From positions 5,704,001 to 5,768,000 of the forward strand of contig NZ_CP047650.1 of NCBI RefSeq assembly GCF_009906855.1: a stretch of 64,000 nucleotides of DNA, in the 5' to 3' direction. This document shows positions 1-64,000 of this stretch, piece by piece. This DNA is from Xylophilus rhododendri. Lineage in GTDB: Bacteria > Pseudomonadota > Gammaproteobacteria > Burkholderiales > Burkholderiaceae_C. The stretch's first letter is position 1. Each line of letters begins with the position of its first letter. Position numbers and translations under genes: made by a program. Below the pieces are notes generated by a model, which worked only from the letters and a program-made list of their open reading frames with translations, did not search any database and was not told where the DNA came from.

Positions 1-1389
1 GACCTGAGCCTGGATGCCGGCCACAACGACGACTCCACCTACTACGGCACGCCGCTGCGCAACGGCGCGCTGGTCGACAGCCTGCGCCGCACCAGCTTCA
101 ACGTCGGCGACGCCACGGTGAACTACAACGATCGCATGTGGCGCGCCAAGATCGACTGGCAGATCAGCGACTCCCTGCGGCTGCGCAACGAGAGCTACTA
201 CCTCACCTCCAAGCGCCACTGGCGCAACAGCGAGAGCTACGCCTTCAACACCGCCGGCACCCTGGTCAACCGCAGCGACTACCTGGAAATCCTGCACGAC
301 CAGGAGCAGACCGGCAACCGCATCGACCTGGGCTATGTGCGCGCGCTGGCCGGCCTGAAGAACCGCTTCGTCATCGGCCTGGACTACTACCGCACCAAAC
401 TGCTGCACACCAACAACTCGCCCTATGGCGGCACGAGCACGGTGGACCCGTTCAGCAACTTCGCGGCCGGCTCCTTCACCAGCCCGGTGCCGACCACGCC
501 AGGCCGCCGCTCCACGCTGGAGACGGCCGCGCTCTTCGCGGAAGACTCCATCGAGCTGTCGCCGCAATGGAAGCTGGTCGCCGGCCTGCGCCGCGATGCG
601 ATGGATTTCGACAACCAGGATCTGCACACCGGCGTCGATCTGGGCAAGAAGTACCACCCGGTCACCGGCCGCGTCGGCGCGGTGTGGACGCCGCTGCAGG
701 ACCTCTCCGTCTATGGGCAATACGGCACCGGCACCGATCCGCTGAGCGGCGCGCTCTCGCTGCCCAACGGCAGCAGCAGCTACGACCTGACCCGGGGCCG
801 GCAGCTGGAGTTCGGGCTGAAGGGCGCCATGCCGGCGATCCAGGGCGAGTGGACGGCCGCCGTCTACCGCATCGAGAAGCGCAACATCCTCTCGCGTGAC
901 GCGATCAATCCGCTGGTCACGCAGCAGATCGGCAAGCAGTCCTCCACCGGCATCGAACTGGCCCTGGCGGCCGAGCCGCTGCGCAACTGGACGGTGGATG
1001 CCAATGCCGCTTTCCTGCGGGCGCGCTACGAGGACTTCCAGGAGCTGGTGGGCACGGCCTTGGTCAGCCGCGACGGCATGGTGCCGACCAATGTGCCGGA
1101 GCGCAGCGCCAATCTCTGGACCGGGTACCGCTTCACGCCGCAATGGTGGGCCGGCTTCGGCGCGCAGTACGTGGGCCAGCGTTATTCCAACAACGCCAAC
1201 ACCACCTCGCTGCCGGCCTACACGGTGCTGAACGCATCGCTGGCCTGGCGATATTCGCCGCAGCTGACGCTGTCGCTGGCGGTGAACAACCTGGCGGACC
1301 GCGACTACGCGCTGTCCGGCACCGGCAATGTGCGCTGGCTGCTGGGCGCTCCGCGCACGGTGCAGCTGACGGCCCGCGCGCGCTTCTGA
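1..1389 (+). CDS. TonB-dependent siderophore receptor, C-terminal part (5' truncated by window)
   Basis: The reading frame is open from base 1, so the gene begins upstream of the window; an internal GTG at 118 is not the true start. The visible 462 residues are alternating beta-strand sequence of an outer-membrane TonB receptor barrel, with alternating aromatic/polar strands, a YGQYGTGTDP-type segment, strands such as RQLEFGLKG and NWTVDANAAF, and a terminal phenylalanine (ARARF) typical of barrel proteins handled by the Bam machinery. The plug and TonB box lie outside the window. It should import a ferric siderophore; the ligand cannot be told. The stop overlaps the start of the PepSY gene by one base, so the two are translated together. 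Confidence 0.9.
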   Translation, partial: DLSLDAGHNDDSTYYGTPLRNGALVDSLRRTSFNVGDATVNYNDRMWRAKIDWQISDSLRLRNESYYLTSKRHWRNSESYAFNTAGTLVNRSDYLEILHDQEQTGNRIDLGYVRALAGLKNRFVIGLDYYRTKLLHTNNSPYGGTSTVDPFSNFAAGSFTSPVPTTPGRRSTLETAALFAEDSIELSPQWKLVAGLRRDAMDFDNQDLHTGVDLGKKYHPVTGRVGAVWTPLQDLSVYGQYGTGTDPLSGALSLPNGSSSYDLTRGRQLEFGLKGAMPAIQGEWTAAVYRIEKRNILSRDAINPLVTQQIGKQSSTGIELALAAEPLRNWTVDANAAFLRARYEDFQELVGTALVSRDGMVPTNVPERSANLWTGYRFTPQWWAGFGAQYVGQRYSNNANTTSLPAYTVLNASLAWRYSPQLTLSLAVNNLADRDYALSGTGNVRWLLGAPRTVQLTARARF

Positions 1390-2882
1390 TGGCGCGCGGG
1401 GCGGGGCCGGTCAAGGCGGCGCTGGTCTGGTTGCACAAGTGGCTGGGGGTGACGCTGGCGTTGCTCTTCCTGATGTGGTTCCTGAGCGGGCTGGTGCTGT
1501 ATTTCGTGCCTTTTCCCAATCTGGGTCAGGCCGAGCGGCTGGCCGCCTTGCCGGAGCTGCCGGCGTCCGGTCCTGCCTTGATGACAGCGCAGGAGGCGGC
1601 CTCGCGCAACGGGCTGCGTTTCAGCGAAGCGCGCCTGGGCATGCTGGACGGCCGGCCGGTGTGGCGCCTGCTGGCCGGCTCGCCCGCCGTGTGGACCGTG
1701 GTGGATGCCGTCGATGCCAGCCGCGTCGCGCCGCTGGACGCCGCCCACGCACGGACGGTCGCCGAGGCTTTCAGCGGCCGGCATGCGGTGGGCGCCGAGC
1801 CCATCGACCGCGACCAGTGGACCGTGCCGCAGGGCTTGAACCCCTATCGCCCCCTGTTCAAGATCGCCCTCGACGGCGACGACGGGCTGGAGCTGTACGT
1901 CTCGGCCGGCGCCGCCGAGGTGGTGCGCGACACCCGCCGCGCCGAGCGCTTCTGGAACTGGGTGGGCGCCGTGCCGCACTGGATCTATCCGACGGTGCTG
2001 CGGCAGTTCCCGCTGGCCTGGAACCGCACGGTGGTGTGGCTGTCCATCCCCGGCGTGGTCCTGGCGGCGAGCGGGCTGGCGCTGGGCGTCTGGCAGCTCT
2101 TCCTGAACCGTTCGCGCTGGATTCCCTACCGCAAGTTCTGGATGCGCTGGCACCACATCGCCGGCCTGGCGGCGGGCGTGGTGACGCTGAGCTGGATCTT
2201 CTCGGGGCTGATGTCGATGAACCCCTTCGATGTGTTTTCGCCGCGCGGCGCCACGGCGGCGGAGCGGGGCGCCTGGGCCGGCGCGCCGGCCGTCGCCACG
2301 CTGCGGCCGGACGAAGCCCTGGCCGTAGCGCGTGGGCATGGCCTGGCGGCGCGTGAACTGGAGCTGCTGCAGGTCGGCGGCCATGCCTGGTACCGCCTGC
2401 GTGATGCGGAGGATTCCTGGCTGCTGCCCGCCGATGCCAATGCCCCGGCCGAGGCCGTGCGCGCCTTGCCCGATGCGCTGCTGCAGCCTTTGATGTCATC
2501 GCTGCGGCCCCGGGCGCGTACTCCGCAGATCGAGCGCTTGAGCGCCTACGACGACCTGTACTACAGCCGCGACCCGCAAAGTGCCGAAGCCCGCTTCAAC
2601 CGGCCGCTGCCGGTATGGCGCCTGGCCTGGCCGGACGGCGTCACGATCTATGCCGACCCCGCCTCGGCCCGCCTGCTGCTGCGCGTGGACGACTCGGGCC
2701 GCTGGCAACGGCTGTTCTACAACGGGCTGCACAGCTTCGATTTCGCGCCGCTCATGGCAAGGCCGTGGCTGCGCCATCTGCTGGTGGTGGGCTTTTCGCT
2801 GCTCGGCACGGCGCTCTGCCTGACCTCCTGTGTCATCGCCTGGCGCGTGCTGGTGTCGGCCAAGCCCGCGAAGCGGCGCTGA
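1389..2882 (+). CDS. PepSY-associated TM helix domain protein (siderophore-linked reductase type)
   Basis: A 497-residue inner-membrane protein. The ATG at 1389 shares its A with the TGA of the receptor, which fixes the start over longer upstream options. A first membrane helix (about residues 12-35, ALLFLMWFLSGLVLYFVPF) is followed by a periplasmic PepSY-like region, paired helices around 205-235 and 255-280 and a last helix near 460-490, the layout of PepSY_TM proteins found next to TonB siderophore receptors. Conserved His-containing helix starts (LHKWLG, WHHIAGLAAG) recall haem or metal ligands. The likely role is reduction or release of siderophore iron after uptake; that is inferred from family and neighbour only. 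Confidence 0.85.
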   Translation: MARGAGPVKAALVWLHKWLGVTLALLFLMWFLSGLVLYFVPFPNLGQAERLAALPELPASGPALMTAQEAASRNGLRFSEARLGMLDGRPVWRLLAGSPAVWTVVDAVDASRVAPLDAAHARTVAEAFSGRHAVGAEPIDRDQWTVPQGLNPYRPLFKIALDGDDGLELYVSAGAAEVVRDTRRAERFWNWVGAVPHWIYPTVLRQFPLAWNRTVVWLSIPGVVLAASGLALGVWQLFLNRSRWIPYRKFWMRWHHIAGLAAGVVTLSWIFSGLMSMNPFDVFSPRGATAAERGAWAGAPAVATLRPDEALAVARGHGLAARELELLQVGGHAWYRLRDAEDSWLLPADANAPAEAVRALPDALLQPLMSSLRPRARTPQIERLSAYDDLYYSRDPQSAEARFNRPLPVWRLAWPDGVTIYADPASARLLLRVDDSGRWQRLFYNGLHSFDFAPLMARPWLRHLLVVGFSLLGTALCLTSCVIAWRVLVSAKPAKRR

Positions 2883-3003
2883 GTGGCCTGGATTACACGG
2901 TCCGTAACAATTTTTCGATTCGTGTGACGGAAGATGTTTCAATGGCTTGGGCACTCAGCCCGCGCCTACAAAAATTCCATCAACTCACTCGAGGACCGTC
3001 GTC

Positions 3004-3294
3004 ATGAAGAAGTTCACGTTTGCCATCGCCGCCGCTGCCCTGCTGGCTTCCCAGGCCTTTGCCCAGTCGGCTCCCGGCCCGGCCGATGGCAGCAGCAAGA
3101 CGCCCCAGCTGCCGGCGGGCAGCGCCGCCAAGCCCGGCGGCGTGGGTGACGGCAACGCCATGGGCGCCGCCAAGCCGGCATCGCCCAGCAAGGCCGAACG
3201 CAAGGCCGCGGGCCAGGAACGCCGCGCCAAGATGAAGGCGGCCAACAAGGGCGGCGAAATCCCGGCGCCTTCGGTCCAGCCCAAGAGCTACTGA
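3004..3294 (+). CDS. Small secreted Ala/Lys/Pro-rich protein
   Basis: Encodes 96 residues. The start at 3004 gives a clean Sec signal peptide (MKKFTFAIAAAALLASQAFAQ, cleavage after AFA-Q near residue 20). The mature part is low complexity, rich in Ala, Gly, Pro, Lys and Ser, has no cysteine and looks disordered and basic. Short proteins of this kind are common and uncharacterised in Comamonadaceae. No function can be given. It stands alone between the PepSY gene and a DUF1624 gene. Confidence 0.7.
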   Translation: MKKFTFAIAAAALLASQAFAQSAPGPADGSSKTPQLPAGSAAKPGGVGDGNAMGAAKPASPSKAERKAAGQERRAKMKAANKGGEIPAPSVQPKSY

Positions 3295-3317
3295 AGCGAC
3301 GCCGCCGCGGCGCTGCT

Positions 3318-3323
3318 TACACT
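3318..3323 (+). promoter_or_regulatory. Putative -10 box for a leaderless mRNA (DUF1624 gene)
   Basis: TACACT lies six bases before the ATG at 3330, so transcription would start at or next to the start codon. No Shine-Dalgarno sequence is present. The same arrangement recurs at several genes in this window. Confidence 0.4.
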
Positions 3324-3329
3324 GCCGGC

Positions 3330-4112
3330 ATGCCCGCAGTGTTCCGCCCGGCCCAGCGCCTTCGTCCCCTTCAGAACCGCGCAGCGCGTCTCGACGCCCT
3401 GCGCGGTTTTGCCGTGGTGTGGATGAGTTTTTTCCACTTCTGTTTCGACCTCAACTACTTCGGCTTCCTGCATCAGCACATGCTGTCCGATCCCGCGTGG
3501 ACGGGGCAGCGCGCGGCCATCGTCAGCCTGTTCCTGTTCTGTGCCGGGGTGGGCCAGGCACTGGCGTCCGAGGCCGGGCAGGGCTGGCCGCGTTTCTGGC
3601 GGCGCTGGGCGCAGGTGGCGGGCTGCGCGCTGCTGGTGACGCTGGCCACCTACGCCATCTTTCCGCAGAGCTTCATCGGTTTCGGCGTGCTGCATGGCCT
3701 GGCGGTGATGCTGATCGTGGCGCGTGTCTCGGGCCGGCTCGGCCGCTGGCTCTGGCCGCTGGGCGCGGTCGCGCTGCTGCTGCCCTGGCTGGCCGAAGCC
3801 TGGCTGCCGGGCACCGCGCTGGAAGCCGCCTTAAACGGCGTGCCGCTGCGGGTGCTGGGGCTGATCACCGTCAAGCCGATCACCGAGGACTATGTGCCGC
3901 TGCTGCCCTGGCTGGGCATGGTGTGGTGGGGGCTGGCGGCGGGCCAGTGGCTGTCACGCCGCCGGCCGCGCCTGCTGCAAGGGCCGCCGCCGGGCGGAGC
4001 GGCGGGCAGGGCGCTGGCCTGGCTGGGGCGGCACAGTCTGCCCTGGTACATGCTGCATCAGCCGGTGCTGATGGGGCTGGTGGCCGCGACCGCCTGGGCG
4101 CTGCATCGCTGA
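3330..4112 (+). CDS. DUF1624 / heparan-alpha-glucosaminide N-acetyltransferase-like membrane protein
   Basis: A 260-residue polytopic membrane protein. The N-terminus carries the family hallmark RLDALRGFAVVWMSFFHF followed by NYFGF, and there are roughly seven hydrophobic helices (about residues 20-40, 55-75, 90-110, 115-140, 145-165, 190-210 and 235-258). Families with this fold move acetyl groups across membranes, but bacterial DUF1624 members are largely untested, so the activity is unknown. It ends with the typical histidine-containing helix (WYMLHQPVLMGL). A hairpin terminator follows, shared with the convergent parvulin gene. Confidence 0.8.
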   Translation: MPAVFRPAQRLRPLQNRAARLDALRGFAVVWMSFFHFCFDLNYFGFLHQHMLSDPAWTGQRAAIVSLFLFCAGVGQALASEAGQGWPRFWRRWAQVAGCALLVTLATYAIFPQSFIGFGVLHGLAVMLIVARVSGRLGRWLWPLGAVALLLPWLAEAWLPGTALEAALNGVPLRVLGLITVKPITEDYVPLLPWLGMVWWGLAAGQWLSRRRPRLLQGPPPGGAAGRALAWLGRHSLPWYMLHQPVLMGLVAATAWALHR

Positions 4113-4121
4113 GGCATGAAA

Positions 4122-4143
4122 AAAGCGACCCGAAGGTCGCTTT
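4122..4143 (-). terminator. Rho-independent terminator for the parvulin gene, probably bidirectional
   Basis: AAAGCGACC pairs perfectly with GGTCGCTTT around a CGAA tetraloop. Read on the minus strand the stem is followed by a run of T, as expected downstream of the parvulin stop at 4167; on the plus strand it can also stop the DUF1624 transcript. Confidence 0.85.
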
Positions 4144-4166
4144 CCGATGGGAGCCGGGCAGGAGTC

Positions 4167-4955
4167 TTATTCGACCTTGGCCTTGCTGCGCAGGTCCTGC
4201 TGGTAGGCCGCCAGCTTCTGCTGCTGCAGCTGCTGCACGATCTGCGGCTTGACCTGGTCGAAGGGCGGCAGCTTGGCTTCGCGCACATCGTCCAGGCGGA
4301 TGATGTGGTAGCCGAACTGGCTCTTCACCGGGGTCTCGGTGATCTGGCCCTTCTTCAGGCTGGCCAGGCCATCGCTGAATTCCTTCACGTAGTTGTTCGG
4401 GCTGGCCCAGTCAAGCTCGCCGCCGTTGGCGCCGGAGCCGGTGTCCTTGGACTGCTTCTTAGCGATGTCCTCGAACTTCGCACCCTTCTTCAGGCGGGCG
4501 ATGATGTCCTTGGCGTCGGATTCCTTGTCCACCAGGATGTGGTGAGCCTTGTATTCCTTGCTGCCGTTGGCGGCGGCGAACTTGTCGTATTCGGCCTTGG
4601 CTTCGGTGTCGCTGATCGGGTTCTTGTCCTGCCACTTGGCGAAGAGGTCGCGGATCAGGATGGTCTGGCGGGCCAGCTCCATCTGGTTCTTGTAGTCCTC
4701 GGTGCCTTCCAGGCCTTGCTTCTGGGCTTCCTGCAGGAAGATCTCGCGGGCGATGACTTCGTCCTTGATCTGGCCTTCGACTTCGGGCGTGATGGGACGG
4801 CCGGACTTGGCGATCTGCTGGCTCAGCACGTCGGCGCGCGACTTGGGCACGGCCTTGCCGTTGACCACGGCGATGTTCTGCGCCAGCACCGGCAGCGCGA
4901 AGGCGGCCAGCAAGGTGGCGGCGAGCGCGGTACGAGTCTTGCGGTTGTTCAGCAT
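4167..4955 (-). CDS. Periplasmic peptidylprolyl isomerase, parvulin (PpiC/SurA-like)
   Basis: 262 residues from the ATG at 4955, which has an AGGA ribosome site and gives a signal peptide (TALAATLLAAFALPVLAQ); longer in-frame extensions upstream overlap the BolA gene and are not used. The N-terminal helical part (about 30-125) is followed by a parvulin domain (about 133-225) with the family signs KAHHILV, GGELDW and FGYHII. The Gln-rich tail continues the helical chaperone region. It should catalyse Pro isomerisation and assist folding of outer-membrane or secreted proteins. The order yciB-bolA-parvulin is familiar in Burkholderiales. Confidence 0.9.
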   Translation of the reverse strand: MLNNRKTRTALAATLLAAFALPVLAQNIAVVNGKAVPKSRADVLSQQIAKSGRPITPEVEGQIKDEVIAREIFLQEAQKQGLEGTEDYKNQMELARQTILIRDLFAKWQDKNPISDTEAKAEYDKFAAANGSKEYKAHHILVDKESDAKDIIARLKKGAKFEDIAKKQSKDTGSGANGGELDWASPNNYVKEFSDGLASLKKGQITETPVKSQFGYHIIRLDDVREAKLPPFDQVKPQIVQQLQQQKLAAYQQDLRSKAKVE

Positions 4956-5076
4956 AGAAATCCTCGGATGTCCGATATTGGAGTAGATGAGAGGGGAAAG
5001 GCTTGAAGTGCCCGGTAGTCCGATCGTCGCATCCGGCGAGCCGGATGGCGTGTTCGGGAGTATCGGCGAGACCAGG

Positions 5077-5385
5077 TCAGACAGCGGCGGGCGTGGAAGG
5101 TTCCGGAAGGACTTCGATCGCCAGTGCGTGAAGGCCGGCGTCCAGAAAAGGACGCAGGGCATCATACACAAGCCGGTGCTGCGCCACACGGGTCCGCCCG
5201 GCCAGCGCAAGCGACGCGATACGCACCCGGAAATGGGTGCCGAAACCGCTGCCGTTGGCGCCGACATGGCCGGCATGCGCGGCGCTTTCGTCGATGACTT
5301 CGAGCCGTGTGGGCTGCAGCGAGCGCTGCAGCTGCGCGACGAGCGCATCGGCGGTGATGTCCTGGGGCTGGATCATGGCCGTCAT
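5077..5385 (-). CDS. bolA: BolA family protein
   Basis: 102 residues. The start ATG at 5385 overlaps the TGA of yciB as ATGA, so translation is coupled; an internal ATG at 5376 is the alternative. The BolA/KH-like core is visible: a short helix (ALVAQLQRSL), the strand LEVIDES, the HAGH segment, GTHFRVRI and a C-terminal helix with RLVYDAL and HALAIEV. The conserved histidine of RVAQHRLVY is the usual Fe-S/glutaredoxin ligand. BolA proteins partner monothiol glutaredoxins in iron-sulfur trafficking and affect stress morphology. Confidence 0.9.
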   Translation of the reverse strand: MTAMIQPQDITADALVAQLQRSLQPTRLEVIDESAAHAGHVGANGSGFGTHFRVRIASLALAGRTRVAQHRLVYDALRPFLDAGLHALAIEVLPEPSTPAAV

Positions 5386-5939
5386 GCGCGCGGATCGTTG
5401 GCGGCCGGGTCCTCGGGCAGCACATGCTTGCCGAGGTACAAGCCCTGGGCGACCACGAAGACCAGCATCAGCCCCATGCCGCCGAAGAGCTTGAAATTGA
5501 CCCAGGTATCGGTGTCGAAGTGGAAGGCCACCCAGAGGTTGAGCACGCCCATCACCGCGAAGAAGCCCACCCAGCTCCAGTTGGCCACGCGCCATGCCGC
5601 GTCGGGCAGCTGCATCTGCGCGCCCATCAGCGACTTGAGGAAGTTCTTGTTGAAGAACAGCTGCCCGCCGGCCAGCACCAGGCCCATCACCCAGTAGAGC
5701 ACCGTGGGCTTCCACTTGATGAACTCCTCGTTGTGCGCGATGAGCGTGGCGCCGCCGAACAGCACGATCACCACCAGGCTCACCCACTGCATGGGTTCGA
5801 CCTTGCCGCGCTTGAACCGGAACCAGCCGATCTGCAGCACGGTGGCGGCGATGGCGATGCCGGTGGCGACGTAGATGCCGCCCAGCTTGAAGGCGACGAA
5901 GAACAGGATGATGGGAAAGAAATCGAGCAGCAGCTTCAT
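5382..5939 (-). CDS. yciB: Septation protein A / inner membrane-spanning protein YciB
   Basis: 185 residues with the YciB/IspZ signature start MKLLLDFFPIILFFVAFK and about five membrane helices (roughly 5-25, 28-45, 52-70, 78-98, 120-140 and 150-170). Length and sequence are typical of the family (E. coli 179 residues). The family is implicated in cell-envelope maintenance and division. It leads the yciB-bolA pair, which overlap by four bases. Confidence 0.95.
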   Translation of the reverse strand: MKLLLDFFPIILFFVAFKLGGIYVATGIAIAATVLQIGWFRFKRGKVEPMQWVSLVVIVLFGGATLIAHNEEFIKWKPTVLYWVMGLVLAGGQLFFNKNFLKSLMGAQMQLPDAAWRVANWSWVGFFAVMGVLNLWVAFHFDTDTWVNFKLFGGMGLMLVFVVAQGLYLGKHVLPEDPAANDPRA

Positions 5940-6042
5940 GCGCAGGTTCCGCGGGGGCAGGGCTCCGACAGGCCGGGCCGGCCGGCGGGGGAAACCGCTA
6001 TTGTGCAGCGTTGCGCAAGGCCGCTTCGCGAGGCGGCTTGGT

Positions 6043-6468
6043 TCACTTGCCCTCGGGCGTGAAGTCGAGCGAGGCCGAGTTCATGCAGTAGCGCAGGCCT
6101 TCGGGGCCGGGGCCGTCGGGGAACACATGGCCCAGGTGGGCATTGCAGTTGGCGCACACCGTCTCGGTGCGCACCATGCCGTGGCTGCGGTCCACGATTT
6201 CCTTGACCGCGCCGGGGATGGCCTGCGAGAAGCTGGGCCAGCCGCAGCCGGCGTCGAACTTGGTGCCCGAATCGAAGAGCTTGGCGCCGCAGACGATGCA
6301 GTGGTAGCTGCCGTCGGCCCAGACGGCGTTGTACTTGCCGGTGAAGGGCCGCTCGGTGGCGGCATGGCGGGTGATCTGGAAGGCGCCCGGCTCGGCCTGC
6401 TTGTCGGCGAGGCGCTCCTTCCATTCGGCGTCGTCACGGGGCGGAGTGGCTTGGGTGGTGTCGGTCAT
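6043..6468 (-). CDS. msrB: Peptide-methionine (R)-S-oxide reductase MsrB
   Basis: 141 residues forming a single MsrB domain. Two CxxC zinc pairs are present (CIVC and CANC), as are the GCGWPSF segment, the HLGHVF motif and the catalytic cysteine in RYCMNSASL (Cys128). There is no signal peptide, so it is cytosolic and repairs methionine-R-sulfoxide in proteins. Its ATG overlaps the stop of the selO gene by four bases, so the two antioxidant enzymes are made from one message. Confidence 0.95.
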
Positions 6469-7976
6469 GATGAGCAGCTGATCTCGATGGTGGAGGCCCA
6501 GTCGGGCGGGAAGTCGGCGAAGGTCTCGAAGCCGGGATGTTCTTCACATGGGGCGGCGAGCAGGGTCGTCAAGGTGGCGACGCCGCTGAAGTCCTGCTGC
6601 CGGGCCTGGCGGATGGCCAGCTCGCCCAGGTGGTTGCGCAGCACGAACTTCGGATTGATTGTGAGCATCCTGGCGCCGGCCTGGTTGCGATCGGTATCGG
6701 CCAGGCGTGCCTGGTAGCGGGCCATCCAGGCGTCGAAGCCTTCGCGGTCCAGGAAGAGGTCGCGCACCGGCTCCATGGGGCCGCCGGCCATGTGGGTGGA
6801 CAGGCGGCGCCAGAAGATGGTCCAGTCGACCCGGGTCGCGGCCAGCAGGCGCAGCAGGGCGTCGAGCAGTTCGGCATCCTGGTCCTGCGCGTCGGCCAGG
6901 CCCAGCTTGGCGCGCATGCGCTGCAGGAACTGCTGGGGGAACAGCGTCTTGTAGGGCTCCAGGGCCCGCATGGCGAGGTCCGTCTCCTCGATCAGCGGCA
7001 TCAGCGCCTGGCCCAGGCAGAACAGGTTCCAGTAGGCGACCTGCGGCTGCTGGTCGAAGGCGTAGCGGCCCTGGGTGTCGCTGTGGTTGCAGATGTGCTT
7101 GGGGTCGAAGCCGTCGAGGAACTGGAAGGGGCCGTAGTCGATGGTCAGGCCCAGGATGCTCATGTTGTCGGTGTTCATCACGCCGTGGCAGAAGCCCACC
7201 GACTGCCAATGCGCGATCAGCGTGGCGGTGCGGCGGGTGACCTCGGCCAGCAGCGCCGCATAGGCATTGCCGTCGAAGCCCTCGCCGGCGCGGGCCTGCG
7301 GAAAGTGGCGGTCGATCACGTGGTCGGCCAGGGCGCGCAGGGAGGCGATGTCGTCGCGGCTGGAGAAATGTTCGAAGTGGCCGAAGCGGATGAAGCTGGG
7401 TGCGAGCCGGGTGACCACGGCCGCTGTCTCGATCTCCTCGCGGCGCACCGGCGCGGGCGAACCGACCACACACAGGGCGCGTGTGGTGGGAATGCCGAGC
7501 GCGGCCATGGCCTCGCTGCAAAGGAATTCGCGGATGCTGGAGCGCAGCACCGCCCGGCCATCGCCGCCGCGCGAATACGGCGTGCGGCCGGCGCCCTTGA
7601 ACTGCACTTCGAGCGGGCCGCCCGGCGCGGCGACTTCGCCCAGCAGCAGCGCGCGGCCGTCGCCCAACTGACCGGCCCAAACACCGAACTGGTGTCCGCT
7701 GTAGACCGTGGCAGCCGGCTGGCTCCCGAGGATGGGGCGGCTGCCGGCCAGGGCTTCGATCACCCCGGGTTGCTGCAGCCGCTCCAACGGCAGGCCCAGC
7801 ACGGCGGCGGCGGACTCGCTGGCGCCGACCAGATAGGGCTCCGGCAGGAACTGGGCGGGCAGGGCGGTGCCGAAGGCGGGCAACAGGGCCGCGAAGCCGG
7901 GCTGCCAGCGAAGACCCAGGTCGACGGCGGCGGGCGCGGGATCGGCAGGCACGGATGGCGAAAGAATGGCACTCAT
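6465..7976 (-). CDS. selO: SelO family protein adenylyltransferase (YdiU)
   Basis: 503 residues from the ATG at 7976 (six further in-frame residues upstream are possible). This is the atypical kinase-fold family that transfers AMP rather than phosphate to protein side chains. Visible marks are the nucleotide loop region [18 protein letters not shown], the following [10 protein letters not shown] helix, and the metal-site block [13 protein letters not shown] with IDYGPF. Bacterial members lack selenocysteine, as here, where the C-terminus ends EISCSS. The family links to redox stress, which agrees with translational coupling to msrB. Confidence 0.92.
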
Positions 7977-8033
7977 GCCCGGATTTTCAGGCACCGGCTT
8001 CAGCCGTGCGGATCGGCGGGAATTGCGGTCCGC

Positions 8034-8540
8034 TCAATCCGGCCCGAACAACCGCCGTCGGTCGATGTCGGTATAGACGATGCGCTGCACCACGCCGGCC
8101 CGGTCGATGTGGATGCTGATGATGCGCGGGTTGTTGATGTCGTTGAAGCGGTAGTCCCAGATCGGGCCGTCGAAGCTCGCCACCCGCACGATGCGCATGG
8201 GCCGGCCGTAGGTGAAGAGGATCTCCTCCTGACGCGTCTGGCCGAGAGCGATGCGGTTGAAGTTCTCGTAGCGCAGGGCCTGGTCCTGCCGCAGCAGGCG
8301 GCCGCTGGGGTCGAAATCGAAGTCGAACACCTGGTAGCCCGCCGGCATCTGCGAATACTGCAGGCGCTGGCCGCCGTCGGGCAGCGGGTAGACGCCCGTC
8401 GGCGTGCCCATGCGCGCCTGCAGCGCGGCGGGGCTGGTGTTGCCATCGACCTGCGAACCGATGGGGCCGACGGCGCATGCGGCCAGCAGCGCGGCCAGCG
8501 CCAGGGAACCGGCGAGCTTGAACATGGGGAGACGGGACAT
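8034..8540 (-). CDS. BamE/SmpA-like outer-membrane lipoprotein
   Basis: 168 residues from the ATG at 8540, chosen because AAGGAAG lies a few bases upstream. The signal peptide ends in the lipobox LLAAC (Cys about residue 21) and the next residue is Ala, which favours the outer membrane. The mature part has a BamE-like start (ALQARMGTPTGVYPLPDGGQRLQYS), two alpha-beta blocks and short repeats of the type RMGTPTG/FTYGRPM. It may act in envelope or beta-barrel biogenesis; the real BamE is probably elsewhere, so the function is uncertain. Confidence 0.7.
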   Translation of the reverse strand: MSRLPMFKLAGSLALAALLAACAVGPIGSQVDGNTSPAALQARMGTPTGVYPLPDGGQRLQYSQMPAGYQVFDFDFDPSGRLLRQDQALRYENFNRIALGQTRQEEILFTYGRPMRIVRVASFDGPIWDYRFNDINNPRIISIHIDRAGVVQRIVYTDIDRRRLFGPD

Positions 8541-8627
8541 GGCCACTTCCTTCAAAACGACGATGGTGAAAAACCCGTGGCCGCAGCCCTGTCAGCGCAC
8601 GGCCCGCATTCACGTGCGGCGCTTGCC

Positions 8628-9833
8628 TCAGGCCGTGGGAACCGGCGGCGCCGCCACCTTGAACACCTGGGCCAGATAAGCCAGGAAGGTGTGGTCGTCG
8701 CACAGGGTCTTGCCCGGCGAGTCCGACAGCTTGGCCACCGTCTGGCCGTTGCAGGAAGTCAGCTTCATCACGATGTTGAGCGTGCGCAGGCCCATGTCGT
8801 TGGTGAGGTTGGTGCCGATGCCGAAACCCAGCGTCACCCGGTCGCCGAAATGCCGGTACAGCGACAGGGCCGAGGGCAGGTTCAGCCCGTCGGAAAACAC
8901 CAGGCGTTTGGTGTGGGCATCCAGCCGCAGCTTGGCGTAGTGGGCCAGCGCCTTCTCGCCCCAGACCACCGGATCGCCCGAGTCGTGGCGCAGGCCGTCG
9001 AAGAGCTTGGCGAAGTAGAGGTCGAAGTCCGCCAGGAAGGCATCCATGCCGATCACGTCGGTCAGCGCGATGCCCAGGTCGCCGCGGTATTCCTGCACCC
9101 AGTCTTCGAGCGCGGCGCGCTGGAAGTCGCGCAGGCGCACGCCCAGCGCCTGGTAGGTCTGCAGGTATTCGTGGGCCATGGTGCCTATGGGCACGATGTC
9201 GAGTTCCATCGCCAGCTGCACGTTGGAGGTGCCGCGGAAATAGGGCTGGGCCTGGTCGCGCAGCACTTCCACCACCTCGCGCTGCCAGGCGCGCGAGAAG
9301 CGTCGGCGCACGCCGAAATCGAAGAACTCGAAGGGATGGCGGCGCGGCATCTCGCGGCTGAACTCGTGCAGCAGCTCGATCTTGCCGGCCAGGCGTTTCC
9401 TGCCCTCGGCCAGCGCGGCCTCCTGGTCGCTGCGGCGGAAGTACAGCTCGTTGACGATGGACAGCACGAAGATCTCGAAGCCCATCACATGGACCTGCGG
9501 ACCCTTCACGTCGATGCGCAGATGCTCGCCGTCGGCGTATGCGTGGATGAACTCGCGCTGGAAGGAGAAGATGCGCAGGTAGTCGATGAAGTCCGCGCGC
9601 ATGAAACGCAGGCCGCGCAGATAGGCCTGCTCGGGCGCGGTGAAACGCAGGCTGCAGAGGTGGTCCAGCTGCTCGTTCACATCGCTCACCAGCTCGGCCA
9701 GCGGATAGGCCGTGGTGTTGCGGCAGTTGAAGGTGTATTCAGCCTCGTTCTGCGGATGCCGGTGCAGGATGGCCTGCCACATGGTGAACTTGTAGAGGTC
9801 GGTATCCAGCAGGCTGGTGATGATGGGTGTCAT
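8628..9833 (-). CDS. pncB: Nicotinate phosphoribosyltransferase
   Basis: 401 residues, normal for PncB. It makes nicotinate mononucleotide from nicotinate and PRPP in the NAD salvage pathway, coupled to ATP hydrolysis. Visible marks are the start [16 protein letters not shown], the ETTYTFNCRN-like region, the histidine in [14 protein letters not shown] that is phosphorylated in the family, the PRPP-site stretch RHDSGDP and the late [11 protein letters not shown] motif. It is transcribed alone; the following gene on the other strand is divergent. Confidence 0.96.
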
Positions 9834-9879
9834 GTCTCTCTGCGCCGATATAGCCGGTCGAGTCTATGCGTTGTGCGGC

Positions 9880-9885
9880 TACAGT
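9880..9885 (+). promoter_or_regulatory. Putative -10 box for arfB, near-leaderless
   Basis: TACAGT sits nine bases before the ATG at 9895. The implied leader is only a few bases and holds no Shine-Dalgarno sequence. Confidence 0.35.
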
Positions 9886-9894
9886 GCTGGCCTG

Positions 9895-10302
9895 ATGAAA
9901 ACCGTGCCCGTCCTGGTCGATGAAAGAGAAGTGGTCTGCACCGCGATCCGCGCGCAGGGGGCCGGGGGGCAGAACGTCAACAAGGTGTCGAGCGCGGTGC
10001 ACCTGCGCTTCGACATTCCCGCCAGTTCGCTGCCCGACGATGTGAAGCAGCGCCTGCTGGCCAGCTCCGACAGCCGCATCACCCGCGAAGGCGTGCTGGT
10101 GCTCAAGGCCCAGCAGCACCGCACGCAGGAGATGAACCGGGCCGATGCGCTGGCGCGGCTGCAGGCCATCGTGGACAGCGTGGCGGTGGCGCCCACGGTG
10201 CGTCGCGCCACCAAGCCGACTTATGGCTCCAGGATGCGGCGGCTGGAGGGCAAGAGCATCCGTTCCGACACCAAGAGCCTGCGCGGCCGGGTGCGCGACT
10301 GA
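9895..10302 (+). CDS. arfB: Alternative ribosome-rescue factor / peptidyl-tRNA hydrolase ArfB
   Basis: 135 residues, close to E. coli ArfB (140). The catalytic GGQ (residues 24-26, in RAQGAGGQNVNKV) hydrolyses peptidyl-tRNA on stalled ribosomes. The C-terminal tail is rich in Lys/Arg (RMRRLEGKSIRSDTKSLRGRVRD), as needed to thread the empty mRNA channel. No codon-recognition domain is present, which separates it from RF1/RF2. The ATG at 9895 is used; the in-frame start 78 bases upstream overlaps pncB. Confidence 0.93.
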   Translation: MKTVPVLVDEREVVCTAIRAQGAGGQNVNKVSSAVHLRFDIPASSLPDDVKQRLLASSDSRITREGVLVLKAQQHRTQEMNRADALARLQAIVDSVAVAPTVRRATKPTYGSRMRRLEGKSIRSDTKSLRGRVRD

Positions 10303-10321
10303 GGCTCTGCGTGGCCTGGCG

Positions 10322-10747
10322 CTATTCGTTCAGCAGGACGAACTGGAGCGCCAGTTTCGGCAATTGGCTGGGGTAGGGCGTGATGGTGACGGCCGCGTTT
10401 CTTCTCAGTTCGAATCCCGGAACTTCGCCGTGCAGCGTGTCGCCGAAGCCGCCGATGGAGATTTCCTGCGCCTGCTGAAATTGCAGCCGATCGGTATTGG
10501 CCTCCCACAGCTTGATCTTTCCTTCGATCAGCTTGCCGGATTCGGTGCGCGGCTTGGTCCATGGCTTTTGAAGCGGCGCGACGAAGTCATAGCTGAAGTC
10601 GGACCACAGGACCGGGTCCATGCACCGCAGGGACCAGCCGTCGTCGCGGATGTTGATCATGAGCGGACAGGCACCTAAATTGAAAAACCCGCCTGCGCCG
10701 TTTTCGACGAGGCCGGTTCCGCCCATGATCTTGATATAGCTTGCCAT
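10322..10747 (-). CDS. Hypothetical protein, 141 residues
   Basis: I do not recognise this protein. It has 141 residues, no signal peptide and no membrane helix, and is mostly beta-strand sequence with many aromatic and Gly residues (MGGTGLVENGAGGFFNLG near the start, ISIGGFGDTLHGEVPG near residue 100). Codon usage is less GC-biased than in its neighbours. It converges on arfB with a 19-base gap and faces the AT-rich stretch that follows. A cytosolic accessory protein of unknown role is all that can be said. Confidence 0.55.
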   Translation of the reverse strand: MASYIKIMGGTGLVENGAGGFFNLGACPLMINIRDDGWSLRCMDPVLWSDFSYDFVAPLQKPWTKPRTESGKLIEGKIKLWEANTDRLQFQQAQEISIGGFGDTLHGEVPGFELRRNAAVTITPYPSQLPKLALQFVLLNE

Positions 10748-11114
10748 TTTCTACCTGAGCATGCTGGTTGCGAGTACGCACTCCAGTTTGTCGAGGTGTT
10801 GGCATTCATCAAATAGGGAGGGTGTACTAGCTAATGGTTTGGGTGCGTTAGTGGCTTGGATGTTTGAAAAATCGTCGGCGCGGCCAATGACTGTTATGCA
10901 TGTGGCAACAAGTAAAACATTTTTTCAAACTTTAATTAACTTAAAACCAACTCCAGCTTGTGTCTAGGAAATCTGTTTTAGAGAAGGCTCAATGAAAATT
11001 TGATGGATCTGAGGATGTTCACATTTGGGTGTAAGTGTTTATTATGCGGCGCTTCGAGTACATCGCGAGCAAGCCAATGCGTCAACGCTTGCGAATTTTC
11101 CAAGTGACATCCAA
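10748..11114. other. AT-rich intergenic stretch
   Basis: About 370 bases between the hypothetical gene and the BacA-like gene, visibly poorer in GC than the rest of the window, with runs such as AACATTTTTTCAAAC and TTTAATTAACTTAAAA near 10917-10950. No convincing gene, RNA or inverted repeat is seen. It probably holds the promoters of the flanking divergent genes and may mark acquired DNA. Confidence 0.5.
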
Positions 11115-11716
11115 ATGCGCGACTCTGCTGCAAATCATATTCAATTGTCCGAATCTTCGCGGCCACCACCAATAAACAGATTGGCCACTATTTGCGACGA
11201 CCCCCTTGGACTCACGTGCAGTATGGACGTGGCAAGCAGATGGGGCGCGGCACGGGAATTGCTGCCACACTCCTCTTTCGAATTGGCCGCACTGTCAGTC
11301 AAGGAGGGAAATGCGGATGCATTCCTTGTCGCAGGAGCCTATCCGCATTTGAATGCATTCATCATGGATGCGGATTTGCTCGTGCGCGACACGTTCGTCA
11401 TGAAGATTCCGGCCCTGATTCTCGCGTGCAGAGCCAATGAAAGGAGCAATGAATTCGGCACGCTGTTTCATCACCCCGCAGTGACGCCGTTGCTTTCAGA
11501 GCTTGCAGTCGGTTGGAAAGAGGCCGTGCATGCTCCGTCAAATTCGCAAGCTTGTCGTGAGCTTATTTCCGCGCCCGGTCCGGCGCTTTGTATTACCAAC
11601 TCCTTTGCGTAAAACATTTCGGGCTGAAGGTTTTGAGCATCCTGCGCGAAGGAATCCTGATGCCGTGGATTTGCTTTGAAAAAAGGCGGGCGCTTTCGGA
11701 AGCTCCGACGCGATGA
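11115..11716 (+). pseudogene. BacA-like prephenate decarboxylase family protein, one-base frameshift near 11604
   Basis: From the ATG at 11115 the frame stops at 11612, but a -1 shift just before that stop continues as VKHFGLKVLSILREGILMPW to a TGA at 11716. Joined, they give about 200 residues, the length of Bacillus BacA (204), which decarboxylates prephenate in bacilysin synthesis. Recalled BacA features line up: SFE, a GAYPHLNAFIMDADL stretch for VPHAYDGIKHFYMRPDL, HHP, SNSQA, CITN for ALTN, then KHFGL for QKYGL and a final P-W. The gap between TN and GL matches BacA only if one base is added. The usual GPEGT motif is altered (DPLGLT), so substrate and activity are uncertain. The alignment is by eye from memory. 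The stop at 11716 overlaps the ribosome site of the following MFS gene. Confidence 0.5.
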
Positions 11717-11725
11717 AAGGTCGCC

Positions 11726-12892
11726 ATGCATGATGGAAAAACCAAGTCTGGCGGCGGTGTGGCCGCGCTGGTGCTGGGCGTGGTTGCGATCGGCATTGAA
11801 GGCTTGATCGTCGCGCCCGTATTGGCCGACATATCGGGAGCCTTCGGTGTGGCCCCGGCGCAGGCTGCCTCGGTGGTGTCGGCTTACGGGCTGTCGCTGG
11901 CGATCGTCGCGCCGCTGGTCGCTTTGCTGGGATGGCGCGTGTCGCGCAAGACCGCCATGCGCGCGGGATTGATCATGTTTACCGCAGCAGGCCTGCTGTG
12001 CGCCTGCGCTTCGAGTTTCCAGACCCTTTTGCTGGCCCGTGCGGCTTGTGGCGCCGCGGTGGGAATTTATCTGCCCGCGTGTTATGCCTACGTAGGTGAT
12101 ACGACAGCTTATGAACAGCGGGGCCGGGTGATGGGGCGCGTGATGGCCGGCTGGTCTTTGGCTTTGATCCTGGGAGTCCCGCTGGGCAGCTTGCTGGCTC
12201 AGTTCTGGGGCTGGCGATCTGCGTTCATCGTGACGTCCGCCCTGAGCGCTGTGGCGGCCGTGATGGTGGCCAGGCTGCCGGCCGGGCCGCCGCAGGCGGC
12301 CGCATCGAGCCTTTTGCCGCTCTCCGGCAGGCTGTATTTGGGCAAGGGTGTGCCGGCACTGCTGCTCCTCAATTTCTTCGACATGTTGAGCTTCTACGGC
12401 GTCTACACCTTCCTCGGTGTGGCGGTGAGGCAGCGACTGGGCGGGGGCAGCGGGTTCTTCGGGTGGTTCGTGTGCTGTTATCGCCTTGGGCTGCTGCTCA
12501 GCACTTCCAATGCCCGTGTCCTGGATCGTTTCGGCAAGGAGCGTGTGCTGGGGCTGGTGCTGGTCTTGCTGGCAGGCCTGCTCGGGCTGCTGCCGGCGGC
12601 GCTGCAGCATGTGACGGCGCTCGCGGGGGTGATGCTGGTCTGGGGTGTGCTGCAGGGCCTGGCACAGACCGGCAGCGCCACCCTGGTCACGGCCGCGTCC
12701 GGCACCGCGCGCGGGCTGGCGATGGCATGCATGAGCTGCAGCACCTACATGGCGGTCGGAATTGGTTCTTTTGCTGGCGGCCGGCTGATGCACGCAATGG
12801 GTTTCGAAGCGCTGGCGCTGGCTGGCACGCTGTCTGCGGTGCTGGCGTTGGGCCTGCTTCGTCGATATTCAGCCGCGAAGCCGACCATTTGA
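11726..12892 (+). CDS. MFS transporter (DHA1-type efflux, 12 helices)
   Basis: 388 residues with twelve hydrophobic helices and the MFS loop 2-3 motif in reduced form (GWRVSRKTAMRAG) as well as GRVMGRVMAGWSLALILGVPLGS (motif C-like helix 5 of exporters). GAAAGG precedes the ATG at 11726 by five bases. It lies nine bases after the restored end of the BacA-like gene, so the two form an operon. Bacilysin loci also pair BacA with an MFS exporter (BacE, about the same length) that gives self-protection; by analogy this may export the product, but drug or metabolite efflux in general is as likely. Confidence 0.8.
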   Translation: MHDGKTKSGGGVAALVLGVVAIGIEGLIVAPVLADISGAFGVAPAQAASVVSAYGLSLAIVAPLVALLGWRVSRKTAMRAGLIMFTAAGLLCACASSFQTLLLARAACGAAVGIYLPACYAYVGDTTAYEQRGRVMGRVMAGWSLALILGVPLGSLLAQFWGWRSAFIVTSALSAVAAVMVARLPAGPPQAAASSLLPLSGRLYLGKGVPALLLLNFFDMLSFYGVYTFLGVAVRQRLGGGSGFFGWFVCCYRLGLLLSTSNARVLDRFGKERVLGLVLVLLAGLLGLLPAALQHVTALAGVMLVWGVLQGLAQTGSATLVTAASGTARGLAMACMSCSTYMAVGIGSFAGGRLMHAMGFEALALAGTLSAVLALGLLRRYSAAKPTI

Positions 12893-12989
12893 AAGAGCCG
12901 GCCGTATGTCACCAATGGTCTGCTGCGCTTCTGCAAGTGCGCGGCAGCGGGTGGGCCGTGCTGCACACCAGTACGCGCAAGCCTATAAA

Positions 12990-13021
12990 AAAGCCGGCGG
13001 CCCGTAAGGACCGCCGGCTTT
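12990..13021 (-). terminator. Rho-independent terminator downstream of icd (bidirectional)
   Basis: AAAGCCGGCGG and CCGCCGGCTTT form a perfect 11-bp stem with a 10-base loop. On the minus strand the stem ends in T-rich sequence, correct for the isocitrate dehydrogenase stop at 13052; the MFS gene on the plus strand can use it too. Confidence 0.85.
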
Positions 13022-13051
13022 CAGGAACGACCTGATCGACGCTGACGCGGA

Positions 13052-15897
<2,846 letters not shown>

Positions 15898-15995
15898 GGA
15901 TTGATTTTTTCGTCGTGGGCTGGTCTGTGGGAATATTTTGCTTGATTGGAGCGAATGAGGGCAAAAGCAGGCAAATTTCGCCCCGGCCGCGCTTC

Positions 15996-16001
15996 TAGAC
16001 T
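15996..16001 (+). promoter_or_regulatory. Putative -10 box for a leaderless metC mRNA
   Basis: TAGACT is six bases before the ATG at 16008 and there is no Shine-Dalgarno sequence between them. The spacing equals that of several other genes here. Confidence 0.4.
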
Positions 16002-16007
16002 TTCGGC

Positions 16008-17189
16008 ATGCCCCTGTCATCCCTGCTCGATTGCGAAACCCGCCTGGTCCACGGCGGCCGCGACCCCTCCAGCCATGCCGGCATGGTCAACACGCCGGCC
16101 TTTCGCGGCTCCACCATCGTGGCTTCGTCGCTCGACGAATGGGAGTCGCGCAAGCTGCCGGGCAACCCCTATGCCTCCTATGGCCGCTTCGGCACGCCGA
16201 CCACCCGGGCGCTGGAGACGGCGCTGGCGGACCTCGAGGGGGGCTTCCGCTCCATCGTCTTCCCCTCCGGCCTGGCCGCCTGCACCCACAGCCTGCTGGC
16301 CCTGCTGCGGCCGGGCGACCATGTGCTGATGACCGACAGCGTCTATGGTCCGACGCGTGCCTTCGCCACCACCGTGCTGCGCCGCTTCGGGGTGGAGACC
16401 GAGTTCTTCGACCCGGGCGCAGGCGCCGCCATCCGCGAACTGATCCGTCCGAACACACGGGTGGTCTATGTCGAATCGCCCGGCTCGGCCACCTTCGAAG
16501 TGCAGGACATACCGGCCATCGCCCGCGAGGCGCACCGTGTCGATGCCTTCGTGGTGATGGACAACACCTGGGCCAGCCCCCTGTTCTTCAAGCCCTTCGA
16601 GCATGGCGTGGACATCTCGGTGCAGGCGGCGACCAAGTACATCGTCGGCCATTCCGATGCGCTGCTCGGCGCGGCCACCGCCAACGAACGGGCCTGGCCG
16701 CTGCTGCAGCAGGTGGCGCACGATTTCGGCCAGACCGCGGGGCCGGACGACCTCTACCTGGCGCTGCGCGGCCTGCGCACCCTGTCGGTGCGGCTGAACC
16801 GGCATTGGGAGAACGGCGTGATGCTGGCGGAGGCGCTGGCCCGCCATCCCATGGTGGCGCAGGTGCTGCATCCGGCCTTGCCTTCGGATGCGGGGCACGC
16901 CATCTGGCGGCGCGACTTCACCGGTGCGAGCGGTCTGTTCGCCATCGCGCTGCAGCCGGTCGGCCGAGAGGGGCTGCGTGCCTTCTTCGACGGGCTGGAA
17001 CTGTTCGGCATCGGCCTGTCCTGGGGCGGCTACGAGAGCCTGGCGCTGCCGATGGATGCGCCCACCCGCTCGGTGAAACCCTGGCGGCATGCGGGGCCAC
17101 TGGTGCGCATCCATGCCGGGCTGGAATCCTGCAAGGACCTGATCGAGGACATGAGCGCCGCGCTTGACCGCATGCAATGCCTGGTTTGA
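16008..17189 (+). CDS. metC: Cystathionine beta-lyase (PLP-dependent)
   Basis: 393 residues of the Cys/Met-metabolism fold-type I PLP family. The Schiff-base lysine is Lys210 in SVQAATKYIVGHSDAL, the same residue number as in E. coli MetC. Other marks are the start CETRLVHGG, YGRFGTPTTRALE, VVYVESPGS and the late SWGGYESLALP. It cleaves cystathionine to homocysteine, pyruvate and ammonia. The sequence favours MetC over gamma-synthase, and the divergent Lrp regulator suggests amino-acid control. Confidence 0.92.
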   Translation: MPLSSLLDCETRLVHGGRDPSSHAGMVNTPAFRGSTIVASSLDEWESRKLPGNPYASYGRFGTPTTRALETALADLEGGFRSIVFPSGLAACTHSLLALLRPGDHVLMTDSVYGPTRAFATTVLRRFGVETEFFDPGAGAAIRELIRPNTRVVYVESPGSATFEVQDIPAIAREAHRVDAFVVMDNTWASPLFFKPFEHGVDISVQAATKYIVGHSDALLGAATANERAWPLLQQVAHDFGQTAGPDDLYLALRGLRTLSVRLNRHWENGVMLAEALARHPMVAQVLHPALPSDAGHAIWRRDFTGASGLFAIALQPVGREGLRAFFDGLELFGIGLSWGGYESLALPMDAPTRSVKPWRHAGPLVRIHAGLESCKDLIEDMSAALDRMQCLV

Positions 17190-17198
17190 TTCCGCGGT

Positions 17199-17204
17199 GA
17201 GAAT
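17199..17204 (+). promoter_or_regulatory. Putative -10 box for the 17212 gene, leaderless type
   Basis: (T)GAGAAT lies seven bases before the ATG at 17212; no ribosome-binding sequence is present. Confidence 0.35.
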
Positions 17205-17211
17205 CGGCGCA

Positions 17212-18720
17212 ATGGAATCGACAAGTCTCCCTTTTCACACCCGGGCACAGGGCCTGGCCGCACTGGAGAGCCGGCTGGCCCAGGACCTGAGCTATCTCGG
17301 CTGGCCGGCCAAGCGCTGGATGCCGGCCCTCACGCATGAAGGCGAGCCGGTGCTGGACGTGGCCATCATCGGCGGTGGCCAGGCCGGCCTGGCCGCCTGG
17401 GTCGGCCTGGCGCAGCAGGGCATACGCGCGGTGGTGCTCGACCGTGCCCCGGCCGGCTTCGAAGGCCCCTGGGCCACCACCGCCCGCATGGAGACCCTGC
17501 GTTCGCCCAAGGAACTCACCGGCCCGGCCATGGGCCTGCCGGCGCTGACCTTCCGCGCCTGGTTCGAGGCGCAGTTCGGCGAGCAGGCCTGGGCCGCGCT
17601 CGACAAGATCCCGCGCCTGCAGTGGATGGACTACCTGCGCTGGTACCGCCAGGCCATGGGCGTGGACGTGCGCAACGACGTCGAGGTCACGGCCATCCTG
17701 CCGCGCGCCGATGGCCTGGTGCGGCTGGAACTGCGTACGCCCGAAGAACACAGCAGCCTGCTGGCCCGCCGGGTGGTGCTGGCCACCGGCCGCGACGGGC
17801 TGGGCGGCGCGGCCATCCCCGGCTTCGTGCACCGGCTGCCGCGCGAGCGTTGGGCGCATTCCTCCGATGCCATGGACTACGCCGCCCTGGCCGGCAAGCG
17901 GGTGGTGGTGGTCGGCGCCGGCTCGTCCTCGATGGACAGCGCCGCCACCGCGATGGAGATGGGCGCGGCCAGCGTGGACCTGCTGATCCGCCGCGACGAC
18001 CTGCCGCGCGTCAACAAGGGCAAGGGCGCAGGCTCGCCCGGCCTGGTGCATGGCCACTACGACCTGCCCGACGAGCACAAATGGCGCATCCGCCACTACA
18101 TCAACAAACTCAACGTGCCGCCGCCACGCGGCAGCACCCAGCGGGTGTCGAGTCATGCGAACGTGCGTTTCAACTTCGGCTGCGCCATCCTGGATGTGGC
18201 CATGCGCGGCGACACCCTGGTGATCGCCACGCCCAAGGGCCGTTTCGAGGCCGACTTCCTGATCGTGGCCACCGGCTTTCGCATCGACTGGTTCAGCCGG
18301 CCCGAGTTCGCCGCCATCGCGCCCCATGTGCGGTCCTGGAGCCAGCGCTTCCGACCCGCGCCGGGCGACGAGGACCAGGAACTGAACGACTCGCCCGACC
18401 TCGGCCCGGCCTTCGAACTGCAGGAAAAGACGCCCGGCGAATGCCCAGGCCTGGACCGCATCCACTGCTTCTGCTACCCGGCGGCGCTGTCGCACGGCAC
18501 CGTCTCGGGCGACATCCCGGCCATCAGCGAGGGCGCGCGCCGGCTGTCTCAAGGCATCGCAAGCTTGTTCTACGCGCAGGATTTCGAACTGCACTTCGCC
18601 AACGTGCTGGCTTACGATGAGCCCGAACTGCTGGGCGACGAATGGGTGCCCGCCGGCACCGAGCACATCCTGCAGCCCGACCCCACATCCCTGACGACCT
18701 CATCCGGTACACAGCCATGA
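17212..18720 (+). CDS. FAD/NAD(P)-binding oxidoreductase, flavin monooxygenase-like
   Basis: 502 residues with two Rossmann motifs: VAIIGGGQAGLAA near residue 48 for FAD and VVVVGAGSSSMDSA near residue 236 for NAD(P). The LVATG-type strand signature appears as VVLATGRDG and FLIVATGFRIDW. The layout resembles class B flavin monooxygenases and N-hydroxylases, but no diagnostic FMO motif is complete, so the substrate is unknown. The ATG at 17212 is used rather than an ATG 48 bases earlier inside metC. The stop overlaps the next start as ATGA, tying it to the two AhpD-fold proteins that follow. Confidence 0.8.
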   Translation: MESTSLPFHTRAQGLAALESRLAQDLSYLGWPAKRWMPALTHEGEPVLDVAIIGGGQAGLAAWVGLAQQGIRAVVLDRAPAGFEGPWATTARMETLRSPKELTGPAMGLPALTFRAWFEAQFGEQAWAALDKIPRLQWMDYLRWYRQAMGVDVRNDVEVTAILPRADGLVRLELRTPEEHSSLLARRVVLATGRDGLGGAAIPGFVHRLPRERWAHSSDAMDYAALAGKRVVVVGAGSSSMDSAATAMEMGAASVDLLIRRDDLPRVNKGKGAGSPGLVHGHYDLPDEHKWRIRHYINKLNVPPPRGSTQRVSSHANVRFNFGCAILDVAMRGDTLVIATPKGRFEADFLIVATGFRIDWFSRPEFAAIAPHVRSWSQRFRPAPGDEDQELNDSPDLGPAFELQEKTPGECPGLDRIHCFCYPAALSHGTVSGDIPAISEGARRLSQGIASLFYAQDFELHFANVLAYDEPELLGDEWVPAGTEHILQPDPTSLTTSSGTQP

Positions 18721-19226
18721 CTTCTCCCGACATCATCGACGGCGTGGTGCCCCTGGCCGCAGGCCATCCGGTGCACGCCCTGCGCCACGAACGCCAGAAG
18801 GTGGTGGCCGCCACCCAGGCCAGCTACGAAGCCCTGTTCGCCCCCGAAGTGCGCGACATTTCCGTGCCCGAGCGCCTGATGGTGGCGCTGCATGCCAGCC
18901 GGCTCTCGCGCTCGGACAGCCTGGCCGCCGTCTACCGCGCCCGGCTGGTGGAGGAGGGCGCCAAGGCCGCCCTGATCGACGCGGTCGACGCCGGCCTGCC
19001 GCTGCCCGACAACGAGGAGCGCCTGGCCACCATCCTGGCCTTCACCGGCAAGCTGATCACCAAGCCGATCGACGGCGACCGCGAGGCCGTCGAGGAACTC
19101 ACGGCCGTGGGCCTGAGCACGCCGGCCGTGGTGGCGCTGGGCCAGCTGATTTCCTTCCTGTCCTACCAGATCCGCGTCGTCGCAGGGCTCAAGGCCCTGG
19201 TCGCCGCCACCGGAGACGCAGCATGA
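18717..19226 (+). CDS. CMD domain protein, Avi_7170-type (AhpD-like fold, no CxxC)
   Basis: 169 residues, all-helical, of the carboxymuconolactone decarboxylase/AhpD superfamily. It starts MTSPDIIDGVVPLAAGHPVHALR and resembles the CMD family known to occur beside a second AhpD-fold protein (Avi_7170/Avi_7169 families). It lacks the redox CxxC pair, so it is probably a structural or binding partner. Four-base overlaps on both sides (ATGA at 18717 and 19223) show tight coupling with the flavoprotein and the peroxidase-like protein. Confidence 0.8.
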   Translation: MTSPDIIDGVVPLAAGHPVHALRHERQKVVAATQASYEALFAPEVRDISVPERLMVALHASRLSRSDSLAAVYRARLVEEGAKAALIDAVDAGLPLPDNEERLATILAFTGKLITKPIDGDREAVEELTAVGLSTPAVVALGQLISFLSYQIRVVAGLKALVAATGDAA

Positions 19227-19831
19227 GCGACGCCGCCAACACCCCCATCCGCATCAACGGCTTCACCAACGAGACCCTGGGCTGGAAACCCTGGCTCGAC
19301 ACGGTGGAGTTCGCCAGCGCCACGCCCGAGCAGGTCGCCGCGCTGGAGGAGATGAGCCCGGTCGCCAAGAACTCGCCCTACTTCCTGCTGCTGGCGCACC
19401 AGCCCGAGATCCTGAAGCAGCGCTCCATCGCCTTCAACGCCATCATGTTCGCGCCGGGCGGCATGCCGCGCGCGGAGCGGGAACTGGGCGCAACGGTGGA
19501 GTCGGTGGTCAACGGCTGCGTCTACTGCACCTCGGTGCATGCGCAGCGCTTCGAGCAGCTGGCCAAGCGCAACGACGTGATCACCCAGGTCTTCGAGGAT
19601 CCGCAGACCGCCGGCACCAGCGAGCGCGAGAAGGCCATCGTGGCCTTTTCCATCCTGCTCGGCCAGCATCCGGAGAACGTCACGGCCGAGCACATCCGCG
19701 TGCTGCGCAAAGCAGGGCTGACGGATACCGAGATCCACGACCTGGTCCATTCCGTGGCCCTGTTCGCCTGGGCCAACCGGCTGATGCTGAACCTGGGCGA
19801 AGCCGTGTTGCCCGAGGCGCCTTCCGCCTAG
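19223..19831 (+). CDS. Alkylhydroperoxidase domain protein, Avi_7169-type
   Basis: 202 residues with the AhpD redox motif CVYCTSVH (Cys99, Cys102, His106), which supports a peroxidase or disulfide-exchange role. Helical AhpD fold follows, with REKAIVAFSILL and the C-terminal MLNLGEAVLP. It belongs with the preceding CMD protein as a known gene pair. With the flavoprotein upstream and a Bug solute-binding protein downstream, the set looks like an oxidative catabolic unit that includes its own peroxide or radical defence; the substrate is not known. Confidence 0.83.
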   Translation: MSDAANTPIRINGFTNETLGWKPWLDTVEFASATPEQVAALEEMSPVAKNSPYFLLLAHQPEILKQRSIAFNAIMFAPGGMPRAERELGATVESVVNGCVYCTSVHAQRFEQLAKRNDVITQVFEDPQTAGTSEREKAIVAFSILLGQHPENVTAEHIRVLRKAGLTDTEIHDLVHSVALFAWANRLMLNLGEAVLPEAPSA

Positions 19832-19934
19832 AAGCCGCTCGGAATATTTCCGAGCAAGCTCATGCGCGGGCCGGATAAGGGTGGGCGATGTGGGTGATAC
19901 CGTCGCCTGGCATCCAATTTGCCTAGCTTCCTCC

Positions 19935-20951
19935 ATGCAAAAAACCTCCGCCTTTGCCCGTTCCACCCGCTTCGGCGCCCTCGGTCTTCTCGGCGCAGTG
20001 CTCGGCCTGGCTTCGGCCACGCCCGCCTTCGCGCAGGAATGGCCCTCCGCCAAGCCGATCACCCTGATCATGGGATTCCCGGCCGGCTCCGGCGTGGACG
20101 TGGTGGCGCGCAGCATCCAGGAGCCGCTGTCGAAGAAGCTCGGGCAGCAGGTCATCATCGACTACAAGTCCGGCGCCGCCGGCAACATCGCCAGCGAGTA
20201 CGTGGCCCACGCCAAACCGGACGGCTACACCCTGGCCTTCGGCACCGCCGCCACGCACGGCAGCAACGCGGCGATCTACAAGAAGCTGCCCTTCGACGTG
20301 GAGACCGACTTCGTGCCGGTGGCCCCGGTGCTGGACGTGTCCAATGTGCTGGTGATCAACCCAGACGTGATCGACGTGAAGACCCTCAAGGAGTTCGTCG
20401 CCGAGGTAAAGGCCCACCCCGGCAAGTACAACTACGCCTCCACCGGCAACGGCGCCGGCACCCACATGGCGTTTGCCGAGTTCAACGCCCGCACCGGCCT
20501 GCAGATGGTGCACGTGCCCTACAAGGGTGGCCCGGAAGCGATCACCTCGGTGGCGCGCGGCGAGACCTGCTGCATCATGAACCAGGTGCAGACGGTGCTG
20601 CCCCAGTACAAGGCCGGCAAGGTGCGGCTGCTGGGCGTGACGACGATCAAGCCGGTGCCGGCGATCAAGGAGGTGCCCACCATCGCCTCCAGCGGCCTGC
20701 CGGGCACCGAGGGTTTCGACAGTTCGATCTGGTTCGCGGTGTTCGCGCCCAAGGGCACGGATGCGGCCATCGTCTCCAAATTGAATGCGGCCATCGGCGC
20801 CGTCATGCAGGACCCGGAACTGCGCGCCAAATTCGAGGCCCAGGGCAACAGCATCCGCATCGAGGATCCGGCCCAGTTCAAAAAGACGGTGCACGACAAC
20901 CGCCTGAAGTGGGCCGAGGTCGCCAAGGCCGCCAACATCAGCGTCGACTGA
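19935..20951 (+). CDS. Bug-type tripartite tricarboxylate transporter solute-binding protein
   Basis: 338 residues from the ATG at 19935, which gives a Sec signal peptide (LGAVLGLASATPAFAQ). The mature protein has the Bug family start WPSAKPITLIMGFPAGSGVDVVARS, the GAAGNIASEYVAHAKPDGYTLAFG block and VPYKGGPEAITSVARGE near residue 195. It binds an organic acid or related solute in the periplasm. No TctA/TctB membrane genes are nearby. Its position after the flavoprotein/AhpD genes suggests it captures their substrate or senses it. Confidence 0.9.
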   Translation: MQKTSAFARSTRFGALGLLGAVLGLASATPAFAQEWPSAKPITLIMGFPAGSGVDVVARSIQEPLSKKLGQQVIIDYKSGAAGNIASEYVAHAKPDGYTLAFGTAATHGSNAAIYKKLPFDVETDFVPVAPVLDVSNVLVINPDVIDVKTLKEFVAEVKAHPGKYNYASTGNGAGTHMAFAEFNARTGLQMVHVPYKGGPEAITSVARGETCCIMNQVQTVLPQYKAGKVRLLGVTTIKPVPAIKEVPTIASSGLPGTEGFDSSIWFAVFAPKGTDAAIVSKLNAAIGAVMQDPELRAKFEAQGNSIRIEDPAQFKKTVHDNRLKWAEVAKAANISVD

Positions 20952-20968
20952 GGCCGCGGCGCCGCCGG

Positions 20969-21973
20969 CTACGAGGCTGCTCGCACATGGGGGCCGGGAC
21001 GGTAGTGGTACCGATGCTCGGCCGGCAGGCCGCCCGACCGGCCGAAGCTGCGCAGCCTGACCCAGAAGGCCTGCCCTTCGGAGATGTGGAGGTCGGGAAA
21101 GATGAAGGTGTTGTCCTGTTCCAGGAGGATGCTCAGGGTGGGGAAACCCGTGCCGTGGATGGTGACTTCGAAACTCCGGTTGTCCGGATCTCCATCGCTC
21201 ACCTGCAGGCGTTCCCCGCCGGCCAGCGTGCCGCCCTCTTGCACGCCCACGATGCGGGGGGCGTAAGGCGGTGGGTCCGGCGGGTAGGGGCCGGGCGGAG
21301 CCGGAGGCAGTGGCGGCAGCGGCGGCAAGCTGCTCTCCATGTGCCTGGCCTTGAGGATGCGCACGTTGAAATCGACCTGCGCATTGAAATGCAGGGAGCC
21401 GACCACCATGGTCAGGAGAGGCGACTGGTCCCAGTCGCGGTTCCAGTGCTCCACCTGGAAAGTCCTGCCCGGCAGGGTCATCTTGAAGAGCCTGGTCGCG
21501 TCGAAGCCGGTGTTGAAGTGCCCGTACACCAGCTCGCCCATGGCGACGAGTTCATCGGGCGAATTGTTGGCGAACATCACCCACAGCTTTTCCTCGGGAT
21601 AGTTGCGCAACGGCAGCCGGTTGTTGAACCGTATGCCCTGCGGCGGCTGGTCCATCATTCCTTCCTCGGTCGGCAGCGGCCAATACTCCTTGTACTGGAT
21701 GCGGCCGACACCGCGGTCGTCCAGGCGCAGGCCGATCCAGTTGCTGTCGGCGGGAAAGGGGGGAACCGGGATACGCGCGGCTTCCGCGGACCGGCTGTGG
21801 TCGTCGCTGGGAAAACTGAAGTCGGCGATGGGCGGCTGCCGGTGTTGGCCGCGGGTGCGGATCTCGACTTCCTCGCCGCCGAGGCTCAGCATGATCCTGA
21901 GACCGTCGTCGCGCGCTTGCGCGTGGGTTGAAGAGGACACCCGCCGGGACCATCTTCCATCGTCTGTTGGCAT
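20969..21973 (-). CDS. Hypothetical protein with a proline-rich linker
   Basis: 334 residues from the ATG at 21973, which is preceded by GGGGAGTC. I do not recognise the family. An N-terminal beta-rich domain (about 1-210, with several Trp and Phe) is joined by a proline-rich linker (about 213-240, SLPPLPPLPPAPP followed by more proline) to a smaller beta domain (about 243-325) that looks like an Ig/IPT-type fold (VTIHGTGFPTLSILLEQ). There is no signal peptide or membrane helix. It lies between two Bug genes, convergent with one. The function is unknown; a surface or structural protein exported by another route is possible. Confidence 0.6.
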   Translation of the reverse strand: MPTDDGRWSRRVSSSTHAQARDDGLRIMLSLGGEEVEIRTRGQHRQPPIADFSFPSDDHSRSAEAARIPVPPFPADSNWIGLRLDDRGVGRIQYKEYWPLPTEEGMMDQPPQGIRFNNRLPLRNYPEEKLWVMFANNSPDELVAMGELVYGHFNTGFDATRLFKMTLPGRTFQVEHWNRDWDQSPLLTMVVGSLHFNAQVDFNVRILKARHMESSLPPLPPLPPAPPGPYPPDPPPYAPRIVGVQEGGTLAGGERLQVSDGDPDNRSFEVTIHGTGFPTLSILLEQDNTFIFPDLHISEGQAFWVRLRSFGRSGGLPAEHRYHYRPGPHVRAAS

Positions 21974-22076
21974 GTTGACTCCCCGCAATCCGAATGACCG
22001 CGTGAGTCCGAATGCTAGTGAGCGTGAGTCTGGAGGCGGGGGTGTTGCGCCTAGGCAGAAAGGGCTAGGGGCTGGG

Positions 22077-23039
22077 TCACTCGGCCTTGATGCCGCCGGT
22101 GCGGATCACTTTCTCCCAGCGCGCGTCGTCGCCGCTCACCACACGCTCCATCTCGGGCGCCGCGCCGCAGGTGTTCACCGCGCCGATGCGGGCGAACTGC
22201 TCTTTGGTCTCCGGCAGGCGGCAGGCTTCGAGCAGGGCGGCGACGATCTTGTCCGCGCGCTCCAGCGGCACCTTGGTCGGGCCCATCAGGCCGACCCAGA
22301 CCGGCACGTCCATGCCCTGCAGGCCGGTGGCGCCGCCGACGGTGGGCGGATGGCCCAGCTCATCCAGGCGGTTCTTCGAGAAGGTGCCGAGCACCCGCGC
22401 CTTGCCGCTCTCCACCATCGGGTCGATCGAGGCCGCGCTGGTGATGATCATGCTGACCTGGCCGCCGAGCAGGTCGGTCAGCGCGGGCGATGCGCCGCGA
22501 TAGGGCACATGCAGGATCTCGATGCCCGCGGCCTGTGCCAGCAGCGCGCCGGTCAGGTGCGAGACCGAGCCGTTGCCGGTGGAGGCGTAGCTCAGCTGGC
22601 CGGGCCTGGCCTTGGCGTCCTTCAGCACATCGGCCAGGGTCTTGTAGGGGCTGTCGCTGCGCACGGCCAGGGTCATGGGGGTGTCGGCCACCAGGGCGAC
22701 CGATTGCAGGTCGCGTTTGGGGTCGTAAGGCAGCTTCTGCAGGTGCGGCGCCACGGTGATCGCGCCGCCGGTGGCCATCAGCAGCGTGGCGCCGTCGGTG
22801 GACTTGGCGACGGTGTCGGCCGCCACGATGCCGCCCGCGCCGGCCTTGTTCTCCACGATGACCGGAAAGCCCAGCTTCAGCGTGAGTTTGGTGCCCAGGT
22901 AACGCGCGATCACGTCCTGCGAGCCGCCGGCGGCGAAGGGCACGACGATGCGCAGCGGCTTGTCGGCCTGGGCGAAGGCGGAGGTGGCGAGGGCCGTGGC
23001 CAGCAGGGCGAGGGTGAGGCGGGAGGGGCGCAGGGACAT
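22077..23039 (-). CDS. Bug-type tripartite tricarboxylate transporter solute-binding protein
   Basis: 320 residues with a signal peptide (LTLALLATALATSAFAQ) and the Bug core: RIVVPFAAGGSQDVIARYLG, NKAGAGGIVAADTVAKSTDGATLL and LHVPYRGASPALTDLLGGQVSM. It is an orphan, with no TctA/TctB genes and no obvious enzyme partner; the ABC transporter operon upstream is separated by a hairpin terminator. The ligand is unknown. Confidence 0.9.
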   Translation of the reverse strand: MSLRPSRLTLALLATALATSAFAQADKPLRIVVPFAAGGSQDVIARYLGTKLTLKLGFPVIVENKAGAGGIVAADTVAKSTDGATLLMATGGAITVAPHLQKLPYDPKRDLQSVALVADTPMTLAVRSDSPYKTLADVLKDAKARPGQLSYASTGNGSVSHLTGALLAQAAGIEILHVPYRGASPALTDLLGGQVSMIITSAASIDPMVESGKARVLGTFSKNRLDELGHPPTVGGATGLQGMDVPVWVGLMGPTKVPLERADKIVAALLEACRLPETKEQFARIGAVNTCGAAPEMERVVSGDDARWEKVIRTGGIKAE

Positions 23040-23063
23040 GGGGGACTCCAGGCAAAACGAACA

Positions 23064-23084
23064 AGGCCCGCACTGAGCGGGCCT
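23064..23084 (-). terminator. Probable terminator of the ABC transporter operon
   Basis: AGGCCCGC and GCGGGCCT form an 8-bp stem with a 5-base loop. Read on the minus strand it is followed by TGTTCGTTTT, a modest T-rich tail, 59 bases past the stop of the ATPase gene. Confidence 0.65.
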
Positions 23085-23142
23085 GCTGGACGGAAGTTTA
23101 AGCAGCTACATGGCTTGGGCCCAACATCTGGTGTGTCTGGTT

Positions 23143-23917
<775 letters not shown>

Positions 23918-23934
<17 letters not shown>

Positions 23935-24574
23935 GGTTCAGTTTCCTCTCGAGGGCGCGGGCACACAGGCTGATGGGAAAGCACAGCGCGAAATACATCA
24001 GCGCCAGGCAGGCATAGACGACGAAGGGGCGGAAGGTGGCGTTGGAGATCATGCTGCCGGCCTTGGTCAGCTCGACGAAGCCGATCACCGATGCCAGCGC
24101 AGTGCCCTTGACCACCTGCACCAGAAAACCCACGGTGGGCGCCACCGCCAGGCGGGACGCCTGCGGCAGGATCACATGGCGCAGCTGTTCGCCGAAGGAC
24201 AGCGCCAGGCTGCCCGAGGCCTCCCACTGGCCCTTGGGCACGGCTTCCACGCAGCCGCGCCAGATGTCGGTGAGGTAGGCGCTGCTATAGAGCGTGAGCG
24301 CCAGCGCGGCCGACACCCAGGGCGAGGTGTCGATGCCGAACAGCGCCAGCCCGAAGTAGGACAAAAACAGCTGCATCAGCAGCGGCGTGCCCTGGAAGAG
24401 CTGCACGTAGCCGGCGACGCAGCGCCGCACGACGGGGCCGCGCGCCAGGCGCAGCACCAGCAGCAGCAGGCCGACGATGCCGCCGCCGACGAAGGCGACC
24501 AGCGACAGGTAGACCGTCCACTGCGCGGCGATCAGCAGGTTGCGCAGGATGTCCCAGAGGGTGAATTCGACCAT
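23918..24574 (-). CDS. Polar amino-acid ABC transporter permease (second)
   Basis: 218 residues with about five membrane helices and the binding-protein-dependent permease loop EASGSLALSFGEQLRHVILPQA, where the ATPase docks. It belongs to the HisM/GlnP group. It pairs with the permease encoded just upstream to form the heterodimeric channel. Confidence 0.92.
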
Positions 24575-24586
24575 GAACGTGGACTC

Positions 24587-25258
24587 CTAGCGGCCGAACA
24601 GCAGCCGCGGACCGGCCCAGTTCAGCAGGCGGCGCAGCACGATGGCCAGCACCAGGTAGACGAGCGTGGCGACGATCGAGGCTTCGAAGGAGCGGAAGTT
24701 GCGGCTCTGGATCAGGTTGGCGGCGTAGCTCAGCTCGGGCACCGAGATCTGGCCGCAGACCGCCGAGCCGAGCATCACGATGATGATCTGGCCGGTCATG
24801 GCGGTCCACACCTTGGCCAGGGCCGGCGGCAGCACCACCCGGGTGAAGATCTGCATGCGGCCCATGGCCAGGCTCTGTGCCGCCTCGATCTGGCCCGGGG
24901 GCGTGGCGGCGATGCCGGAGCGGATGATCTCGGTGGCGTAGGCGCTGAGGTTGATCACCATGGCGATCACCGCCGCCGTCTCGGGCGTCAGCTTCACGCC
25001 GGCTGCCGGCAGGCCGAAGAAGATGAAGAAGAGCTGCACGATGAAGGGCGTGTTGCGGATCAACTCCACATAGCTGCCCACCACCAGCTTGAGCCAGGCC
25101 GGCCCGCTGGCGCGCGACCAGGCGAAGGCCACGCCCACCACCAGGCCGATGACGGTGGCGACGGCCGTCAGGCCTATCGTCCAGCACACGCCGGTCAGCA
25201 GCAGCGGCCATTCGGCCAGCACCGCGGGGAAATCGAGTTGGATACGCACGTGCAGCAC
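24587..25258 (-). CDS. Polar amino-acid ABC transporter permease (first)
   Basis: 223 residues from a GTG at 25258; a second GTG at 25249 is the alternative start. It has HisM/GlnP-type helices, the family segment YVELIRNTPFIVQLFFIFFGLP and the EAA loop EAAQSLAMGRMQIFTRVVLPPA. It lies 12 bases before the second permease, in the same operon. Confidence 0.9.
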   Translation of the reverse strand: MLHVRIQLDFPAVLAEWPLLLTGVCWTIGLTAVATVIGLVVGVAFAWSRASGPAWLKLVVGSYVELIRNTPFIVQLFFIFFGLPAAGVKLTPETAAVIAMVINLSAYATEIIRSGIAATPPGQIEAAQSLAMGRMQIFTRVVLPPALAKVWTAMTGQIIIVMLGSAVCGQISVPELSYAANLIQSRNFRSFEASIVATLVYLVLAIVLRRLLNWAGPRLLFGR

Positions 25259-25332
25259 TCGCTCGGATGGTTGTTGTCGGGATGGCGGGGCTCAGGCGCC
25301 GCCCTGTGGAGGGCGGCGTGGGCCGGCCGGCT

Positions 25333-26127
25333 TTAGAGCGGCAGTTCGCCGGTGGTGCGGCCGAGCCACTTCTTGGACATGGCGTCCAGCGTGCCGTCCT
25401 TCTTGGCGTCGGCGATGATGGCGTTGACCTTGTTCTTGAGCGCGTCCTCGCCCTTGTTCATGCCGACGAAGCAGGGGCTGTCCTTGAGCAGCAGCTTGTA
25501 TTCGGCGCCGATCTTGGGGTTCTTCAGGATCATGTTGGCGGCGACCTGCGCGCTGGTGGCGATGGCCTGGGTCTGGCCGGCCACGTAGGCGGCGATGGTG
25601 GCGTTGTTGTCCTCGAAGCGGCGCACGTCCACGCCGGTCGGGATCATCTTGTTGAGTTCCTGGTCTTCCATGGCGCCGCGGGTCACGGCCACGGTCTTGC
25701 CGGCCAGGTCCTGGTAGCTCTTCACGTTGACGCTCTTGGGCGCGAACACGGCCTGGAAGAAGGGCGCGTAGGCGGCGCTGAAGTCGAGCACCTTCTCGCG
25801 CTCGGCGTTCTTGCCCAGGGTGGAGATCACCAGGTCGGCCTTGCCGGTCTGCAGGTAGGGGATGCGGTTGGCGCTGCTGACGGGGATCAGCTCGGCCTTC
25901 ACGCCCAGCTTGGCGGCGATCAGGCGGGCCATGTCGATGTCCAGGCCCTGGGGCGCCATGTCGGGGCCGACGAAGCCGTAGGGCGGGTAGTCGGTGGGGA
26001 TGGCGATCTTGAGCGTCTTGGACTTCATCACGTTGTCCAGGGCGGCTTGGGCGTGGACACCGGCGGCGCACAGCGCGGACGCGGCGGCGATCAGGCCGAG
26101 GACGAGGGGACGGCGGGCGAGAGTCAT
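25333..26127 (-). CDS. Polar amino-acid ABC transporter substrate-binding protein
   Basis: 264 residues from the ATG at 26127, with a signal peptide (LVLGLIAAASALCAAGVHAQ). It is a type-2 periplasmic binding protein of family 3: the KIAIPTDYPPYGFVGPDMAPQGLDIDMARLIA start, the strand LVISTLGKNAEREKVLDFS and the hinge LAGKTVAVTRGAMEDQELN are clear. It delivers an amino acid or related polar solute to the two permeases. The start overlaps the GntR stop by four bases, so regulator and transporter are co-expressed. Confidence 0.93.
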   Translation of the reverse strand: MTLARRPLVLGLIAAASALCAAGVHAQAALDNVMKSKTLKIAIPTDYPPYGFVGPDMAPQGLDIDMARLIAAKLGVKAELIPVSSANRIPYLQTGKADLVISTLGKNAEREKVLDFSAAYAPFFQAVFAPKSVNVKSYQDLAGKTVAVTRGAMEDQELNKMIPTGVDVRRFEDNNATIAAYVAGQTQAIATSAQVAANMILKNPKIGAEYKLLLKDSPCFVGMNKGEDALKNKVNAIIADAKKDGTLDAMSKKWLGRTTGELPL

Positions 26128-26891
26128 AACAAAGCTCCGAGATAGGTAGCGGGGGTTTCGGGGGAGGGTGGCTTGCCGTCGGACCTGGCCGGCGGCGATG
26201 GGGAAGCGGTGTTCTTGTCGACCGGCGCGAGTGCGTCGCGCAGGCCGCTCAGCGGGTCCTCGTCGGCCGAGGCAGGCTGCAGGCGCAGGGCGTCCTTCAC
26301 CGAGCCGATGTGGGCGGCCATCAGGGCCTGGGCACGCTCGGTGTCGCCGGCTTCCAGCGCGGCGACGATCTGCACGTGGTCCTCGCAGGACTGCGCCGCA
26401 TCGTGCGAGGACTGGTAGAGCATGGCGATCAGCGTGGTGCGGGCGGTGAAGTCGCGCAGGGTGTCGGCCAGCAGGTGGTTGCCCAGGCATTCGGCCAGGC
26501 AGACATGGAAGTCGCCCAGCAGGAAGCTGCGCGCGCCCACGTCGCTGCCGCGCACGGCGGCCTTCTCGCGCTGCAGGTGGCTCTTCAACTGCTTGATCGC
26601 GGCCTTGCCCATGGGCGGCATCTCGCGGATCAGGCCGACCTCGATCACCCGGCGCGCCTCGAAGGCCTCGCGGGCCTCGTCGCGCGAGGGCTCCACCACG
26701 AACCAGCCGCGCCGGGCGCTGACGGTGACGATGCCGCGGGTGGCCAGCCGGGTCAGGGCTTCCCGGACGATGGTGCGGCTGCAGTCGAACAGCATGGCCA
26801 GCTGCTGCTCGCCCAGGCGGGTGCCGGGGGCGAGCTTCTGGGCCATGACGGCTTCGATGATGCGGCTGCTGATGTCGGCTGCGGAGGGCAT
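26124..26891 (-). CDS. GntR family regulator, FCD subfamily
   Basis: 255 residues from the ATG at 26891; a longer in-frame start at 26963 gives extra residues that do not look like a regulator. The winged helix (about 8-70, RLGEQQLAMLFDCSRTIVREALTRLATRGIV) is followed by an FCD effector domain (about 85-220) with the metal-binding histidines in DFHVCLAECLGN and AAHI. It heads the ABC transporter operon and overlaps it, so it most likely controls this uptake system in response to the imported compound. The Pro/Ser-rich tail after residue 220 looks disordered. Confidence 0.9.
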   Translation of the reverse strand: MPSAADISSRIIEAVMAQKLAPGTRLGEQQLAMLFDCSRTIVREALTRLATRGIVTVSARRGWFVVEPSRDEAREAFEARRVIEVGLIREMPPMGKAAIKQLKSHLQREKAAVRGSDVGARSFLLGDFHVCLAECLGNHLLADTLRDFTARTTLIAMLYQSSHDAAQSCEDHVQIVAALEAGDTERAQALMAAHIGSVKDALRLQPASADEDPLSGLRDALAPVDKNTASPSPPARSDGKPPSPETPATYLGALL

Positions 26892-27006
26892 GCAGCCTGA
26901 TGAGCAGAAACCGTGCCACTGGTATACAAGCCCTGTGCACCGGAATGGTGGCGCTTGATGCACCAGCTTTGTCGCAGGGCCGCTCGCGACGCACCAAAAA
27001 CTACAA

Positions 27007-27034
27007 ACGCCCGGCCTGAATCCGGGCCGGGCGT
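27007..27034 (-). terminator. Rho-independent terminator of the NDH-2-like gene
   Basis: ACGCCCGGCC and GGCCGGGCGT make a perfect 10-bp stem with an 8-base loop. On the minus strand it is followed by TTGTAGTTTTT, 20 bases beyond the stop at 27054. Confidence 0.8.
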
Positions 27035-27053
27035 CGAGGAGAGCGCAGCTGTC

Positions 27054-28417
27054 TCAGGGCTTGGGGCCGCGCTCCCCCGGCGCCGGATGCTGCACACCGG
27101 CCACGATGCGCGCCGGCCGCTGGAAGTGGAAGTACGCCGTCGACCAGTCGAACAGCACTGCCAGCCGGTTGCGGAAACCGATCAGGAAATAGATGTGCGC
27201 GAACAGCCAGAACAGCCAGGCGCCGGTGCCGGAGAAGCGGATCGGCTTCTTCGGCCAGGGCGCCTGCAGGTCGACCACCGCCGCGCGCCGGCCGATGGTG
27301 GCCAGGTTGCCGTAGTCGGCATAACGGAAGGGCTCGGTCGGCTTGCCGGCCAGGCGGCGCAGGATGTTGGCGGCGGCGGCGCGGCCCATCTGCTTGGCGC
27401 CGGGCGAGACGCCGGGCACCGGCTTGGGCGGCTGGCCGGGCACATGGCTCTGTGCCGCGGCCAGGTCGCCGATGGCGGAGATCTCGGGGAAGTTCTGGAT
27501 CGACAGGTCGGGCTCGACGGCGATGCGGCCGGCGCGGTCCACGCTGGCGCCGGTGGCGCTGCCCAGCAGGCGGGCCAGCGGTGAGGCAGAGACGCCCGCC
27601 GCCCAGATCATGCAGCGGCTGGGAATGCGCACCGAGCCGGCCTCGCCGGCATCCACGTTCAGGCCTTCGCGGTCGATGTGGGTGACGCGGGTGCTCAGCC
27701 GCACATCCACGCCCAGGTGCACCAGCTGCGCCTCGGCCTTCTGCGACAGCTCGGGCGGGAAGGCCGCCAGCACCCGCGGGCCGCCCTCGACCAGCAGGAC
27801 CTGCGCGGTGCTCGGGTCGATGTGGCGGAACTCGCCCGGCAGCACCTTGTGGGCGATCTCGGAGAGCATGCCGGCCATCTCCACGCCGGTAGGCCCCGCG
27901 CCGATCACGACGAAGGTCAGCAGGGCCTTGCGGCGCTCGGGGTCGGTCTCGCGCTCGGCCGCCTCGAAGGCCAGCAGCACCCGGCGGCGGATGCGGAAGG
28001 CGTCGTCCAGCGTCTTCAGGCCGGGTGCATAGGGCGCCCATTCGTCGTGGCCGAAATAGCCGTGGCCGGCGCCGGCCGCCACGATCAGGTGGTCGTAGGG
28101 CAGGGAGGTGCCGTCGGCCAGCGCCACCTGGCGGCTGGCCGGATCGATGCCGACCGCCTCGGCCAGCAGCACGGTGACGTTGGGCTGGTGGCGGAACAGG
28201 TGGCGGATCGGCGCCGAGATGGAGGGCGCGGCCAGCCCCGCCGTGGCTACCTGGTAGAGCAGGGGCTGGAAGAGGTGGTGGTTGGCGCGGTCGATCAGCG
28301 TCACGTCGACGGGGCGTCGCGCAGGGCGCGGGCGGCTTCGAGGCCGCCGAAGCCGCAGCCGATGATCAGGACCTTGGGGCGGGATTGACGGGGATTAGGG
28401 TTTACGAGGGCTTGCAT
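27054..28417 (-). pseudogene. ndh: NDH-2-type NADH:quinone oxidoreductase, one-base frameshift near 28311
   Basis: The start ATG at 28417 reads a FAD-binding N-terminus with GCGFGGLEAARALRDAP, then runs into TGA at 28303-28301. One base off, the frame opens as VDVTLIDRANHHLFQPLLYQ and continues 416 codons to 27054. Family members read ..APVxVTLIDRxNHHLFQPLLYQVAT across this exact join, so one base is missing, most simply a C in the CCCC run (GGGG at 28311-28314 on the plus strand). Restored length is 454 residues, normal for NDH-2. A second nucleotide motif (VVIGAGPTGVEMAG) and a C-terminal membrane-binding helix region (LFWLFAHIYFLIGFRNR) are intact. Single-subunit, non-proton-pumping NADH oxidation is the expected role if functional. 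Confidence 0.85.
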
Positions 28418-28520
28418 TTTGCTGACATCATGCCATGGCATATGGTGCGCCGCAGCATGGGCCGGCCTCGTGGCGGCCGCGCTGTATGCTGCTGCGCCCT
28501 ATAAGAAACAGAGACTCCCC

Positions 28521-29747
28521 TTGACCGCCGACACGCCGCACACCCTGCCGATCCCGCCCATCGCCTCTCCCGTGCCCCGCGCCATGCGGCGCGTGTTCTG
28601 CCTGGAAGACCTGGAGGAGGCGGCGCGCCGTTTCCTGCCGCCCGCCATCTTTTCCTATGTGGTCAGCCCGGCCGAGACCGGCGCCACGCTGCACGACAAC
28701 CGCCGGGTGTTCGACGAGATCCGCTTCATCCCCCGAGTGTTGCGCAATGTGGCGGCCCGTTCGATCGGGACCACCCTGCTGGGTCGGGAATACGCCGCGC
28801 CCTTCGGCATCGCGCCCATGGGCGTGAGTGCGCTGACGGCCTACCGCGGCGACCGGGTGCTGGCCGAGGCGGCGGCGCGCGCCAATATCCCGATGGTGAT
28901 GAGCGGCTCCTCGCTCACCCGCATGGAGGAGGTGGCCGAGGCCGCGCCGCATAGCTGGTTCCAGGCCTATCTGCCGCCCACGCCCGAACGCATCGCCGCC
29001 CTGGTGGACCGCGCGGCGCGGGCCGGCTTCGGTACTTTGGTGGTCACCGTGGACGTGGCCGTGCGCGGCAGCACCGAGCACTACGAACGCGCCGGCTTCA
29101 GCAGCCCCTTGAAGCCGGACTGGCGCCTGCTCTGGGGCGGCGTCACCCATCCGCGCTGGGCGCTGGGCACCTTCGCGCGCACGCTGCTGACCGGCGGCCT
29201 GCCGCACTTCGAGAACAGCGACAACGACAAACGCATCGCCATCGTGGCGCGCAACGTGGTGCGCGAGTTCAGCGGCCGGGCGCACCTGGACTGGAGCGCC
29301 ATGCGCCGCATCCGCGAGCAGTGGAAGGGCAAGCTGGTGTTGAAAGGCGTGCTGCATCCGCAAGACGCGGTGACCGCGCGCGACGAGGGCATGGATGCGA
29401 TCGTGCTGTCCAACCACGGCGGCCGGCAGCTCGACGGCGCCGTCTCGCCGATGCGGGTGCTGCCGGCGGTGCGCGCGGCGGTGGGCGATGCGATGCCCAT
29501 CCTGATCGACAGCGGTTTCCGGCGCGGCACCGATGTGCTCAAGGCGCTGGCGCTGGGCGCGGACTTCGTGCTGGTCGGCCGGCCCTTCAATTACGCCGCG
29601 ACGGTGGGTGGGGCGGCGGGCGTGGCCCATGCCGCCGGCCTGCTGGCGCGCGAGACCGAGATGGCGCTGGGTATGCTCGGCGTCCATCGCATTGCCGATC
29701 TCTCGCCCGAGCTGCTGATGCTGCGGCCGGAAAGCTTTCTGTCCTGA
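28521..29747 (+). CDS. FMN-dependent alpha-hydroxy-acid dehydrogenase (L-lactate dehydrogenase family)
   Basis: 408 residues from a TTG at 28521, suggested by TATAAG at 28500-28505 that would start the mRNA a few bases before it; an ATG at 28584 (MRRVFCLEDLEEAARR) is the main alternative. The FMN TIM barrel shows PFGIAPMGVSAL, the substrate/FMN block WFQAYLP, LVVTVDV, the catalytic LVLKGVLHPQDA lysine strand, SNHGGRQLDGAVSP (catalytic His) and DSGFRRGTDVLKALALGADFVLVGRP. It oxidises L-lactate, mandelate or a similar 2-hydroxy acid. It ends ten bases before the dioxygenase gene, probably one transcript. Confidence 0.9.
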   Translation: MTADTPHTLPIPPIASPVPRAMRRVFCLEDLEEAARRFLPPAIFSYVVSPAETGATLHDNRRVFDEIRFIPRVLRNVAARSIGTTLLGREYAAPFGIAPMGVSALTAYRGDRVLAEAAARANIPMVMSGSSLTRMEEVAEAAPHSWFQAYLPPTPERIAALVDRAARAGFGTLVVTVDVAVRGSTEHYERAGFSSPLKPDWRLLWGGVTHPRWALGTFARTLLTGGLPHFENSDNDKRIAIVARNVVREFSGRAHLDWSAMRRIREQWKGKLVLKGVLHPQDAVTARDEGMDAIVLSNHGGRQLDGAVSPMRVLPAVRAAVGDAMPILIDSGFRRGTDVLKALALGADFVLVGRPFNYAATVGGAAGVAHAAGLLARETEMALGMLGVHRIADLSPELLMLRPESFLS

Positions 29748-29756
29748 CCTAGAAGC

Positions 29757-30506
29757 ATGTCCTCCACCTTCTCTCCTCCCTGGACGCCGCTGGAGCGGCT
29801 GGATTCCCAAATCAAGGAACGCGGTTTCGCCGCCCTGCAGCCGGCCGATGTGTGCCGCTGGGCCGGCACCGAGGCGGCTGCGCTGAACGCCCTGCGCCCC
29901 GACTGGAACGGCCTGCCGCCGGACGAGTACCTGAAGGACGGCGGCAACTACCGGCGCCGCCGCCATGCATGCTTCGTCGTCGACGGGCAGCGCATCGAGC
30001 AGACGCCGCACCGCCCGCACTGGCAGCCGGTGCAGTACAACGCCCTGCACGGCGGCATGCAGCGCTGGTTCGCGCCCATGCTCGACCGCACCGTGGCCGA
30101 TCCGGCCTGGAAGGGCCTGCTGCGCGCCCTGGCCGATGCGGCCACCGCTCTGCGCGGGCCGCAGCCCTGGTACATCGAGGCGCACCAGTTCCGCATCGAC
30201 ACCACCGACGGCATCGGCCGGCCCACGCCCGAAGGCGCGCACCGCGACGGCGTGGACCTGGTGGCCGTGTTCCTGGTGGAGCGCGAAGGCATCAAGGGCG
30301 GTGAGACCCGTGTGTTCGAGGCCGACGGCCCGAACGGCCAGCGTTTCACCCTGGCCGAGCCCTGGTCGCTGCTGCTGCTGGACGATCCGCGCATGATCCA
30401 CGAGTCCACGCCGATCCAGCCGCTGGGCGGGCAGGGCGGCGGCCACCGCGATACCCTGGTGCTGACCTGCCGGGCCGGCGGATTCCAGGGAGACGGCGTG
30501 GTCTGA
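29757..30506 (+). CDS. 2OG-Fe(II) dioxygenase family protein (isoleucine-hydroxylase-like)
   Basis: 249 residues of the 2OG-Fe_Oxy_2 type, the family of free L-isoleucine and related amino-acid hydroxylases. The iron ligands can be placed in EGAHRDGVDLVAV (HxD) and the later histidine of MIHESTPI, with the oxoglutarate arginine likely in GGHRDTLVLT. YIEAHQFRI is also typical. The protein is cytosolic. Position directly after a 2-hydroxy-acid dehydrogenase suggests, but does not prove, a shared catabolic role. Confidence 0.83.
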   Translation: MSSTFSPPWTPLERLDSQIKERGFAALQPADVCRWAGTEAAALNALRPDWNGLPPDEYLKDGGNYRRRRHACFVVDGQRIEQTPHRPHWQPVQYNALHGGMQRWFAPMLDRTVADPAWKGLLRALADAATALRGPQPWYIEAHQFRIDTTDGIGRPTPEGAHRDGVDLVAVFLVEREGIKGGETRVFEADGPNGQRFTLAEPWSLLLLDDPRMIHESTPIQPLGGQGGGHRDTLVLTCRAGGFQGDGVV

Positions 30507-30610
30507 GGCGCTGTCATGGACGCTTACCTCCGGGCTGGCGCGGCGGGGCATAACAGGGCCGGGCCATGACCCGTTCCGCATCACAGGCAGACAGCCAAAG
30601 GAGAAAGACC

Positions 30611-31048
30611 ATGTTCCAGAAGATCCTCGTTCCCGTCGACGGCTCGGACACCTCCATCGCCGCCATCCACCGGGCGGTGACCATCGCGCGGGCCTTCGGC
30701 AGCACGGTCACCGTGGTCTCGGTGATCGACCCCTATCCCTTCACCGGCGTGAGCAGCGACATGGCCTACGGCCAGGAGCAGTACCTGGTGGCCGCCAACA
30801 ACGAAGCCGCCGCCGCGCTGGACCTCGCGCGCAACGCGGCCTCCGGCCTGGGCTTCGAGGTGGAGGTGCTGGTGGTCGAGGGCCATGCGGTGCACCGCGG
30901 CATCGTGGAGACGGCCGAAAGCGTCGATGCCGACCTGATCGTGATCGGCTCGCACGGCCGCCGCGGGCTGGAGAAACTGGTGCTGGGCAGCGTCACCCAG
31001 CGGGTGCTGGGCGATGCACACATGCCGGTGCTGGTGGTGCGGGACTGA
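30611..31048 (+). CDS. Universal stress protein UspA family
   Basis: 145 residues from the ATG at 30611, which has an AAAGGAG site nine bases upstream; an ATG 45 bases earlier has none. It is a single Usp domain, ATP-binding type: KILVPVDGSDTS, IAAIHRAVTIA, and the nucleotide loop GSHGRRGLEKLVLGSVTQRVL. It binds ATP and is usually induced by starvation or respiratory stress. Confidence 0.93.
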   Translation: MFQKILVPVDGSDTSIAAIHRAVTIARAFGSTVTVVSVIDPYPFTGVSSDMAYGQEQYLVAANNEAAAALDLARNAASGLGFEVEVLVVEGHAVHRGIVETAESVDADLIVIGSHGRRGLEKLVLGSVTQRVLGDAHMPVLVVRD

Positions 31049-31051
31049 GCT

Positions 31052-31798
31052 TCAGTCGCGCACATCGGCCAGCAGCTGCTGGCCGAAATCCGCACGCGCC
31101 AGATAAGCCAGCACCGCACGTGCCGTGTCTTCGGCCGACACCAGCTGGCCGCTGCCGTGCAGGCCGGCGAAACGGGCCTGGTCGGGGAAGGCCGCCGGAT
31201 CGCCGCCGCGCAGCTGCTGTTGCATGTCGGTGTCGATCACGCCAGGCGCCAGGGCGCAGAGCCGGGCGCCGTTGGGGCGCTGCGCTTCGTCGAGGGCGGC
31301 GCAGCGGGTGAACATGTCCATGCCCGCCTTGATCGAGCAGTAGGCCGATTGGGACGCCATCGGGCGCCGCCCCAATCCCGAGGAGATGTTCAAGACCTTG
31401 CGCGGCACTGTCCAGCCGGCGGTCGCCGACAGGAAGGCCGAGCTCAGGAGCATCGGCGCTTCCAGGCCCACACGCAGGGCGGCCACGGTATCGGCCGGCG
31501 CTGCATCGCGCAGGGGCACGGCCGGTGGCATGAGCGCTGCGTTGTTGACGAGGGTGGCGCTGGCGAAGGCGTCCGGCTGCAGCTTGGCGATCCACTCGGC
31601 CAGGCGGGCGGCCACACTCGCGCCGTCGGCCAGGTCGGCTTGCCACTGGGTGAGTCCGGCGGCGCTGGCCAGGCTGTCGTCGCGCTTGCGGGAAATGCAG
31701 AGCAGGGTGTTGCCGGCCGACAGCAGCTGGCGGGCCATGGCCTGGCCCAGTCCGCGCGAGGCGCCGGTCAGGATGAAGAGATGGGTGCTTTGCGTCAT
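31052..31798 (-). CDS. SDR family oxidoreductase (benzil-reductase/sepiapterin-reductase-like)
   Basis: 248 residues of a classical short-chain dehydrogenase. The NADP motif TGASRGLGQAMA with a following basic CISRKRDD favours NADPH, NNAA is present near residue 90, and the catalytic S-YxxxK is in ISSGLGRRPMASQSAYCSIKAG. The closest match I recall is the YueD/sepiapterin-reductase group. It lies ten bases after rluA on the same strand. Substrate unknown. Confidence 0.88.
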   Translation of the reverse strand: MTQSTHLFILTGASRGLGQAMARQLLSAGNTLLCISRKRDDSLASAAGLTQWQADLADGASVAARLAEWIAKLQPDAFASATLVNNAALMPPAVPLRDAAPADTVAALRVGLEAPMLLSSAFLSATAGWTVPRKVLNISSGLGRRPMASQSAYCSIKAGMDMFTRCAALDEAQRPNGARLCALAPGVIDTDMQQQLRGGDPAAFPDQARFAGLHGSGQLVSAEDTARAVLAYLARADFGQQLLADVRD

Positions 31799-31808
31799 GT
31801 CGAAATTC

Positions 31809-32450
31809 TCAGAAAGGCACGGCGCTGTCGAAATGCAGCGCGGCGCCGGTGGCGGGGTGGGTGAATCCGAGCGCGCAGGCATGCAGCAGCAGCCGATCCG
31901 CACGCCCGGCGGCGGCGCCGCCATACAGCGCATCGCCCAGGATCGGATGGCCGATGGCCTGCAGATGCACCCGCAGCTGGTGGGTGCGGCCGGTGAGGGG
32001 TTCGAGTTCGACGCGGCTGCTGGTCTCGTCCACCCGCTGCATCACACGCCAGCGGGTGATGCTGGGTTTGCCCGCCGCCATGTCCACCTTCTGCAGCGGC
32101 CGGCGCGGCCAGTCGGCGATCAGCGGCAACTCGATGCGGCACCAGCCTTCGGCATCCGGCGCGTCGGGCGCGGGCAGGCCATCGACCACCGCCACGTACC
32201 GCTTGAAGACCTCGCGCCGTGCAAAAGCCTGGCCCAGCGCGGCTTGTGTCGCGGCGTCGCGGGCCAGCACCATCAGGCCGGAGGTGGCCATGTCGAGCCG
32301 GTGCACGATCAGCGCATCGGGCCACTGCGCCTGCACCCGGGCGCTGAGACAGTCCTGCTTGTCTTCCCCGCGGCCGGGCACGGCCAGCAGTCCGGCGGGT
32401 TTCTCGACGACCAGCAGATGCGCGTCGACATGGACCGCCGCCGGGCTCAA
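31809..32450 (-). CDS. rluA: RluA family pseudouridine synthase
   Basis: 213 residues from a TTG at 32450 that overlaps the TGA of the histidine kinase (TTGA). E. coli RluA is 219 residues. The core is unmistakable: LLVVEKPAGLLAVPGRG, the catalytic Asp in VHRLDMATSGLMVLAR, and LTGRTHQLRVHLQAIGHPILGD. The MATSG variant and the absence of an S4 domain point to RluA, which modifies 23S rRNA U746 and tRNA U32, rather than RluC/D. Confidence 0.9.
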   Translation of the reverse strand: MSPAAVHVDAHLLVVEKPAGLLAVPGRGEDKQDCLSARVQAQWPDALIVHRLDMATSGLMVLARDAATQAALGQAFARREVFKRYVAVVDGLPAPDAPDAEGWCRIELPLIADWPRRPLQKVDMAAGKPSITRWRVMQRVDETSSRVELEPLTGRTHQLRVHLQAIGHPILGDALYGGAAAGRADRLLLHACALGFTHPATGAALHFDSAVPF

Positions 32451-34594
32451 GACTCCTCGCCCTGCACCAGGCGCTGCACGGTGGCGCAGAGCTCCTCGAC
32501 ATCGTTGGGCTTGTGGATCAGGGCGCGGGCGCCTTCCAGCCGAGCCGCCTTCTCGATCTCGGACGTCACATAGCCGGAGGCCAGCGCCACCGGCAGGTCG
32601 GCACGGATCAGCCGGGCCTCGCGCGCCAGGTCCAGGCCGCTGTAGCCGGGCATGTTGTAGTCGGTGACCAGCAGGTCGAAGGCCTGCGGATCGGCCCGCA
32701 AAGCCGCCTCGGCCTGGCGTGGATCCGAGAAACCGGTGACCCGGAAACCCCTTCGGCGCAGCAGGCGCTCCACCAGGAAGACCAGCGCCTTGTCGTCGTC
32801 CACATACATCACGTGCCGGCCATTGCCCTGGGCGGCGGGCGCGGGCGGGAGCCGGCGCTCGGCCTTGCCGCTGGGCTGGCCTTCGGCCGTGATCGCGGCG
32901 GGAAAGTACAGGGTGAAGGTGCTGCCCTTGCCCGGGGTGCTGCGCACATCGGTGGCGCCCTGGTGGGTGCGCATCACGCCGTGCACCACGGCCAGTCCGA
33001 GGCCGGTGCCCTTGCCGACTTCTTTTGTCGTGAAGAAGGGCTCGAAGATGCGCTGCAGCGTGGCGCTGTCGATGCCGCTGCCGGTGTCGCTCACCGTCAG
33101 CGCCTCGTAGGCGCCGGGCGCCAGGCCCAGGCGCTCGCAGGTGCGCTGGTCGGGCTGGGCGAGGTCGAGTTTCACGGTGACCGTGCCGCGGGGCTCGCCG
33201 ATCGCATGGATGGCATTGGTGCACAGGTTGAGCAGGGCCTGCTCCACCTGGGTGGCATCGGCCATCACCGGCGGCAGCTCGGCCGCCAGGTCCAGCCGCA
33301 GCTCGATGCCGGGCGGCAGGGTGACGCGCAGCAGGCGCTCGGTTTCGTGCACCACGGCCGAGAGCGACACCGGCGCGCGCTGCGTCGGCTCGTTGCGGCT
33401 GAAGGTCAGGATCTGGCGCACCAGGTCGCGTGCGCGCCGGCCGGCCTTGCCGATCTCCTCCAGGCTTTCCAGTGCGGGCGCGCCGGACGGCAGGTCGCCC
33501 TTGGCCAGTTCCACGTTGCCCAGGATGGCTGACAGGATGTTGTTGAAATCGTGCGCGATGCCGCCGGCCAGCGTGCCCATGGCCTGCATCTTCTGCGACT
33601 CGCGCAGCTGGGCCTCCAGCACCGCGCGATGCGCCTCGGCCTTCTTGCGGCCGGTCAGGTCGCGGGCGAAGACGGTGGTGCTTTCGCCGGCGGCATGGCG
33701 CTCGAAGGAGACGCTGATCTCCACCGACAGCTCCCGCCCCGAGGCCGTGCGCGCGGTGCGTTCGCCCAGCATCGCCTGGGTGGAGATCTGGGCGAAGGCC
33801 AGGGCCTGCGCCGCATCGGGCAGGAAACGCTCCAGCTGGCTGCCCAGCGCATTGCTGGCACTGCACTGGAACAGCGCGGCGGCGGTGGGGTTGAAGACGG
33901 TGATGCGCTGGTTCTGGTCCACGCAGATGATCGCGTCCAGCGCCGAATTGATCACGGCTTCGAGCCGGCGCTCGCCCAGGAAGAGCTGCTCGTTGCGCTC
34001 CTGCAGCGCCATCGCGCTCTGCTGCAGCGCGCGGCGTTCGGCCAGCAGCGGGCCCTGGTCCACGATCGCGCAGATGTACTGCACGGCGGGGGCGCCGTCT
34101 TCCTGCGCGGTTTCGATGCGGCGAATGTGCAGGTCGCCGACCAGGTCGTCGTCGCCGATGGAGAACACCACCTCGGAGGTTTCGCTCATGCCGGTGCGGC
34201 TGGCCTCGCGAAAGCCCTGCATCACCTTGGCCACATGCCCACGGCTGACGAAGGGCATCAGCGAGGTCAGGGGCCGGTCGCGTTCGCTGGGCTGGAAGCG
34301 GCGGTGGGCCATGGCATTGCCCTGCACCACCATGTCGTGTTCATCGACCACCATCAAGGCCAGGGGCACGCTGGCGAACAGGGTCTCGAAGCGTTCGGAA
34401 GCGCTTTCAGCCGCCTCGTTGCTGTAGCGCAGAACCGTGTTCTGGGCGAGCAGCTCGTTGACCATCTCCGACAGGGCCAGGGCTTCGGCACGCTGGCTCG
34501 CCGAGGTGCGGGCGGCGCTCGTGCCTGTGGCGGATGAGTCGGTGGCGCTGTCGCGCCGGGTCGGCCGGATTTTGCGTTGGGATGCTTTGGCCAT
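32447..34594 (-). CDS. PAS hybrid sensor histidine kinase with receiver domain
   Basis: 715 residues from the ATG at 34594; 34615 is possible. There is no membrane segment, so the sensor is cytosolic. Order: coiled-coil/PAS (about 45-190), second PAS (about 205-330, with ERRLEAVINSALDAIICVDQNQRI), HisKA (about 345-400, H-box GTLAGGIAHDFNNILSAILGN), HATPase (about 430-555, with LLNLCTNAIHAIG, SDTGSGI and GKGTGLGLAVVHG) and a C-terminal REC (about 590-705, phospho-acceptor Asp in LLVTDYNMPGYSG). It has no output domain; its partner regulator is not adjacent. The signal is unknown. Confidence 0.92.
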   Translation of the reverse strand: MAKASQRKIRPTRRDSATDSSATGTSAARTSASQRAEALALSEMVNELLAQNTVLRYSNEAAESASERFETLFASVPLALMVVDEHDMVVQGNAMAHRRFQPSERDRPLTSLMPFVSRGHVAKVMQGFREASRTGMSETSEVVFSIGDDDLVGDLHIRRIETAQEDGAPAVQYICAIVDQGPLLAERRALQQSAMALQERNEQLFLGERRLEAVINSALDAIICVDQNQRITVFNPTAAALFQCSASNALGSQLERFLPDAAQALAFAQISTQAMLGERTARTASGRELSVEISVSFERHAAGESTTVFARDLTGRKKAEAHRAVLEAQLRESQKMQAMGTLAGGIAHDFNNILSAILGNVELAKGDLPSGAPALESLEEIGKAGRRARDLVRQILTFSRNEPTQRAPVSLSAVVHETERLLRVTLPPGIELRLDLAAELPPVMADATQVEQALLNLCTNAIHAIGEPRGTVTVKLDLAQPDQRTCERLGLAPGAYEALTVSDTGSGIDSATLQRIFEPFFTTKEVGKGTGLGLAVVHGVMRTHQGATDVRSTPGKGSTFTLYFPAAITAEGQPSGKAERRLPPAPAAQGNGRHVMYVDDDKALVFLVERLLRRRGFRVTGFSDPRQAEAALRADPQAFDLLVTDYNMPGYSGLDLAREARLIRADLPVALASGYVTSEIEKAARLEGARALIHKPNDVEELCATVQRLVQGEES

Positions 34595-34667
34595 CGTTGG
34601 GGCGACATTCTGCATGCGGCTTCGCGCAATCGCGCAAAATTTGGTACGACACGTTAAGGAGGCATCG

Positions 34668-35558
34668 ATGTTTGACGGCTTTTCAACCCATGACGTCCCG
34701 GTGGAGGGCGCCACCATCCACGCCCTGGTCGGCGGCCACGGCCCGGCCCTGCTGCTGCTGCACGGCCATCCGCAGACGCATGCGATGTGGCACCGGGTGG
34801 CCGAGGGCCTGGCCATGCGTTTCACCGTGGTGGTGGCCGACCTGCGCGGCTACGGCGACTCCTCGCGGCCCGAGGCCGATCCGCAGAACATGGCGTATTC
34901 CAAGCGCACCATGGCGCGCGACATGGTGCAGCTGATGGCCCACCTGGGCTTCGAGCGCTTCCTGCTCGGCGCCCACGACCGCGGCGCGCGGGTGGCGCAC
35001 CGCCTGGCGCTGGACCATCCGGAACGCGTGGAGAAGCTGATGCTGCTGGACATCGCCCCCACGGTGGACATGTATGCCGGCACCAACGAGGACTTCGCCC
35101 GCGCCTACTGGCACTGGTTCTTCCTGATCCAGCCGGCGCCGCTGCCCGAACGCCTGATCGAGGCCGACCCCGCCGCCTATGTACGCGAGGTCATGGGCCG
35201 CCGCCATGCCGGCCTGGCCGCCTTCGCGCCCGCCGCCATGGCTGAGTACGAACGCTGCATCGCCATCCCCGGCACCGCAGCGGCCATCTGCGCCGACTAC
35301 CGCGCCTCGGCCGGCATCGACCTGGAACACGACCGCGACGACCGCGAGGCCGGCAACAAACTCAAGATGCCGGTGCGGGTGATGTGGGGCGCCAACGGCG
35401 TGGTGCACCGCTGCTTCGACGTGCTGGAGCTATGGCAGGCGCAGGCCGAGGACATCAGCGGCGTGCTGGCGCCCTGCGGGCATTACCTGGCGGAAGAGGA
35501 TCCGGCGACGGTGCTGGGGCAGATGCATGATTTCTTCCACAGTCCGAAAACCGACTAG
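34668..35558 (+). CDS. Haloacetate (fluoroacetate-type) dehalogenase, alpha/beta hydrolase
   Basis: 296 residues with a strong AAGGAGG site. Sequence and numbering track the fluoroacetate dehalogenase of Burkholderia FA1: nucleophile Asp104 in GAHDRGAR, Arg105 and Arg108 that hold the carboxylate, acid Asp128 in LLDIAPT, halide-pocket His149 and Trp150 in YWHWFF, a tyrosine at 211 (212 in FAcD) and base His272 (271) in CGHYLAEED. All key residues are present, so cleavage of haloacetates, perhaps including the C-F bond, is plausible. The real substrate could still be another small acid. It is divergent from the histidine kinase. Confidence 0.88.
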   Translation: MFDGFSTHDVPVEGATIHALVGGHGPALLLLHGHPQTHAMWHRVAEGLAMRFTVVVADLRGYGDSSRPEADPQNMAYSKRTMARDMVQLMAHLGFERFLLGAHDRGARVAHRLALDHPERVEKLMLLDIAPTVDMYAGTNEDFARAYWHWFFLIQPAPLPERLIEADPAAYVREVMGRRHAGLAAFAPAAMAEYERCIAIPGTAAAICADYRASAGIDLEHDRDDREAGNKLKMPVRVMWGANGVVHRCFDVLELWQAQAEDISGVLAPCGHYLAEEDPATVLGQMHDFFHSPKTD

Positions 35559-35567
35559 CCACAAGGC

Positions 35568-36125
35568 TCATGCCGCGCTTGAAACTGGGCGTCTGGCGCG
35601 GCCCGCGGTGGGCCGCGTCAGCGCCGCGACGATGCAAAGTCCAGCCGCCAGCATGCCGCAGGTTTCTGGCTCCGGCACTGGAGCCAAGGCTGTGAAAATC
35701 AAGGTATTCCCTTGCCTGGGCCTTAATCCGGCGATGTTCACGCTGAACTGGTTGCCTGCCGTGCTGTAATCGGCCGAGGTAAATCCTGCCAAGGTGGAGT
35801 GAGGGTCCAGCACATAAGTGAATGGGAAGTTCCTCGTAAGGTCGGTTACGATGAATCCATTGAAAGCTGCGCTGGAGAAGTTGCTGGCCACGGGGAAGTT
35901 CACCGTGATGGTATCGGCGGCCACAATAAAAGTCAGGTCGTTGAAATAGTCATACGTGCTGCCACTCGCATCGATGGACTGCGTCCCCATGGAGAAGGTG
36001 CGGGTGCTGGTGTCCGGGTAGTATTTGTCTATCGAAACCATGTCGCCGGTAATCCCGGCGGCATGAGTCGTTGCGGCTCCCAAAGCGACAAAATAAAACG
36101 CCAGGTGTTTAAGGTGTGGTTTCAC
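35568..36125 (-). CDS. PEP-CTERM sorting domain-containing protein (paralogue 1)
   Basis: 185 residues from a GTG at 36125, with an N-terminal signal (KPHLKHLAFYFVALGAATTHA); an ATG at 36161 is possible. The C-terminus has the exosortase signal VPEPETCGM, a hydrophobic helix and a basic RPTAGRARR tail. The middle is beta-rich with GDMVSIDKYYPDTSTR. It shares the YYPDT element, the DLTF(I)..A..I.V.F run and overall plan with the protein encoded at 37629-38162, so the two are duplicates. It should be exported, cleaved by an exosortase (none in the window) and act at the surface or in an exopolymer matrix. Confidence 0.85.
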   Translation of the reverse strand: MKPHLKHLAFYFVALGAATTHAAGITGDMVSIDKYYPDTSTRTFSMGTQSIDASGSTYDYFNDLTFIVAADTITVNFPVASNFSSAAFNGFIVTDLTRNFPFTYVLDPHSTLAGFTSADYSTAGNQFSVNIAGLRPRQGNTLIFTALAPVPEPETCGMLAAGLCIVAALTRPTAGRARRPVSSAA

Positions 36126-36340
36126 GGTGAAGCCTGTGTCGGCAGTTGTTGGATATGCCATCTATAATGCGCCATTGGTCTTCATTCTTTGCGATTGCTG
36201 ATTTAGTCCTTGAGTGCTAGCTTGCTGGGAAGTTAATGCTCGCGCTGATTCATTCCAGGCAGGCAGCGGCAACCGGGTCCTGCCGATAAGGTGGTAACGT
36301 CGCGGCCTTTCATCAGCCTCTATCTCCGGAGAACTCTTTC

Positions 36341-37621
36341 ATGCAAGGTACGACCAGCCAACTTTCCAAGCTCGCCACTGCCATCCTGTTGGGTATGGCG
36401 GCCGGAGCTGCATGCGCGGCCCCCCAGGCCGCCGTTCAGCAGGCTGCCCAGGCCCAGCAGCAAGGCATGCTCGACACCATGCGTGACCTGGTGAACATCG
36501 AATCCGGCAGCAAGGACACCGAAGGCCTGGCCAAGATCGCAGCCCTGATCGCCGAACGCCTGCAGGCCCTCGGCGGCAATGTGAAGCTGATCGCGCCCAG
36601 CGACGTTTTTCGCATGGACGACACACCCGATAAGGTCGGCCAGGTCGTGCATGCCGAGTTCAAGGGCAGCGGCAGCAAGAAGATCATGCTGATCGCCCAC
36701 ATGGACACCGTCTACCTCAAGGGCATGCTGAAGGACCAGCCCTTCCGCGTGGAAGGCGACAAGGCCTACGGCCTGGGCATCGCCGACGACAAGCAGGGCG
36801 TGGCGGCCATCATCCACACGGTGGCGATGCTGCAGAAACTCGGCTTCAAGGACTACGGCACGCTGACCGTGCTGATCAACGGCGACGAGGAAATCAGCTC
36901 GCCCGGCGCACGCAGCACCATCACCAAATTCGGCGCCGAGCAGGATGCGGTGTTCTCCTTCGAAGGCGGCGGCACCGACGGCAGCCTGCGCCTGGCCACC
37001 AGCGGCATCGGCGCGGCCTACCTCAACGTGGTCGGCAAGACCTCGCATGCCGGCGCGCGGCCCGAGGGCGGCGTGAATGCGCTCTACGAACTCTCGCACC
37101 AGCTGCTGCAGATGAAGGACCTGTCGCAGAACGAGCGCGGCCTGAAACTCAACTGGACCGTGGCCAAGGCCGGCTCCAACCGCAATGTGATCCCGGGTGA
37201 TGCCTCGGCCCAGGCCGATGCGCGGGCGCTGAAGGTTTCCGACTTCGATGCGCTGGAAAAGGCGCTGCAAGAGAAGGTTCAGAACAAGCTGCTGCCGGAC
37301 GCCAAAGTGAGCGTGAAGTTCGAGGTGCGCCGCCCGCCGCTGGAGGCGTCGGACGCCGGCCGCAAGCTGGCCAACCACGGCCGCTCTGTCTACGAAGAGA
37401 TCGGCCTGCCGATGAAGGTGATGGACGTGGCGACCGGCGGCGGTACCGATGCCGCGTTTGCTGCATTGAAGACACGCGGCGCGGTTATCGAGGGCATGGG
37501 GCTGAGCGGATTCGGCGCGCATTCGAACGACGCCGAATATGTGCAGATCAATACCATCGTGCCGCGGCTTTATCTGGCCACGCGGCTGATCATGGATGTG
37601 TCGCAGGGCAAGGTGAAATAA
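36341..37621 (+). CDS. M20 metallopeptidase, carboxypeptidase G2-like (glutamate carboxypeptidase)
   Basis: 426 residues with GGAG ten bases before the ATG and a signal peptide (LATAILLGMAAGAACA). The two-zinc catalytic core shows HMDTVY, GIADDKQGVAA, INGDEEISSPGAR (general-base Glu) and GFGAHSNDAEYV, with the dimer domain in between (SHAGARPEGGVNAL). This is the CPG2 branch, periplasmic enzymes that remove C-terminal glutamate from folates and acyl-glutamates. It lies between, and on the opposite strand to, two PEP-CTERM genes. Confidence 0.92.
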   Translation: MQGTTSQLSKLATAILLGMAAGAACAAPQAAVQQAAQAQQQGMLDTMRDLVNIESGSKDTEGLAKIAALIAERLQALGGNVKLIAPSDVFRMDDTPDKVGQVVHAEFKGSGSKKIMLIAHMDTVYLKGMLKDQPFRVEGDKAYGLGIADDKQGVAAIIHTVAMLQKLGFKDYGTLTVLINGDEEISSPGARSTITKFGAEQDAVFSFEGGGTDGSLRLATSGIGAAYLNVVGKTSHAGARPEGGVNALYELSHQLLQMKDLSQNERGLKLNWTVAKAGSNRNVIPGDASAQADARALKVSDFDALEKALQEKVQNKLLPDAKVSVKFEVRRPPLEASDAGRKLANHGRSVYEEIGLPMKVMDVATGGGTDAAFAALKTRGAVIEGMGLSGFGAHSNDAEYVQINTIVPRLYLATRLIMDVSQGKVK

Positions 37622-37628
37622 GGCGGCA

Positions 37629-38162
37629 TCAGGCGGTACGGCTGCGGCGCATGCGCCGTGCTGCGCCGACCAATACCGCCAGACCCGCCAATGCCAGGGC
37701 GGCGGAGTCGGGTTCGGGCACGGGAGACAGGGTGAATTTGATTGTGTCGCCTGCCTCGAGGCGGGTTCCTGCGAAATTGAGCTGGAAGTCACTACCGACC
37801 GTGGCAAAAGCAAATGTGCCAGGGGTCAGCGTAGTGCCAGCCATGTCCAGGAAATAACTGGCGGGAAATGGACGGGTCACGTCATGAAATATGAAACCTT
37901 CGAACGACACACCCGCCCCGATGCCGCCTTCAGAAAAACTCACAATGATCGAAGTAGGCGCGACGGTGAAAGTGATGAAGCCCCCGTAAGAGACTACGAC
38001 GCCCGAGGGCGTGACGGTATGGTTCCCGAGGTCGTCAGTCAAGGTTACGGTGTCGGGATAATAGCCGCCGACGTTGATCGTGTCGCCTAATATGGTTGTG
38101 GCGGCATGTGTTGCGCCTAATGAAAAGGCAAGCACGCAAGCGGTACATAATTTATTCAACAT
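37629..38162 (-). CDS. PEP-CTERM sorting domain-containing protein (paralogue 2)
   Basis: 177 residues from the ATG at 38162 (AAGGACTT upstream), with a signal peptide ending SLGATHA. The C-terminal exosortase signal is VPEPDSAALALAGLAVLVGAA followed by RRMRRSR. The middle has GDTINVGGYYPDTVT and ITFTVAPTSIIVSF, matching paralogue 1 across the carboxypeptidase gene. Its codon use is less GC-rich than its neighbours. Presumed surface or matrix protein, function unknown. Confidence 0.85.
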   Translation of the reverse strand: MLNKLCTACVLAFSLGATHAATTILGDTINVGGYYPDTVTLTDDLGNHTVTPSGVVVSYGGFITFTVAPTSIIVSFSEGGIGAGVSFEGFIFHDVTRPFPASYFLDMAGTTLTPGTFAFATVGSDFQLNFAGTRLEAGDTIKFTLSPVPEPDSAALALAGLAVLVGAARRMRRSRTA

Positions 38163-38307
38163 GGAGAAGTCCTTTTGGCAACGATGAGGGATGTGCACGC
38201 ATGCAAAAGAATACTTAGTGAGCGTACTTAAACGCAGGCGCATGCTTGATTCCTCCGGGCCATGCGGGCACAGAGGTTGGTATTTGCTATTTTTATTCGG
38301 TGCATAA

Positions 38308-39486
<1,179 letters not shown>

Positions 39487-39534
39487 AGCTTCCATCCCCT
39501 TTTTGCCGAGGCGGCCACCACCGGCCGATACCGC

Positions 39535-40545
39535 TTGCCGTCTTCCCAGCCGCCGCACGACCACGCGGAACACGACCACGATCATGACCACGCCGCCTGC
39601 GGCCATGACCACGGTCCCAAGCACATCTACATCTATTCGCCGGCCGGCGCGGTGCGCGACAAGGCGGCCTTCCGCCGTGGCGTCAAGCGCCTGCAGGCGC
39701 TGGGCCACGAGGTGGAGGTGGATGCCGACGCGCTGTCCTCGCACCAGCGTTTTGCCGGCGACGATGCGGCCCGTGTCGCCGCCATCCACCGGGCTGCCGC
39801 CAGCGGCGCCGACCTGGCCCTGATCAGCCGCGGCGGCTACGGCCTGACCCGCATCCTGCCCGCCATCGACTACGCCCGACTCGGCAAGGCGATCGCCGAC
39901 GGCATGAAGTTCGTCGGCTTCAGCGACTTCACCGCGCTGCAGATGGCCTTGCTGGCGAAGAACGGCGCCACCACCTGGGCCGGCCCCGGCCTGCTGGGCG
40001 ACTTCGGCTCGCCCGAGGTGGTGGACGACATCATGGAAGCCTGCTTCGACGACCTGCTCAGCGGCCATGGCGAAGGCAGCGGCTGGCGCATGCCCGCCAC
40101 GCCGCGCAGCGCGGCCAGCCAGGCGCCGGACGATGTCTACGTCCAGAAAGCCACGCTGTGGGGCGGCAACCTGGCGGTGATGGCCGGCCTGGTCGGCACG
40201 CCCTGGCTGCCGGCGGTGAAGGGCGGCGTGCTGTTCCTGGAGGATGTGAACGAGCATCCCTACCGGGTCGAGCGCATGCTGACCCAGCTGCTGATGGCCG
40301 GCATCCTGGGAAGGCAGAAGGCCATCGTGCTGGGCCAGTTCACGGATTTCCGCCTGACGCCGCACGACAAGGGCTTCAAGCTGCAGAGCGTGGTCGACTG
40401 GCTGCGTTCGCAGATCGATGTGCCGGTGCTGACCGGGCTGCCCTTCGGCCATGTGCCGACCAAGGTGCTGCTGCCGGTGGGGGCCAAGGTATCGCTGTCA
40501 GTGGAAGGCCGCGACGCCTTGATTTACTGGGGCCACGTGCACTAG
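39535..40545 (+). CDS. ldcA: LD-carboxypeptidase (peptidase S66) with His-rich N-terminus
   Basis: 336 residues from a TTG at 39535, the only start between the upstream stop in frame and the fold. The S66 triad is placed: Ser in FVGFSDFTALQ, Glu in LFLEDVNEHPYRVERM and His in GLPFGHVPTK; SRGGYGLTRILP is also typical. It trims L,D-bonds of recycled murein tetrapeptides in the cytosol. The first 28 residues form a His/Asp repeat (HDHAEHDHDHDH, then CGHDHG) not needed for catalysis, which looks like a metal-binding tail. Confidence 0.9.
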   Translation: MPSSQPPHDHAEHDHDHDHAACGHDHGPKHIYIYSPAGAVRDKAAFRRGVKRLQALGHEVEVDADALSSHQRFAGDDAARVAAIHRAAASGADLALISRGGYGLTRILPAIDYARLGKAIADGMKFVGFSDFTALQMALLAKNGATTWAGPGLLGDFGSPEVVDDIMEACFDDLLSGHGEGSGWRMPATPRSAASQAPDDVYVQKATLWGGNLAVMAGLVGTPWLPAVKGGVLFLEDVNEHPYRVERMLTQLLMAGILGRQKAIVLGQFTDFRLTPHDKGFKLQSVVDWLRSQIDVPVLTGLPFGHVPTKVLLPVGAKVSLSVEGRDALIYWGHVH

Positions 40546-40560
40546 GCACGCGGCGGTTTC

Positions 40561-41547
40561 TCAAGCGGCCGGATACAGGCCGTGCGAGCGGCCGAAAAGG
40601 CGGGCCATGGCCAGCAAGGCATCGATGTTGGGGGTGGCCACGCCGATGCGCAGGGCGATCTCGTGCACCGCCGTCACGATGCCGTCGAGTTCCATCGCAC
40701 GGCCGGCCTCCACGTCCTGCAGCATCGAGGTCTTGAAGGCACCCAGCTTGCGGGTGACGGCATGGCGGTCCTGCGGCGTCTCGGCGATGGCGCAGCCGAT
40801 GCGCTCGCCGACGGCCTGGGCCTCCAGCATGGCGTCTGCGCAGAAGCGGCGGGCCAGGGGGTCGTCGAGCACCCGGTCCACCGTGGCGCCGGTGATCGCG
40901 GTGATCGGGTTCATGGTGAGGTTGCCCCAGAGCTTGTACCAGAGGTGGTAGCGCACATCGGGCACCGCAGGGGCGTCGAAGCCGGCCTGTGTCAGCAGGC
41001 GGGAGACGGCTTCTGCACGGTCGCTGAGGCCGCCCTGGGGTTCACCCACGATCAGGCGATTGCCCATGGAACGGCGGGCCAGGCCCGGCTCCGGCGTGGA
41101 GGTGCTGGCATGCACCACGCAGGCGAGCACCTGGGAAAAGGGCAGGGCGGCGGCGATGCGGCCGCCCGGGTCCACGCTTTGCAGTGCCTGGCCATCCAGG
41201 CCTCCGATGCCCTGGCCGAACCACCAGGGCACGCCGTTCATGGCGGGCAGGATGCGGGTGCGGGCGCCGATCATGGGGGCCAGTTGCGCGGCCACCTCGG
41301 CGAGGGCGGGAGCCTTCACGGCGATGACGATCAGGTCCTGCTCGCCCAGGTCGGCGGTGCGGTCCGACAGCCGGGCAGCCGGTGCCTGCAGCGCGCCTTC
41401 GGGCTCCTGCAGCCGCCAGCCGTGCTGACGCAGCGCCTGTAGGGTGGCGCCGCGCGCCAGGGCGCTGACCTCATGGCCGCCGGCCGCGGCCAGCCGGGTT
41501 CCCATCAATCCGCCGATGGCACCGGCGCCTACGATTGCGATCCGCAT
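40561..41547 (-). CDS. panE: 2-dehydropantoate 2-reductase family (PanE/ApbA)
   Basis: 328 residues from the ATG at 41547. The NADP-binding start is RIAIVGAGAIGGLMGTRLAAAG, followed by VIAVKAP and the family C-terminal helix bundle with KLWGNLTMNPITAITGAT (catalytic Lys) and a late MLQDVEAGRAMELDGI block. It reduces 2-dehydropantoate to pantoate for coenzyme A, or a similar 2-oxo acid; Burkholderiales carry several such paralogues, so a pathway role is not certain. Confidence 0.88.
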   Translation of the reverse strand: MRIAIVGAGAIGGLMGTRLAAAGGHEVSALARGATLQALRQHGWRLQEPEGALQAPAARLSDRTADLGEQDLIVIAVKAPALAEVAAQLAPMIGARTRILPAMNGVPWWFGQGIGGLDGQALQSVDPGGRIAAALPFSQVLACVVHASTSTPEPGLARRSMGNRLIVGEPQGGLSDRAEAVSRLLTQAGFDAPAVPDVRYHLWYKLWGNLTMNPITAITGATVDRVLDDPLARRFCADAMLEAQAVGERIGCAIAETPQDRHAVTRKLGAFKTSMLQDVEAGRAMELDGIVTAVHEIALRIGVATPNIDALLAMARLFGRSHGLYPAA

Positions 41548-41616
41548 CTTTGCTGTCTCCTCATGTGGGCGCCGGGCAGCGCCTTCCGATGCGGGATTCT
41601 GCGGCATCGCGTCCGC

Positions 41617-42090
41617 TCAGCGGATCGGCATCTCCTTGATGCCCCTGCTGCCGAAGCCGGACTTGGCCGCTCCATCGGTCTGCTTGACCGGTGCCGCAGG
41701 CCCGACCTGGACCGGGACGGAATTGGCCGTGCCCGCCGTGCCTTGCCGGGTGAACACATTGACGTACATCAGGCCGTTGGCCGACGGTATGGCCGTCACC
41801 GTGATCGCGGACTTTCCTGGCTGCAGCGTCCGGGGGCCGGCATTGCCCAGCCTGAGGCCCTGGTCGGCACTGAAGCTCACCTTCACGGGGGGTGTCGAAG
41901 CGACATGCGAAAAGACGATGGTCACCGGATAGGGCTGGCCGACGGTGGCGATACCGCTGGTTTCGTAATCGATGGTCAGCGACTGGAACTGCGGCTTGGC
42001 CTGAGCCAGGTTGGCGAGGGCCAGCGATGCAGCGGCGGACACCAGTAGCAGACGGCGGGCATGGAGGATGGGTTTGGCAAAGTTTTTCAT
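41617..42090 (-). CDS. Secreted hypothetical protein coupled to the metalloprotease-like lipoprotein
   Basis: 157 residues with a signal peptide (LLLVSAAASLALANLAQA). The mature part is beta-sandwich-like (IDYETSGIATVGQPYPVTIVF, KVSFSADQGLRL), and ends in a flexible tail. I do not recognise a family; the pattern resembles CARDB/Ig-like periplasmic proteins. Its ATG overlaps the upstream stop as ATGA, so it is made together with the protease-like lipoprotein and may be its partner or inhibitor (inference). Confidence 0.65.
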   Translation of the reverse strand: MKNFAKPILHARRLLLVSAAASLALANLAQAKPQFQSLTIDYETSGIATVGQPYPVTIVFSHVASTPPVKVSFSADQGLRLGNAGPRTLQPGKSAITVTAIPSANGLMYVNVFTRQGTAGTANSVPVQVGPAAPVKQTDGAAKSGFGSRGIKEMPIR

Positions 42091-43769
42091 TGGATGCTCA
42101 CGGTGAAGCAGGTATCGGCCGAGGAATGCCTGTAGTCGCGCACGGCCATCAGGTAATCACCGGCGTCCAGCTGGGCGGAGGCGCTCTGGTATGCGGGTGA
42201 ATCCGTGACGCCACGCACGACGGTGCCCTTGGCGTTGGTGATGGAGAAGTCGGGGTCGCTATCGATCGGTCCGGTGACCTGCACTTGATAGAAACGCGGC
42301 TCGGTCACCGAGAACCTGAGGTAGCGGATCTGCCCGAGCTTGTTGCCCTCCGAATGGGGGTCAAGCGAGTTCGAGACACACAGGTTCTGCAAGGGCGTTC
42401 CGATGGCCAACTGCCCATACATCGGCAGTGCGTACGCGGAGCCGCCGTTGTTGGTTTCGCGTACCGCCCAGGCGTCATCCACGGCGGAACTGATGGACTG
42501 GGACTCCAGCAGCGGCGCCAGGTTGGCGGCAGCCTTGGGTGCCACCTGGGCCAGCGAGGCCTGGAACGAGTGGATGCCGGTGCTTGCGACCACCGAGCGG
42601 AAGGACCCCTTGAAGGCATCGACGATGGGAGCCAGTCCATCGGAGTCGTGCAGCTTGCGCAGCACATACCACAGAGAGTTCTCGTTGAACCAGCCCTTGT
42701 TGGCCGCAGGCGGCGTCGTCAGGTCCATCACGATGCTGGAGGACGCCGAATCGCCCTGGCTGTCCGTGTAGCGGCCGCTGTCCAGTGCGATCCCGGACCA
42801 GGCCGTAGCCCAGCCTTCGCTGAAGGCGAGGTTGCGGTCCAGCAGGTCGCGGGAGAAGTGACTGCCGCCTGGCGAGTCGTCGCGGCTTGCCGTGCGCTGG
42901 AAGTAGTGGGCCCATTCGTGGCTGATCACTGAAGCGTCGTATTCGTCGGTGTCCACGCCTTTCTTGCCGAGCAGCACCATCACGGGCAAGCCGGCGACCA
43001 TCCGGGTATGCGTGGTGCCGATGGCTCCTGCGGCGAGATTCACCGGGAGGGCCGGCGTGTTCTTCTCGCTCCACAGCACCGTGAGCAGAGGGAACACGGT
43101 GGCCGGTGCGGCCTGGAGCACCTTGGACTGGGACGTCTGGATGGTGTCGAGAATGGCGAAGGGCGCCGCCACGCGTTCCGTGTCGACCGAGGTGGTGCCA
43201 TCCGCAAGCCAGCCCGAGGGAATGACCAGGTCGTGCTTCAGCGCACCGGAGCCGATCAGGAAAAGCTCCTGCACCGCGGCGTAGACCTGGTCGCCTTCGG
43301 TGTTGTCCGCGACCTCCGCGGACGGAGCCGCCATGGCACTTGCGTCCTGGAACATCCGGGCCAAGACCCGCAGCTTGACCGAGCCGGGGCTTGGCACCGA
43401 CAGGGCGTAATGCCCTGCACCGTCGGTCCTGCCGCTGGCCAGTATTTTTCCGCCTATGTCCACGGCTTCGATGGCCACCATACGAACGGGTTTTCTGGTC
43501 TGGGCTGCGTAATCGAGCCCTCCGTCGGCCAGGGTCGGAACCGCCTCGAAGCTGACCGTGCCTTGCAACTCGACCCTGGCTTGCGGGGTGCTGGGCGCAC
43601 CGCCACCGGAATTCGTGTCGCCGTTACCGGTCCCGCCGGTGGTGCCGCCCCCGCCACCCGTCGCCGCCGCCGGGCTGGTGGTCGCGCCACCGCCGCCACC
43701 GCCGCACCCACTGACGACCAAGGCCGCCGCCCAAGCCAAGGCCATCGCCTGAAATCTCGAATTCGCCAC
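42087..43769 (-). CDS. Lipoprotein with HExxH zinc-metallopeptidase-like domain
   Basis: 560 residues from a GTG at 43769, 51 bases inside a longer frame; it gives a signal with lipobox LVVSGC, then a poly-Gly/Thr linker. An Ig/CnaB-like segment (about 70-145, SVKLRVLARM) precedes a protease-like domain with SHEWAHYFQ (His284, Glu285, His288) and a Glu 30 residues later in FSEGWATAW (Glu318), the gluzincin arrangement. A C-terminal beta domain (about 445-558, YQVQVTGPIDSDPDFSITNAKG) resembles pre-peptidase C-terminal domains. Probably a surface lipoprotein protease of unknown target. The family name is not known to me. Confidence 0.75.
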   Translation of the reverse strand: MANSRFQAMALAWAAALVVSGCGGGGGGATTSPAAATGGGGGTTGGTGNGDTNSGGGAPSTPQARVELQGTVSFEAVPTLADGGLDYAAQTRKPVRMVAIEAVDIGGKILASGRTDGAGHYALSVPSPGSVKLRVLARMFQDASAMAAPSAEVADNTEGDQVYAAVQELFLIGSGALKHDLVIPSGWLADGTTSVDTERVAAPFAILDTIQTSQSKVLQAAPATVFPLLTVLWSEKNTPALPVNLAAGAIGTTHTRMVAGLPVMVLLGKKGVDTDEYDASVISHEWAHYFQRTASRDDSPGGSHFSRDLLDRNLAFSEGWATAWSGIALDSGRYTDSQGDSASSSIVMDLTTPPAANKGWFNENSLWYVLRKLHDSDGLAPIVDAFKGSFRSVVASTGIHSFQASLAQVAPKAAANLAPLLESQSISSAVDDAWAVRETNNGGSAYALPMYGQLAIGTPLQNLCVSNSLDPHSEGNKLGQIRYLRFSVTEPRFYQVQVTGPIDSDPDFSITNAKGTVVRGVTDSPAYQSASAQLDAGDYLMAVRDYRHSSADTCFTVSIQ

Positions 43770-43931
43770 TGTTGTCCATCCGATTGTTGAAAAGCGGCGG
43801 ACTGTAGTGGGCACTGACAAGGGTTCGAGGCTGAAGTGACGAACGCCCTTTTCCGTGGGATGAAGCCCCGGTCTGGCGGGACGAAAATAGTTCTTGCGGA
43901 CTAGAAAGGCCGCGTCAATGAACCGGCCAGA

Positions 43932-44959
43932 TCACATCGCCGCCGTGCTGCCCCTTGCGCAAAGCTCGTACGGCAGGCTCACGCAATGCCCCTGCACCGC
44001 CTTTCCACGAATCAGCTGCACCAGCATCTGTGCCGCCACCCGCCCGATCTCCCGCGCGGCGTGCGCAGGCTGGTCAGCGGAGGCACCATCTGCTCGTTGC
44101 CCGGCAGGTCGTTGAAGCCGGCCACCGCCACCCGGCCCGGCACCGAAACGCCCAGCCGCAGCGCGGCCAGCAGGGCGCCCTGGGCCATGTCGTCGTTGCA
44201 GAAGAAGATCGCGTCCGGCGGCTCGGGCCAGGCCATCATGGCCTCGAACATGCGCGCGCCCAGGGCCAGCGAGGAGGGCTCGTCCACCAGTACCTCCAGC
44301 GCCGGGTCGTGCAGGCCCGCCTGCTGCAGGCTCTGGCGCCAGCCTTCAGCCCGCTGCAGCACCCGGGCATCGAGCTGGGCGCCGGCGAAGGCGATGCGTC
44401 GCGCGCCGCCGGCCAGCAGATGGGCCGTGATGTCGCGGCCGGCGTCCTGCTGCGAGAAACCGACGCAGTACACGCCCGGCTCGGCACTGGTCTCCATGGT
44501 GTGCACGCAGGGCAGGCCGCTGGCGGCGATGAGCTGGCGGGCGGTTTCGCTGCGCTCGAAGCCGGTCACGATCAGGCCGGCGGGGCGGTGCGCCAGCTGC
44601 TCGCGCAGCAGTTGCTCCTCTTCGCGCGGATCGTAGTGGGTGATGCCGATCAGCGCCTGGAAGCCCTCCGGCCGCAGGGTGCGCTGCACGCTCTCGATCA
44701 GGTCGACGAAGAGGGTGTTGCTCAGCAGCGGGATCAGCACCGCCACATGGTTGCTGTGGGCCGAAGCCAGGGCGCGGGCGGCCGGATCGGGCACATAACC
44801 CAGGGTGTCGGCGGCGGCGCGCACCCGCTCCACCAGGTCGAGCGCCACGGCCCGCTCGCCGCGCAGCGCGCGCGACACGGTGATGGGGCTGACGCCCGCC
44901 AGCTTGGCGACGTGCTGCAGGGTGACGCGGCCGGTGCCGCGGGTCTTGGTGCTGGTCAT
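43932..44959 (-). pseudogene. gntR: LacI-type gluconate regulator GntR, one-base frameshift near 44051
   Basis: The frame from the ATG at 44959 has the LacI helix-turn-helix (VTLQHVAKLAGVSPITVSRALRG) and most of the sugar-binding domain but then reads RTPRGRSGGWRHRCWCS and stops at 44012. The other frame continues with EIGRVAAQMLVQLIRGK to ..GSTAAM and TGA at 43932, the expected C-terminus. One base is missing, most simply a G in the GGG run at 44053-44051. Restored length is 342 residues, normal for LacI members. It lies divergent from gluconokinase with an operator-like palindrome between, so it is the gluconate repressor; if the shift is real, dimer function would be lost. Confidence 0.85.
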
Positions 44960-45035
44960 GCGGTGAGGAAAAGCAGGCTCATGCGCACGGGTTCTCAGGG
45001 GAAACCCGTATGCAGAAACGGTATGCAGGGAATTA

Positions 45036-45049
45036 GGATAGCGCTATCC
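45036..45049. promoter_or_regulatory. Palindromic LacI-family operator, GntR site
   Basis: GGATAGCGCTATCC is a perfect 14-bp palindrome with a central CG, the usual form of LacI-family operators. It sits between the divergent gntR and gntK genes, 58 bases before gntK. A direct repeat GTATGCAG at 45008 and 45021 lies just upstream. Confidence 0.65.
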
Positions 45050-45106
45050 GATAGAGGCGATGCCATCGTGCCCGCTCGTCGTGACGATTTCCGCGGACCG
45101 TGAGCG

Positions 45107-45640
45107 ATGACAGCAAACTTCGAAAATTCCAACAAGAACGCGACCTGGTGGGTCGTCATGGGCGTGTCCGGTTGCGGCAAGTCGAGCCTCGGCCAGGCGC
45201 TGGGGCAGGCGCTGGGCCTGCCGCTGATCGAGGGGGATGATTTTCACCCGGCGGCCAACATCGAGAAGATGCACCAGGGCATACCCCTCACCGACGCCGA
45301 TCGCGCCGGCTGGCTGGTGGCCCTGGGCCAGGCCCTGGCTTCGCACGCCGGTGGCGCGGTGCTGACCTGTTCCGCCCTCAAGCAGGCCTATCGCGACACG
45401 CTGCGCGCCGCCGTGCCGGGCCTGCGTTTCGTCTTCATGCAGATCAGCCCGCAGGAGGCGCTGCGCCGCGTCGAGGCACGCAAGGACACGCATTTTTTCT
45501 CCAGCAGCCTGGTCGACAGCCAGTTCGCCACGCTGCAGGACCCGAGCGGCGAGGCGGGCGTGATCGCCGTGCCGGCGACCGAACCGATCGCCGAACTGGT
45601 GCGGCTGGTCCGCGCCCGGGCGCCCGTGGCCAGCGCCTGA
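45107..45640 (+). CDS. gntK: Gluconokinase
   Basis: 177 residues, typical GntK. The P-loop is MGVSGCGKSSLGQALG, followed by EGDDFHPAANIEKMHQGIPLTDADRAGWL, the gluconate-binding segment of the family, and VLTCSALKQAYRDTLR. It phosphorylates gluconate to 6-phosphogluconate. It leads an operon with the permease 67 bases downstream and is next to the gluconate regulator. Confidence 0.95.
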   Translation: MTANFENSNKNATWWVVMGVSGCGKSSLGQALGQALGLPLIEGDDFHPAANIEKMHQGIPLTDADRAGWLVALGQALASHAGGAVLTCSALKQAYRDTLRAAVPGLRFVFMQISPQEALRRVEARKDTHFFSSSLVDSQFATLQDPSGEAGVIAVPATEPIAELVRLVRARAPVASA

Positions 45641-45707
45641 GGCGCGGCAGCAGGGAAGGCATGGTCGTCTTCCCCCAGATTTCCTTTTCATATCCGGAGA
45701 CAACCCC

Positions 45708-46997
45708 ATGGCAATCCTCGATGGCCAGAAAGTACCCTCGCGCCGCTGGCGCATCGGCGGCCTGCTCGGCCTCGGCGTGCTGGTCAATTACCTCGACCGG
45801 CTGAGCCTGTCGGTGGCCGCGCCGCAGATCAGCGCGGAACTGCATCTGTCGCCCGAACAGGTCGGCTTCTTCCTCTCGGCCTTCTTCTGGTCGTATGCGC
45901 TGCTGCAGGTGCCGGCCGGCATGCTGCTCGACCGTTTCGGCCCCACCCGGGTGGGCCGCTGGGGCGCCTTCTGCTGGGGCCTGGCCTCCACCATCACGGC
46001 GCTGGCCGGCGGCTGGGGCGGCATCTTCGCGGCGCGCATGCTGCTGGGCGTGGCCGAAGCGCCGGGCTTCATGGTGGGCTCCAAGGCCACCGGCTACTGG
46101 TTCCCGCGCGGCGAGCGTGCCTTCGCCACGGCGCTGTTCGACGCGGCGGCCAAGTTCTCCAACGTGATCGGCGTGCCGCTGGTGGCCTTCGTGGTGGTGG
46201 GCCTGGGCTGGCGCTGGGGCTTCGTGATGACGGCGGTGCTGAGCTTCATCTACTTCCTGGCCTTTTTGGTCATCTACCGCGACCCGAGCGCAGACACCAA
46301 ACTCTCGCCGCTGGAGCGCCGCTACATCGTCGAAGGCGGCGCGCAGCCCGAGGGCGTGCCCCCGGTCAGCGCCAGCGGCATGCTGGGCTACCTGCTGACG
46401 CAGCGCAAGGTCTGGGGCCTGACCATCGGCTTCGCCGCCTACGGCTACAGCTTCTACCTGTTCCTGACCTGGCTGCCGGGCTACCTGGTGCAGACCATGC
46501 ACATGAGCATCATCAAGTCGGCCGGCTTCGCCGCGATTCCCTGGATGGTGGCCACGATCTCCGATCTGGTGGTGGGCGGCTGGCTGATCGACAAGCTGAT
46601 CGCCAATGGCCACGAGGAGTCCCGCGTGCGCAAGACGGTGCTGGTCTCCGGCATGGTGCTGGGCCTGGCGGTGTTCGGCGCCACGCAGACCACCGACCCG
46701 GTCTGGGCCATCGTCTGGATCTCGATCGCGCTGGGCGGCCTGGCCGCCGCCGCGCCGGTGGGCTGGTCGCTGCCCTCGCTGATCGCACCGCGCGGCGGCG
46801 TGGGCACCGTCGGCGGGCTGATGAACTTCGGCAACAACCTGATGGGCGCAGCGGCGCCGATCGCCACCGGCTTCATCGTGGGCGCCACCGGCTCCTTCGG
46901 TAATGCCTTCCTGCTGGCGGGCGTGATCCTGGTGGTCGGGATCCTGTCCTTCGTGTTCCTGCTCGGGCGCATCGAGACGATCCCCGAGCCGAAATAG
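45708..46997 (+). CDS. MFS transporter, anion:cation symporter family (gluconate/hexuronate type)
   Basis: 429 residues with twelve helices. The start NYLDRLSLSVAAPQI and the segment WSYALLQVPAGMLLDRFGP are typical of the ACS family (GudP, ExuT, and similar sugar-acid symporters), which import hexonates and hexuronates with protons. The location after gntK indicates gluconate, or a related sugar acid, as the substrate. Confidence 0.88.
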   Translation: MAILDGQKVPSRRWRIGGLLGLGVLVNYLDRLSLSVAAPQISAELHLSPEQVGFFLSAFFWSYALLQVPAGMLLDRFGPTRVGRWGAFCWGLASTITALAGGWGGIFAARMLLGVAEAPGFMVGSKATGYWFPRGERAFATALFDAAAKFSNVIGVPLVAFVVVGLGWRWGFVMTAVLSFIYFLAFLVIYRDPSADTKLSPLERRYIVEGGAQPEGVPPVSASGMLGYLLTQRKVWGLTIGFAAYGYSFYLFLTWLPGYLVQTMHMSIIKSAGFAAIPWMVATISDLVVGGWLIDKLIANGHEESRVRKTVLVSGMVLGLAVFGATQTTDPVWAIVWISIALGGLAAAAPVGWSLPSLIAPRGGVGTVGGLMNFGNNLMGAAAPIATGFIVGATGSFGNAFLLAGVILVVGILSFVFLLGRIETIPEPK

Positions 46998-47003
46998 GAA
47001 GCC

Positions 47004-47510
47004 TCAGGGCTTGCCGAGATAGTCGCTCTTGCCGACCGGCACGCCGTTGTGCCGCAGGATGGCGTAGGCGGTCGTCACGTGGAAGAAGAAGTTCGGCAGC
47101 GCGAAATGCAGCAGATAGGGCTGGCCGGTGAAGGACCGGGCGCGCTCGCCGCTGCCCACGGTGACGGCGATGTCCTCGCTGCCGGCGAAGGCCTCGGCGG
47201 GCACGCTGGCGATGAAGTCCAGGGTCTTGCGGATGCGTTCGGCGAGCTGCTCGAAATCGGTCTCCGTGTCCTCGAAGGCGGGCGCCTTCTGGCCCGACAG
47301 GCGGGACACGGCGAGCTTGGCGGTATCGCAGGCGATCTGCACCTGTCCGGACAGCGGCAGCATGTCCGGCGCCAGGCGGGCCTGGACCAGCACCGCCGGT
47401 GCGATCTTGCGCGCGCTGGCGTCGGCCGCGGCCTTTTCCAGCACATGGGCCAGCTGGCCGAGGGAGTGGCGGAAGACGGTGGAGGACGCGTCGTACATCG
47501 AGAGGGACAT
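47004..47510 (-). CDS. DUF1993 domain-containing protein
   Basis: 168 residues. The DUF1993 family has a DinB-like four-helix fold; visible marks are MSLSMYDASSTVFRHSLGQLAHVLEKA at the start, LAPDMLPLSGQVQIACDTAK and NFFFHVTTAYAILRHNGV near the end. Cytosolic. The role is unknown. It converges on the gluconate permease with a gap of six bases. Confidence 0.85.
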   Translation of the reverse strand: MSLSMYDASSTVFRHSLGQLAHVLEKAAADASARKIAPAVLVQARLAPDMLPLSGQVQIACDTAKLAVSRLSGQKAPAFEDTETDFEQLAERIRKTLDFIASVPAEAFAGSEDIAVTVGSGERARSFTGQPYLLHFALPNFFFHVTTAYAILRHNGVPVGKSDYLGKP

Positions 47511-47573
47511 GGCGGTTTTTTCCGGTTGCGGTTCTGTGGAGCGGCCGGATGCTAGCCGCGCCGCCGGATGCCT

Positions 47574-47592
47574 GCGGGCCGCCGCGGCCCGC
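47574..47592 (-). terminator. Hairpin between the Bug and DUF1993 genes
   Basis: GCGGGCC and GGCCCGC form a 7-bp stem with a 5-base loop, 30 bases past the stop of the Bug gene on the minus strand. There is no T run, so termination would need help or it may not be a terminator. Confidence 0.3.
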
Positions 47593-47621
47593 CCCTACGC
47601 CGCGTGGGCGTTAGGCCCGCA

Positions 47622-48605
47622 TCACTCGGCCTCGATGCCGGCAGCCTTCACAATCCGGCCCCATTTTTGCGATTCGCCGGCCTGGAACTTCGCCAGTTCC
47701 TCGGGCGTGGTGGTGAACACCTCGGTGCCGGTCGGCTCGTAGAAGGCGGTGCGCGCGGCCTCGCTCCTGGCCGCATGCACCAGCAGCTCGTTGAGGCGGC
47801 GCACGACGGCCGGCGGGGTCTTGGCCGGCGCATAGGCGGCGAACCAGTAGCCCATCTCGTAGCCGGGCACGCCGGCCTCGGCGATGGTGGGCACATCGGG
47901 CGCCAGCGGCGAACGCTGCGCGCTCGACATGCCCAGCGCCCGCAGCTTGCCGGCCTTGACCTGGGGCAGGCCGGTGGCGGTGTCGGTGATCATCATGCTG
48001 ATCTGGCCGCCCAGCAGGTCGGTCACGGCCAGGGTGTTGCTCTTGTAGGGCACGTGCAGCAGCTTCACGTCGGCCATCTGCTGCAGCAGCTCGCCCGCCA
48101 TGCGGGACGAGGAACTGCCGCTGCCGAAGGAGTACTTGCCCGGCTCCTTCTTGGCCAGCGCCAGGAACTCGACCACCGACTTCGCCGGGAAATTGTTGTT
48201 GACCACCATGATCTGCCCGCCCTTGCCCAGGCCGGCGATGGGCGCGAAGTCCTTCACCGGGTCGTAGGGCAGCTTCTTGTAGAGGTGTTCGTTGGCCGCG
48301 TGGGTGGTGTTGGTGGTGATCAGCACCGTGTAGCCGTCGGCCGGCGCCTTGGCCACCTGCTGTGAGGCGATGAAGCCGCTGGCGCCGGCGCGGTTGTCGA
48401 TCACCACCGCCTGTTTGCTTTCTGCCGTGACGCCGTTGGCCAGGGCGCGGGCGATCTGGTCGGTGGCGGTGCCGGCGGCGAAGGGCACGACAAAGGTGAT
48501 CGGCTTGTCCGGAAAAGTCTGGGCCTGGGCGGGCAGGGCGCCCAGCCAGGCCAGGGCCATGGCGGCCAGGGCGGTGCGGCGGGGGGTGAGCGGTAGGTGC
48601 TTCAT
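47622..48605 (-). CDS. Bug-type tripartite tricarboxylate transporter solute-binding protein
   Basis: 327 residues with a signal peptide (LAAMALAWLGALPAQAQ). The Bug core is complete: ITFVVPFAAGTATDQIARALA, NRAGASGFIASQQVAKAPADGYTVL and LLHVPYKSNTLAVTDLLGGQISMM. It is last in the operon started by the AtuA pair, 43 bases downstream of the small AtuA-domain gene, so it probably captures the compound processed by them. No TctA/TctB genes nearby. Confidence 0.9.
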   Translation of the reverse strand: MKHLPLTPRRTALAAMALAWLGALPAQAQTFPDKPITFVVPFAAGTATDQIARALANGVTAESKQAVVIDNRAGASGFIASQQVAKAPADGYTVLITTNTTHAANEHLYKKLPYDPVKDFAPIAGLGKGGQIMVVNNNFPAKSVVEFLALAKKEPGKYSFGSGSSSSRMAGELLQQMADVKLLHVPYKSNTLAVTDLLGGQISMMITDTATGLPQVKAGKLRALGMSSAQRSPLAPDVPTIAEAGVPGYEMGYWFAAYAPAKTPPAVVRRLNELLVHAARSEAARTAFYEPTGTEVFTTTPEELAKFQAGESQKWGRIVKAAGIEAE

Positions 48606-48648
48606 GGTTCTTGTCTCCTGGTGTTGTCGTATCGAAATCGGTTTTTTT

Positions 48649-49014
48649 TCAGCCGCCGGGCGGCCCGGCCAGGTGCGGCATCAAGGCCTCGGGCACCTGC
48701 ACCTGCAGCTCCATCAGCAGGAAGGACAGCGCCTTGCCGTGGGTGTCGAGGTTGAGGGCGTCGTTCACGCCGCCGTCGAGCACGCCGTCCAGCACGAAAT
48801 TCATCGCGCAGAGCCGGGGAAGCAGGAAACGCTGCACGGCGCTGGGCCGGCGGTGGGCGAACTGCTGCGCCACCACTTCCGGCGTGAGCTGGTCCACCAG
48901 CAGCGGCCACAGCGCGGGATGCCAGGCGATCACGCTGATGTTGGAGCGGTCGCCCTTGTCGCCGGTGCGGCCGTGGGCCAGGCGGTAGAGGGGAACGGTG
49001 CGCGGCGCTGTCAT
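48649..49014 (-). CDS. AtuA C-terminal (ferredoxin-fold-like) domain protein
   Basis: 121 residues. The segment LAHGRTGDKGDRSNISVIAWHP is the mark of the small domain that in some organisms is fused to the C-terminus of AtuA-type proteins. Here it is a separate gene with its start overlapping the stop of the large AtuA gene by four bases. It should form a complex with that protein; the reaction is unknown. Confidence 0.83.
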   Translation of the reverse strand: MTAPRTVPLYRLAHGRTGDKGDRSNISVIAWHPALWPLLVDQLTPEVVAQQFAHRRPSAVQRFLLPRLCAMNFVLDGVLDGGVNDALNLDTHGKALSFLLMELQVQVPEALMPHLAGPPGG

Positions 49015-50393
49015 GCGGCCTCCGTGACGAAGGAGAAGCCGGTCGGCACCACATCGCGCGGCAACAGGCAGGACACGGTGTTGAGCCGCGAGGTGATGGT
49101 GGTGCGCACCCCGCCGCCGCCGGCCGGTCCGCAGGTGTAGAGCGCGGTGACTTCATGCAGCAGCTTCTCGGCCTCCGCGCGGTTGGCGTGGGCAGCGGCC
49201 ACACGCAGGCGCACATCGCGCCCGTCGCCCGCCGCCTGGGCGGACAGCAGCTGGCCGCCGTCGTCCCCGAAGATGCTGGACACACCGATCAAATCCGCGC
49301 GCAGCTGCAGCCGCGGCAGGCGCTGGCGCAGCACCTCGGCCGCCAGCCGGGCGCGGGCCTCGGCGCGCGGGCCGGCATAGGAGATCTCGCCCTCGGCCAA
49401 CCAGCCGCCTTCGTGGCAGACATTGACCTTGTAGTGGCTGGTGCGGGCATGGCCGGTCACGCCTTCCAGCGCCACCCGGTCGGGGCCGACCTGGCGCACG
49501 GTGGCGTCCGAGATGTCGGCCGTCACGTCCGGCGTGAGATAGGCCGCCGGGTCGTGCACCTCGTAGAGCAGCTGTTCCTTCACCGTCTGCTCGGTCACAT
49601 AGCCGCCGGTGCCATCGGCCTTGCCGATGGTGCAGCGGCCCTCGGCGTCGATCTCGGCGATGGGGTAGCCGAGGTTGGCCAGGCCCGGCACATCCTTGTA
49701 GCCCGGGTCGGCGAAATAGCCGCCGGTGACCTGCGTGCCGCATTCCAGCAGATGGCCGACCATGGTGGCGCGGCCCAGGCGCTGCCAGTCGTTGGCGGCC
49801 CAGCCGAAATGCGACATGGCCGGGCCCACCGCCAGGGAGGGATCGGCCACCCGCCCGCACACCACCACATCGGCGCCGGCGTCCAGCGCCGCGGCGATCG
49901 GCTCGGCGCCTATATAGGCATTGGCGCTGACCACCGCCTGCGTGTTCACCCGGCCGCCGATCTCGCCTTCGAGCAGGGCCATGGCGGCCGTGCCCCGCGC
50001 ATCGTCGCCGTGCACCACGGCCACGCGCGGCGCTTGCAGGCCCAGCTCCCGGGCCAGCCGCAGCACATGGCGGGCGGCGGCCTCGGGGTTGGCCGCGCCG
50101 AAGTTGCCCACGATGCGGATGCCGTGCTGCAGGCAGCGCCGCAGCACCGGCCGCAGCATGGCGTCGAGCAGGGGTTCGTAGCCGGCCTCGGGATCGACGC
50201 GGCGGCGCAGCTGGGCCAGGGCCAGGGTGCGTTCGGCCAGGGTTTCGAAGATCAGGAAGGCGCGCTGGCCGGCGGGGCCGGCGGCCAGGCGGGCGATCAG
50301 GGTGCTGACCACCGGGCCGGCGGCATCGGTGCGGTCGCCCGAGAAGCCGGCGGCGCAGCCGATCAGCAGCGCGGGCCGTGGGGCAGGGGACAT
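49011..50393 (-). CDS. Acyclic terpene utilisation AtuA family protein (DUF1446)
   Basis: 460 residues of the DUF1446/AtuA family, named from citronellol/geraniol catabolism in Pseudomonas where its step is not settled. Marks are LIGCAAGFSGDR at the start, VVCGRVADPSLAVGP, HLLECGTQVTGGYFADPGYKDVP and GKADGTGGYVT. It leads the operon AtuA-large, AtuA-small, Bug. None of the other atu genes are nearby, so the substrate need not be a terpene. Confidence 0.88.
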   Translation of the reverse strand: MSPAPRPALLIGCAAGFSGDRTDAAGPVVSTLIARLAAGPAGQRAFLIFETLAERTLALAQLRRRVDPEAGYEPLLDAMLRPVLRRCLQHGIRIVGNFGAANPEAAARHVLRLARELGLQAPRVAVVHGDDARGTAAMALLEGEIGGRVNTQAVVSANAYIGAEPIAAALDAGADVVVCGRVADPSLAVGPAMSHFGWAANDWQRLGRATMVGHLLECGTQVTGGYFADPGYKDVPGLANLGYPIAEIDAEGRCTIGKADGTGGYVTEQTVKEQLLYEVHDPAAYLTPDVTADISDATVRQVGPDRVALEGVTGHARTSHYKVNVCHEGGWLAEGEISYAGPRAEARARLAAEVLRQRLPRLQLRADLIGVSSIFGDDGGQLLSAQAAGDGRDVRLRVAAAHANRAEAEKLLHEVTALYTCGPAGGGGVRTTITSRLNTVSCLLPRDVVPTGFSFVTEAA

Positions 50394-50449
50394 GGTCGGT
50401 CTCGTTTTGGGCTGGAAGTTCGAAGCCGAATTTAGGCATGGGATCTGTC

Positions 50450-50473
50450 ATCCGTAAAATCGAAATTCCGGAT
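50450..50473. promoter_or_regulatory. Possible LysR-type binding site
   Basis: ATCCG and CGGAT form an inverted repeat with a 14-base AT-rich spacer in the gap between the divergent AtuA and LysR genes. Site and spacing fit loosely; no experimental sequence is known to me. Confidence 0.3.
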
Positions 50474-50496
50474 GAATTCATCGAAGAGGCAGATCA

Positions 50497-51414
50497 ATGC
50501 ACAAGGCCCAGCCCGATCTCTCCACCCGCCAGCTGCGCGCCTTCCTGGCCCTGGCCGACCGCCGGCATTTCACCCGCGCGGCCGAGGCCTGCCACCTGTC
50601 GCAGCCGGCCTTCAGCGCGCTGATCCGGGCGCTGGAGACATCGCTGAACACCCGCCTGTTCGACCGTAACACCCGCAGCGTGCAGCTCACGCCGGAAGGC
50701 CGGCTCTTCGAGCCTTCGGCGCGCCGCCTGCTGGCCGATGTGGCCGATGCGCTGCAGGACCTGGACGACCAGGTCGAGCGCCGGCGCGGCCGGGTGCACA
50801 TGGCCGCGCTGCCCTCGCTGGCGGCCGGCTGGCTGCCGCCGGTGCTGGCCGAGTTCCACCAGCGCTGGCCCGGCGTGGAGCTGGAGCTGAGCGACCGCCT
50901 GTCCGATGCCTGCCTGGACCTGGTGCGCGGCGGCCAGGCCGACTTCGCCCTGGCCTCGGCCGACGCGCGCGGCGCCGAGGCCATGGGCCTGCACCTCCAT
51001 CCGCTGCATGCCGACCGTTTCCACCTGGTCTGCCGCGCCGACCATCCCCTGGCCGGCGGCCGCCGCCCCAGCCTGCGGCGCATCGCCGAACACCCCTTCG
51101 TGCACATGACCCGCAACAGCAGCGTCCGCCAGGCCCTGGAAGCCGCCCTGCATCCGCTGACGATGAAGACAGTGCTGGAAGTGGAGCAGCTCGCCACCGT
51201 CACCGGCCTGGTGGAGGCGGGGCTGGGCATCAGCATCGTGCCGGAACTCACGCTCTACCAGTTCCGCCGTCCCGGCCTGGTGGCGCGGCCGTTGGCGTTG
51301 GCGCACACGCGGGCGGTCTACCTGGTGCGGCGGCGCGAGGGCAGCCTGTCGGTGGCGGCGCAGACCCTGCACGATCTGGTGATCAGCCGGCTGGGCAGCC
51401 TGGCGCGGGGTTGA
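50497..51414 (+). CDS. LysR family transcriptional regulator
   Basis: 305 residues. The N-terminal helix-turn-helix (about 5-65, LSTRQLRAFLALADRRHFTRAAEACHLSQPAFSALIRALE) is canonical and the rest is a type-2 periplasmic-binding-protein effector domain (about 95-295). GAGG precedes the ATG. It is divergent from the AtuA/Bug operon and by LysR custom probably activates it in the presence of its substrate. Confidence 0.93.
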   Translation: MHKAQPDLSTRQLRAFLALADRRHFTRAAEACHLSQPAFSALIRALETSLNTRLFDRNTRSVQLTPEGRLFEPSARRLLADVADALQDLDDQVERRRGRVHMAALPSLAAGWLPPVLAEFHQRWPGVELELSDRLSDACLDLVRGGQADFALASADARGAEAMGLHLHPLHADRFHLVCRADHPLAGGRRPSLRRIAEHPFVHMTRNSSVRQALEAALHPLTMKTVLEVEQLATVTGLVEAGLGISIVPELTLYQFRRPGLVARPLALAHTRAVYLVRRREGSLSVAAQTLHDLVISRLGSLARG

Positions 51415-51432
51415 GCCCCGGCAGCCGCATCG

Positions 51433-52515
51433 TCAAAGCGAAAGAATGTGCCGCGCCGCCGCCGAGAGGCGTTTCACGCCCAGCTTCAGGTGGATGGACT
51501 TGATCTGGGTGCGCACGGTGTTCAGGCTCACGCCGCGCAGCAGCGCGCATTCCTCGGGCCCCAGGCCGTCGACATGCAGCTGCAGGGCCAGCTGCGCCTC
51601 CGCCTCGGTCAGGCCGTGGATGGCGCGCAGACGCTGCAGTCGCAGCTCGGGCGCCGTTTCGCTCGCCGCCGACAGCAGCACCAGCGGCCGTTGCCAGGGC
51701 TGCGCCAGCTGGGCATGCGCCGGCACCGGGGTGAGGAACAGGTGCAGCGGTCGGCCGTCCCGGCGCGGCAGCCGCAGCACGCCGCTGGCGCGTGCGGCAT
51801 CCCAGGCCGCCCGGTTCCAGCCGGGCGTGGCGATGCGCAGCATGCCGCCGGCAAAACACAGGGCGGGGCCGAGCTGCGCGGCCATGGCCCGGCCGGCGGC
51901 GTTGTCGAGCAGCAGCCGGCCGGACTCGTCGAGCAGGAAGAGCGCGCCGTCGAGGGCATCCAGCAGGCGGGTGGAGAGGGCCGACTGCAGCTGCAGCGCG
52001 CCCAGCCGGCGGCCCAGCGCCAGGGCGCGCGCCATGTGGCCGGACAGGACGTCGATGCCGCGCTGCGCCGCCGGGTCCAGCGGCCGGTCCTCGCAGCCGA
52101 CGAAGCTGAGGAAGGTGTTTTGCGCCGCGCAACGCTCCAGGAACAGGCCGGCCCAGTTGTCGCTGCCATGCGGCTTGAGGAAGTCCTCGTAGTAGGCGCT
52201 GTGCCGCGGCGTGCGCCGGGTCAGCACTTCGTGGTCGAGGAACCAGCGGCCCCGGCCCCATTGCGCCACCAGCGCGGGTGTGGGATCGCTGCGGTGGAAT
52301 TCGCCTGTATAGGCACCGACCATGCTGTGCAGATTGGCCTGGTCGTCGGTGGCGACGGCATGCACCGAGGTCGCCAGCGTGGCCGCATCGAGCGACATCA
52401 GCACCGCGAACCGGCTGCCGGTGCGTTCACGCAGGCCGGCCAGCACGGTCGACCAGTCCGCGTCGCCCAGCGCGGCGGCGTAGATCTGGTCGAGCAGGAT
52501 CGATTCAGGCGGCAT
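51433..52515 (-). CDS. LuxR-type helix-turn-helix transcriptional regulator
   Basis: 360 residues. The C-terminal LuxR/GerE helix-turn-helix (about 300-355) is clear: LTEAEAQLALQL, the recognition-helix region GVSLNTVRTQIKSIHLKLGVK and a final SAAARHILSL. The N-terminal 280 residues have PAS-like sequence (LDALDGALFLLDESGRLLLDN) but no receiver Asp, so a ligand or redox signal is sensed directly. It is divergent from the three-subunit dehydrogenase operon, its likely target. Confidence 0.87.
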   Translation of the reverse strand: MPPESILLDQIYAAALGDADWSTVLAGLRERTGSRFAVLMSLDAATLATSVHAVATDDQANLHSMVGAYTGEFHRSDPTPALVAQWGRGRWFLDHEVLTRRTPRHSAYYEDFLKPHGSDNWAGLFLERCAAQNTFLSFVGCEDRPLDPAAQRGIDVLSGHMARALALGRRLGALQLQSALSTRLLDALDGALFLLDESGRLLLDNAAGRAMAAQLGPALCFAGGMLRIATPGWNRAAWDAARASGVLRLPRRDGRPLHLFLTPVPAHAQLAQPWQRPLVLLSAASETAPELRLQRLRAIHGLTEAEAQLALQLHVDGLGPEECALLRGVSLNTVRTQIKSIHLKLGVKRLSAAARHILSL

Positions 52516-52656
52516 GGCGGCACCGGTACCGAAGACGCCTTCAAATGTAACTTAATGCTGCAGATTTGTAAGGGCTTATGAAGGTCTTGCAGAGCCATAC
52601 GTAATGACCGAGGGCTAAGGTTATTCCGCACACCGATACAATTTAGGGTTAACCCG

Positions 52657-52722
52657 ATGAAAACGACCGGCCGCAATCGCAGCGGCCGGCGGCGGTGTGC
52701 GCAAAAGACGAGGTATTCGTGA
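52657..52722 (+). other. Possible 21-residue leader ORF with internal hairpin before the dehydrogenase operon
   Basis: ATG at 52657 opens a 21-codon Arg-rich frame whose TGA overlaps the GTG start of the small subunit (GTGA), as in coupled genes. AGGG lies eight bases upstream. Inside it, CCGGCCGC (52667-52674) and GCGGCCGG (52682-52689) form a perfect 8-bp hairpin, and GGGTTAACCC (52646-52655) is a palindrome just before. It may be a regulatory leader; coding is unproven. Confidence 0.3.
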
Positions 52723-53258
52723 GTGAAGCAAACAAGGCATCCGCGCTGTCCCGGCGCGAGATGCTGATCGGCGGTGTCATCGTCGGCGGTGCCGTGGTCC
52801 TGGCATCGCCGCTGCGGTCGATCGCCGCGGCGGCCGGGCAGGGCCGGCAGGCGCAGGACCTGGCGGAGTTCCTGCACCTCTCGCAGCTGCTGATCAACCA
52901 CCGTCTGGTGGCGGGCGTGGGCGAGCGCATCCAGGCTTTTCTCGTCAAACAGCATGCCGACGGCGCCGAGCAAGTGAGGGCGCTGATCGCCATCGCCGAG
53001 AAGAAGCAGGCCAAGGTGGTCGAGGACTTCTTCGGCGACATCCCCGCCGGCCCCGCGGAGGATCTGGCCCACTGGATCATCTTCGCCTGGTACACCGGCG
53101 CCTCCTCGGCCAAACCGGACGCCACAGTCTTCGCCTTCGAGGAGGCGCTGGCCTTCCAGACCACCATCGACGTGGTCACGATTCCCTCCTACGGCATCTC
53201 CGGCCCCGACCGGTGGAGCCAGGTCACGATCCCGCTCGTGCCCATGCCCGTCTTCTGA
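52719..53258 (+). CDS. Sugar/polyol dehydrogenase small subunit (FAD-SLDH family, Tat signal)
   Basis: 179 residues from a GTG at 52719 with GAGG five bases away. The N-terminus has a twin-arginine signal, SRREMLIGG followed by VIVGGAVVLASPL, so the protein is exported folded. The remainder is of the D-sorbitol/fructose dehydrogenase small-subunit family, with HWIIFAWYTG and AFQTTIDVVTIPSYG. Such subunits chaperone and co-export the flavoprotein subunit, which has no signal of its own. It is the first gene of the operon. Confidence 0.85.
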   Translation: MSEANKASALSRREMLIGGVIVGGAVVLASPLRSIAAAAGQGRQAQDLAEFLHLSQLLINHRLVAGVGERIQAFLVKQHADGAEQVRALIAIAEKKQAKVVEDFFGDIPAGPAEDLAHWIIFAWYTGASSAKPDATVFAFEEALAFQTTIDVVTIPSYGISGPDRWSQVTIPLVPMPVF

Positions 53259-53283
53259 GCGGCGCCACAACAGTCTTTCCCCC

Positions 53284-54921
53284 ATGAGTCAAAAGAAACA
53301 AAGCGCCGACGTGGTGATCGTCGGCACGGGTGTCGTCGGCCTGGTGATCGCCGAGCAGCTGCTCGATGCCGGCATCCCCGTGCTGATGCTGGAAGCCGGC
53401 CCGCGCGTGGAACGCGCCGAGGTCGTGGAGAACTTCCGCAACCTGCCGCTGTCGATGAAGGGCAGCGCCTCTTCCTGCTACCCGCCGCGCCCCTGGGCGC
53501 CGCATCCGATGCCGACCAAGAAGCCCGAGGACGCCTACCTCCAGCTGAGCGGCCCGGACTCCTACGACCAGTCCTATATCCGCTACGCCGGCGGCTCAAC
53601 CTGGCACTGGGCCGGCACCAGCTGGCGGCTGACGCCCGAGGACATGCGCCTGAAGTCGCTCTACGGCGTGGGCCGCGACTGGCTGTTCGACTACGACACG
53701 CTGGAGCCCTACTACACCCGCGTCGAGCACAAGCTGGGCATCTGCGGCCCTTCGGACCGCGCCCAACAATGGCCGCAGACCGGCGCCCGCTCGCAGCCCT
53801 ATCCCATGCCGGCGCTGCCCTTCAGCCCGGGCGAGACGCGATTCACCGAGGCCGTGGCCTCGCTCGGCCTGCACAACTTCCCCGTCGCCCAGGCCCGCAA
53901 CAGCGGCATGCCCTACGACGACCGGCCGGCCTGCTGCGCCAACAACAACTGCGTGCCGGTCTGCCCGATCGGCGCCAAGTACGACGGCGCCACCGCGCTG
54001 CGCCGGCTCGAAGCCAAGGGCGCACGCATCGTCTATGACGCGGTGGTCTACCGCGTGGAATCGGGCGCCGGCAACCGCATCGAGGCGGTGCATTACTTCG
54101 ATCCGAACAAGAAGAGCCACCGCGTGGGCGGCAAGCAGTTCGTCATCGCCTGCAACGGGCTGGAGACACCCAAGCTGCTGCTGATGTCCGCCGACGAGCG
54201 CAACCCGCGCGGCATTGCCAACGGCTCCGACCAGGTCGGCCGCAACATGATGGACCACCCCCAGCTCACCATGACCATGGAGCTGGACGAGCCCTTCTGG
54301 TCCGGCGTCGGCCCGGTGGTCAACAGCGGCATCATGGAAACCTCGCAGGGCGATTTCCGCTCCCGCCATGCCGGCGCCTACTTCCGCTACAACAACTTCG
54401 GCCGCACCCGCTTCGTCGTCTTCGAGGCGCTGAAGAAGGGCCTGGTCGGCAAGGCGCTGGACGAGGAGATCCGCCGCATGACCGCCTGCAGCGCCGACGT
54501 GGTGCTGGCCCACGAGATCCTGCCGGATGCGAACAACCGCCTGACCCTGTCCGACAAGAAGGACTGGCTGGGCCTGCCCCGGCCGCACATCCACTACGAC
54601 GTGGGCGACTATGTGCGCCGCTCGGCCGAGGAATACTCGGTGCCGCTGGGCAAGAAGATCGCCGCGGCCATGGGTGCGAAGAGCTACAAGATCAGCCCCA
54701 AGTTCAACCAGAGCAAACACATCATGGGCGGCACCATCATGGGCGCCGACCGGGCCGATTCGGTGGTCGATGCCGACTGCCGCACCCACGACCACGAGAA
54801 CCTCTACCTGCCCGGAGGCGGCGCCATGCCCAGCACCGCCTGCGGCAACAGCACCATCACCATGACGGCACTGGCCTTCCGTGCGGCCGATGCGCTGCAG
54901 CGGCAGATGAAGGGGGCTTGA
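53284..54921 (+). CDS. GMC oxidoreductase, catalytic flavoprotein subunit of a membrane sugar/polyol dehydrogenase
   Basis: 545 residues. FAD binding starts VVIVGTGVVGLVIAEQLL and the C-terminal GMC block is present (GGGAMPSTACGNSTITMTALAFRAADAL). Cys217, Cys218, Cys223 and Cys227 form CCx4Cx3C (CCANNNCVPVC), the same pattern as the 3Fe-4S site of Burkholderia FAD glucose dehydrogenase. It should oxidise a sugar, polyol or sugar acid in the periplasm and pass electrons through its iron-sulfur centre to the cytochrome subunit. It is co-exported by the Tat small subunit. Substrate could be sorbitol, fructose, glucose or gluconate. Confidence 0.9.
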   Translation: MSQKKQSADVVIVGTGVVGLVIAEQLLDAGIPVLMLEAGPRVERAEVVENFRNLPLSMKGSASSCYPPRPWAPHPMPTKKPEDAYLQLSGPDSYDQSYIRYAGGSTWHWAGTSWRLTPEDMRLKSLYGVGRDWLFDYDTLEPYYTRVEHKLGICGPSDRAQQWPQTGARSQPYPMPALPFSPGETRFTEAVASLGLHNFPVAQARNSGMPYDDRPACCANNNCVPVCPIGAKYDGATALRRLEAKGARIVYDAVVYRVESGAGNRIEAVHYFDPNKKSHRVGGKQFVIACNGLETPKLLLMSADERNPRGIANGSDQVGRNMMDHPQLTMTMELDEPFWSGVGPVVNSGIMETSQGDFRSRHAGAYFRYNNFGRTRFVVFEALKKGLVGKALDEEIRRMTACSADVVLAHEILPDANNRLTLSDKKDWLGLPRPHIHYDVGDYVRRSAEEYSVPLGKKIAAAMGAKSYKISPKFNQSKHIMGGTIMGADRADSVVDADCRTHDHENLYLPGGGAMPSTACGNSTITMTALAFRAADALQRQMKGA

Positions 54922-54923
54922 AC

Positions 54924-56339
54924 ATGGGCTTCCGACTCAAGACCCGCCTGCTCGGCGCTGCGCTGGGCCTGATGGCCCTGGCACCCGCATTCGCCCAGAC
55001 CACCTTTCCCGACGAGCTGGTCAAGCGCGGCAAGTACCTGGCCACCGCCTCGGACTGCATCGCCTGCCACACCGCCCACCATGGCCAGCCCATGGCCGGC
55101 GGCCTGGTGATCGACTCGCCGGTCGGCAAGATCGTCGCCACCAACATCACGCCGTCGAAGCAGTTCGGCATCGGCGCCTATACCGAGCAGCAGTTCGCCG
55201 ACGCCCTGCGCAAGGGCGTGCGTGCCGACGGCGCCAACCTCTACCCGGCGATGCCCTACACGGCCTACGCCAACCTGCACGACGAGGACGTGAAGGCGCT
55301 CTACGCCTACTTCATGCAGGGCGTGGCGGCGGTGGACAAACCCACCGAGCCGACCAGCCTGCCGTTCCCGATGAACATCCGCGCCTCGATGAAGGCCTGG
55401 AACGCGCTCTTCCTGCAGAGCGAGCCGCAGAAGGACGCGCCCGAATTCTCGATCGACCTCAACCGCGGCCGCTACCTGGTCGAGGGCGCCGCCCACTGCA
55501 GCACCTGCCACACCCCGCGCGGCTTCCTGATGCAGGAGCAGGGCGGGCAGAAGATGGCCGGCGCCCTGGTCGGCGCCTGGTACGCGCCCAACATCACCCC
55601 GGACAAGGTCAGCGGCATCGGCAGCTGGAGCCGGGACGAACTGGTCGCCTACCTCAAGACCGGCCGCCTCGAAGGCAAGGCGCAGGCCGCCGGCAGCATG
55701 GCCGAAGCCATCACCAACAGCTTCAGCCACATGACGGACGCCGACCTGCACGCCATGGCGGCCTACATCCTGCAGCTGCCGCCGGTCGCCAACGCGGCCG
55801 ACGCCCAGGGCGGCAAGAGCCGCTTCGAGCAGGGCCAGGCCGGCAACGGGCTGAGTGGCTTGCGGGGTGACAACTACGCAGCCGGCATGAAGAGCAAGTC
55901 GGTCGGCGCCCAGCTGTTCTCGGCCAACTGCGCCTCCTGCCACGGCTACAACGCCCAGGGCACACGCGACGGCTACTACCCGAGCCTGTTCCACAACTCG
56001 GCCACGGCCGGCGCCAACGCTACGAACCTGATCGCCACCATCCTCTACGGCGTGGACCGCGAGACGGCCGAAGGCCATGTCTTCATGCCGCCCTTCGGCA
56101 GCCAGGTCAATGCGGTGACCAAGCTCAGCAACGGCGACGTGGCCCACCTGGCCAACTACATCCTGCAGGAGCATGGCAACGGCGGCCTGAAGAAGGTCAG
56201 CGCAGCGGATGTGCAGACGGTGCGCGCCGGCGGCCCGCGCTCGCCGCTGATCACGCTGGCGCGTTTCGGCATGGGCGTCGGCGTGCTGGTGCTGCTGGTC
56301 CTGGGTTTCTGGCTGCTGCGCCGCCGAAGCCGGCAGTAG
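54924..56339 (+). CDS. Triheme cytochrome c subunit of the sugar/polyol dehydrogenase
   Basis: 471 residues from the ATG at 54924 (AAGGGGG upstream; it follows the flavoprotein stop at once). A signal peptide (ALGLMALAPAFAQ) precedes three CxxCH haem sites: CIACH (Cys45), CSTCH (Cys192) and CASCH (Cys336). A C-terminal helix (about 445-463) then RRRSRQ anchors it in the inner membrane. It takes electrons from the flavoprotein and feeds ubiquinone. The three-gene order, small-large-cytochrome, is that of GDH/FDH/SLDH complexes. Confidence 0.93.
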   Translation: MGFRLKTRLLGAALGLMALAPAFAQTTFPDELVKRGKYLATASDCIACHTAHHGQPMAGGLVIDSPVGKIVATNITPSKQFGIGAYTEQQFADALRKGVRADGANLYPAMPYTAYANLHDEDVKALYAYFMQGVAAVDKPTEPTSLPFPMNIRASMKAWNALFLQSEPQKDAPEFSIDLNRGRYLVEGAAHCSTCHTPRGFLMQEQGGQKMAGALVGAWYAPNITPDKVSGIGSWSRDELVAYLKTGRLEGKAQAAGSMAEAITNSFSHMTDADLHAMAAYILQLPPVANAADAQGGKSRFEQGQAGNGLSGLRGDNYAAGMKSKSVGAQLFSANCASCHGYNAQGTRDGYYPSLFHNSATAGANATNLIATILYGVDRETAEGHVFMPPFGSQVNAVTKLSNGDVAHLANYILQEHGNGGLKKVSAADVQTVRAGGPRSPLITLARFGMGVGVLVLLVLGFWLLRRRSRQ

Positions 56340-56361
56340 CAGGCGCCGCATGGCCGGCTCC

Positions 56362-56367
56362 TAGAAT
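56362..56367 (+). promoter_or_regulatory. Putative -10 box for a leaderless DUF2721 mRNA
   Basis: TAGAAT is six bases before the ATG at 56374 with no Shine-Dalgarno sequence. It is the best match to the -10 consensus among the leaderless candidates. Confidence 0.45.
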
Positions 56368-56373
56368 CCGGCC

Positions 56374-56820
56374 ATGCTCTCGATCCACGCCGACACCTCC
56401 CACGTCATCCAGCTGGCCGTCGGCCCCGCCTTCATGCTGGCGGCCATCGGCGGCACGCTCACCATCCTCAGCAACCGGCTGGCGCGCATCAACGACCGCA
56501 CCCACAAGCGCCGGGAGGACCGCGAGACGGCCGACGCCGACAGCAAGTCCGACGAAGCCAAGCGCCAGGACATCGACACCGAGCTCGACACCCTCAACCG
56601 CCGCGCCCGCATCATCAACGCGGCCATGACGGCCGGCGCCTCCTGCGCCATCGTGGTCTGCCTGCTGATCGGCTCGCTCTTCATGGCCAACGAACTCGAG
56701 ATCGACTTCGACCGTCCGGTGGCCCTGCTCTTCATCGTCGCGATGCTCACGCTGATCGCCACCTATGTGCTGATGCTGGTGGAGATATTCGTGGCCCAGC
56801 ACAGCATCAACCCCACCTGA
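56374..56820 (+). CDS. DUF2721 domain-containing membrane protein
   Basis: 148 residues. One N-terminal helix (about 10-32) is followed by a cytoplasmic charged stretch rich in Arg/Asp/Glu (RINDRTHKRREDRETADADSK) and two helices (about 80-102 and 112-138), the DUF2721 plan. No function is known for the family. Confidence 0.85.
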   Translation: MLSIHADTSHVIQLAVGPAFMLAAIGGTLTILSNRLARINDRTHKRREDRETADADSKSDEAKRQDIDTELDTLNRRARIINAAMTAGASCAIVVCLLIGSLFMANELEIDFDRPVALLFIVAMLTLIATYVLMLVEIFVAQHSINPT

Positions 56821-56852
56821 TCGCCCGGCGGGCCGCCAGCCCGCGCGGCGTG

Positions 56853-56858
56853 GACAAT
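56853..56858 (+). promoter_or_regulatory. Putative -10 box for a leaderless DMT transporter mRNA
   Basis: GACAAT is six bases before the ATG at 56865, and no Shine-Dalgarno sequence is seen. Confidence 0.4.
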
Positions 56859-56864
56859 CGCCCC

Positions 56865-57776
56865 ATGTGGATGATCGTCTCGTCGTTGCTGTTCGCCGTC
56901 ATGGGCGTGTGTGTCAAGAAGGGCTCGCTGGCCTTCACCAGTGCCGAGCTGGTGTTCTGGCGAGGCATCATCAGCATGGTGGTCATCGGCCTGCTGGCCC
57001 GCGCCCAGGGCGTGAGCCTGAAGACCCGCCACGGCAAGCTGCATGCGTCGCGCAGCCTGGTCGGCGGCTTCTCCATGGGCACCTGGTTCTACTGCATGGC
57101 CGCCGTGCCGCTGGCCGGGGCGATGACCCTCAACTACCTCAGCAGCGTCTGGGTGGCGCTGTTCCTGGTCGGCGCCGGCTTCGTGGCCTACCTGGGCGGC
57201 GGGCGGGAGAGCGAGGGCCGCATGCTGCTCGGCCAGCTGGCGCTGCTGGCCACGGTGGTGGCGGGCTTTTCCGGGGTGGTGATGATCCTGCGGCCCTCGG
57301 CCGATCCGCAGTCGCTGATCCCCACGCTCAGCGGCCTGCTGTCCGGGCTGCTGGCGGCTTTCGCCTACCTGCAGGTGGTGGCGCTGTCGCGGGTGGGGGA
57401 GCCGGAGATCCGGGTGGTCTTCTATTACGCCGTGGCCTCCGCCGTGCTGGGGGCCTTGTGGATGCTGTTCACCGGCATCTCCGAATGGCACTGGTCGAAC
57501 GCGATCTGGCTGCTGCTGATCGGCTTCTGCTCGGCCTTCGCCCAGCTCTCGCTGACCCGGGCCTACGGTTCGGCCCGCTCCCATGTCGAAACGCTGGTCG
57601 TGGCCAACCTGCAGTACTTCGGCATCCTCTTCGCGGTGATGTTCGGCATGTGGTTCCTGGGCGAGCAGATCGACGCGCTGGGCTGGACCGGCATCGCCAT
57701 CGTGATCGGCAGCAGCGTCGCGGCCACACTCATCCGCGACCGGATGTTCCCGAAGGCTCCTGTCGAAGAGCACTGA
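56865..57776 (+). CDS. DMT superfamily transporter, EamA domains
   Basis: 303 residues from the ATG at 56865 with ten hydrophobic helices in two EamA repeats (about 3-135 and 150-295). Family segments are FTSAELVFWRGIISMVVIG in repeat 1 and ANLQYFGILFAVMFGMWFLGEQI in repeat 2. It probably exports or imports a small metabolite; nothing in the context narrows it. Its 3' end overlaps the fumarase-like gene tail to tail by 47 bases. Confidence 0.9.
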   Translation: MWMIVSSLLFAVMGVCVKKGSLAFTSAELVFWRGIISMVVIGLLARAQGVSLKTRHGKLHASRSLVGGFSMGTWFYCMAAVPLAGAMTLNYLSSVWVALFLVGAGFVAYLGGGRESEGRMLLGQLALLATVVAGFSGVVMILRPSADPQSLIPTLSGLLSGLLAAFAYLQVVALSRVGEPEIRVVFYYAVASAVLGALWMLFTGISEWHWSNAIWLLLIGFCSAFAQLSLTRAYGSARSHVETLVVANLQYFGILFAVMFGMWFLGEQIDALGWTGIAIVIGSSVAATLIRDRMFPKAPVEEH

Positions 57777-59172
57777 GGCCATGCGGCGCGGCCATGGCCG
57801 CGGCATCCACATGGCGATCGTAGTCCTCTGCGCTGATGAGGCCCAGCGAGACCGCTGCTTCCCGCGGACCGCGGTTGGAAGCCAGCGCTTCCCGCACGAT
57901 AGCGGCCACCCGGTCGTAGCCCAGCACCGGATTGAGCACGGTCACCGCCAGCAGCGCGTTCTCCACGTTGGCGGCCAGCCGTTCGTGGTTCAGCTCCAGC
58001 CCGGCCACCAGGCGCAGGGCGAACACCCGCACCGCATCGGCCAGCACCCGGATCGACTGCAGCAGGTTGTGGATCAGCAGCGGCTTGGCCACGTTCAGCT
58101 CGAAATTGCCGCTGGCATTGGCCATGGTGACGGTGACATGGTTGCCCATCACCTGCAGCCCCGCCTGCACCAGCACCTCGGCGATGGTCGGATTGCGTTT
58201 GCCCGGCATGATGGAAGAGGTCAGGCCGTCGTCCGGGATGCGCAGCTCGCCCAGGCCGCAGCGCGGGCCGGAGCCCAGCAGGCGCAGGTCGTTGGCCATC
58301 TTGATGAGCGAGCTGGCCAGGGTGTTGAGGGCGCCCGAGGCCTCCACCAGCGCGTCGTGCACGCCCATGCCTTCGAACTTGCTCGGATTGGGCACGAAGG
58401 CGGTCGCGGTCAGCCGGCTCAGTTCCTCGCAGAAGGCGGTGTCGAAGCCCGGCGGCGCGTTCAGCCCGGTGCCGGCCGCGGTGCCGCCCTGCGGCAGCAC
58501 CCTCAGCCGGGGCAGGGTGCCGGCCACCCGTTCCATGCCGAGGTCGACCTGGCGGGTGAAGGCGTCGAAGGCCTGGTCCACCGTCATCGGCACCGCATCC
58601 ATCAAGTGGGTGCGGGCGATCTTCACCACGCCGCGAAAGGCCTGGGTGCGGTCCGCCAGGCTGTCGCGCAGCACGGCCAGCGCCGGCAGCAGGCGCTGCT
58701 GGATTTCCAGCGTGGCGGCGATATGCATCACGGTCGGGAAACTGTCGTTGGACGACTGCGAGGCGTTCACATGGTCGTTCGGATGCACCGGGCTTTTGCC
58801 GCCGCGCGGCTGGCCCAGCAGCTCGTTGGCTCGGTTGGCCACGACCTCGTTGGCGTTCATGTTCGTCTGCGTGCCGGATCCGGTCTGCCAGATGGTGAGG
58901 GGGAAGTCCGCATCGAAGCGGCCCCGGCTGAGTTCGGCGGCGGCGCGCTCGATCGCGTCGGCGCGTTCGGCGTCCAGCGCGCCGCAGCGCAGGTTGGCGC
59001 GCGCGGCCGCCATCTTCTGCAGGCCGAAGGCGTGCAGCAGGCAGGGCGGGAAATACTCGGTGCCGATGGTGAAGACCGCCAGCGCGCGCTGGGTCTGCGC
59101 GCCCCAGTAGCGCTCGGCCGGTACTTCGACCGGGCCGAATGCGTCGTGTTCGATGCGGGTGCCGGGCGTCAT
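57730..59172 (-). CDS. Class II fumarase-like hydratase/lyase (FumC family)
   Basis: 480 residues of the fumarase/aspartase superfamily. The start has GPVEVPAERYWGAQTQRAL; catalytic His is in ARTHLMDAVPMTVDQ and the catalytic Ser loop is TSSIMPGKRNPTIAEV, where true FumC reads SSIMPGKVNPTQCEA. NASGNFELNVAKPLLIHNLLQSIRVLAD follows as in FumC. The altered loop suggests a dedicated paralogue. It is last in an operon with a Bug protein and another superfamily lyase and may hydrate the fumarate released by that lyase to malate (inference). Confidence 0.85.
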   Translation of the reverse strand: MTPGTRIEHDAFGPVEVPAERYWGAQTQRALAVFTIGTEYFPPCLLHAFGLQKMAAARANLRCGALDAERADAIERAAAELSRGRFDADFPLTIWQTGSGTQTNMNANEVVANRANELLGQPRGGKSPVHPNDHVNASQSSNDSFPTVMHIAATLEIQQRLLPALAVLRDSLADRTQAFRGVVKIARTHLMDAVPMTVDQAFDAFTRQVDLGMERVAGTLPRLRVLPQGGTAAGTGLNAPPGFDTAFCEELSRLTATAFVPNPSKFEGMGVHDALVEASGALNTLASSLIKMANDLRLLGSGPRCGLGELRIPDDGLTSSIMPGKRNPTIAEVLVQAGLQVMGNHVTVTMANASGNFELNVAKPLLIHNLLQSIRVLADAVRVFALRLVAGLELNHERLAANVENALLAVTVLNPVLGYDRVAAIVREALASNRGPREAAVSLGLISAEDYDRHVDAAAMAAPHGLSALRQEPSGTSGRG

Positions 59173-59178
59173 CGCGGC

Positions 59179-60168
59179 TCAGTCGAGGCTGATGTGGGCT
59201 TCGGCGGCGACCTTCTTCCAGCGCTCCACCTCGGAGGCCGTGTGCTGGCCCAGCGCCGTGGCGGAAGCGTCCGCCGTGGGCAGCAGGCGGATGCCCTGGG
59301 CGGCCATCTTCTGGGTCCAGGCCTTGTCTTCCAGCGCCTTCAGGTAGGCGTCGGACATCTTCGAGACGATCTCCTTGGGCGTGCCCCTGGGCGCGTACAG
59401 GCCGAACCAGGTGGAGGTCTCGAAACCCGGCAGCACCGTGGCGCCCAGCGTGGGCACGCCGGGGAACTGGCTCATCTCCTTCTCGGAGGTCAGGCCGATG
59501 GCCTTGAGCCGGGCACCGACCTGGGGCAGCGCGGTGTTGGTCTGGTCGAACATGGCATCGACCTGGCCGGCGATCAGGTCGTTCATCGCCGGGCCCGCGC
59601 CCTTGTAGGCCACCTGGGTGATGCGGATGCCGGCCCGGCTGGCGAACAGCGCCGCCACCAGGTGCGAGGTGGAGCCCACGCCGGCATTGCCGAAATTGAG
59701 CTTGCCCGGGTTCTGCTTGGCATAGGCGATCAGCTCGGCCGCCGAGCCGTAAGGCGACCTGGTGCTGACCAGCAGCACCAGCGGCGTATCGGGCATGCGC
59801 AGCACCGGCTCGAAGTCCTTCACCGGGTCGTAGGCCAGTTTCTTGTAGAGGGCGGGCGCCGCGCCCATGTAGCCCATGTGGCCGACCAGGAAGGTGTAGC
59901 CGTCCGGCGCGGCGCGGGCCGCCTTGGTCGAGCCTATGGTGCCGCCGGCACCGGCCGCGTTGTCGATCAGGATGGTCTGGCCGAGCTGGCGGCCGGTGTG
60001 GTCGGCGATGTCGCGGGCCAGGGCGTCGGTGGGGCCGCCGGCGGCGAAGGGCACGATCCAGCTGATCGGCCGGGTCGGCCAGGCCTGGGCCCGGGACATC
60101 GCGGGTGCGGCCAGGGCGGCGATGCCGGCGGCGAGGGTGAGGGCCAGGGTGCGTCTTGTGTGCAGCAT
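59179..60168 (-). CDS. Bug-type tripartite tricarboxylate transporter solute-binding protein
   Basis: 329 residues from the ATG at 60168, with a signal peptide (LALTLAAGIAALAAPAMSRAQ). Bug core: ISWIVPFAAGGPTDALARDIA, NAAGAGGTIGSTKAARAAPDGYTFLVG and QVAYKGAGPAMNDLIAGQVDAM. It lies 35 bases downstream of the lyase gene and six bases before the fumarase-like gene. As part of this catabolic operon it should bind the substrate outside the cell. Confidence 0.9.
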   Translation of the reverse strand: MLHTRRTLALTLAAGIAALAAPAMSRAQAWPTRPISWIVPFAAGGPTDALARDIADHTGRQLGQTILIDNAAGAGGTIGSTKAARAAPDGYTFLVGHMGYMGAAPALYKKLAYDPVKDFEPVLRMPDTPLVLLVSTRSPYGSAAELIAYAKQNPGKLNFGNAGVGSTSHLVAALFASRAGIRITQVAYKGAGPAMNDLIAGQVDAMFDQTNTALPQVGARLKAIGLTSEKEMSQFPGVPTLGATVLPGFETSTWFGLYAPRGTPKEIVSKMSDAYLKALEDKAWTQKMAAQGIRLLPTADASATALGQHTASEVERWKKVAAEAHISLD

Positions 60169-60203
60169 TTCTTGTCTCCGTCTTGTGTGTGATGTCCCGG
60201 ATC

Positions 60204-61577
60204 TCAGGCCACGCGGGCCGAGAGTTCGATCGCCCGGTCCACCATCTGCGGCGCCAGTCCCAGGTAGTTGGCGGGGTCGGTCAGCCGGTCGATGGCAGCG
60301 CGGTCGAAATGCGCGGTGACCTCGGGCAGCGCCATCAACGCCTCGGCCAGGGTGCCGCCCTGCGTGTTGACGGTGCGGCAGGCGTCGTAGACCACGTCGT
60401 GCGCCTGCTGGCGGCCGATGAAGGGCGCCATGCCCATCATCACGGCCTCGGCCACGATCAGGCCCTTGCTGATGCCCAGGTTGTGGGCCATGCGGGCCTC
60501 GTCCACGATCAGGCCGCCGAGGGCGAACTTGGCCTGGTGCAGGGCGCCGGCGCTCAGCACGAAGCTCTCGGGGATCGCGATCCACTCGGCATGCCAGGGG
60601 CCGGTGGCGCGCTCGAAATCCTGCACCGTGGCATCCAGCATCAGGCCGGCATGCTGGCGCACCGCCTTCGAGGCGGCCAGCATCAGCTCGCTGGAGATGG
60701 GGTTGCGCTTCTGCGGCATGGTGCTGCTGGCGCCGCGGCCCTTCACGAAGGGCTCGTAGACCTCGGCGAACTCGGTGCTGGCCATGATCATGATGTCCAG
60801 CGCGATCTTGCCGAGCGAGCCGGTGATCAGGCCCAGCAGGTTCACCGCCTCGGCGAAACCGTCGCGCGCCACATGCCAGGTGGTGGCGGGCACGCCCAGC
60901 TGCAGTTCCTCGGCCATGGCGGCCTGCACCTCGAAGCCCTTGTCGCCGAGCGAGGCCAGGGTGCCGGCGGCACCGGCGAACTCCACCACCGCCACCCGCG
61001 GCCGCAACTGGGCCAGGCGTTCCTGGTGGCGGTCGAACATGGCCAGCCAGATCGCCACCTTGTAGCCGAAGGTCACCGGCAGCGCCTGCTGCAGGTGGGT
61101 GCGGCCGGCCATGGGGGTGTCGCGGTGCGTCCTGGCCAGGCCGGCGAGGATGGCGCGCAGCTCGCGGATGTCGCCGTCGATGCTGTCGAGCGCATCGCGC
61201 ACCTGCAGGGCGACGGCCGTGTCCATGATGTCCTGGGTGGTGGCGCCCCAGTGCACATAACGGCCGGCATCGCCGCACATGGCCACCAGCTGGTGCACCA
61301 GGGGCAGGATGGGATAGCCGACGATGTCGGTCTCCTCGCGCATGTGGTCGAAGTCGATGCGCTCTATCTTCGATTCGCGGGCGATCACCTCGGCTGCCTC
61401 GGCCGGGATCACGCCGACCCGGGCCTCGGCCTTGGCCAGCGCCACTTCGGCATCGATATAGCGCTGGATCAGCGCCCGGTCGGAAAAGATCTCGCGCATC
61501 TTCGCGGTGCCGAAGGCATCCCGAAAGAGAATCGAGTCGATGACGGTGCTGGCAAAAAAGCTGGAACTGGACGGCAT
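60204..61577 (-). CDS. Fumarase/aspartase-superfamily lyase (adenylosuccinate lyase / CMLE-like)
   Basis: 457 residues. The superfamily marks are HWGATTQDIMDTA, GRTHLQQALPVTFGYKVA and the signature GASSTMPQKRNPISSE. It most resembles 3-carboxy-cis,cis-muconate cycloisomerase and adenylosuccinate lyase relatives. No protocatechuate genes are near, so the PcaB role is unlikely. Most family members split a succinyl compound and release fumarate, which would fit the fumarase-like protein in the same operon. It is first in the operon and divergent from the GntR regulator. Confidence 0.87.
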   Translation of the reverse strand: MPSSSSFFASTVIDSILFRDAFGTAKMREIFSDRALIQRYIDAEVALAKAEARVGVIPAEAAEVIARESKIERIDFDHMREETDIVGYPILPLVHQLVAMCGDAGRYVHWGATTQDIMDTAVALQVRDALDSIDGDIRELRAILAGLARTHRDTPMAGRTHLQQALPVTFGYKVAIWLAMFDRHQERLAQLRPRVAVVEFAGAAGTLASLGDKGFEVQAAMAEELQLGVPATTWHVARDGFAEAVNLLGLITGSLGKIALDIMIMASTEFAEVYEPFVKGRGASSTMPQKRNPISSELMLAASKAVRQHAGLMLDATVQDFERATGPWHAEWIAIPESFVLSAGALHQAKFALGGLIVDEARMAHNLGISKGLIVAEAVMMGMAPFIGRQQAHDVVYDACRTVNTQGGTLAEALMALPEVTAHFDRAAIDRLTDPANYLGLAPQMVDRAIELSARVA

Positions 61578-61604
61578 GGTGGGCGGCTGTGGATGATGGC
61601 TGTA

Positions 61605-61616
61605 AGGTACGTACCT
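61605..61616. promoter_or_regulatory. Palindromic operator for the GntR regulator
   Basis: AGGTACGTACCT is a perfect 12-bp palindrome in the gap between the divergent lyase and gntR genes. A second one, TTAAATTTAA (61623-61632), lies beside it. TAATAT at 61630-61635 is a likely -10 box eight bases before the TTG at 61644. Confidence 0.65.
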
Positions 61617-61643
61617 AATATCTTAAATTTAATATGACCGGAC

Positions 61644-62480
61644 TTGAAAGCAGGCCAGGGTTTATCCCGGGCGATCCGCGGGCGGGCCGCCGTGGCTGAT
61701 GTGCTGTACGTGCAGATCGCACGCGACCTGGCCGCCCGCATCGCCTCGGGCGAGCTGGCGGTGGGCTCGGTGCTGCCCAAGGAGGTGGACCTGGCCGTCA
61801 CCCTGGGCGTGAGCCGCCACACGCTGCGCGCGGCGATCCAGGAGCTGGAGCAGCTGGGCCTGGTCTCGCGCCGCCGCAAGCTCGGCACCCGGGTGGAGGC
61901 CCGCGAGCCCAGCGGGCATTACCGCCAGGCCCTGAGTTCACTGGAAGACCTGATCCACTACGGCCAGGCCCATGGCCGGGTGCTGCAGTCCACCCGCACG
62001 GTGGTGGCCGACCGCGCCCTGGCCCGGCAGATCGGCTGCGCGGCCGGCAGCACCTGGCTGAAGATCTCCTTCATGCGCCTGGACGGCGCGGCCGAGCCCA
62101 AGCCGATCGGCTGGACCGATGTGTATGTGGATGCGGAGCAGGGCGATGTCTCCAGCCTGCCGGAGCGGGTGGCCGGCTCGCCCGATGTGCTGGTCGCCAC
62201 CCTGCTGGAAACGCACTACGGCCGCCGCGTTGCCCAGGTGCGCCAGGATGTGCACGGCGCGCTGGTGCCGGCAGAGCTGGCCGAGGCGCTGCAGGCTGAG
62301 GCCGGAACGCCTGCGCTGCGCATCGTGCGGCGTTATCTGGACGAGGCCGGCCGGCTGATCGACCTGAGCATCACCCTGCATCCGGCCGACCGCTATGTGT
62401 TCTCCATGCAGCTGACCCGGGAGCAGGCCAGCGCCGCGCAGCCCGCGGCCACGCCGGAGCCGGCTAGTAGCCGCCGCTGA
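61644..62480 (+). CDS. GntR family regulator, HutC/UTRA subfamily
   Basis: 278 residues from a TTG at 61644, eight bases after a TAATAT box; a GTG at 61692 is the alternative start. The winged helix (about 22-90, YVQIARDLAARIASGELAVGSVLPKEVDLAVTLGVSRHTLRAAIQELEQLGLV) is followed by a UTRA effector domain (about 105-260, with WLKISFMRLDG and RIVRRYLDEAGRLIDLSITLHPADRY). It should repress the lyase/Bug/fumarase operon until its substrate is bound. Confidence 0.88.
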   Translation: MKAGQGLSRAIRGRAAVADVLYVQIARDLAARIASGELAVGSVLPKEVDLAVTLGVSRHTLRAAIQELEQLGLVSRRRKLGTRVEAREPSGHYRQALSSLEDLIHYGQAHGRVLQSTRTVVADRALARQIGCAAGSTWLKISFMRLDGAAEPKPIGWTDVYVDAEQGDVSSLPERVAGSPDVLVATLLETHYGRRVAQVRQDVHGALVPAELAEALQAEAGTPALRIVRRYLDEAGRLIDLSITLHPADRYVFSMQLTREQASAAQPAATPEPASSRR

Positions 62481-62838
62481 CCCGGCGGCAGTAGAAGCGC
62501 AGCCGGTGGCCGTCCGGGTCGGCCGCCACGAAGGTATAGGCGAAGGCCATGTGGTTCGGCGGCTCGACGATGGCCAGGCCCCGGCGCACCCAGTCGGCAT
62601 GCATCCGGTCCACATCGCCATGGGTGCTGACCGGAAAGTCCAGTTCGAAGCCGGACGAGGGCAGGGCACCGGCGGAGGCGATGCTGTCGCGCTGCGCCAG
62701 GCCCAGGCGCGCGCCGGATTCCTGGAAGAACATCACGAAGGTGGCCTCGAAGGGCACCGGCTGCTGCCCGAGAAGCTCGGCGTAGAAGCGGCTGCTTCGT
62801 TCGAGATCGCTCACATAGAGGATGAAAGAAGCGTCCAA
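62464..62838 (-). CDS. VOC family protein (glyoxalase/bleomycin-resistance fold)
   Basis: 124 residues from a TTG at 62838 preceded by GAGG eight bases away. It has two beta-alpha-beta-beta-beta units: SFILYVSDLERSSRFYAELLG and the second with FAYTFVAADPDGHRLRFY, which holds the usual Glu/His/Tyr-type metal-site positions in part. The activity is unknown. It overlaps the end of the GntR gene tail to tail by 17 bases. Confidence 0.82.
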   Translation of the reverse strand: MDASFILYVSDLERSSRFYAELLGQQPVPFEATFVMFFQESGARLGLAQRDSIASAGALPSSGFELDFPVSTHGDVDRMHADWVRRGLAIVEPPNHMAFAYTFVAADPDGHRLRFYCRRVSGGY

Positions 62839-62931
62839 AAGAGCTACCTCGCGGCGGGATGGATGGGCAGGACGGGCCGGTGCGGACCGCGTCCCCAATA
62901 ATGACCGGCGATGCTAATCACCGGAACTGAC

Positions 62932-64000
62932 ATGAAGATGAAGATCGGCGCCTTGTTCGTGGGACTGGCGTCCCTGTCCGCTGGCGCGCAGGCCAGGCCC
63001 GGCCCCGACGCCGTGACCGCCCGCGACCTGTGGGTGGAGCCGCCCACGTTGCAGGCGATCGGCCTCGAATGGCGCATCGAGGGCGACGGCAACCGCAATG
63101 CCAGCGTCGAGGTCGAATACCGCGAGGCGGGGCAGGGCGCCTGGCTGCCGGCCATGCCGCTGGTGCGCTCGCAGGGCGAGAAGGTCGGCAACCTGGTGCC
63201 GCCACGGGCCAATTTCCATCCGGACCCGAACCGCTACGTCAACCCCAATATGTTCGCCGGCAGCATCTTCGGCCTGCTGCCGGACACCCGCTACCAGGTG
63301 CGCCTGAAGCTCGCCGATCCCGACGGCGTGCGCGGCGGCGGCAGCCGCACCGTCGAGGTCCGCACCCGGGCCGAGCCGATGCCGGCGCCGGGCGGCAAGG
63401 TCTATCACGTCTACCCCATCGGCTGGACCGGCCCCAAGCAGGAGCCGGCCTTCACCGGCCTGATGGAGGCCTACTACGAAGGCGCGGCCAGCTCCGACTT
63501 CCAGGGCACCTTCCCGCCCCGGGTGAAGCCGGGCGACACGGTGCTGGTGCATGCCGGCACCTACCAGTCCGACCGGGTGCACTACCTCAACGGCCTGCCG
63601 CATCCGGGCTACAACGCCCTCAGCACCCTGTTCGACGGCACCTACTACCTCACGGCCAGCGGCACGGCCGACAAACCCATCGCCATCAAGGCCGCGGGCG
63701 ACGGCGAAGTCATCTTCGACGGCAACGGCGCGCAGACCTTCTTCAACCTGATGGCCGCCAACTACAACTACTTCGAGGGCATCACCTTCCGCAATGCCAA
63801 CCTGGTGTTCCTGCTGGGCCTGAAGAACATCGCCGGGGCCAGCGGCTTCACGCTCAAGCATTCCAGGCTCTACGACATCGGCCGCGGCGTGCAGGACGAC
63901 TGGTCGGGCTCGAAGAACTTCTACATCGCCGACAACGAATTCATCGGCCGCCACGACCCGAAGAAGATGATGGGCTGGCGCGGCGCCGAGTGGGAGAAGC
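62932..64000 (+). CDS. Secreted right-handed beta-helix-like protein (3' truncated by window)
   Basis: The frame is open to the last base and so the gene ends outside the window. From the ATG at 62932 (another at 62911) it has a signal peptide (KIGALFVGLASLSAGAQA), an Ig/fibronectin-like region (about 25-150, VEVEYREAGQGAW, YQVRLKLADPDGVRG) and from about residue 180 beta-helix sequence: KPGDTVLVHAGTYQ, KPIAIKAAGDGEVIFDGNGAQ, NYFEGITFRNANLVFLL, GFTLKHSRLYDIG. Such folds occur in polysaccharide lyases and surface proteins; no catalytic residue can be named here. Confidence 0.75.
   Translation, partial: MKMKIGALFVGLASLSAGAQARPGPDAVTARDLWVEPPTLQAIGLEWRIEGDGNRNASVEVEYREAGQGAWLPAMPLVRSQGEKVGNLVPPRANFHPDPNRYVNPNMFAGSIFGLLPDTRYQVRLKLADPDGVRGGGSRTVEVRTRAEPMPAPGGKVYHVYPIGWTGPKQEPAFTGLMEAYYEGAASSDFQGTFPPRVKPGDTVLVHAGTYQSDRVHYLNGLPHPGYNALSTLFDGTYYLTASGTADKPIAIKAAGDGEVIFDGNGAQTFFNLMAANYNYFEGITFRNANLVFLLGLKNIAGASGFTLKHSRLYDIGRGVQDDWSGSKNFYIADNEFIGRHDPKKMMGWRGAEWEK

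What the first reader, a model, noticed from the sequence alone, without database searches (positions are those of the whole stretch)
11115..12892. Orphan BacA-like gene plus MFS exporter: a minimal bacilysin-type locus?
A roughly 200-residue protein, after repair of one frameshift, matches the plan and length of BacA, the prephenate decarboxylase of bacilysin synthesis, and overlaps the ribosome site of an MFS exporter, as BacA and BacE are paired in Bacillus. No other bac, NRPS or ligase gene is near. The protein departs from BacA at the GPEGT loop, so it could be a new branch acting on prephenate or another small acid. The locus sits beside AT-rich DNA and may be acquired. My alignment is by eye from memory.
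Basis: partly seen in the sequence, partly recalled or inferred. Interest (0 to 1): 0.75.

Follow-up and report, generated by a model that had tools for sequence, protein, structure and literature searches.

The report
Broken BacA-like enzyme plus exporter pair
This locus holds a damaged copy of a little-known enzyme gene, distantly related to the one that starts making the antibiotic bacilysin, next to an intact export pump; the same pair is kept intact in other bacteria, which suggests a very small, still unstudied system for making and exporting a natural product.

Summary
Window 11115-11716 encodes, in two overlapping frames, one protein of about 200 residues; relatives are single uninterrupted proteins. 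An intact MFS exporter follows (11726-12892). A modelled relative has the prephenate dehydratase (PDT) catalytic-domain fold without the ACT domain. The family lacks the dehydratase TRF and EN motifs, shares BacA's short A-Y loop, and forms its own clade next to BacA-type and TdaC-like proteins, marked by a changed GPxGT loop: a sister branch of BacA, not BacA. The enzyme-exporter pair is conserved: 5 of 5 named proteobacterial loci have it, with an AraC gene. In 14 of 14 Paenibacillus loci and a Priestia plasmid the enzyme sits instead with DUF2000, an ATP-grasp (L-amino-acid-ligase-type) gene and another MFS; a distant member is followed by a LysE exporter. Best reading: a dispensable, probably acquired unit that diverts prephenate (or a similar acid) into a non-aromatic amino acid and exports it. 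Substrate, reaction and product are inferred. The copy here is frameshifted, by decay or sequencing error. 'Bacilysin locus' is not supported; 'new BacA-like branch paired with an exporter' is.

The parts
11115..11612 (+). First part of the BacA-like (PDT-fold) enzyme gene, 165 codons and a premature stop
   Evidence: Open frame; matches relatives P0002-P0005 at 55-63% identity and the family profile at E 4.0e-66
11579..11716 (+). Last part of the same protein in the overlapping frame (stop 11714-11716), holding the family's M-P-W-I-C-F motif
   Evidence: Translation; separate profile match, positions 158-195, E 3.1e-9
11715..11720 (+). GAAAGG ribosome-site-like stretch of the exporter gene, overlapping the enzyme's stop
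   Evidence: Read by eye; not tested statistically
11726..12892 (+). Intact MFS exporter, 388 aa
   Evidence: PF07690 E 1.4e-41; 49.7-57.6% identical to the MFS next to the enzyme in 5 named proteobacterial loci
10748..11114 (.). AT-rich (43.3% GC) stretch upstream of the enzyme gene
   Evidence: one sigma-70-like promoter match in 10300-13100 against 0.8 expected, so no evidence
10305..13076 (.). 2772-bp stretch between the arfB and icd homologies that replaces a 577-bp stretch with a HIT-domain gene in the closest congener G003
   Evidence: blastn blocks; HIT domain. Ends are those of the alignments, so approximate

Best explanation
The locus is a damaged copy of a small, probably horizontally spread natural-product unit: a stand-alone PDT-fold enzyme of a sister branch of BacA, closely followed by an MFS exporter. 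Shown: family, fold (of a relative), broken frame here, conserved enzyme-exporter pairing, patchy occurrence. Inferred: intact members bind prephenate or a similar small acid and, lacking the dehydratase TRF threonine and arginine, do not make phenylpyruvate but carry out a non-aromatizing reaction, most likely decarboxylation as in BacA. A host aminotransferase would turn the keto acid into a non-proteinogenic amino acid, which the exporter pumps out, protecting the producer. In Bacillota the linked L-amino-acid-ligase-type enzyme would join it into a dipeptide; in Proteobacteria the free amino acid would be the product. In this genome the enzyme as read would lack its last two strands, so the unit is probably inactive unless the frameshift is a sequencing error.
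Against: No activity is shown for any member. At the TRF Thr position BacA-type rows keep Ser or Thr in 7 of 8 while the family has neither in 27 of 27, so its chemistry may differ from BacA's. The GPxGT loop is lost. The related TdaC has an obscure role (PMC7497051 passage), so prephenate is not assured. The exporter's best NCBIfam resemblance, far below the cut-off, is to chloramphenicol exporters, so a general drug pump is possible. No linked aminotransferase was recognised in the five proteobacterial loci, though their neighbours were only partly scanned. BacA-type comparison rows come from plasmid records, most not biochemically tested as far as I know.
Confidence: 0.5

Rival explanations
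1. The branch is an enzyme for another small acid (as TdaC may be), and the pair makes or disposes of a compound unrelated to prephenate.
For: The family differs from BacA at the GPxGT loop and the TRF Thr position; TdaC-like proteins share the A-Y loop (2 of 2) and TdaC's role is called obscure (PMC7497051 passage); the PDT fold also serves GqqA, titled a quorum-quenching acylase in PDB (7am0).
Against: The family is nearer to BacA-type than to PheA profiles, and in Bacillota it is linked to an L-amino-acid-ligase-type gene and an exporter, in Priestia also to an aminotransferase, as expected for a keto-acid or amino-acid precursor.
Confidence: 0.25
2. The protein is a non-catalytic ligand sensor that controls or assists the exporter; the PDT fold resembles periplasmic-binding and LysR effector domains.
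For: Dehydratase motifs are lost; lower-ranked structural matches are binding proteins and LysR effector domains; the gene sits beside an AraC regulator and an exporter.
Against: Close matches are enzymes of the PDT fold; many residues are near-invariant across the family, which looks like an active site; ligase-type and aminotransferase genes are linked in Bacillota.
Confidence: 0.12
3. About the state of this copy: the frameshift is a sequencing or assembly error and the gene is intact in the living strain.
For: The out-of-frame tail still matches the family (E 3.1e-9), the exporter is open, and apart from the frame change each piece reads without stops.
Against: Neighbouring conserved genes (icd, pncB, arfB, selO-like) read through without stops, so the assembly is not obviously poor. 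A recent real frameshift would look the same. No reads are available, and the attempt at an error rate was inconclusive.
Confidence: 0.4

Closest known systems
BacA-type prephenate decarboxylases (BacA; AerD, SalX and Plu3043 are recalled names, not compared here)
   Same: Length near 200 aa, no ACT domain, EN loop replaced by A-Y, no TRF Arg, M-x-W near the C-terminus, exporter nearby in several clusters
   Different: Own clade; GPxGT loop replaced; Ser/Thr at the TRF Thr position lost; no BacB, BacC, BacG-type genes recognised next to it. B. subtilis BacA itself was not fetched
Prephenate dehydratase PheA (PF00800)
   Same: Catalytic-domain fold; weak Pfam match in 24 of 36 members at E<=0.01
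   Different: TRF and EN motifs gone, no ACT domain; the genome has a normal PheA elsewhere
TdaC of the tropodithietic acid cluster (name recalled; the two compared genes are annotated 'prephenate dehydratase' and lie in a tda-like neighbourhood)
   Same: Short PDT-fold relative in a natural-product cluster, A-Y loop
   Different: Separate long branch in the tree, keeps GPxGT, other neighbours
Photorhabdus dihydrophenylalanine pathway
   Different: Its enzyme sequence and gene neighbourhood were not compared here

Membership tests
BacA prephenate decarboxylase | PDT catalytic fold without ACT domain, about 200 aa | tested here: met
   Model of intact relative P0002 and fold search; the window copy itself was not modelled
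BacA prephenate decarboxylase | TRF arginine and EN loop of dehydratases absent, A-Y loop present | tested here: met
   EN deleted 27 of 27; Arg absent 26 of 27; A-Y invariant in 36 of 36 rows
BacA prephenate decarboxylase | TLGPxGT/S loop | tested here: not met
   Invariant T-L-G-P-x-G in 7 of 7 BacA-type rows, absent in 36 of 36 family rows
BacA prephenate decarboxylase | Falls inside the BacA-type group in a tree | tested here: not met
   Own clade 97/95; 6 of 8 BacA-type rows form another clade 97/93, the other two unplaced (bootstrap not settled, long-branch warning)
BacA prephenate decarboxylase | Non-aromatizing decarboxylation of prephenate | not testable with these tools
   Needs enzyme assay
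Bacilysin-type (bac) locus | Dipeptide ligase (BacD-like) in or near the locus | tested here: not met
   None among nine neighbour ORFs scanned; genome-wide LAL_C2 has only one sub-cut-off match elsewhere, E 5.8e-5, 26 of 29.4 bits
Bacilysin-type (bac) locus | Exporter next to the BacA-like gene | tested here: met
   MFS at 11726-12892, conserved pairing; kinship to BacE itself not tested
Prephenate dehydratase (PheA) | TRF and EN active-site motifs | tested here: not met
   16 of 16 PDT rows have E-N and [TS]-R-F; 0 of 27 family rows have either
Prephenate dehydratase (PheA) | Pfam PDT score over the gathering cut-off | tested here: not met
   Window piece no hit; four close relatives 16.1-18.7 bits against 25.2

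The most novel reading that the evidence does not exclude
A third, uncharacterised branch of BacA/PDT-fold enzymes defines ligase-free natural-product units of two genes (three with AraC) in Proteobacteria: one enzyme diverts prephenate into a non-aromatic amino-acid antimetabolite with the help of a host transaminase, and a closely coupled MFS exports it. In Paenibacillus and Priestia the same branch feeds an L-amino-acid ligase to make an unknown dipeptide. It would be among the smallest antibiotic pathways known.
Probability: 0.33. Interest if true: 0.68.

Novelty: new variant of a known kind. Interest (0 to 1): 0.46.

Why it matters
Enzymes that divert prephenate open routes to unusual amino-acid antibiotics such as bacilysin and dihydrophenylalanine. 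A separate branch that is repeatedly paired with exporters, and in Bacillota also with a peptide-ligase-type gene, is a direct target for natural-product discovery and for learning how the PDT fold switches from dehydration to other chemistry. The window copy itself is probably dead and matters less than the family it reveals.

Tried and rejected
Direct matches of the 165-aa piece: none in Pfam or NCBIfam at E<=1, none among PDB sequences at E<=10. PDB profile searches: A2 none, A3 four weak matches, E 0.33-1.7, three of them binding-protein-type chains. Plasmid DNA search with window 10800-13000: no match.

Programmed frameshift: considered unlikely; I saw no slippery heptamer by eye at the overlap, and the enzyme reads in one frame in the five named proteobacterial loci and Enterococcus.

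Sequencing-error rate against congener G003: 13 of 98 ORFs with hits of at least 50% identity matched in several pieces, but many look like antisense shadow ORFs or neighbouring genes; I drew no rate from it.

Exporter rarity: at E<=1e-60 only the window's own genome of 399, but at most four candidates per genome were scored, so this is a weak negative. MFS relatives in Delftia and Tistrella were not checked for a partner enzyme. Eight longest-contig lengths are shared between the enzyme list and the MFS list, the window's own included; of these only the 47918-base contig was confirmed as a pair, as L012.

Low GC as a sign of acquisition is not uniform: the enzyme is below its surroundings in the window and the Acidovorax and Rhodopseudomonas loci but above them in the three Curvibacter loci.

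Not established: kinship of the exporter to BacE, a pocket comparison with ligand-bound PDT, the name of the organism (genome unnamed; Burkholderiales is my inference from relatives).

Literature: only open-licence PMC papers. Nine searches (listings, some cut at 15 or 20 rows) showed me no paper on this branch or on the enzyme-MFS pair; two searches returned none at all. Passages only were read in PMC10157211, PMC9147277, PMC7497051, PMC5897657 and PMC4392301. PMC2957524 and PMC3331721 are not held; I know them only from citing texts and recall.

Full report
What is there. On the plus strand, frame 1 from ATG 11115 runs 165 codons to a stop at 11610-11612. An overlapping frame, read from 11579, ends at 11714-11716 and carries the family's C-terminal M-P-W-I-C-F motif. 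A search with the 165-aa piece alone gave, besides the window itself, four relatives of 199-217 aa, 55-63% identical, which all run on through the part that is out of frame here. A profile of those four found two pieces of the window's genome separately (E 4.0e-66, a match that runs just past the stop, and E 3.1e-9). So one conserved protein is split by a frameshift in this assembly; decay and sequencing error cannot be told apart here. Going by the model of a relative, the part after the stop holds the last two strands, residues 186-192 and 196-204. The MFS gene at 11726-12892 is open over 388 codons.

Motifs (16 PDT, 8 BacA-type, 2 TdaC-like, 27 family rows and the window piece; 36 family rows). 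TRF: 15 of 16 PDT rows have T-R-F, one S-R-F. No BacA-type row of 8 has the Arg, and 7 of 8 keep Ser or Thr before it. In the family the Thr position is Ile, Val, Leu, Tyr or Ala in 27 of 27 and Arg is kept in 1 of 27. The E-N pair is in 16 of 16 PDT and deleted in 8 of 8 BacA-type and 27 of 27 family rows; 36 of 36 family rows read A-Y there, as do the two TdaC-like rows and the window. The W of M-x-W is in 8 of 8 BacA-type and 21 of 27 family rows. GPxGT is missing in 36 of 36 family rows. The tree (54 rows) splits PDT from the rest at 100/100 and holds the 28 family rows, window piece included, as one clade at 97/95; 6 of 8 BacA-type rows form a clade at 97/93, two are unplaced. The tool warned of an unsettled bootstrap and of long branches.

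Neighbourhoods. The scan of genome contigs gave 20 loci. Five are proteobacterial (an Acidovorax MAG, three Curvibacter, Rhodopseudomonas infernalis). In 5 of 5 the enzyme is followed by an MFS 49.7-57.6% identical to the window's, and an AraC-like gene lies upstream (four) or divergent (one) (Pfam-confirmed in 4 of 5). In 4 of 5 a start codon in the MFS frame overlaps the enzyme's stop (GTGA three times, ATGA once). The 14 Paenibacillus loci, 14 of 14, have DUF2000, ATP-grasp and MFS relatives of the Priestia plasmid genes, in the same divergent order; in one of them (L025) my ORF picker missed the enzyme, which the scan had found. The three ATP-grasp proteins scanned carry LAL_C2, and the Priestia one best matches the L-amino-acid ligase 4wd3 (E 1.3e-32), more weakly BacD (E 7.4e-7). 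Priestia adds an aminotransferase, which my search did not find in the Paenibacillus loci. The last locus, Enterococcus ureasiticus, has the enzyme followed by a DUF2000-like gene in pieces. Pairing with exporters of different families argues for a small exported product.

Here. The enzyme is found in 1 of 7 genomes of the genus, 1 of 60 relatives and 3 of 399 genomes of the order, the window's own counted each time; of the other two, G326 is a distant member and G211 is BacA-type by motif. In the closest congener G003 (icd 90% identical) the arfB and icd homologies lie 577 bp apart with a HIT-domain gene between; here 2772 bp lie between them. GC is 43% upstream, 54% in the enzyme and 66% in the MFS against 68% for the window; it is also low in the Acidovorax enzyme (52% against 66%) and the Rhodopseudomonas one (60.5% against 66%), but not in the three Curvibacter ones. 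This fits acquisition without proving it. No AraC relative was found in window 1-30000, no DUF2000 in the genome, and no LAL_C2 match over the cut-off. The genome has a normal PheA.

How it most likely works. BacA decarboxylates prephenate without aromatization (PMC9147277 passage), and in Photorhabdus such a decarboxylase followed by a transaminase yields the antibiotic dihydrophenylalanine (PMC5897657 passage). An enzyme of this kind with an exporter, using a host transaminase, could therefore be enough for an exported amino-acid antibiotic. That is the reading I favour for intact relatives; substrate, reaction and product are inferred. In this strain the unit is probably inactive unless resequencing removes the frameshift.

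Noticed in passing
window 10322-10747, minus strand: Open frame of 141 aa without a Pfam match, found in 1 of 60 related genomes (its own); part of the stretch absent from congener G003.
   Followed up: partly
window 15344-23143: About 7.8 kb between conserved blocks that is absent at this place in congener G003; its first part holds an Lrp/AsnC regulator, a Cys/Met-metabolism PLP enzyme, an FAD oxidoreductase, a CMD-family protein and a TctC receptor.
   Followed up: partly
L004, L013-L025, L028: Divergent block of BacA-sister enzyme + DUF2000 against ATP-grasp (LAL_C2 in 3 of 3 scanned) + MFS in a Priestia plasmid and 14 Paenibacillus loci: looks like an unstudied dipeptide cluster.
   Followed up: partly
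L044 3031-8731; L045 3145-8859: On plasmids of Pantoea and P. aeruginosa an annotated BacA gene sits with DUF2000, Dabb, an AMP-ligase, a transaminase, an ornithine-cyclodeaminase-like gene and a LysE exporter; DUF2000 and exporters thus recur beside both branches.
   Followed up: no
L027 10531-10937: DUF2000-like gene after the Enterococcus ureasiticus enzyme is interrupted by stops.
   Followed up: no
G000:C1:3415474-3415602: Sub-cut-off LAL_C2 match (E 5.8e-5, 26 of 29.4 bits) in a 623-codon open frame elsewhere in the genome.
   Followed up: no
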